Below, piece after piece: positions 1 to 33,490 of a DNA stretch of 33,490 nt. Position 1 is the stretch's first letter; each line of letters begins with the position of its first letter. The stretch comes from Anaerolineae bacterium (GTDB lineage Bacteria; Chloroflexota; Anaerolineae; J102), in NCBI GenBank assembly GCA_027002405.1, contig JALWZT010000343.1:1-33490 (forward strand). Direction: 5' to 3'. The notes beneath the pieces were generated by a model, which was given only the letters and a program-made list of their open reading frames with translations, did no database searches and was not told the origin of the DNA. The position numbers and the translations under genes were made by a program.

Positions 1-6
1 TAGCAT

Positions 7-70
7 GGATAGCACCTCAATGGATGAAGTTTTGGCGAACTGATTTTACCAGCCATTGGTGGTGCTATCC
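7..70. repeat. Imperfect inverted repeat (GGATAGCACCtcaATGG ... CCATtggtGGTGCTATCC), about 29-nt loop, downstream of the truncated drmC
   Basis: Arms 7-23 and 53-70 are reverse complementary over GGATAGCACC/GGTGCTATCC plus ATGG/CCAT. Confidence 0.6.
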
Positions 71-153
71 TATTTCTAATTCGCTTTACTTTGTTGCTTA
101 GCTCGGCATGTCTGGCCCTCGAATTGTTAACATAACGTTATTCCCGATAATGT

Positions 154-438
154 CTAATACAATTCAAAGAAAGGATAAATAGATTGGAGTCTCTGTAATT
201 CCTGGATGACGTTTTCCGGCTGCGTATGAAGTCGGTTTACGATCATCTGTATGCTGACCCCCCGATCCAACACCTTGTTCCATGTGCCAAAGATTCTATC
301 CGAGGTATTGCCGATTGAATATGCCGTTATCAATACTTCTCTTCGGGCCTGGTCTAACAGTTCGTTAATCGTAGATTCAATTGAACGTCTGCCCGACCCC
401 ATCCAGGCAAGACCTGAGACAATCACTTCCACAGTCAC
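154..438 (-). pseudogene. drmC: Truncated DrmC-like phospholipase D-family protein (94 aa)
   Basis: ATGA overlap with the drmB stop; VLITAYSIGNTSDRIFGTWNKVLDRGVSIQMIVNR resembles the N-terminal PLD region; ORF stops before any HxK(x)4D motif and no HKD motif is found in the remaining 153 nt of the window. Confidence 0.6.
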
Positions 439-2213
439 GGCATATTCTCCAGCAACAGGTTCCTGTCAAGCCGCATATTCCGATGTTCACAAGACGTTTC
501 GGAGATCAGCGTGCAGGCGTAGCAGGCAGCGCCGTTATATTTCCCTTGACCGAAATGCTCTTCTCCACAAAGCGGATCATTGGAGCAGACATCGATATCT
601 TGCAGAGCATTCTCCAGAACGCGTTCAAATTCAGGCACCAGCGCAATCAATCCACCCAGGGTGCCATCGCCACCAGGCTGTGAAGTGAAGAGAAGAACGC
701 CGCCGGTTGCCTCTCCGCTTTGTTCATCAAAATCAATATATACCCTTTCCCGAATGGCGGCTGAGGAATAACCCGAATCGATGGAAAGCGCATTGATAAG
801 GCGGTGGGAGAGTGTGTGCCACCAGACGAATTCAGGATGAAACTGGTGGCGGTTGAAATCCTGAAGGGAAATGGCTGATACAGTGTATTCTGAGGGATGA
901 TTCCAGGCATGCAACCATCGTCCTGTTTCAGTACCATGCAATTGTAGTTTTTCTCCTGGCGGCAAATCAACAAAAATACCCTCCCCAAATAATTCCACCC
1001 CTGGATACCAGACACGGCCATCTTTTTCAAATGAGACAGGAACCAGTTCGGAATCCATGAGATTGCCAGCGGGTGCACGCCGGTAGCCCTTCTGCACCAT
1101 AACCACGCGGAGTCTGTTCACCGGCGTTATTCGCAATCGCCTGCCTGTGGCGGTGGTGATAATACGAACCTGGTTCTGGATGACCTCAAACTGAGGTGGA
1201 TATCCCGGAGCGTTTGGAGGGATGGTTCGTCCATGACTGGCTGCATTTTTCAGAGCAGTCAGTTCTTGATTTCTGAGTTTGAAAGGGTCGTCCGGTAGAT
1301 CCTGAAGCACGTCGGCAATGGCATTGGTGACCGTCTGATCACCAAAGGAATTGATCTCGTCAATCACTGATGAAGCCAGCAATCCTTCCTTAACAAGCCG
1401 CTGAAGCATGGTTATCAATTCGTCTTTTGATGATGGAAGAGTGGCAACCAATACACCGTAGATGAGTGAACGTTCAAGAATGCGATGTAAGACAGTATCG
1501 CTTTCCGGGATGGTCAGGGAGGTAACGATCTCAGCGATGCGAAGATTCGAAGCTCCGCGCTGAACAATACGGGAAGCGTGAGAGCAATTGCCAGGGCGAT
1601 AGGCGTTGTATCCAGACTCCTGTTCGGGAAACCTCCCGGAACATTGCCAGTCCCGGCTGTAGGCAAGCCCAAGATTGATAGAGGCGCCACAATTTGGACA
1701 CTCGATCCGTATATTCCGCAGTGACCCCCCACCTCCTTTCCATCGCAAATAGGACGGTTTGCAGTTTCGTTGCGTGTGTGGGATCATACCAATCCAGTCC
1801 ACATCATCCAGATGTCCGGCAGGACAGGCACGCACAAAACGCACCGCTTCCCTGTTGGCTTTGTCCCAGTTGGGTTCTTCTCCATTTTCGTTCCGACACC
1901 TGGGGCAATCTTTTCCTTTATACAAAATACCATGCCGGGTGCACAACGACCATTGAGGAAAGGGTTTCGTTTTGTAAATCCATTCTGCCTCTGGTTTACC
2001 CAGTTCCGCATTGGAAGGAATGCGTACGATTCCGGCTCCATCCAGCAATGCTTTCGAAAGACGCCGATCGGTAATCTCAAATTGCGTGGGAGATCGATGG
2101 TCGAAAAGGCCGGAATATTCCAGGGAGGGGATCATGCGAGGTCCATGAGGTCCTTCCAGAATAGCGCCCGGTCCATAGGTGGTAATGAATTGGGAACGTC
2201 TGATCTGAGTCAT
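435..2213 (-). CDS. drmB: DISARM DrmB-like protein, DUF1998 domain, zinc-finger clusters
   Basis: N-terminus RRSQFITTYGPGAILEGP; CxxC clusters (CPRCRN, CPNCGA); C-terminal GAACYACTLISETSCEHRNMRLDRNLLL typical of DUF1998/DrmB. Confidence 0.85.
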   Translation of the reverse strand: MTQIRRSQFITTYGPGAILEGPHGPRMIPSLEYSGLFDHRSPTQFEITDRRLSKALLDGAGIVRIPSNAELGKPEAEWIYKTKPFPQWSLCTRHGILYKGKDCPRCRNENGEEPNWDKANREAVRFVRACPAGHLDDVDWIGMIPHTQRNCKPSYLRWKGGGGSLRNIRIECPNCGASINLGLAYSRDWQCSGRFPEQESGYNAYRPGNCSHASRIVQRGASNLRIAEIVTSLTIPESDTVLHRILERSLIYGVLVATLPSSKDELITMLQRLVKEGLLASSVIDEINSFGDQTVTNAIADVLQDLPDDPFKLRNQELTALKNAASHGRTIPPNAPGYPPQFEVIQNQVRIITTATGRRLRITPVNRLRVVMVQKGYRRAPAGNLMDSELVPVSFEKDGRVWYPGVELFGEGIFVDLPPGEKLQLHGTETGRWLHAWNHPSEYTVSAISLQDFNRHQFHPEFVWWHTLSHRLINALSIDSGYSSAAIRERVYIDFDEQSGEATGGVLLFTSQPGGDGTLGGLIALVPEFERVLENALQDIDVCSNDPLCGEEHFGQGKYNGAACYACTLISETSCEHRNMRLDRNLLLENMP

Positions 2214-2219
2214 AACAGT

Positions 2220-5200
2220 TTATCTCCGGTCTTTAAATCCAGTGGTTTCTTCCACATCGCGCAGTGAATTGGGTGCGTTCTCAAAGGCCTCATCAAACCC
2301 ACTGTTGCGATGTTGGGCGTCGCCCAAGACGACGTGGCGTTGGGGTTGTTGCAGCATGGCATATTCGTAATACACAAACTCATCTGGATCGGGATGGCGT
2401 TGAGCGATATGGTGCCAGCGATCCAGCTCAGAAGCCGTTTCCTGGCTGGTCAGCCCGGGCGGAGGTCTTCGCCCGTCGGGCTGGTCAGCAGCACGATTTT
2501 CGAACAGATCCGGAAGGACATCCACCTCCTGTGAATGTCGGAGGTCCTTCATGATATATGCGTGGGCGTGGTATTTCCCGGACAAACGTTGCTGAACCCG
2601 CCACTCCTCGCTGATCGAGATGCCATGGATCTCCCGGGCCTGGCGCAAGAGAATCACGGTCAGAGGCCCGAGCCCCCGATCGCGAGCGCGAGGCGAGAAA
2701 GGAGCCACCGTCACTGGCTCCACATACCGGTAAAGGGCGCCATGATAACCGGTGAAAAATTCATAGTGGTCCAGATCGCGAGGTCGGGTTGCCCGAAAGA
2801 ACGTAACCACAAGCCCATTGGTATGTCTGCCAACGCGGCCGGTGGACTGAATGTAGGAAGCCGTGGTCTTTGGCTGGCCGTGCACTACCATCAGGCTCAG
2901 ACGGGAGACATCAACCCCTGTTCCGAACATGGAGGTAGCGAACACGGCATCCAGGGCGGAAGGAAGCGGATCGCCGACGCGTTTCAGCATGGCAGGCAGA
3001 TCCGTGGAACTGGCTCGGCTGGAAAGCTCCAGCCTGCTATATTCATCCAGTTCTCTGGTATCATTCCCTGCTCGATGTCGTAACCACTGAGGAATATCCT
3101 GGCGATAAAGGGAAAGGGCGCCAGCGAGTTCGCGGACAGCGTTGAAATAACCCACCAGAGTCCAGAAAGGATCAAGCTCTTGATCCGAAACCTGACCGCG
3201 AAGCTCCTGCGCCCGTTGCAATAAAGAAGCCCAGATGCGAACAATAGGGGTTTGCGCTCCCTTACCTGGAGCGCAGATGCCCACATACAGACGCCCCGGA
3301 CGATCGGTGTCCAGCGGATGAACGATATCGTCCGTGGCAAAGAAACGATCATCCGCGGTCAGGGCCGAAGGCGGGAACTGAAACAACCTTCGGGCGAACA
3401 ATGACTGCACCTGCGCATCCGCTTTCCGGACGGTCGCTGTCGAGGCGATGTATTTGGGGATGATTGTTTCTTCCCCGTCCCGTCGTTGACTCAGCAAATC
3501 GATGGCGGTTTCATAAAGGCCTACCATGCTGCCGAGGGGGCCTTCGATAAGATGCAGCTCATCCTGGAGAATCAGATCGGGAGGAGTGAAGGGCCTTACC
3601 TCGCGGGACAGACCGGACATTGGGGGGTGTGGCTGAAATTCTTTTTTATTACGATTGATCTCAGGAGGACAGCCCTCGCGATAGTACCCAAAACGGCTGT
3701 GATAATGGGTGACATTCCCAAAAAGCGAGGCCGCTTTCTCTTCAAAGGCCAGACGGGCGAATTTGTCCACTGTGGCGATGACCAGGGATGGCGCCCGGCG
3801 GTAAACCTGATCATCCACCGTGAAGGCGGGGATCGGAATGGCCCTTGCCCGGTGTTGAAAGTTTTCTTCCCGGAAAGGTTCCGGAATATCCTGCCAGTCT
3901 TCATCGAATGTCGCCACCAATCCTGGCTCCCGGTTTTCTTGCAGACCCAATGCCGCCTGACGTACCTGACGACGGCGTCCTCCTCTGGCATTTCTTCTCA
4001 GGGGGACGACTTCTGCCCAGACATGCTGGTTCAATTCGCAGGATGGATTGGGGCAATAAATCTCAAAATCGGCCTCTTTTTCTCTACCGTTTTGTTGTGG
4101 ATAGCTGAGGATGAAATAGCCAGGACGGGAGGCCCGGACTGCAGCCAGCCTGGCTTCGTTTCGTCCATCGATAAGCAGGGGGGCCACATCATCCTGCCAC
4201 CATGTATCCAGCCTCGCCGCAGAGATCCGCTTCTGAGCGGGAATCCGAAGGGTTATCGATAAGGTTTTGTATCCGCGGGCATGGAGAGAGATGGAGGCGT
4301 CAAGAACCTGACTGGTATCTGTTGGAGCGGGAATTACCGAAGGGATGATGGCGCTTCTTCCCCCCGAATACAGGAAGTGCAGTGTGATATCCCCCTCCCT
4401 CAATCCTTCAGATGGCACCGCCAGCACGCTGCCACACGCCGGACAGTGCGTCACCTGTGCTGGTTCGCCTTCCCCAATGATTTGATTATCGCGGGCGATA
4501 CGGACAAGTCTGTTGTCATGTCCCTGATAGCCGGAATGCAGTCCTTTGAGGATATCCAGTGCACCTGCAAAATACAGATATTTGCCACCCGAGGCAGGGG
4601 GAATGGGACCAAAGCTCTGTAGCCGATTGGGTGTGACGCCTCCACCCACCCAAAGCCCGGCGGAGAATCGAGTTTTTCCCCACAGAAATCTTTCTCTGGA
4701 TGAATATCCTTTTGGACGCCAGCCCGCGGGCTGCCCCTCCTTCAAGCCCTGCACCCGCAGATATTCGCAGGCGGTGATGACGCCCAGCGCCCGCCGAAAC
4801 TGCTGGATGGTCAGCAGGCGCAGGGTGTACCTGGAGATGACGCTGACGCCGCCCCCGGTCACATCATGCTCATCGCCACCACGAACGATGGCCCTTCGAC
4901 GCCGCAGCGCCAGGGTGAAAGCGGTAAGCCCGAGATAGGCTTCGGTCTTGCCGCCGCCGGTGGGGAACCAGAGCAAATCACAGAATTTACGATCCCCGTG
5001 ATGCGGCTGGATCAGCGCGGGCAGGTTGAGAAGGATAAAGGCAAGCTGGAAAGGACGCCATTTGAAATCGGCTCCCGTCTTACCCTGCTGTTGGTTTCGC
5101 CATTGAGCCTGCGTGTCGATGGCTTTGTTGGCAAAGCAAAATGCCAGCCGGGCCTGCCTGTCGCTGGCAAGCAAATCAATGGCCTCCTGCATCCGATTTG

Positions 5201-6371
5201 CAGCCAGATGGCATTGATCGAGGTTGGCTCGGGCGACCGATTGGAATCTGTTGTCGAGTTCAGTGATTCTGCCTTCCTGTTCCTCAATCCATTTTCGATA
5301 TCCATCTACCAGGGGTTGTAATGCCTGGCGCAACGCTTCCGGTTCCCAGAGTTCAGCCAGTTCCGCGGGACGGAGTTCGGGCTCCGAACCATACCTGTCA
5401 TTCCAGCCCATTTCAGGCGCCTGGATGGGGTAGATGGGCGTCAGTTCAGTGCGGACATCCGGGGCTGCGAAACGGCTGCGTGCAGACTCAGGAACGATTT
5501 CCGCATCAGTCCAGATGAATGGCGCTGACTGAGGTCTCTGTGCTTCATCGATGAAGGGGCGTTCGGGATCGATGTCTTTCCATATGGCTCCACACATATG
5601 CCCGCGGGCCATGGCCCGGTGTTCCCGATACAGCATGGACAGATTGCGATTTTCCCTGACTTCAGGATTATCGAAGTCCTCACCCGCCACTTCCCGCACG
5701 ATCTCTACCGGCACCAGCTTCGTTTGCGCCCCGAGATTCACCCGGATTTGTGGCTGGAAGACATAGCTTGAGGTGGGAGGACGTTTTTTGGGATCATCGA
5801 CAGGGGTGCGGTTGACCAGAAAAACCGAAACACGCCAGGCATCACCGGGTAATCGTCTGGTTCGAAGAAACAACTCAACATGAGGGTCGGGTTCAGGATG
5901 CCAGTTTCTTCGGTCGGCAGTGATGGCTATCTTGGAAGAGAGAAAATGATAAGGATGCCTGCACCATCCCTCCTCATCACGATAACGCGCCCAGGTGGCG
6001 CAGATTTCGATTTCGGGCGTCTGTCCCTCCGGCGCTTCCACCGTAAAAGAAAGCCCAATGGAATGCGCCAGAGAACGGGGGTCCAGAGCAGGAGAGAAGA
6101 TACCCGGCAGGACTGCAAATCCCTCGCTATGCTGATCCTCCTCGCTGCTGGACTCCTCAATGACCATATCCACGCTGTCCTCAATGCGATCTTCCAGCCT
6201 CAGGCCGGCCAGGGACTCCGTGGGTGGCTGGAGCACGCCTGTGATATATTCGGAGAAGGGATCATGGTCTGACGGCAGGCATTCGCATGGGCCTTCACGG
6301 GGGCCCAACACTTCTTTGACCAGGGCAACCAGCATTTCATTGCGTACGTTCATGCGACAATTCCTCTTCAT
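2220..6371 (-). CDS. drmA: DISARM DrmA-like large helicase
   Basis: Walker A region CDLLWFPTGGGKTEAYLGLTAF; LILQDELHLIEGPLGSMVGLYE; helicase C motif ATSMFGTGVDVSRLSLMVVHGQPKTTASYIQSTGRVGR; 1383 aa; directly upstream of the DUF1998 gene. Confidence 0.85.
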   Translation of the reverse strand: MKRNCRMNVRNEMLVALVKEVLGPREGPCECLPSDHDPFSEYITGVLQPPTESLAGLRLEDRIEDSVDMVIEESSSEEDQHSEGFAVLPGIFSPALDPRSLAHSIGLSFTVEAPEGQTPEIEICATWARYRDEEGWCRHPYHFLSSKIAITADRRNWHPEPDPHVELFLRTRRLPGDAWRVSVFLVNRTPVDDPKKRPPTSSYVFQPQIRVNLGAQTKLVPVEIVREVAGEDFDNPEVRENRNLSMLYREHRAMARGHMCGAIWKDIDPERPFIDEAQRPQSAPFIWTDAEIVPESARSRFAAPDVRTELTPIYPIQAPEMGWNDRYGSEPELRPAELAELWEPEALRQALQPLVDGYRKWIEEQEGRITELDNRFQSVARANLDQCHLAANRMQEAIDLLASDRQARLAFCFANKAIDTQAQWRNQQQGKTGADFKWRPFQLAFILLNLPALIQPHHGDRKFCDLLWFPTGGGKTEAYLGLTAFTLALRRRRAIVRGGDEHDVTGGGVSVISRYTLRLLTIQQFRRALGVITACEYLRVQGLKEGQPAGWRPKGYSSRERFLWGKTRFSAGLWVGGGVTPNRLQSFGPIPPASGGKYLYFAGALDILKGLHSGYQGHDNRLVRIARDNQIIGEGEPAQVTHCPACGSVLAVPSEGLREGDITLHFLYSGGRSAIIPSVIPAPTDTSQVLDASISLHARGYKTLSITLRIPAQKRISAARLDTWWQDDVAPLLIDGRNEARLAAVRASRPGYFILSYPQQNGREKEADFEIYCPNPSCELNQHVWAEVVPLRRNARGGRRRQVRQAALGLQENREPGLVATFDEDWQDIPEPFREENFQHRARAIPIPAFTVDDQVYRRAPSLVIATVDKFARLAFEEKAASLFGNVTHYHSRFGYYREGCPPEINRNKKEFQPHPPMSGLSREVRPFTPPDLILQDELHLIEGPLGSMVGLYETAIDLLSQRRDGEETIIPKYIASTATVRKADAQVQSLFARRLFQFPPSALTADDRFFATDDIVHPLDTDRPGRLYVGICAPGKGAQTPIVRIWASLLQRAQELRGQVSDQELDPFWTLVGYFNAVRELAGALSLYRQDIPQWLRHRAGNDTRELDEYSRLELSSRASSTDLPAMLKRVGDPLPSALDAVFATSMFGTGVDVSRLSLMVVHGQPKTTASYIQSTGRVGRHTNGLVVTFFRATRPRDLDHYEFFTGYHGALYRYVEPVTVAPFSPRARDRGLGPLTVILLRQAREIHGISISEEWRVQQRLSGKYHAHAYIMKDLRHSQEVDVLPDLFENRAADQPDGRRPPPGLTSQETASELDRWHHIAQRHPDPDEFVYYEYAMLQQPQRHVVLGDAQHRNSGFDEAFENAPNSLRDVEETTGFKDRR

Positions 6372-7035
6372 GTTTGGAGAAGTGGCACCATGACAACAAC
6401 GGACAGGTGTTGCAATGGGGCGGTTTGCGTTTCAGGCAGACCAGATGGGCCAGGTCCAGAAGAGCATAGTTGAAAGCCCGGGGTTCTTCGTGATCGAGCA
6501 GAGCGGCCAGGGCCTTCTGGAACCGTTTGCTGCGTCGCGAGGAATCTTTGACCTCCCAGCCAAGCAGCCTGCCTGTGACCCGAACCGTGTTGGTGTCCAT
6601 AAGGACTTCCGGCTTATTCCAGGCAAAACAGCGAACAGCCCCGGCGATGTACTCACTGACACCGGGCAAAGTCAGCAGGTCTTTTTTATTGTGAGGGATC
6701 TGTCCGCCAAAATCCTGTTCAATGCGTTGAGCCATTTCATAGAGGAGATCCACGCGCCAGCGCAGCCCCAGAGAATAAAGCGCCTCATGCAGGCTTTCTT
6801 TATCCGCCTGCGCCAGTGTATGGATGTTGGGATACCTGGCGATGAACGACTCATACACCGGTTTCATCTGCTTCACCTGTGTGCGATGAAGCAAGATTTC
6901 TGCTACCAGAATGCGATAGGGATCAGTGGTAAGTCGCCAGGGAAATGGTCGAAAATGTTTTTTCCCCCAGGAGATCAGATTCTGACGAACCTGCTGGATT
7001 TCGGATGATGACAGAGGGATGACCAGGGATTTCAT
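6337..7035 (-). CDS. HhH-GPD DNA glycosylase with 4Fe-4S motif (MutY/Nth superfamily, Mig-like candidate)
   Basis: LPGVSEYIAGAVRCFAW (HhH with Tyr where EndoIII has the catalytic Lys), MDTNTVRVTGRLLG (catalytic Asp region), CLKRKPPHCNTCPLLSWC (Fe-S). Start taken at 7035 because its ATG overlaps the methyltransferase stop as ATGA. Confidence 0.85.
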   Translation of the reverse strand: MKSLVIPLSSSEIQQVRQNLISWGKKHFRPFPWRLTTDPYRILVAEILLHRTQVKQMKPVYESFIARYPNIHTLAQADKESLHEALYSLGLRWRVDLLYEMAQRIEQDFGGQIPHNKKDLLTLPGVSEYIAGAVRCFAWNKPEVLMDTNTVRVTGRLLGWEVKDSSRRSKRFQKALAALLDHEEPRAFNYALLDLAHLVCLKRKPPHCNTCPLLSWCHFSKHEEELSHERTQ

Positions 7036-8048
7036 CTGGTTCTCTTCCCGGATTCCTGTTCTCCTGCTGATGTAAGCGCCCGAATGATGGCCGTCATCAC
7101 AGGCGGGCACACTGCATTGCCCAGCAGGTGAATTTTCTGTCTCCGATTGCCATGTTCAAGCCTGAATTCAGGCGGAAACCCCATGGCGGTCTGGAGTTCA
7201 GGCGGTTGCAACATGCGCATCATGTGGCCGCCATTGCCATCTGGCTTCACCAGAGCAAACCTGTCCAGAGTGGTGATGGTGCGCAAAGGAGCTTCCAATC
7301 GCTGCCATCCGCCCGAGCCGTCTGAGCCATAATATACCAGCAGAAAGGGCGACTCCTTACCCAGGACCTGGAAAGCTCGCTCCGCCCTTGCCAGCGTCGA
7401 TTTCGCCCGTTTCGGTGTGACCAGAGGCGAGTATCGATAGTGACCGTTCAGATCGACAGCCTGCAACGCGGGGGGTGGTGAAGCGCACAGGGGGTGTATT
7501 TCAGGGGGTTCCTGCTCCCGATCGCAGACTATGTACAGGCGCCTGCGCTTTTGCGGCACATTAAAATCACTGGCTGTCAGAAATTGTTCCCGGCAATGGT
7601 AGCGCAGCGAGATGGAAGCCCGTCGTCGGGGGTGAGTCCCTCGCAGAATCTGCAGAAAGTCCTGATAATAGTCCCACTTCGTCATGGCGACGACATTCTC
7701 GATGACGAGCCATCGAGGCTGAAACACCTCGGCAAACCGCCAGACATTCCAGGACAACCGCAGACTGGCTTTTTCTCTCGCTCGCGCACCGCGAGCCACG
7801 CTGTGACTGGTGCATTCCGGAGACGCCAGAATCAGGTCGATATCACCGATTTCATCTTTAATTTCGCGGATGCGCTGGCGCGAGAGAGAGGCCAGGTCGA
7901 CGGGAAAGAACTTCGCTTCGGGGAAGTTATCCCGATACACCTGGCCAGCCAGCTCCCATTTGTCGAAGCCAGCCACGATCTCGACGCCGGCCGCGCGCGC
8001 CCCCCAGGAGTTGCCGCCGATGCCGGAAAAAAGATCAATGGCTTTCAT
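7032..8048 (-). CDS. drmMII: Cytosine-C5 DNA methyltransferase, DrmMII-like
   Basis: MKAIDLFSGIGGNSWGARAAG (motif I), ASPECTSHSVARG (PC motif IV), VIENVVAM (ENV motif VI), FNVPQKRRRLYIV (motif VIII), GNAVCPPV (motif X). Confidence 0.85.
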   Translation of the reverse strand: MKAIDLFSGIGGNSWGARAAGVEIVAGFDKWELAGQVYRDNFPEAKFFPVDLASLSRQRIREIKDEIGDIDLILASPECTSHSVARGARAREKASLRLSWNVWRFAEVFQPRWLVIENVVAMTKWDYYQDFLQILRGTHPRRRASISLRYHCREQFLTASDFNVPQKRRRLYIVCDREQEPPEIHPLCASPPPALQAVDLNGHYRYSPLVTPKRAKSTLARAERAFQVLGKESPFLLVYYGSDGSGGWQRLEAPLRTITTLDRFALVKPDGNGGHMMRMLQPPELQTAMGFPPEFRLEHGNRRQKIHLLGNAVCPPVMTAIIRALTSAGEQESGKRTR

Positions 8049-8067
8049 GATGAAGGCTTAAATCTGT

Positions 8068-10095
8068 TTAAGACTGATGGTTGCGGAAGAAATTCTTTAT
8101 CAGCAAAAAGGTGGACAGCGCAAGCGTAATCAGGGAAATTACCATGAGAACAAATGCAAGGCCCGTGCCAGTCCAGTTCAGGGTCAAGAGATAAGAGGCA
8201 AGCAAACCAGGGGTCACGGTCCTGTCTAACTGATGTAAGTCAGCCCAAAAGGAAGGGAGCATTAGCAAAACTAGAACCATTGACAGGCTTGCAAATGCAA
8301 TGGATGTAAAGAAATTCAGTTTGTCTTGTTTCGATGTAGAGTCTGCCAGAAAAAGTTCATCCATGTGCTCAACGAGTGCATTTAAGTTGGCAATGTTTTC
8401 TGATGCATGTTGCAGCGATAGTGGAATCGCACAGGACTCTAGAAGATAGGAAGCCTTTGTTAGCGCGAATTCCACACGACTCCATGTTACAGGATTGTTA
8501 AGCGTTTGTGCAATAGCAAGCAGCCGACTGAGATTCGCTGTTTGAGAGATAATCTCATTAAACTCAAAAAGCAGATCTTCTGTTCTCTGTTCATCAACAA
8601 TGCCTCTTCGCTTTTGGTGCATCAAATCCACACAGCCCTGGAGTAATTGCGAGCTGGAATGTTCGATGAGTTGGGCAAGCACGCGAATTTCAGCAACAAA
8701 TTCAATGAGTCGCTCAATAGCCTCCCAGTATTGCAGATATTTCACACGGCTGGTTTCAATTTCAGAAGGCATGGTTGAGATAAATAGATCGCATTCCCTG
8801 GCATCCTGCGAAGGCATGATCAGAGCGACCCGAGAGTTCATAACACAAAGTTCATCATGCCAGCTTGCGAGATTGTTTTCTCTGAGAGAATCAAGCATGT
8901 CATCTCGCAGGTGAGGGAAAAACCGCCCACTTCCCGAGGGATTGCCGGAAGCAGATGGAGATCTCCCAGGCTTACGTAAAAGAGAACCCTCCAGGAGATT
9001 CAACAGTTTTCTGCGTACAGTGATGGAACCATACAAATCATCAATTGTTACAGGGACAACTCGTCTGAAAGTGCGCCCTTTTTTCTCCTTCTGTTTATCT
9101 GTTTCCTGATTCATCTCCGTGTTGCTGGATTCTTCATTACGTTGCCTTTCCGGGCTTTTTTTGTTTGAAGGTTTGTCTTCTGTCTTTTCCTTTTCTGAGT
9201 CTCTTTTCTCCGCCTGTTCGCGATAGGATGGTAAAAGATGAGGACTGGCATAAAGATCATCAATATGGTAGATGACATAGGAATCGTGGAGGGGATAAGA
9301 CAGTTGCGGAGGGGGTTCGACCAGATGAATGATTCGATCCCCAACCTGGATCTGATAATTTGCTGCCTTTACAAATGCTTTTCCCACTTCCATGGCAAGT
9401 TGCCATTGTGCTGGAGAATACTTGACTGTCCCTTCGATGTTTTCTTCACCACTCAGCCAGTCTTCTCCTCCCAGCCAGCGTAACAACTCTTCTACCGATT
9501 GTCTTTTTTCCTCAAGCAGGATATCATCATCTGCAAGTTTTTTCGAAAGTTGATCCAGCCAGTGAATTGCGCTTGGAATGTCAAATGGGGTCTGCAGGCG
9601 GGCGACGTCGGAAGCAAGCTGCTCCAATGGCGTTGCCTGATGATATTTTCTGACAAGTTGGATGACAAGCATCCCGAAAACAGAAGGACGAACAAAAATA
9701 TCCCAACTCTTCCAGATGGGAAGAAATATCTTTTTGAACTGGAAATTTGTTCGCATTGTATGGGGAAACTCATGATAATAAGCTTTCTTATTGAATCGAT
9801 AGACTGGCCCAATAAACGTCTCCAGTAAGTTTTGACGAAAAATCCCCGTAGCGAATCCTGCTTCCGCCGTGGTCATTCCTTCCTGAATGTCAGGGTAATA
9901 GAAACTATTCTCAGCAGGAAGAAACCAAACGCTCTTTAAAATTTGGGGATAAAGTTGATCTCGAAGGGCCTTGCGATAATCATCTGTGCCACGTAATGAA
10001 TGGAAAGCTTCTCTGTCTTCCTCCCTTACAAAGCGATTGAGGTTCATCACCATAATGACATTGGTGTGGCCGCGGGCGGATACGATGGCTGGCAT
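8068..10095 (-). CDS. Protein of unknown family (675 aa), charged disordered linker and two C-terminal TM segments
   Basis: ORF with SD AGGAGT upstream of ATG; linker EKRDSEKEKTEDKPSNKKSPERQRNEESSNTEMNQETDKQKEKKGR; hydrophobic segments SIAFASLSMVLVLLMLPSFWA and GTGLAFVLMVISLITLALSTFLLI near the C-terminus. Confidence 0.75.
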   Translation of the reverse strand: MPAIVSARGHTNVIMVMNLNRFVREEDREAFHSLRGTDDYRKALRDQLYPQILKSVWFLPAENSFYYPDIQEGMTTAEAGFATGIFRQNLLETFIGPVYRFNKKAYYHEFPHTMRTNFQFKKIFLPIWKSWDIFVRPSVFGMLVIQLVRKYHQATPLEQLASDVARLQTPFDIPSAIHWLDQLSKKLADDDILLEEKRQSVEELLRWLGGEDWLSGEENIEGTVKYSPAQWQLAMEVGKAFVKAANYQIQVGDRIIHLVEPPPQLSYPLHDSYVIYHIDDLYASPHLLPSYREQAEKRDSEKEKTEDKPSNKKSPERQRNEESSNTEMNQETDKQKEKKGRTFRRVVPVTIDDLYGSITVRRKLLNLLEGSLLRKPGRSPSASGNPSGSGRFFPHLRDDMLDSLRENNLASWHDELCVMNSRVALIMPSQDARECDLFISTMPSEIETSRVKYLQYWEAIERLIEFVAEIRVLAQLIEHSSSQLLQGCVDLMHQKRRGIVDEQRTEDLLFEFNEIISQTANLSRLLAIAQTLNNPVTWSRVEFALTKASYLLESCAIPLSLQHASENIANLNALVEHMDELFLADSTSKQDKLNFFTSIAFASLSMVLVLLMLPSFWADLHQLDRTVTPGLLASYLLTLNWTGTGLAFVLMVISLITLALSTFLLIKNFFRNHQS

Positions 10096-10124
10096 GATAG
10101 ATACTCCTGAAAGTTGTGGCCAAA

Positions 10125-12947
10125 TCAGGTGATGTCATAAACCTTCAACACCTCATCACCATAATGGTTGATGACTTTGATGGCGATTTTGCCCGTGGAG
10201 GGTTTGGGGAAGGGGCGGCTGACGGTGCGGTAGAGGCTTTGCCAGGCCTCTTCGTTGATTTCCGCCTTCAGCACCCGCTGGAGTTGTTTGTAGGGCGATT
10301 TCATGCCGCTGAAGTACGCATGACGCACGAAGAAGCTCTCTTCATTATAATCGGTGTCGATGAACCAGCAGGCGATGTCGTCCACGGAACTGGCCCGGAT
10401 TTCGCCCGTGGTCGGGTCGTAAATATCCAGCCCCCGGATTTCAACTTCGATCTGATCGTCGCCCACGTCCCGGACTTCGATATCCGGCTCGCCGAAGATC
10501 ATGAACAGGTTGCCCGAGCCCGTCTTCTTGAGCAGGGCCTCGCCCATGGCCAGGTCCGGATTCATCCGCACGGGAAGCACTTCCAGCCTGCCGTAGCGCT
10601 TCGCCTCCTCTGAAACGTGGGGGTCAAAGGCGAAACCGCAAACCAGAAGCAGATCGAAGCCGACTCCGCGCACCGCTTCTTTGGCCGCCTCTTTGACCAG
10701 TTGCGGCCCGACCGTGCCGAATTCCGGCCCGATGGCCACGGCCACCCGTTTGATTTCGCCATCCTTCGTGGTGTATTCGCCCTCGGCCTGAATCCATGTG
10801 CCCGCAAATGGCTCCAGCATGTCGAACTTCAGGCGCTCCCCTTTCTTGGTGTTTTGCACGCCCGCGCGCCGCAGGTTGGCGAGAATGGTCTCGATGAATA
10901 TCTCCGCATTCTCCTCTTCCGCAGCCCGTTCGCTGGCCGGACGTTCCATGTCGGGGCTGATGATGCGGTAGGGGCTCAGGCTCTCCACAGTGAAAGGCCC
11001 GGTCACGCGAATGCGCTTTTTATCTTCATACGGCTGGTCGTAAAGGATTTCCTGGCCCGCGTTGCGGGCGATGGAGTCGTCGATCTCCTGCTGGCGCTGG
11101 CGGCGCAGGCTCCACCAGGCTTCCAGCTTCTTCCAGGCGTCGGAGTCGGGCGTAATGCCCTGGTCGGCCAGGGCCTTTTCGGTGGCCTGACGCTCTTTTT
11201 CCGTCTGGTAGGGGGAGGGCAGTCGCGGGATTTCCCACTCCTCCCAGTGCTGGCCCGTCAGCGCATTGATCTCCGCCCGCAGCTGATCCAGCTCGGGTTG
11301 GTAGCGTGCGTGGATAGCGTCGATTTCTTCGTTGTTGGCAACATCCTTTAGTTTGATATGTGGAACAGAGTGATAAACGAAACTTCTACGCACATCGAGG
11401 CCAAAGGAGGGAGGAATAGCGTCCGGGGGGATGCGTCCCAGTTCCTTTTGCTTTTTGAAGCCTTCGGGGGAGTCCGCCAGCAGATAGTAAGGGAATTTTG
11501 CCCCCATGAGCCGGGCCCGGGCCAGGGTCACCGCCACCCGCGAGGTATCGATGGTGATCCACCGCCTCCCCCACAGCTCGGCCACGTAGGCGGTGGTGCC
11601 GCTACCACAGGTTGGATCTAGAACAATATCGCCTGGATCTGTGGACATTAACAGACATCGTTCAATAATTTTGCTATTGGTTTGAACAACGTACAGCATA
11701 TCCGGAATTTTGCCAGCCGTATCTTCCCACCAATTTGTAATCTCAATAACAGGCGAGTCATCAGGAAGATAAAACTTATAGCCCAAGCCTTTTGGCGTCT
11801 TGGTTATACGTCCACTTTTTTTGAGCCGTTCCATTTGAATTTCATCCCCCTTCCATTGTCTCAAATAAGTTTCACCTTCGAAATAGAACTCAAAAGGGCC
11901 ATTAGAACCGCTGATTTTATCGACCCGATAAACCCGCACTCCTTCTGGAAGCAACCAGGGAGCGCGTTTTTCCTCGGAAGTCAATGCTCTCGAAATCCCA
12001 TCAGGAGATTCACAGCGCAAAGCAAGCTTGCGGGGGTCTTCTGTAGAACCCTCATTGATCGCTCGTTCTCTAAATATCTTTTTTGATTTACAGAGTGATT
12101 CATCTTTGGCATACCACAAAATATAATTAAACGCATTCATTATGTGTTTTGCCTGAGGTGAACCCTTTTTCCAAACAAGCGTAGAAATATGATTTTCGCT
12201 TCCAAACACTTCATCCATTACAGAACGAACCAAATGAACATTTTCATTGGATATTTGGACAAAGATACTTCCATTTTCATTCAACAATTCCCTGGCCACC
12301 ACAAACCGATCCCGCAGATAGCTGAGATAGGAGTGGACGCCTTTCTCCCAGGTGTCGCGAAAGGCCTTGATCTGCTCCGGCTGGCGCACCACGTCCTCCA
12401 CTTTGCCATCTTCCACCTGGCGGCGGTCGATGCGCACCTGCCAGTTGGACCCGAATTTGATGCCATAGGGCGGGTCGATGTAGATCATCTGCACCCGGCC
12501 CTTTAATCCCTCCTTCTCGGCCAGCGAGACCATCACCTGCAGCGAATCCCCCAGGATCAGGCGGTTGCTCCAGCGTTGTTCGTGCTGATAGAACTCGATG
12601 AGCTCTTCGAATTCGATGCCGTTGAAGTCATCAAACAGGTCGAGCTGTTGCGGCGCGTCCCCCTGATGCGCCCGCAGGTCCTCGATGATGGCCTGCGGCT
12701 GGATCTTCTCCTGAATGTAGATGGGCGGGACGGGAACGGCCAGGGGGTCCAGGTCTTCCTCATCCTTGCCCTGCCACACCAGTTGCGGGTCCAGTGACGG
12801 GTCGCGCGGATAGAGCATGGTGCGGGGCTGCTGTTCATCCTCAGCCACAAAATCCCGCAGCTCCTCGGTGGGGATGTTTTTGCGCGTCTCATCGTGAGAG
12901 AGATGGGTGACTTCTTTGGGGGATTGGGGTTTGCGTTTTCGGGCCAT
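10125..12947 (-). CDS. Type III Mod-like site-specific DNA N6-adenine methyltransferase
   Basis: RVQMIYIDPPYGIKFGSNWQV (DPPY) followed downstream by DPTCGSGTTAYVAELWGRRWITID; start set at 12947 (AGGAG 9 nt upstream, within the end of the upstream gene) rather than the longer ORF start at 13064. Confidence 0.85.
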   Translation of the reverse strand: MARKRKPQSPKEVTHLSHDETRKNIPTEELRDFVAEDEQQPRTMLYPRDPSLDPQLVWQGKDEEDLDPLAVPVPPIYIQEKIQPQAIIEDLRAHQGDAPQQLDLFDDFNGIEFEELIEFYQHEQRWSNRLILGDSLQVMVSLAEKEGLKGRVQMIYIDPPYGIKFGSNWQVRIDRRQVEDGKVEDVVRQPEQIKAFRDTWEKGVHSYLSYLRDRFVVARELLNENGSIFVQISNENVHLVRSVMDEVFGSENHISTLVWKKGSPQAKHIMNAFNYILWYAKDESLCKSKKIFRERAINEGSTEDPRKLALRCESPDGISRALTSEEKRAPWLLPEGVRVYRVDKISGSNGPFEFYFEGETYLRQWKGDEIQMERLKKSGRITKTPKGLGYKFYLPDDSPVIEITNWWEDTAGKIPDMLYVVQTNSKIIERCLLMSTDPGDIVLDPTCGSGTTAYVAELWGRRWITIDTSRVAVTLARARLMGAKFPYYLLADSPEGFKKQKELGRIPPDAIPPSFGLDVRRSFVYHSVPHIKLKDVANNEEIDAIHARYQPELDQLRAEINALTGQHWEEWEIPRLPSPYQTEKERQATEKALADQGITPDSDAWKKLEAWWSLRRQRQQEIDDSIARNAGQEILYDQPYEDKKRIRVTGPFTVESLSPYRIISPDMERPASERAAEEENAEIFIETILANLRRAGVQNTKKGERLKFDMLEPFAGTWIQAEGEYTTKDGEIKRVAVAIGPEFGTVGPQLVKEAAKEAVRGVGFDLLLVCGFAFDPHVSEEAKRYGRLEVLPVRMNPDLAMGEALLKKTGSGNLFMIFGEPDIEVRDVGDDQIEVEIRGLDIYDPTTGEIRASSVDDIACWFIDTDYNEESFFVRHAYFSGMKSPYKQLQRVLKAEINEEAWQSLYRTVSRPFPKPSTGKIAIKVINHYGDEVLKVYDIT

Positions 12948-12952
12948 GGACT

Positions 12953-15900
12953 TTACTCCTCCCGGAGAAACTCGCGGATAAGATTTTTCGCATTCCAGGG
13001 GTCTTTGATTTCCAGGAACGCCCAGCGGCCAAAACCGCCATGGTTGTTGATGGCGGGAACCCACAGGTTTCGGGCTGCGGCCACCTTCGCGGCCTTGTCC
13101 GCACGGGCCTGGCCGGAAACTTCGATGATCAGTTGCAGAGGATCATCCTCACCATGACCGTCATCGAGATGGACAATGAAGTCGGGCGTATAACGTTTCT
13201 CCCTCCCTTCAAAGGTGTAGGGAATGGTGAACCCGAGGTTATGGTTTTTGACGTAACGCAGCACTTCTGGCATTTCCTCCAGAGCCTGCGCCATCTTTTG
13301 CTCCCATGAGCCGGTGTCAGCCACCACATGCGAGACATGACATTTGGTTTGATCGGTGCGCCACACCGGGCGGGTGGTGTTGAAATCCACATGCCGGGTG
13401 CTGCCGATGGGATCATACGGCTGCAACCGCGGCAGCAGGCGAGGCGTTCCGCTTTCTGATTGCGCAATGGCCTGATAGATCTTCTCCGCCGCCCGATCTT
13501 TGAGCTGCCCGATCAACAGCATCTGAACAAAGGCGTTATCTTTGATGATGAGCTGCTTTTGGCGCCACGTCCGGACGATGTTCAACAGATCGGGGAACAA
13601 CCAGGGACGGATGGCGCCGCCGTCATCCTGAAAATAGCGTTCCAGCAGGCGCTTCGCCAGCTCAAATTCCACTTCCTGCACCCGTCGCATACGCAAATCA
13701 TAAAGCGTGTGCTCCGCAGTCTCGCCCACGATGGGAGCTGTCTCCACGCGGGTGGGGATGTCAAGCGTGGAGAGGGGCATCTCTGAATCTGGCGTGAATT
13801 TCGCGGTCAGCCGCTCAGGCGGAAGCTCGTAGCGATAGCCTGCCACCCGTGGGAAGGTGATCTCACAGGCGATGCGCGATTCCAGCGCCCGCACCCGCGT
13901 GGGGCGGCGGGGCGGCGGCGCGGGCTTGGGCGCTTCCCGGGTGGGGATGAAGGAAAATGGCACGCCGTACACCTCGGCATATTCCACTGGAAAGGCCTCG
14001 ATGGTGACGGGCTCGCCCTCCACCTCGACAGTAAGGGGTTGCGTTTCGTAACTGATGCGGCGCAATCCCCTGCCCACCACCTGCTCGCACAGCAGTTGCG
14101 TGCCAAAAGCCCGCACTCCCAGGATATGGGTGACGGTGTTGGCGTCCCAACCCTCAGTCAGCATGGAGACGGAGACCACGCATTTGATGCTCTCTCCCAG
14201 CCTGCCAGGTTTGCCCACCGTGTTCATCACCTCGCGCAGCAGGTCTTCGTCGGTGAGTTTTTCAGGATCGCGGCCAGGGAATCGTTGTCGGAATTCCTCC
14301 TTGAAGCGAGCGATCTCGGCCGCCGCAGCCTTTTTGAAATCACTGCTCATGCCCTCGCCCGATTCCAACTGGCGACTGTCCACCAGAATCGTCACAGGCT
14401 TTGGGCTCCAGCGATTGCCGCCAGCGCTGGATATCACATTGCTGAACAGGGGAAGTTTTCCTGGCACGAGCACGGTCCTGCCATCGGGCAATGTCTTTTC
14501 CCAGCCAGCGATGTAATCGTAAATCATCTTCGAAACATTGGTGTTATTGGCCACCACGATGAACACGGGCGGGGGCATGTCAGGTTCGGCCTGCTTTTCC
14601 CATACTTCATGGTATTTACGGTAATTGTTGTAGAGACTGTGCAGTGCGCTCTCCAGTTTGCCCGGAAGTCGGGGCTCCCGGCTGACGTCCTCAGCCTTTC
14701 GGCCCTTTTTGGGCAGTTCGTCCTTGATGTGGGGCCACAGATGTCGATAGATGGGATAATCTCCCAGCATGGAGTTATCATCGATGGGAACCCGCGGCAC
14801 CTTCACCAGACCTGATTCGATGGCGTCCAGCAGGGAGAAGTCCGACACCACCCAGGGGAACAGCGTGCCCTCGCGATAACCAGACCCTCTCAGGAAAAAC
14901 GGTGTGGCCGAAAGATCGTACACCACACGGATGCCGATCTTCTTCTTCACGGCCTCCAGACCCGATATCCACACCCGGGCCTCTTTTTCATGCTCCTTCA
15001 CTTCATCCCGCTCATCCTTGCTCAGACCGGTCTTCGTCGCCTCTGGTTTATGTCGGTAGCAATGATGGGCCTCGTCATTGATGACAATGATATTCTTTTT
15101 GTTGCCCAAACCGCGGCACACGCGACGCACCATCTGGTCTGCCGTTTCGGTAAAGGGGCTGGTCTTATCGTTTCCCAGGAGCTCCTTCGCCAGCTTTGAG
15201 GTTTTCACGCGCTCTCGCAGTTGAAAGGCGTGATAGTTGGTGATGACAATTCGGGCCTGATTCAACTCTGACATGCGATCCGGGGGCAGCAGATCAAACA
15301 CCCGATAGTAGTTGTCCGGATCGGCTGGCAGCAACACTCGCAGACGGTCTTTGATGGTGATACCGGGCGTGACGATGAGAAAGGCGTCACCAAACCGATT
15401 ATCCTGCGGATTGGCCCGCTTGTTGAGCACATGCCAGACAATGATCATGGCCATCACAACAGTCTTGCCTGTCCCCGTCGCCATCTTGAAAGCCATCCGA
15501 AACAAATCGGGATTGGCTTCCCGGTTTCCCTCGCGCAATTGCTCGCGTATCCAGCCATCATTCACCTTGTGCGCCACCTCGGTCAGATAAATGACCGTTT
15601 CCAGCGCCTCAATCTGAGCAAAAAACAAACGTTTTTCCCGATCTTCTCTCTGCCAGTATTCCAGCAATCCCCGCGTGGTGCGGGTTACGCCCATATAATT
15701 CCCCTGCCGCCAGAACGACACCCGTTCTCGAATCTGATTGATGAGCTGATTCTCTTCCAGCCTGTCCGCAGTCCACTCCTCAAATTCGATGGAGAGTTGC
15801 TGCGCCTTCTTTTTCTTCGGCCCGGGAATGGGAACGAAATAGGCGCTTTTACGTCGCCGCGGCACAATGATGCTGGTAATCCCTTCGTCTGTGAACTTGA

Positions 15901-15964
15901 AATGCCGCTTGGGCTCCTCGAACGGCGAATTGATGACGGGATTGCTGATTGTATCGTTACTCAT
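12953..15964 (-). CDS. Type III Res-like DEAD/DEAH helicase with C-terminal PD-(D/E)XK-like nuclease region
   Basis: FKMATGTGKTVVMAMIIVWHVL (Walker A), IVINDEAHHCYRHKPEA (DEAH), EQVVGRGLRRISY (motif VI), C-terminal RYTPDFIVHL...LQLIIEVSGQARADKAAKV. Confidence 0.8.
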   Translation of the reverse strand: MSNDTISNPVINSPFEEPKRHFKFTDEGITSIIVPRRRKSAYFVPIPGPKKKKAQQLSIEFEEWTADRLEENQLINQIRERVSFWRQGNYMGVTRTTRGLLEYWQREDREKRLFFAQIEALETVIYLTEVAHKVNDGWIREQLREGNREANPDLFRMAFKMATGTGKTVVMAMIIVWHVLNKRANPQDNRFGDAFLIVTPGITIKDRLRVLLPADPDNYYRVFDLLPPDRMSELNQARIVITNYHAFQLRERVKTSKLAKELLGNDKTSPFTETADQMVRRVCRGLGNKKNIIVINDEAHHCYRHKPEATKTGLSKDERDEVKEHEKEARVWISGLEAVKKKIGIRVVYDLSATPFFLRGSGYREGTLFPWVVSDFSLLDAIESGLVKVPRVPIDDNSMLGDYPIYRHLWPHIKDELPKKGRKAEDVSREPRLPGKLESALHSLYNNYRKYHEVWEKQAEPDMPPPVFIVVANNTNVSKMIYDYIAGWEKTLPDGRTVLVPGKLPLFSNVISSAGGNRWSPKPVTILVDSRQLESGEGMSSDFKKAAAAEIARFKEEFRQRFPGRDPEKLTDEDLLREVMNTVGKPGRLGESIKCVVSVSMLTEGWDANTVTHILGVRAFGTQLLCEQVVGRGLRRISYETQPLTVEVEGEPVTIEAFPVEYAEVYGVPFSFIPTREAPKPAPPPRRPTRVRALESRIACEITFPRVAGYRYELPPERLTAKFTPDSEMPLSTLDIPTRVETAPIVGETAEHTLYDLRMRRVQEVEFELAKRLLERYFQDDGGAIRPWLFPDLLNIVRTWRQKQLIIKDNAFVQMLLIGQLKDRAAEKIYQAIAQSESGTPRLLPRLQPYDPIGSTRHVDFNTTRPVWRTDQTKCHVSHVVADTGSWEQKMAQALEEMPEVLRYVKNHNLGFTIPYTFEGREKRYTPDFIVHLDDGHGEDDPLQLIIEVSGQARADKAAKVAAARNLWVPAINNHGGFGRWAFLEIKDPWNAKNLIREFLREE

Positions 15965-16105
15965 AGAACAGCCAGGATTATTTTTGCCCCTGAATCAGGA
16001 AGAGAGATTGCTGATGGTCTGTTAGATGGTCCAGCCATTCATCTGAATGGCGTTTATTCAAATGACGACCAGAATGCAAGCTGTCACCCCTGTCGTCAAT
16101 GTCCT

Positions 16106-16114
16106 ATTGTAGCA
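16106..16114 (-). promoter_or_regulatory. Possible extended -10 element (TGcTACAAT) upstream of the eight-gene operon
   Basis: Reverse complement of 16106-16114 reads TGCTACAAT; no convincing -35. Confidence 0.25.
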
Positions 16115-16230
16115 CAATGGTCAAAAGAAAACAGACCCTGACTGGTACGAATTGGAGGGTAGCCACGCACACCAGAAGAGATTTTCTGAGGGACAAGTCC
16201 TGGTATCCGCACAAATGTTTGCTTCTCATA

Positions 16231-16382
16231 CCTCTTTTGATATACTATCCCCACGGCCCGCAAAGGCCCGAGCAAAAGACCAGACGCATTCCCCGCGTCC
16301 TGGTCTTTTTCCTTTTCCCGTCCTTTCCTGTCGCCCCATCTTCATACCCATCATGAAACCGAAGCCCCTCACTGAGCTTTGA
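16231..16382 (+). promoter_or_regulatory. Partial duplicate of the leader at 18363-18482: -10-like TATACT, GC-rich segment, terminator hairpin, then a 9-codon ORF remnant (MKPKPLTEL*)
   Basis: CTTTTGATATACTAyCCCCACGGCCCGCA...AAAGACCAGACGC...GCGTCCTGGTCTTTTT shared with the second copy at an offset of about 2132 nt; ATGAAACCG...CCCCTCAC also shared. Confidence 0.7.
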
Positions 16383-16541
16383 ACGCCTCCCCCCACAGAA
16401 GACGACGCAGGTCGCGGTTCAATCTCGCGCCAGCAATTGAATGCCATAGTGCGCTAGAACAATCATGTGATCAAATCAGTCAAGAAAGAAAAATGGTCGA
16501 TTGGTATATTGAAAGCGGCATTGAAAAAGCCAGGACACAAG

Positions 16542-18116
16542 TCAATCATGTTCATCGCTTGTAGGACCGTATCTCAGCCAGCCAATCGCGATGATCACAA
16601 AACTTACGAGCAACAATAATACATACATGAAGTCCGACTTTGTTTCTAAAACCGCCGAGGCTGTTGACATGTTTTGCGATTGCACTGGCTCTTGTAAGAC
16701 CGAATTATCAACAGTGGGAGAATCGCTTTTTGCAATTTGGCGAGTTTCCTCAGTCTGTCTCATCCTACGGCGGTCGTCCCATGCAGCCACAAGCAGCGAG
16801 GTTAAAATCGCAATTAAGCCAGCGATAATAGCCGCGCGAATTTCTGGCGACTCGTTTTCCCACCGGTTTCGAACTAATTCTTCACCATTTACTATCAGGC
16901 TCGTGGTTAGACCAGCACTTGAAAGCAGTGGTTGTTGATGCAATTCCCCCATTTCGTTCACTATGAACTCACCTGCCCAGCGAAGATTAGGCTGGTTAAT
17001 GAATGACATCCGAATTGATGAAAGCTCATCAGTCGTGATGGTATCAAGTCCTACCGCCAGCTTACCAACCGTACCTTCAACTTCAATCATTCCAGAATTT
17101 GGATTAATTTCTAACAGCGGAGCATCAGAGGCAAGTCCAAAATCGGTGTCTACTGGAGATAATCTCAAAAATACTTCTTCAGACTGAGGGCGAGCATCGA
17201 AATGTAAAACTCCATCCACCGCTTGCAGGAACACGAGATATTTTTCCCCTGAATCCTCGATCTTTGGCATGTCATCAGCCCACAGAGAAAATGACTGAGG
17301 TATAATTAATGCCGACCTCTTTTCTTCGGGTGTATCGTAAATCCGAAAAATGACGTTTGATTCGGCATCGAGGAGTTCTGCTGCGGGATAAGGAAATGCA
17401 CGATTATTTGGGCATTTCTCAACTGCGTAAATTCTATTGAGTGAGTTTGACAGTGGATCATAATTCAGGGAAAAAGTCTCTTTGCATCCTCCCCTCATAT
17501 TCCATCCAAAGACCGAGTCAGGGCTGTTCGATAGAATATCCAGGATCGATGGAATCCGCAAACAGCAATTTCTGTTCTCGGGTGTTTCAATTATCAACGT
17601 CTCAGGTGATTTAGAGCTATAAGCAACATTCCCAAGCAGTTCTTCTGGAATTTTATTAAATGGAGGACGATATTCAACCATCTCAAAGGGGGGTTCCCTC
17701 CAAAGTTTAATAAAATACCTTCTGGTAGAGGTATCGAAATCCATGCCTACATTCCAGGACTCAATATCAATAACTGTAATCTCTACATTCTTAACATTAA
17801 CCCGCATAGAGCCGGTCAATGTAGTAGGAGGTTCAGGATATCCCAGTACGCGCATTGATAAATACTGCGTAGTCCCTTCGACTGTGCCAGCTCCTGTCAT
17901 ATTTGCGATGTGTCCCTCTCTTGGATGATGATCTTCATATAGATCCGTGGTGAAACGTAATGTTCGCCACGAACGTGCCTGCATCCGCATTTCCTGGGCT
18001 TGAGTAACGAAAAAGTAGAGATTTATCCACATACCCAGCGATACGATGACCAGAGCAATTAAAAAATAGGAGAGTATCTGAATATAATGAAGATAGTGAA
18101 GATTAGGTCTTTTCAT
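16542..18116 (-). CDS. Hypothetical membrane protein (N-terminal TM, large extracytoplasmic region, two C-terminal TMs)
   Basis: TM-like segments ILSYFLIALVIVSLGMWINLYFFV, AAIIAGLIAILTSLLVAAW, FMYVLLLLVSFVIIAIGWL. Confidence 0.65.
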   Translation of the reverse strand: MKRPNLHYLHYIQILSYFLIALVIVSLGMWINLYFFVTQAQEMRMQARSWRTLRFTTDLYEDHHPREGHIANMTGAGTVEGTTQYLSMRVLGYPEPPTTLTGSMRVNVKNVEITVIDIESWNVGMDFDTSTRRYFIKLWREPPFEMVEYRPPFNKIPEELLGNVAYSSKSPETLIIETPENRNCCLRIPSILDILSNSPDSVFGWNMRGGCKETFSLNYDPLSNSLNRIYAVEKCPNNRAFPYPAAELLDAESNVIFRIYDTPEEKRSALIIPQSFSLWADDMPKIEDSGEKYLVFLQAVDGVLHFDARPQSEEVFLRLSPVDTDFGLASDAPLLEINPNSGMIEVEGTVGKLAVGLDTITTDELSSIRMSFINQPNLRWAGEFIVNEMGELHQQPLLSSAGLTTSLIVNGEELVRNRWENESPEIRAAIIAGLIAILTSLLVAAWDDRRRMRQTEETRQIAKSDSPTVDNSVLQEPVQSQNMSTASAVLETKSDFMYVLLLLVSFVIIAIGWLRYGPTSDEHD

Positions 18117-18362
18117 TTGTTTTCAAGAGGGAAAGATAGCAGAATGAACTGTTATGCTCAAAAGCAACGCCCATCCGTTTTTTGCTGAGTTAGAATGGTT
18201 GCGATAGACACCCTTTCTAACTTTGATGAGAAAACTATGATGATCCTTGACATTCTATCACGATTTCGCTTCCTCAACGAAAGTCAATTTCCCCCTGGTC
18301 AATCCGAAAGCTGAACGGCGATTGGAGGCATGATGGCAATCAGAACATTTGTCCTCATCTCT

Positions 18363-18482
18363 CTTCTTTTGATATACTACCCCCACGGCCCGCAGCGGCT
18401 CGAGCGAAAGACCAGACGCAATGGCGCGTCCTGGTCTTTTTTCTTTTTCACCCATTCCCTGTCACCCCATATCCAGAACAAC
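18363..18482 (+). promoter_or_regulatory. Leader of the HTH regulator: -10-like TATACT (18373-18378) plus terminator-like hairpin (about 18408-18440)
   Basis: AAAGACCAGACGCaatgGCGCGTCCTGGTCTTTT hairpin with U-run; copy of 16231-16357. Confidence 0.6.
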
Positions 18483-18968
18483 ATGAAACCGCAGACCCTC
18501 ACCTATCGCCAATGGCAGGCGCTGCAGGCGGTCATCGATGCGCCCAACCTCTCCCACGCGGACCGCGCCCGCGGCATCGGCATCGCCGAGCACACCTTCC
18601 GCAGCCACCTGCGCCACGCCTACCGCGCCCTGGGCGTCCACTCCCTCACCGGCGCATTGGTCAAAGCCATGCGCCTGGGCCTGGTGCGGGTGCGCCCCCT
18701 GCACGAACCGCCCACGCCCGCGCTCTTCCGCCTGTCCACGCCCCGCCGCAAACAGGTATTGCAATCCCTCATCGACCAGCCCGAGCTCAACCTGGCCGCC
18801 CGCGCCCGCTATCTGGGCATGTCACCCCACACCCTGGACAATCACCTGCGCTTCATCTACGACGTGCTGGACGTGAACAACCTCAACGCCGCCCTGATCA
18901 TGGCCGTGCGGCTGGGCGTAATCACCGTGCCGCAGGATGAGGAATCGGAGTGGCGTGTCGCCGCATAG
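18483..18968 (+). CDS. Tandem LuxR/GerE-type helix-turn-helix regulator (161 aa)
   Basis: Two internally similar units: LTYRQWQALQAV...LSHADRARGIGIAEHTFRSHLRHAYRALGVHSLTGALVKAMRLGLV and STPRRKQVLQSL...LNLAARARYLGMSPHTLDNHLRFIYDVLDVNNLNAALIMAVRLGVI. Confidence 0.75.
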   Translation: MKPQTLTYRQWQALQAVIDAPNLSHADRARGIGIAEHTFRSHLRHAYRALGVHSLTGALVKAMRLGLVRVRPLHEPPTPALFRLSTPRRKQVLQSLIDQPELNLAARARYLGMSPHTLDNHLRFIYDVLDVNNLNAALIMAVRLGVITVPQDEESEWRVAA

Positions 18969-19051
18969 TTCTGAATGGTCTCAAGATTCGGACATTTCTG
19001 CTCCCATCTATCTTGTGCTAAAATACCTCTGAAACCCACATCCATTTCTTG

Positions 19052-19306
19052 ATGAGCCTTATGACCACGAACCGCATCCACTGGCAAAATCACATTGAAG
19101 TGTCGCCCGATTTGCATCACGGCGATCCTTGCATCAAAGGCACGCGCATTCCAGTCAAAATCATCATCGGCAGCCTGGCCGATGGCATGACCCCGGAAGA
19201 GGTGATGGCCGCCTATCCGCAACTGACCCGCGAGGATATTTTGGCTGCGCTGGCTTACGCCGCGGATATGCTCCATGATGATGTTCTCCTGCCTCTGGCA
19301 GCGTAA
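19052..19306 (+). CDS. DUF433 family antitoxin-like protein
   Basis: HIEVSPDLHHGDPCIKGTRIPVKIIIGSLADGMTPEEVMAAYPQLTREDILAALAYAADM matches the DUF433 pattern. Confidence 0.85.
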   Translation: MSLMTTNRIHWQNHIEVSPDLHHGDPCIKGTRIPVKIIIGSLADGMTPEEVMAAYPQLTREDILAALAYAADMLHDDVLLPLAA

Positions 19307-19318
19307 GGAAGATTGACA

Positions 19319-19684
19319 ATGCGCATCAAGGTAGATGAAGATCTGCCTCTGGTCGTGGCCAGGTTGCTCAGGGGCGCTGGATACGACGCGGAAACAGTGC
19401 GTGAAGAGGGACTGGGAGGGTACAAAGACCCAGACCTGTGGGAAGTCGTGCAGGCGGAAGAACGTTTTCTGGTGACTGCCGACAAGGGCTTCGGGGATAT
19501 CCGCGCTTTCCCGCCTGGAACTCATGCGGGCGTACTCTTGTTGCGATCTGATGAAGATGGTATCCAACCGCTCATCGAACTGATGAAGCAAGTCATGGCC
19601 TCTTACGATTTGGCCTTGTTAGCAGGTTTGTTGGTGGTGGCCACGCCAAGAGGCGTGCGCATTCGGGGCAGAAGGCGGGAATAA
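19319..19684 (+). CDS. DUF5615 PIN-like toxin partner
   Basis: MRIKVDEDLPLVVARLLRGAGYDAETVREEGLGG...ERFLVTADKGFGDIRAFPPGTHAGVLLLR; immediately downstream of DUF433. Confidence 0.85.
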   Translation: MRIKVDEDLPLVVARLLRGAGYDAETVREEGLGGYKDPDLWEVVQAEERFLVTADKGFGDIRAFPPGTHAGVLLLRSDEDGIQPLIELMKQVMASYDLALLAGLLVVATPRGVRIRGRRRE

Positions 19685-19690
19685 TTTTCT

Positions 19691-20587
19691 TTACTCCACC
19701 CGCTCCATACGACCGGCTAGATCTTCCAATCGCGGTTCGGTATACACCAGGATTGTGTTCAAATTGCTATGCCCGAGCAGCGCAGCCAGGCCCCGCAGGT
19801 CGCCCGGATTCGCAGCCAGGTAGCGGGTGGCGAAGGTATGACGCAGTACGTGCGGGCCAAAGGGTTTAACGCCCGCACGACGGGCATATTTGGCCAGCAT
19901 CCGGTTCACGGCACTGCGATCGGTCAGCGGCCCGCGCTGGCCCCACCACAGGGAAGCGTTGGGATCACCGGCCTGGGGATGCACCTCCAGCCAGACGGCC
20001 AGGGCCTGGCGCACGGACGCGGTCAGGGGCACGGTGCGATAGCCGCGATGCTTGCCGCGGCGAATCACCACCTGGCCCGAGCGCTCGCCCAGGGTCGCGT
20101 CCCCCACCCTCAAGGCCAGCAATTCGCCCACCCGCAGGCCCGCGCCGACCAGCAATGCCACCATCGCGATATCGCGAAGGTTGCCGCCCGCGTCCACGTC
20201 CCGCAGGAAGCGACGCAGGTCGCGATCGGTCAGGCTCTTGGGCTGGCGGGCCTCGGGCCGGATGCCGGAGACGCCCGCGGCGGGGTTGCCCGCGAGGAGG
20301 CCCTGCCCGCTGGCCCAGGCCAGGAAGCGGGAGAGCGCGGTCAGACGCTGGTTGATGGTGGCGGGCCTGGCTTTCTCGGAGGTCTGCTGGTGCGCCTGCC
20401 AGTCCGCAATGTCGCGGGGCAGCAGCTCGTCCAGTTGAGGCAGGGCGTCGTAGGTGGCCTCATACCAGCGGGCGAAATGGGCCAGGGCGCGGTGGTAGGC
20501 GGCACGGGTGTGCGGGCTTTTGCCCTGGGCTTCCAGGTGGGCCAGCCACTGATTTTGGGCGGTGATGGAGTCGGTTTCGGCGGTCAT
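19691..20587 (-). CDS. Tyrosine recombinase/integrase (XerC/D-like)
   Basis: GAGLRVGELLALRVGD (first catalytic Arg), HVLRHTFATRYL (HxxR), GHSNLNTILVYTEP (catalytic Tyr); N-terminal SAM-like core-binding domain. Confidence 0.9.
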   Translation of the reverse strand: MTAETDSITAQNQWLAHLEAQGKSPHTRAAYHRALAHFARWYEATYDALPQLDELLPRDIADWQAHQQTSEKARPATINQRLTALSRFLAWASGQGLLAGNPAAGVSGIRPEARQPKSLTDRDLRRFLRDVDAGGNLRDIAMVALLVGAGLRVGELLALRVGDATLGERSGQVVIRRGKHRGYRTVPLTASVRQALAVWLEVHPQAGDPNASLWWGQRGPLTDRSAVNRMLAKYARRAGVKPFGPHVLRHTFATRYLAANPGDLRGLAALLGHSNLNTILVYTEPRLEDLAGRMERVE

Positions 20588-20763
20588 CACGATTATGTTG
20601 CCACTTTTTCGGGCGTTATCGGTTGAGAACGGGTGGGTTTCAGGACATTTCGACGCCCCAAGTATAGCATTTTCTGCAATCGTGCGCCACATAATACACG
20701 TTATGTTGCTACTTTATGGCCATCATCAAGCATGCCCCACTTCCCGTCTTCATTTTTTCTATA

Positions 20764-20792
20764 TTGACAAAATCACTGAATTCGAGTATGAT
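20764..20792 (+). promoter_or_regulatory. Near-consensus sigma70 promoter (TTGACA, 17 nt, TATGAT)
   Basis: TTGACA 20764-20769, 17-nt spacer, TATGAT 20787-20792. Confidence 0.65.
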
Positions 20793-20797
20793 ATAGA

Positions 20798-20881
20798 TGC
20801 CAGTGGACGAAACTCGGCTCCATGCCGTGTGGTTGTCGGACTGTGGTCTGACAACCCTATATCCCTGGCTATTTTTATTTT
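20798..20881 (+). ncRNA. Candidate small structured RNA
   Basis: Downstream of the near-consensus promoter; hairpins CGGCtccatGCCG and GGTTGTCGGACtgtgGTCTGACAACC (11 bp, 20831-20856), then TTTTTATTTTT; no convincing ORF. Confidence 0.4.
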
Positions 20882-21720
20882 TGATGGGTAATGCGTCCCT
20901 TTAGCGCCTCAAGGGTCAGGGGTTTCTTCCGCGTGTAGTACATCCCATAACGGGCGTTACGCGTGTCGTCGATGTCATGGATGAAGCGGAAAGCTGGCTG
21001 GAGATAGAGAACGTACCGATCTTCGCCTCGTTCATACAAGCGTTGGAGCGCCCAGAGAAAATAATCGGCTACCTGGAGTCCACCTGTTTGGGCCGGCGTG
21101 CTGGGAATGATATGAATGGTAGGGTCATGTGAAACGCCCCATTGTTCTGCAAAACGCCGCCTTGCTGTTTGTAACGCAGTCTGGAGCGCCTTTGTCCTGT
21201 CCGATTTGCCCCGTGTCGCAAAGAAGATATCGTATTCGTCTTCCTTGTGAAGCATATTTTTGAAAAGTCTTCTCACCATGTAGTCGTATAACTCATTCGG
21301 ATGATAGCGATAAGCCGAATCATTCTCATTGCGCTGCAGAACGTAAGACAACACTTCGCGCTTGTCGCGAATGACGGCCAAAAAACGTATCTTATCGCTG
21401 TGACGGCGTAATATCTTGAATACTTCCCACCTCACTTCAGGGATGTCATCTTTGGCATGAAAATAGAGCGCAGTTTTGCGGCGGTGAGGCTGCATTGAGG
21501 GGATAGTCTTAAAATAAGGATCGGCAAGCAATTCCTGTCGCAACTGCTCTAATTCCCCGGTAATGATGGATGGATCAAGAAGATCAACAAAACCCAGCAT
21601 GAAAAACCTGGAACACCCCTCCTGGCCGATAATAATTTTGCCTCGGCGACTAAAGAGAGTGCCGTCTCCAGCTTCATCAACGAAATAATATCGTTTTGAT
21701 ACGGATAGTTTCATTGCCAT
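20875..21720 (-). CDS. DUF3800 domain protein
   Basis: YYFVDEAGDGTLF ... HAKDD ... IIPSTPAQTGGLQVADYFLWALQRLYERG, as in DUF3800 (RNase H-like fold family). Confidence 0.75.
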   Translation of the reverse strand: MAMKLSVSKRYYFVDEAGDGTLFSRRGKIIIGQEGCSRFFMLGFVDLLDPSIITGELEQLRQELLADPYFKTIPSMQPHRRKTALYFHAKDDIPEVRWEVFKILRRHSDKIRFLAVIRDKREVLSYVLQRNENDSAYRYHPNELYDYMVRRLFKNMLHKEDEYDIFFATRGKSDRTKALQTALQTARRRFAEQWGVSHDPTIHIIPSTPAQTGGLQVADYFLWALQRLYERGEDRYVLYLQPAFRFIHDIDDTRNARYGMYYTRKKPLTLEALKGRITHQK

Positions 21721-21894
21721 TTCCTTTGAAGTGATAGCAATAATTTTACCACATCTGTTCTAAAATAGCCCAACCCCGCCATTGTCGGCCCGGCGCTTCC
21801 CTGTCAGAATGAGGGCAGGTTGCTAGATGGCAACCGTTGACTTCCCACCTCCCCTCCTTCTCGCTCCCTTCTCTTCTCCCACCTCCGCTCCCCG

Positions 21895-21928
21895 AAAAGG
21901 CCTCGCATAGAACCGTGCGGGGCCTTTT
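21895..21928 (+). terminator. Terminator-like hairpin in the leader of the 22009 gene
   Basis: AAAAGGCCTCGCA tagaaccg TGCGGGGCCTTTT. Confidence 0.6.
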
Positions 21929-21937
21929 CCGTGTCGG

Positions 21938-21996
21938 GGACGATAGACCATGGACGGGGGACGATGCCGTCTATCGTCAATCGTCCGTCGTCTCCG
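21938..21996. repeat. Heptad-periodic palindromic repeat
   Basis: gacgata/gaccatg/gacgggg/gacgatg then ccgtcta/tcgtcaa/tcgtccg/tcgtctc. Confidence 0.6.
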
Positions 21997-22008
21997 CCTG
22001 ACTGCATT

Positions 22009-22629
22009 ATGGAAGTCAATCTCCGAACCCTCCTCAAAGAAGTCGCTGTCATCGCCCTGCTGGGCGCGCTGGCCCTGGGCCTGTACGCGTTTATCACCCG
22101 CGAACGAACGTCGCCGCCCGAAACGACAGCAACGCCAATGGCTCCGGCTGCATCCACGCCCGCACCAGTCACCCTGCACGACGACGCCAGCGCCTGGAAC
22201 GCCGAGCTGACCTATCCCGACGCCCTGACCGAGATCATCGATGCTCCCGCCTTCCAGAAGCGCTTCCCCAAGGGCCTGACCGTCACCCTCATCGCCGACG
22301 CCCGCGCGCCCGAAGCCCTGCGCGGCGAGTATGACGATGATCCCTTCGCCCTGCGCTTCGGCGCGGTCTGGCCCGAGCCCCAACCCGGCCAGACCATCAA
22401 GCCCGAGATGGAGGCCTGGGCTGACTGCGTGCGGGATTTCGAGCTCGGCCCCAGCGACGCACTCCGCTGCTATCTCTTCGCCCGCGGCGAACCGGGCGAG
22501 ACCCTCGACCGCCTTGCATCCTCCGCCCTGCACCAGGCCCTGCGCTACGCACTCACCGGCCGCATGATCCCCAATCCATCATGGACGCCCGACGACGCCT
22601 TTCTCTCGCTCTCCCCCTCCTCGCCCTGA
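22009..22629 (+). CDS. Membrane-anchored hypothetical protein (206 aa)
   Basis: MEVNLRTLLKEVAVIALLGALALGLYAF TM followed by a Pro/Thr/Ala-rich linker. Confidence 0.65.
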   Translation: MEVNLRTLLKEVAVIALLGALALGLYAFITRERTSPPETTATPMAPAASTPAPVTLHDDASAWNAELTYPDALTEIIDAPAFQKRFPKGLTVTLIADARAPEALRGEYDDDPFALRFGAVWPEPQPGQTIKPEMEAWADCVRDFELGPSDALRCYLFARGEPGETLDRLASSALHQALRYALTGRMIPNPSWTPDDAFLSLSPSSP

Positions 22630-23549
22630 CCCTGGCCCTGCTCGGGCTTTTCCTCCTGCGCTCGGGCGGGAGCCAGTCCGCCTGCGCCACCGGCAACTGC
22701 CAGGCCTGGTACTGCGACCGGGTCATCGCCGGACAGTGCTACCAGCGCAACGGCGACGGCAGCTACTCCCCCACCAACCCCGTGGGCTGCGTGGGCAACT
22801 GCTCCGGCGGCTCGGGCGAGTGCAGCTTGGGCACCTGTCCTTCTGGCAAGGGATACAAGTGCTGCGCCCAGTCAGGCCAAGGGGGCTGCGGGCCGATCCT
22901 GATGGGCGTGCGCGGCTCCGACTGCTGCGGGGGCAACGGCGAACGCACGCCGCAGCCCACAGCCACGCCCACCCCGCCCGCGTGCAGCGGCACGCGCGTA
23001 AACGTCACCAAACCGAGGGGCAGCTATGAGCAAGAGCCCAAGCACGTCATCGTGGTGGGGCAAGATCCCTCGGTGCGGGGCTTCACGCTGAAGCTGGATT
23101 TGCACGGCGGCCGGGCCGAGAAGTGGGAGCTGGAATCGAAGCAGATCTGCACCCGCGTCGTGGGCGCCTATCCCGACGACTGTCCCTCCGGCCCCTGGCG
23201 CTGGACCTGCGCATGGACCCGCATCGAGCGCCACAACGACCCCATCGTCAAGGTGGAGATCGCCATGCGGCTGCACGAGTCCACCATCGCCTGGATCGAT
23301 GGGGATCTGGCGGCCCGGTATCCGGGCGTGCATCGCACCGAGCCGTTGCCCAAGGTGTTCACCGTGTGGCAGGGCCGGGCCATGCGGGTGCGGGAGGACT
23401 GGCATTACCTGCCCTCGGATCCGGGCGTGCATGGCGGGCGCATCCTCATCACCACCGCGGGCACGGCCATCAATCCGCCGCAGCACGTGAGCATCCCCTT
23501 CGAGGTGAAGGTGTACCTGAAGGACACGACGCTGTGGGAAGGGGAGTGA
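22581..23549 (+). CDS. Secreted or anchored Cys-rich hypothetical protein (322 aa)
   Basis: Signal/anchor RRRLSLALPLLALTLALLGLFLL, about 15 Cys in the next ~100 residues, PTATPTPP linker, C-terminal globular part. Confidence 0.65.
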   Translation: MDARRRLSLALPLLALTLALLGLFLLRSGGSQSACATGNCQAWYCDRVIAGQCYQRNGDGSYSPTNPVGCVGNCSGGSGECSLGTCPSGKGYKCCAQSGQGGCGPILMGVRGSDCCGGNGERTPQPTATPTPPACSGTRVNVTKPRGSYEQEPKHVIVVGQDPSVRGFTLKLDLHGGRAEKWELESKQICTRVVGAYPDDCPSGPWRWTCAWTRIERHNDPIVKVEIAMRLHESTIAWIDGDLAARYPGVHRTEPLPKVFTVWQGRAMRVREDWHYLPSDPGVHGGRILITTAGTAINPPQHVSIPFEVKVYLKDTTLWEGE

Positions 23550-23774
23550 GGGTTATACAAAATTATCCCACAAAAATGGGAGTTTCATTCTCGGGTTTGG
23601 AAGAAACTATTGGTGAACAGTGATTGAGAAAATTCTCTTGGGTGAGTTTGTCAACTAAGGTATTATGATCTAGAATTTCACATATAAACTGCAAAAGTTG
23701 TGACCAAACATTCGCGTTAGAGATTGTTTGGAAATATCCCTCATCTACCGTCTGTTGCTGGTGACCTGAAAATT

Positions 23775-24425
23775 ATGAAAAACCCTGCAAACGTAGAATA
23801 TGTGTCGCAATTTTTATTGGCTGAGTTTAATTCCCTTCAAGATAGGGCTCGCGCTTACGAAGAAATTAAATCAAGTCGTGTCAATTTTTTCTTACTGATT
23901 GTCGCTGCATTTGGTGCCGTTTTTTCAACAATTCTAGACATTTCGTTCATGGCTAGTTTTGTTTATGAGGCATTAGCTATAACTGCATTGATCATTTTCC
24001 TTCTGGGAATAGCAACACTTAAAACTCTAATTGACTATTCCGTAGCAATCGTGATTTTTTATAGAAAAGCAGGACGAATCAGAAAATGGTTTGTCAACTT
24101 AGACTCCGAAATTGAAAAATACATTGCTTTTGATGCTACTGATGAAAAACCAAGATTTATAGTAAGAAAGGGATTGATACATTGGCGTGGTGGTGAACTA
24201 ATACTATTACTTATAAACTGTTTCTCTGCTTCTCTTTTTGCTGTTATGAGCATTTCCTACATTTTTTATATTCCCATCATAATTCAGTTATGTCTTTGGG
24301 TTATCGCTGTTGTGTTGTTTTGGAATATTCAGGTATCTTATATTAAAAGAAAGATGATAAATGCGGAAAATTCAAATTGGTCCCAAAGAGAAAGTCACTT
24401 CAGGATCATCGAGTTCACAAAATAG
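23775..24425 (+). CDS. Multi-TM hypothetical protein, paralog of 32416-33084
   Basis: FYRKAGRIRKWFVNLDSEIEKYIAFDATDEKPRFI aligns with YYRRAGRIRQWFVDNAPTVEKYIPFTVTDERPPLY of the second ORF; ATG at 23775 preferred to the TTG at 23724. Confidence 0.7.
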   Translation: MKNPANVEYVSQFLLAEFNSLQDRARAYEEIKSSRVNFFLLIVAAFGAVFSTILDISFMASFVYEALAITALIIFLLGIATLKTLIDYSVAIVIFYRKAGRIRKWFVNLDSEIEKYIAFDATDEKPRFIVRKGLIHWRGGELILLLINCFSASLFAVMSISYIFYIPIIIQLCLWVIAVVLFWNIQVSYIKRKMINAENSNWSQRESHFRIIEFTK

Positions 24426-24544
24426 TTGTCTGGGAACTCGATGTTAAGTCGAAGACGCTATACAATCGACATACAACCCCGCCATTGCGCCAGGCCCGAG
24501 CATCTGCCAAACTGAAACGTAATCCTCGCATCTCCTGACGCCCG

Positions 24545-24585
24545 AGAAAGACGCCACGTTCATCGTGAGCGTCTTTCTGTTTTTA
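24545..24585 (+). terminator. Terminator-like hairpin in the leader of the 24724 gene
   Basis: AGAAAGACGC c ACG ttcat CGT ga GCGTCTTTCT GTTTTT. Confidence 0.6.
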
Positions 24586-24723
24586 GGGCAACCTTCGTCC
24601 TGACATTTGTGGCGAGTTTCGGCTGCGCCAAGCGTAAAACGTCGGGATTGGCTCACAGAGAAATGACGTTTGACGTCTTGACGTTTGACGATCTCCACAA
24701 ACCGCGCCACTTTCAGTTCCCTC

Positions 24724-25311
24724 ATGCTCGACTTTCTCCACACCCTCCTCATCTACGAGGCCAACGGTTTCCTGGCCCTCATGTACGTTTTCTGGGAGCA
24801 TCTGGCTGGCATTTTGGTGCTGGCCAGCTTCAGCTTCTTCACGGCCCGCGCGCCCGCGGGGCAGCGGGCCTGGACCGTCGGCGCGGGGATGCTGGCGCTG
24901 CTGGCCGCGTTCCTGGCTCCCACGCCCGCGCCCTTCTTGCTGGCGGCCATGAGCCTGGCGGGTGTGGCCGCAGTGCTGCTGGACAAATTCAATCCCGACG
25001 CGCTGCGCTGGCGCATCACCGGCGGGCTCACCCTGTACGCGCTGGCGGCCCTGGCCCACCTGGGATATCAGGCCTACCTTGCCGGGGTGGACGCAGCAGC
25101 GTGGGCGCAGGCCATCGGCGGGCAGGGGGAGGCGTCCGCGGCGCTGGCCCAGGGCCGGGCCTTTGTGGAAACCCTGGCCACCTGGGGCCTGTGGCTGATC
25201 CTGCCGCTGGGATATTTCTCCCTCCTGGCCCAGGTGCTGCTGGCGCATCCGCCGTTGAGCGCCAGGCCCGATGAGATCATCACGGCGGTGCGGACGCGGG
25301 AGAAACATTAG
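24724..25311 (+). CDS. Hypothetical multi-TM membrane protein (195 aa)
   Basis: MLDFLHTLLIYEANGFLALMYVFWEHLAGILVLASFSFF and further hydrophobic segments. Confidence 0.65.
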   Translation: MLDFLHTLLIYEANGFLALMYVFWEHLAGILVLASFSFFTARAPAGQRAWTVGAGMLALLAAFLAPTPAPFLLAAMSLAGVAAVLLDKFNPDALRWRITGGLTLYALAALAHLGYQAYLAGVDAAAWAQAIGGQGEASAALAQGRAFVETLATWGLWLILPLGYFSLLAQVLLAHPPLSARPDEIITAVRTREKH

Positions 25312-25404
25312 AACGCAGATAACGCTGATGCACGCAGATCATCGCAGATAAAAAATCAGAAAAAATCTGCGGAAATCAGCAGTTATCTGCGCTATCTGCG
25401 TTCC
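25311..25404. repeat. Intergenic inverted repeat built of GCAGAT/ATCTGC units
   Basis: GAACGCAGATAACGCTGAT...CGCAGATcatCGCAGAT...ATCTGCGGAAATCAGCAGTTATCTGCGCTATCTGCGTTC. Confidence 0.65.
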
Positions 25405-25406
25405 CC

Positions 25407-28400
25407 ATGCAAACCACGCCCGAATTCACCATCCTCGATGACGCCCTCACCTTCCATGATGGTGTGTTCGCACACGCGCTGTTTCTGCTGGATGATCATC
25501 GCACCGGCCAGCGGGTGTACCGGGCGGTGATGCTGAAGGAGCTGGCCTACGTGCCCATCGAGGCGCGGGAGAATCCTGACGTGCTGGGCAAGCAGTGGAT
25601 GGCGGTGCGGGGCCTGTACAACGCGGCCGTCGATTTCTCCTACGTGGCCTTGGGCGCGTTCCAGCCGACACCCCTGGGCGTGGCCCAGTTCTATGGCGCC
25701 CAGGCCGAGGCCCACACGGAAGCCGCGGCCCTGCGAGAGGCGGCCCGGCGCATGGACGCGGTCACGGGGGTGCTCGCCAACTTCCCCCACTCCCGGCTAC
25801 GGGACCCCGACATCGAGCGGGTGCAGCTCCTGCTGGAGCGGATGCGCTCGTTGCCCCACATCCTGGCCATCCTGGGGCATCCCGACCCGCGGCAGGCGGA
25901 GAAGGGCATGGGGCGAGACGGCAGCCTGGGCGCGCAGGATGAGGAGCTGGCCAGCCAGCAGGGGGAGATGCTGCTGCGGGGCCTGGCCAAGCTGCGAAGC
26001 GATTTCGTGTTCGCGGTGACCGCGGCCCACATCGCCCGCGGGGATTTGTCCAAAGCGCTGGTGAAGATGGCGCGGGTGGCGAGCCAGGTGGCCTCGCGGC
26101 AGCGGGGCGCGATCAACGCGGCCTTCTCCATGGCCATTCCCCTGGCCGCGGCGCTCTCCAACAGTTATGCTGCGCAGCACAGCCAATCCCACGGGCTGGC
26201 GCACTCCCACGCGGATGGCGTGAGCGAGGGCTGGGGCGCGGGGGAGAGCCGCAGTTGGGGGCACAGCGTGTCCCACGGGGAGACGCGGGGCGAGGCGGTT
26301 ACCGAGAGCGTGGCCGTGACCGATGGCGTGGCCCATTCGCAGATGCACGGGATCAGCCACGGGGTGGCGGACAGCTCGACGTGGGGGCATACGGATTCGA
26401 CCGCGCACACCAGCAGTCACGGGCATTCTGTATCCCAGAGCCAGGGGACGAGCTGGAGCCAGGCACACACCGAGGGCGTGGCGCACGGGACGAGTCATAC
26501 GTCGGGCACCAGCCACAGCGTGTCGGATGGCACGTCCACCAACTGGTCACAGGGACACACCACGGGCACGAGTCAGAGCACGTCGCACACCAGCGGCTCC
26601 AGCTGGAGCACGGGCCAGAGCTCGGGGGTGTCGGGTAGCGAATCGTCGGGCTGGAGCCAGAGCGCCAGCGCCGGGCAGTCGGGGAGCGTGAGCCAGGGCA
26701 GCAACTGGAGCGCGTCCCACAGCCAAAACGTCTCCGCGGGCTACGGCGTGGCCCAGAGCGAGAGCGTGGGCGTGAACCAGTCCGCGTCCGCCAGCGTGAG
26801 CCAATCCGCGGCCCACACGGACACGGCGTCGAATACGCTGGGAGCCAACGCCAATGTGGGGGCCAGCGTCTCGGGCAACCTGTCCACCGGCGCCATCCCC
26901 GGCGGCAATCTCGGCGGGGGCCTGGAGACGGGCGTGGGCGTGTCGGGCAGCCACAGTTGGGGCAGTGCGGACTCCACGGCCAGTAGCGCCTCGCAGAGCG
27001 CAGGCATCGCCGTGAGCCAGGGCGCGGCCGCATCCCAAAGCGCCAGCGTGGGGGTGAGCGAAGGAACGTCCCAATCGGTGGGAGGCAGCGCTTCCACGAC
27101 CAGTGGCTGGAGCGCGTCCCAGAGCGCGGGCGTATCGGGGAGTCAGAGCAGCGGCTGGAACCAGGGAGTGAGCAGCTCGCAAGGGGGCTTTTCCAGCGAT
27201 TCTCACAGCAGCGGCTCTTTCTCAAGTCAGTCGAGTTCGGTGGGAGGAGGCACCTCCCACGTGGTCAGCAACGGCTCTTTCAACTCCACCTCGAACAGCA
27301 CGGTGCATTCCTCCTCGGACACGACCTCGCACGGCGGGTTTGCCTCCACCACCCGCGGGGAGAGCTGGGGAACCGCGGATACCGTAGGCAGTGCCGACAG
27401 CATTGGCGGCGGACACACGGTGTCCTCGGGAACCAGCCAGGCCTGGGGCGTGACCCGATCCCATTCGGTGACCCGCGGCCAGGCGCACACCGTCTCGCGG
27501 GCGGAGAGCATCGGCGAGAGTTTCTCGGAGGGACGGGCCGTGACTCGCTCGCACCAGACCGCCCGCTCCCACAGCGAGGGGCAGGCCGCGAGCCGGGCCA
27601 TCGCCCTGGGCGGAGGTCGAGCCTTCATGGGCGGGCTCTCCGCAGGCATCATCCCCGGCTTCTCGGTGGGGCGCTCCTGGCAGACCGAGGATCACGTGGC
27701 CATGCGCCTGACCGAGATCGTCAACGGATTGCAGAGTCTTTTGAATCATGCCACCGCGGAGGGGGGCTTTCTCACCAGCGCCATGCTCCTGGTGGACGCG
27801 AAGGGCGCGGCCGCGGCCGAATCCCTGGTGCCCCAGGCCTTTCACGGCCCCAACGCGCCCACGCCCGTGATGACGGTGATGGCGGGGGAGGTCCTGCGGC
27901 CCCACGTCCTGGCCCTGCGCCCTTCCCTGGACCGGGCCGCGTCCGCCCCCTTCGACGTGGGCCTGTGGACGCGCTGGGGCACGTTGCACACGCCGGAGAT
28001 GGTGGCGGCCCTGACCGCGCCCAATCTCTTCGAGGAGGGCTTGGCCGTGACCGTTCAGGAGCGCATCCCCGCCGGCCTCGCCTTCTATCCCGACGCCTCG
28101 GGCGACGTGACGCTGGGGCATCAGGTCTCGCCCGAGACAGGCGACCTCACCGCCGTGCCCCTGAAACTGAGCCGGGAGCGGCATTTCCACACCGCGTTCA
28201 TCGGCGACACCGGCTACGGCAAGTCGGTGGCCGCGGTGCGCCTGGCCCTGGAGACCACCGTCAAATGGAAGATGCGCACCCTGGTGCTCGATTTCGGCGC
28301 AGGCTGGCGACAATTGCTGAATGCGCCTGGCCTGGATGGGCGGGTGGATATCCGCCAGCTTTCGCCGGGCGGGGTGCGGCCCCTGCGCTGGAATCCCTTG

Positions 28401-29459
28401 CAGATCGGGCGGCACATCCTGCCCGAGGTGCAGTGGCGCGCGTTCTGCGATATCTTCGGCGCGGTGGCGCGGCTGGGTGTGCGGCGACAGGTGGCGGAGC
28501 TGCGGGAGGCCCTGCGTCGCGTCTATCTGGCCGCAGGCGTGCTGGTGGATGACCCGGAGTTGCCGGGCGAGTGGGCGGTGGTGCGAAAGGGCGAAGGCGC
28601 GACCGTGGGCGTTCCCCTGGCCGATCTCCCGCCCGATGAGCGCCAGCGCATCGCGGTGCAGCGGTCGAAGACCGTGGGCCTGGCCGAGCTGTATGCCGAA
28701 ATCGAGAACAAACTCAGTCTGATTCCGCCGCGGGACACGATGCTGCGGGGCGTACTGGAGGGCATCCTGTTTCGACTGCATCCCCTGGTGCAGGGCGCAG
28801 CCGCCAGGCAGTATGCCGCAGGCCCGGATGCGGTGGATATCAATGAGGTGGCGCCGGGCGGTTGGGGCGTGGCTATTTTGGAGGGCGGCGCGTTCCTGGA
28901 CGAGTTCTCCAAGGCGTTTCTGCTGGGCTGGACCGCCTGGCATATCTACAACGACGCGGTGGTGCAGCGCATGCGGCGGGCGCGATCGGAGCCTGCGCAC
29001 ATCCAGATCGTGTTCGAGGAGGCCAACAAGATTTTGTCGGGCGTGGACGCGGGCGAGGAGGAGGGCGGGGCCGCGTCCACCGCGGAGCAGTTCGCGGCCA
29101 TGTGGCGGGACTCCCGCAAGTATGGCATCTGGCTGCATCTCATCACGCAGTCGCCCTCGCTGATCCCGCCCGGCATCCTGTCGTCGTGCAACAATGTGTT
29201 TGCGGGCCAGGTCAAGAACCGGCGGGACCAGGACGTGGTCATCGGCATGCTGCACAAGTCGCCGGTGGGCTTCACGGATGAGGTGTGGCGGCGGTTCCTG
29301 GCGTCGCTGCCCGTGGCCCGATCTGTGGTCAAGCTGGGCTACGCCTTCGACCGGGCGCTGCTGGAGCCGGTCTACGTGCAGCCCCTCATCGTGCGGGCGC
29401 GGGAGCCGGATGATGAGGAGATCGTGGAGAGATTGGGACGCGGAGGGAGTGTTCAGTGA
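25407..29459 (+). CDS. VirB4/TraC-like (HerA/FtsK superfamily) ATPase with large Ser/Gly/His-rich insert (1350 aa)
   Basis: Walker A HTAFIGDTGYGKSVAAVRLALE; Walker B-like HIQIVFEEANKILSG; GIWLHLITQSPSLIPPGILSSCNNVFAGQVKNRRD; low-complexity insert between N-terminal region and ATPase. Confidence 0.8.
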   Translation: MQTTPEFTILDDALTFHDGVFAHALFLLDDHRTGQRVYRAVMLKELAYVPIEARENPDVLGKQWMAVRGLYNAAVDFSYVALGAFQPTPLGVAQFYGAQAEAHTEAAALREAARRMDAVTGVLANFPHSRLRDPDIERVQLLLERMRSLPHILAILGHPDPRQAEKGMGRDGSLGAQDEELASQQGEMLLRGLAKLRSDFVFAVTAAHIARGDLSKALVKMARVASQVASRQRGAINAAFSMAIPLAAALSNSYAAQHSQSHGLAHSHADGVSEGWGAGESRSWGHSVSHGETRGEAVTESVAVTDGVAHSQMHGISHGVADSSTWGHTDSTAHTSSHGHSVSQSQGTSWSQAHTEGVAHGTSHTSGTSHSVSDGTSTNWSQGHTTGTSQSTSHTSGSSWSTGQSSGVSGSESSGWSQSASAGQSGSVSQGSNWSASHSQNVSAGYGVAQSESVGVNQSASASVSQSAAHTDTASNTLGANANVGASVSGNLSTGAIPGGNLGGGLETGVGVSGSHSWGSADSTASSASQSAGIAVSQGAAASQSASVGVSEGTSQSVGGSASTTSGWSASQSAGVSGSQSSGWNQGVSSSQGGFSSDSHSSGSFSSQSSSVGGGTSHVVSNGSFNSTSNSTVHSSSDTTSHGGFASTTRGESWGTADTVGSADSIGGGHTVSSGTSQAWGVTRSHSVTRGQAHTVSRAESIGESFSEGRAVTRSHQTARSHSEGQAASRAIALGGGRAFMGGLSAGIIPGFSVGRSWQTEDHVAMRLTEIVNGLQSLLNHATAEGGFLTSAMLLVDAKGAAAAESLVPQAFHGPNAPTPVMTVMAGEVLRPHVLALRPSLDRAASAPFDVGLWTRWGTLHTPEMVAALTAPNLFEEGLAVTVQERIPAGLAFYPDASGDVTLGHQVSPETGDLTAVPLKLSRERHFHTAFIGDTGYGKSVAAVRLALETTVKWKMRTLVLDFGAGWRQLLNAPGLDGRVDIRQLSPGGVRPLRWNPLQIGRHILPEVQWRAFCDIFGAVARLGVRRQVAELREALRRVYLAAGVLVDDPELPGEWAVVRKGEGATVGVPLADLPPDERQRIAVQRSKTVGLAELYAEIENKLSLIPPRDTMLRGVLEGILFRLHPLVQGAAARQYAAGPDAVDINEVAPGGWGVAILEGGAFLDEFSKAFLLGWTAWHIYNDAVVQRMRRARSEPAHIQIVFEEANKILSGVDAGEEEGGAASTAEQFAAMWRDSRKYGIWLHLITQSPSLIPPGILSSCNNVFAGQVKNRRDQDVVIGMLHKSPVGFTDEVWRRFLASLPVARSVVKLGYAFDRALLEPVYVQPLIVRAREPDDEEIVERLGRGGSVQ
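26170..27640 (+). repeat. Coding low-complexity region (about 490 aa), S/G/H/Q/W/T-rich pseudo-repeats within the ATPase gene
   Basis: SHTSGTSHSVSDGTSTNWSQGHTTGTSQSTSHTSGSSWSTGQSSGVSGSESSGWSQSAS and similar. Confidence 0.85.
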
Positions 29460-29475
29460 GTCAGTGTTCAGTTTT

Positions 29476-29541
29476 CAGTGGACGATGGACGACAGACGAT
29501 GCTGAACGAAATCGTCTTCCGTCCATGGTCAATCGCCCAAA
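29476..29541. repeat. Second copy of heptad-periodic palindromic repeat
   Basis: gacgatg/gacgaca/gacgatg ... tcgtctt/ccgtcca/tggtcaa/tcgccca; same pattern as 21938-21996. Confidence 0.55.
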
Positions 29542-29547
29542 CAGCTT

Positions 29548-30123
29548 ATGAAACCCAGGCATTTTCTACCCCTCACCCTTTTCATCATCGCCGTGACGTT
29601 GATGGCCGCAATCGCTCTTCGCCACGCGCCCATGCCCGCGCTGCCCGTCATCGCCCAAACGACGCCGCTGCCCACTGTTACGCCTACCGCTACCCCAACG
29701 CCTGGCTGGTGGGATGAGGCCGATTTCGCCACGCCGACGCTGCCGACGCTGCCGGGCGTGAAGAAGCCTGCCTTCTCGGGCGGCGTGGGCGGGCAGGAGC
29801 CGGGTCAGCCTGTGCCCTTTACGACGCTCTCCTGCCCCACCGCGGGCGCGAAGATCACCGAGATTCGCACCGCGGGCGGGCCGTGGTGGCATATCTTCGG
29901 CGTGGCCGATATCCCGGAGCTGTGGTATTGGAAGGCGGAGGCGTCGGTGGATGGGGAGCACTGGGCCATGCTCTATCGGAGCGAGCGGGCGGCCTCGGGC
30001 CTGCTGCTGCGCCTGAACCTGACGACTGTGCCGGGCGGGCCACTGCTCCTCCGCCTGACAGCGGTGGACCGGACGGGGAATTATCCCGGGCCGTGTGTGG
30101 TGCGGGCAGAAAATAAAAGTTGA
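29548..30123 (+). CDS. Exported hypothetical protein (191 aa)
   Basis: Signal/anchor LPLTLFIIAVTLMAAIAL and TPLPTVTPTATPTPGWW linker. Confidence 0.6.
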   Translation: MKPRHFLPLTLFIIAVTLMAAIALRHAPMPALPVIAQTTPLPTVTPTATPTPGWWDEADFATPTLPTLPGVKKPAFSGGVGGQEPGQPVPFTTLSCPTAGAKITEIRTAGGPWWHIFGVADIPELWYWKAEASVDGEHWAMLYRSERAASGLLLRLNLTTVPGGPLLLRLTAVDRTGNYPGPCVVRAENKS

Positions 30124-30507
30124 TTACGTGGCAATCTTCGTGAGGGTTTCCTGAGGATAGGACGTTCAATCATCTAAATGCGGTTATTGCCCAAATTTCG
30201 AGAGAAGTCACCACACCGGGGCTGGTTGTCCGGTTTGAGGCCAAGGTGATAAACTGAGGTTTGGGCGGCGAAATTGGCGCATGGTCTGGCAAATCGGCAA
30301 TCGGTCGGGACCACTTGTCGGCAGACAGGCGCTCAGCTCCCACTACATTTTTACAATTTACCCACCAACGTGCTATTTCTCGCGCGGGGCCGTGGCTCGG
30401 ACGTTTTGCGCATTCATTGCCAACACTGCACTCTGGCAGGACTGACTACCCCTTGCCTGTCAAGCAGCGCGGCTTCGGCTTCGAAAATTAGACGAAAGAG
30501 AGACATT

Positions 30508-31434
30508 TTGAAACAGCGTGATTATAGCAAGCAATCGAAAAAACTTCTGTTTACCACCTTCAACTGCGCAAAATCGCAACTAATTCCGTTGCAAACCATG
30601 CAGGAAATGCGTAATGACGATTTGATCATGGCATTGACTGGTCTTGCCGGCGGTATTTTGAATAATGGTTCAACCTGCGGTGTTGTGATTGGTGGCGCGA
30701 TTAGTTCCGCTATGATCAGGGACAAAGAATTGGGCGGTCAGTGGACGCTCGAAGATGAAATTCAACTCCTGGATGAGATCAGGAGGGATGTCACCTGGTT
30801 TGAGGATCGCTTTGGCACTTCGTTATGCCGTGAAAGAGCAGGACTCAATTATGAAAGAATCACGGTGCTTGGATTGCTTAATCCCCGAAAGGCCAAGGGA
30901 TGCGTTGCCCGGGCCGGGGCGAACATGACCTATTTCGTAGAAAAATATGAGAATGCAGAGCAAGCCAGGGACAATCTCCCCATGCACGAATTTCACAAGC
31001 ACCCAGCGGAAGCCGCCGAACATTGCGCCCCCAAAATACTCAGGGAGATCCGAGATAAAACCGGAATTGGCAACGACTCACTGGAACAAATCTCTGTCGC
31101 TTTGGATGGTGGCCTGGGATTATCCGGAGGCGGATGCGGCGCTCTTTCAGGGGCGCTTATGGCGCTGGGTCTCAAGTATGCTCTGGATCCCCAAAAAACA
31201 GACCCCCGCAAACTGAGAAATATCTACAGAGCGATGGATTCCGAGTTCTTCAGGATGGCCAAAATCCTGGTCAGTGCGTTTATCGAAGAATTCGAGTATA
31301 TTGAGTGTTCGAGGATTACGGCCCGAAAATTCAACGACTGGGGTGAATTCAGTAAATTCAGAAATACATCCTCCTGTGATGCAATCAATCAATTCCTCGT
31401 CGATAAAACGGTTGAGATTATCAATGACCGGTAA
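30508..31434 (+). CDS. C_GCAxxG_C_C-like family protein
   Basis: TTG start preceded by [35 protein letters not shown] matches the GCAxxG-type motif; N-terminal [28 protein letters not shown] is a second related motif. Confidence 0.55.
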
Positions 31435-31765
31435 ACTGGGTGTAGATCATGGTGGTGCGGACGTCTTTGTGGCTGAGGAGTTCCTGGACGGTGCGGATGT
31501 CGTAGCCGGCTTCGAGGAGATGGGTGGCGAAAGAGTGACGGTAGATGTGAAGGGAGACGCGTTTGGGGATGTCCGCGCGTTTGGCGGCATACCGCAAGGC
31601 TTTTTGCACCACGCTGGGATCGAGATGGTGGCGGTGCCGGACACCGGAGCGGGGATCGGCTGAGATGCGGGTGGCGGGAAAGACCCATTGTCTGCACCAT
31701 TCACGAGCGGCATCGAGGTATTTGCGGGCAAGGGTGTCTTTCACTTGCATTGTCATTCCAATCAT
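31421..31765 (-). pseudogene. intI: Truncated integron-type integrase (IntI C-terminal fragment)
   Basis: [38 protein letters not shown] (IntI-specific insertion region) and [38 protein letters not shown] (HxxR...Y); N-terminal domain and first Arg box absent. Confidence 0.8.
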
Positions 31766-32272
31766 ACAAACCTTCGAAAAAGGTAAAAATGCCTTGCTGC
31801 TTTAAATGCAACACTTATCATATCAGGGAATGCCCCAAAGAAACATCAACTGAATAGCTCGCACTTCTTCAGCCGTCGAGAATTTCTTCATCATGACCTT
31901 GAAGCCATGTCTACTGGATGTTCCTACTTACCTGCCAAAAATTGTACAGAATTTGAACGTAGCGTAAATATGTTCCTAGTTATCCTAGATCTCAAGTGTC
32001 CAATCCACGGCAGGGGATGAGTCCATCCGGCGAAGTCATAATTTCCTAGTAGGGGTTCACGCTCCATAGTTAAGAGCTGATCAACTTATTGAAGGTCGAA
32101 ATCAATCTGATTGACGGGCGAGTTGTGCAGGCGGGCCGGGCGTTGTAGAATGGAATGAACGATGACGATGATCCGCAGCTGTGAGCGGCGTCCTCTCGGG
32201 TGGCGGGCGTGACCAGTCTGCCGGCCTTTCCAGCATCTTTCTTCACCCCACCATCATCATCCAACCCCGGCG

Positions 32273-32403
32273 GCGCTAACATTTGCGTGCAGGGGATAGG
32301 CTCCCGCCCGCGGTTCCAGCCCGCGCCTGCGGGTACTGCCACGACTCGGGCCTCGATCCTTGGCCGGAAGTGCCGTCTGCGCCTGACGCGGGCCGTTAAG
32401 TGC
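32273..32403. other. attC-like recombination site
   Basis: Begins GCGCTAAC and ends GTTAAGT (GTTRRRY); inner arms TTTGCGTGCAGG and CCTGACGCGGG are complementary with one extra base; 12 nt upstream of the next ORF. Confidence 0.5.
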
Positions 32404-32415
32404 GAGGAATCGACT

Positions 32416-33084
32416 ATGACTCAAAGATTACAAGACAACGAACTGAGCAGAGAAGTTGTTGCCCAATACCTGGTATCAGAATTAGAAATGTTACATCAAC
32501 GCGCTGAAGCGAGTGAGCAGTTTGTCGCAAACAAAACTAACTTTTTTGTTGCGCTTACTACAGCAATCGTTGGTGGATTATTATTTCTTTTCAAAGAACA
32601 CGCCGATGAAAGCACGACCATCTTAGTTGTTGTCTTTGCATTGGGCTTTCTGCTGGTCATGGGATGGGTGGTGTTCAAGCAAAGTGTAGATATGGTAGCA
32701 TCTGCTGCTATTTATTACCGTAGAGCAGGCCGGATTCGGCAATGGTTTGTAGATAATGCTCCTACCGTAGAGAAATATATACCTTTTACCGTTACAGATG
32801 AAAGACCACCTCTATACGTGCCCCATGCTCCACTGCGGGATTTCAATACCATAGTGGCGAGTTTGAACGCTGGTTTGGTATCAATTTTGGCGGGATATCT
32901 GTTTTTTATTTCATCACAAACGAGACTTTCCCCAATTTCACGGACAAGGCTAGTTGTGGTGCTTGCGGGAAGTTTATTCGTGATAATGTTTTATGTACAA
33001 TTCAGGATTTATAAGAATCATTTAATGGCAAAGGAAAAAAGCGAAAAAGAACAAGGGAAGGTGCATTTCCCGCGCCCGAACTAG
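32416..33084 (+). CDS. Multi-TM hypothetical protein, candidate integron cassette gene, paralog of 23775-24425
   Basis: ORF right after the attC-like site; shares AGRIRxWFV...EKYIxFxxTDE with the other ORF. Confidence 0.7.
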   Translation: MTQRLQDNELSREVVAQYLVSELEMLHQRAEASEQFVANKTNFFVALTTAIVGGLLFLFKEHADESTTILVVVFALGFLLVMGWVVFKQSVDMVASAAIYYRRAGRIRQWFVDNAPTVEKYIPFTVTDERPPLYVPHAPLRDFNTIVASLNAGLVSILAGYLFFISSQTRLSPISRTRLVVVLAGSLFVIMFYVQFRIYKNHLMAKEKSEKEQGKVHFPRPN

Positions 33085-33095
33085 TGTTTCATTGC

Positions 33096-33201
33096 GCCTA
33101 ACTCCGACTACGGCGGAAAGCGGGCGCTATGAGCCAAGATTGGTTATGGTTTATACTGCACTAGAGCAAACCCGCCGCTGCGCCTGAGCCCCTCATTGGG
33201 C
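33096..33201. other. Degenerate attC-like site
   Basis: Begins GCCTAAC (RYYYAAC) 12 nt after the ORF stop; ends ATTGGGC (one mismatch to GTTRRRY). Confidence 0.25.
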
Positions 33202-33230
33202 GGAATAGTGGACTTCTAAAGGGTGTTCAT

Positions 33231-33490
33231 ATGCAAAAAATCTTTCGGCTATTTTTAGATAAGTGGCTTTCTTCCCGGACCCTCGCTGTAGGTTTATTGA
33301 TTATTGCTATAGGTTTGGTAGTGGGAAGCAAAGTGAACAGGAATAGTATAGTTCAAGACTATATTCCAAATATTGTTACTGAGATTATTAGCATTGCTGT
33401 TACTGTTTTGATAATTGATTCTCTAAATGAAAGACGTTCACGGAAAGAATTAAAAGACCGCTTGAAGAGGCAAATATGGAGTAAAGATCA
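33231..33490 (+). CDS. Partial ORF, small two-TM membrane protein running off the window
   Basis: MQKIFRLFLDKWLSSRTLAVGLLIIAIGLVVGSKVNRNSIVQDYIPNIVTEIISIAVTVLIIDSLNERRSRKELKDRLKRQIWSKD (open at window end; not in the supplied ORF list). Confidence 0.55.
   Translation, partial: MQKIFRLFLDKWLSSRTLAVGLLIIAIGLVVGSKVNRNSIVQDYIPNIVTEIISIAVTVLIIDSLNERRSRKELKDRLKRQIWSKD

Follow-up and report, generated by a model that had tools for sequence, protein, structure and literature searches.

The window, by which we mean the whole stretch of DNA analysed, is one entire contig of 33.5 kb. It carries a defence operon of eight minus-strand genes, which in order of transcription encode a BPTD_3080 restriction endonuclease (RE), a type III-like methylase, the membrane protein P0001, a DrmMII methylase, an HhH-GPD glycosylase, DrmA, DrmB, and a truncated DrmC. 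P0001, the third gene of the series, is separated by 29 bp from the methylase upstream and by 19 bp from DrmMII downstream. The features of the operon are the following.

12953..15964, minus strand: BPTD_3080-family restriction endonuclease/helicase (NF046055, above cut-off)
10125..13064, minus strand: type III-like N6/N4 DNA methylase (PADLOC MTase_III PDLC03632, E 5.5e-275)
8068..10095, minus strand: P0001, membrane protein of 675 aa
8068..8319, minus strand: two-TM C-terminal module of P0001 (residues ~593-675)
7032..8048, minus strand: DrmMII-type C5 cytosine methylase, starting 19 bp past P0001
6337..7110, minus strand: HhH-GPD (MutY/Nth-like) glycosylase (PADLOC "nicking endonuclease" class)
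2220..6371, minus strand: DrmA, long form (NF038326, above cut-off)
435..2213, minus strand: DrmB (NF038324, above cut-off)
154..438, minus strand: DrmC, truncated (94 codons, lacking the second half and its HKD (H-x-K) motif)

Several of the other genes deserve mention in their own right. The DrmC reading frame is 94 codons long and ends ahead of the catalytic HKD motif of the PLD type; either the gene is broken or the end of the contig accounts for this. In the DISARM loci L012, L014, and L016 DrmC is full-length. Three DISARM loci with long DrmA encode an HhH-GPD glycosylase between a cytosine methylase and DrmA (window 6337-7110, minus strand; L012:10705-11388; L016:6692-7450), and another one adjoins a cytosine methylase at L021:3043-3753. 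This glycosylase may repair deaminated methylcytosine (T:G) in a Vsr-like fashion or may be a restriction glycosylase. A DrmMII-like cytosine methylase with 51% identity is grouped at L018:11658-19999 with Mza-type genes (MzaB, MzaC), not with DISARM. Upstream of the RE, the window encodes P0008 (16542-18116, minus strand), a protein of 524 aa with a G+C content of 0.437, hydrophobic segments at both termini, and no family matches. A XerC-like tyrosine recombinase (19691-20692, minus strand) and an incomplete second one (31421-31765, minus strand) suggest that the window is part of a mobile island.

The open reading frame of P0001 (8068-10095, minus strand) begins with ATG and has no internal stops, and the plus strand of the same interval has many stops and is non-coding by a reading-frame check. 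Relatives with 34-40% identity cover P0001 end to end, from a shared start methionine through the second TM. This full-length alignment indicates that P0001 is a genuine gene rather than a chance reading frame. The translation and the hydropathy profile bear out the description in the earlier note of a 675-aa protein with a charged linker and two C-terminal TMs; under a strong threshold just two stretches pass, at about 593-620 and 638-670. The protein can be divided as follows.

Residues 1-295: N-domain, conserved, ~290 aa
Residues ~296-345: charged linker, variable among relatives
Residues ~405-592: helical/CorA-like C-domain
Residues ~593-613: TM1
Residues 614-619: PSFWAD motif
Residues ~641-668: TM2

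The linker is not conserved, since relatives mostly have gaps there (gap fraction 0.66-0.79 in columns 301-350 of their alignment). The G+C content of the gene is 0.451, compared to 0.51-0.58 in the adjoining R-M and DISARM genes, the truncated DrmC being excluded from this range. The sequence of P0001 gave zero significant matches in Pfam, NCBIfam, PADLOC, PHROGs, and the PDB, no catalytic or ligand-binding motifs were recognised in the N-domain, and no relatives with known structure were found. AlphaFold predictions for two parts of P0001, made from single-sequence input, were too poor for use (pLDDT 47.8 and 34.3).

A search of 399 Chloroflexota genomes recovered full-length relatives with 27-40% identity, plus weaker ones, and a four-row profile was used to search 152 genomes of one bacterial family. 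The distribution of the P0001 family is patchy (16 of these 152 genomes). Plasmids, phages, and viral contigs searched with P0001 and its relatives gave no matches, nor did a scan of genome contigs with P0001 as the query; relatives are known from Chloroflexota alone, the large-scale search having covered the 399 Chloroflexota genomes. We discarded weak matches to G218 and G203 as noise and left out a match in G414, which is located inside an ABC-transporter-like reading frame. The alignments comprise 16 members (A4; P0001 and 15 more from Chloroflexota), which are 530-675 aa long, and the 11 close members (A5).

Positions that are invariant or nearly so in the 16 sequences include G9, RG35-36, G80, and F86 in the N-domain, and EG369-370, W412, Y453, YW456-457, S615-F616, and D619 further on. 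The last three residues belong to a motif, SF..D (mostly PSF..D), whose S, F, and D are invariant, and which is found at the outer end of TM1 in all members. The two-TM module is made up of TM1, SF..D at its outer end, a short neutral or acidic loop, TM2, and a basic tail. Both TMs are called in 15 of the 16 members, the exception being L146, whose TM2 falls under the hydropathy threshold. Among these 15 the loop carries a charge of 0 to -3 and the tail one of +2 to +9, which leads to a predicted topology with both termini inside (N-in/C-in). P0001 belongs to an unnamed, patchily distributed family of membrane-anchored proteins that repeatedly adjoin defence genes.

The known proteins that this architecture most calls to mind are the CorA magnesium channels (PF01544), homopentamers that conduct ions and carry a GMN motif at the outer end of TM1. 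The likeness includes a helical region leading into TM1, a motif at the end of TM1, a short loop, TM2, a basic tail, and the predicted N-in/C-in topology. We aligned 14 CorA proteins retained from related genomes and compared them with the P0001 family using hhalign. The comparison gave a score of 43.6, with a probability of 55.6% and an E-value of 1.2e-4; the alignment covers the helical stalk, TM1, and the loop after TM1 (170-183 columns), and places the PSF..D region near the GMN region of CorA. The close members alone scored 42.6, with an alignment that extends towards TM2. Real controls (n=92) remained well below these values, 38 families at or below 26.7 and 54 proteins with at least two TMs at or below 28.3; reversed profiles scored 29, and profiles shuffled in 20-column windows at most 24. 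The probability of 52-56% and E-value of about 1e-4 should be read together with one of 25 shuffles in 10-column windows, which reached 40.3. The PADLOC "CorA-like" model matched weakly in two of the 16 members (best E 0.02). The C-terminal part of the P0001 family appears CorA-like in profile.

The CorA-like topology proposed in the earlier note finds support as a resemblance, with a score of 43.6 against at most 28.3 in the real controls, but two marks of the CorA family itself are missing: neither P0001 nor any of the 16 members matches Pfam CorA at E-values up to 0.1, and SF..D, in P0001 PSFWAD, replaces GMN at the outer end of TM1. The family also differs from CorA in its large N-domain, in a length up to twice that of CorA, and in its defence context. 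P0001 therefore looks like CorA and may work like it, but an identity as CorA is not established. That P0001 is an ordinary ion transporter, of the CorA type or another, without a role in defence is highly improbable in our estimation; the CorA-like profile across stalk and TMs would fit a transporter, as would four close members next to which no defence genes were recognised, but the same lack of GMN and of a Pfam match, the doubled length, and the placement of seven of the 11 close members in defence loci argue against it.

Neighbouring genes were annotated through a limited set of family searches, and "no defence neighbour" here means that none was recognised. The seven close members with defence neighbours are the three linked to methylases (in the window, L139, and L141) and those in L105, L140, L135, and L134. 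L139 and L141 encode relatives that are 34-38% identical to P0001. L141 has RE, methylase, and relative in this order, with the relative 33 bp downstream of the methylase; an insert interrupts the RE, and a transposase-like gene precedes the methylase. The L139 contig breaks within the methylase; the 30 C-terminal residues of this enzyme (ending in KIAVKVINHYGDEVLKVYEIK) are encoded 36 bp upstream of the relative. L105 contains an SNF2/PLD helicase, a type IIG enzyme, and two small genes, one of them PsyrA-like, followed by the relative. Adjacency to R-M genes thus recurs in diverged genomes, with type III-like systems in the window, L139, and L141 and a type IIG enzyme in L105. L135 carries pieces of a nuclease gene (PADLOC restriction-enzyme match, E 1.4e-6), which from their sequence appear DUF262/HNH-like, then a PsyrA-like gene, then the relative, and in L134 a CRISPR array of more than 40 repeats ends some hundreds of bp upstream of the relative. 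TIR, AAA, STAND/TPR, and radical-SAM genes are found together with a relative in L140 (1254-10878), all on the same strand, a gene set that may represent a defence system not yet described. Next to the relatives in L105/L106 and L134, related STAND and radical-SAM genes lie on the opposite strand.

The four close members without recognised defence neighbours (L107, L137, L138, and L142; the L137 contig is short) form a single clade with support of 99/99, or 99/100 when distant rows are added. All seven defence-linked members are placed outside this clade, without necessarily being monophyletic; with the distant rows included, the window protein is the first branch among the close members (80/87). 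The AU-test does not reject monophyly for the three methylase-linked members (p-AU 0.16). The relatives in L107 and L142 begin 3-17 bp from a tRNA-Gly/tRNA-Met pair.

The association with the R-M pair is not obligatory. P0001 is missing from about 20 other loci that bear the BPTD_3080/type III-like pair, which indicates that the pair does not need P0001 and that P0001 is an optional passenger. Elsewhere other genes occupy the place just downstream of the methylase, namely a CBASS phospholipase and a nucleotidyltransferase in Methylomagnum and a deaminase-like protein on Picosynechococcus pAQ5. This place looks like a cargo position, and compared with the other loci P0001 represents a new kind of passenger in it. 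The R-M pair with these other genes right after the methylase is located on plasmids (L023:11962-17448 and L025:12016-16747). Two post-methylase genes were considered as relatives of P0001 and rejected: the one on pAQ5, for its deaminase-like product, and the one in Chlorohelix, which encodes an unrelated protein.

DISARM consists of a methylase, DrmA, DrmB, DrmC, and auxiliary genes (PMC9142583), and the part of the operon downstream of P0001 is similar to a DISARM locus with DrmMII (the class 2 type) in containing DrmMII, DrmA, DrmB, and a partial DrmC. The earlier note took P0001 to be a DISARM-specific component or an analogue of DrmE, and its position directly before DrmMII in the same operon, at a distance of 19 bp, would agree with this. 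However, P0001 is not conserved among DISARM loci. Relatives are absent from three other Chloroflexota long-DrmA DISARM loci, L012, L014, and L016, in which the long DrmA is 56-59% and DrmB 57-60% identical to that of the window and DrmC is complete; absence from related loci is one part of what the earlier note had named as speaking against its own reading, and in these three it is what we find. Furthermore, the PADLOC DrmE models match neither P0001 nor any of the 16 family members, and L141 carries a relative with no DISARM visible in the stretch read (none is seen in L139 either, as far as the contig goes). A role as DISARM subunit is therefore not supported, and we regard it as very unlikely.

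Two further explanations concern the tie to restriction. P0001 might be a non-toxic membrane anchor or scaffold that tethers restriction proteins, and perhaps DISARM proteins, to the inner membrane, the site of phage DNA entry. The tight linkage to the methylase in three loci (29-36 bp) and the large cytoplasmic N-domain with its variable linker, which would be suited to protein contacts, are compatible with such a function; however, most R-M pairs of the BPTD_3080/type III-like kind manage without P0001, and the partners change from locus to locus (type III-like, type IIG/SNF2, TIR/STAND/radical-SAM, CRISPR array). Since the neighbours differ in this way, the family has no single conserved partner, and an anchoring role appears unlikely to us. 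The same variety of neighbours, together with the patchy distribution, the members next to tRNA genes, and a G+C content below that of the intact adjoining R-M and DISARM genes, could instead point to a gene of defence or of a mobile island that stands alone, settles in defence islands and at tRNA sites, and acts independently of what surrounds it. This explanation, too, we consider rather improbable, because the order methylase then P0001, with gaps of 29-36 bp in three diverged loci, exceeds what random landing would be expected to produce, and because a single methylase-linked clade is compatible with the AU-test.

We tentatively favour, at somewhat short of an even chance, the reading of P0001 as a membrane-anchored accessory to defence that moves together with restriction systems and provides an abortive back-up, rather than as a DISARM subunit. 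Travel with restriction systems is suggested by the recurrence of the order RE, methylase, P0001 in L141 and of the order methylase end, relative in L139. What we observe is the family, its predicted N-in/C-in topology, its apparently CorA-like profile, and its recurrent placement in defence loci; an effector activity is plausible, and we infer that P0001 probably targets the cell membrane as a defence of last resort. P0001 would oligomerise through its stalk in the manner of CorA, and the cytoplasmic N-domain would sense that restriction is failing, the cue being DNA that is damaged or unmodified, a complex that has stalled, or a small-molecule signal. P0001 would then open or disrupt the inner membrane, and the cell would be halted ahead of phage release, an abortive back-up to restriction.

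The CorA effectors of type III CRISPR are encoded with a Cas10 locus. These CorA-family effectors of the SAM-AMP system, which are thought to disrupt membrane integrity (PMC12255297), are the nearest precedent for the membrane effector that we propose. Both are CorA-like membrane proteins tied to a defence locus, with membrane disruption as the proposed action; however, P0001 is linked to R-M genes, no partner for the synthesis or degradation of SAM-AMP was seen, and PADLOC and Pfam scans revealed no Cas proteins among the ten main proteins of the window. A more specific version, which we regard as possible though doubtful, is that the members of the family are CorA-like effectors that form membrane pores and are built into R-M operons as a suicide back-up for when restriction fails, with an N-domain that would read the outcome of restriction and not a known cyclic-nucleotide signal.

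We did not find a description of R-M paired with membrane-acting abortive defence in the literature searched. If the proposed role of P0001 is correct, it would tie classical restriction-modification to a membrane-acting abortive defence, and the RE, the methylase, and P0001 form a compact operon in which this can be tested. The family, for which Pfam, PADLOC, NCBIfam, and PHROGs yield nothing significant, could also aid the annotation of defence islands in Chloroflexota.
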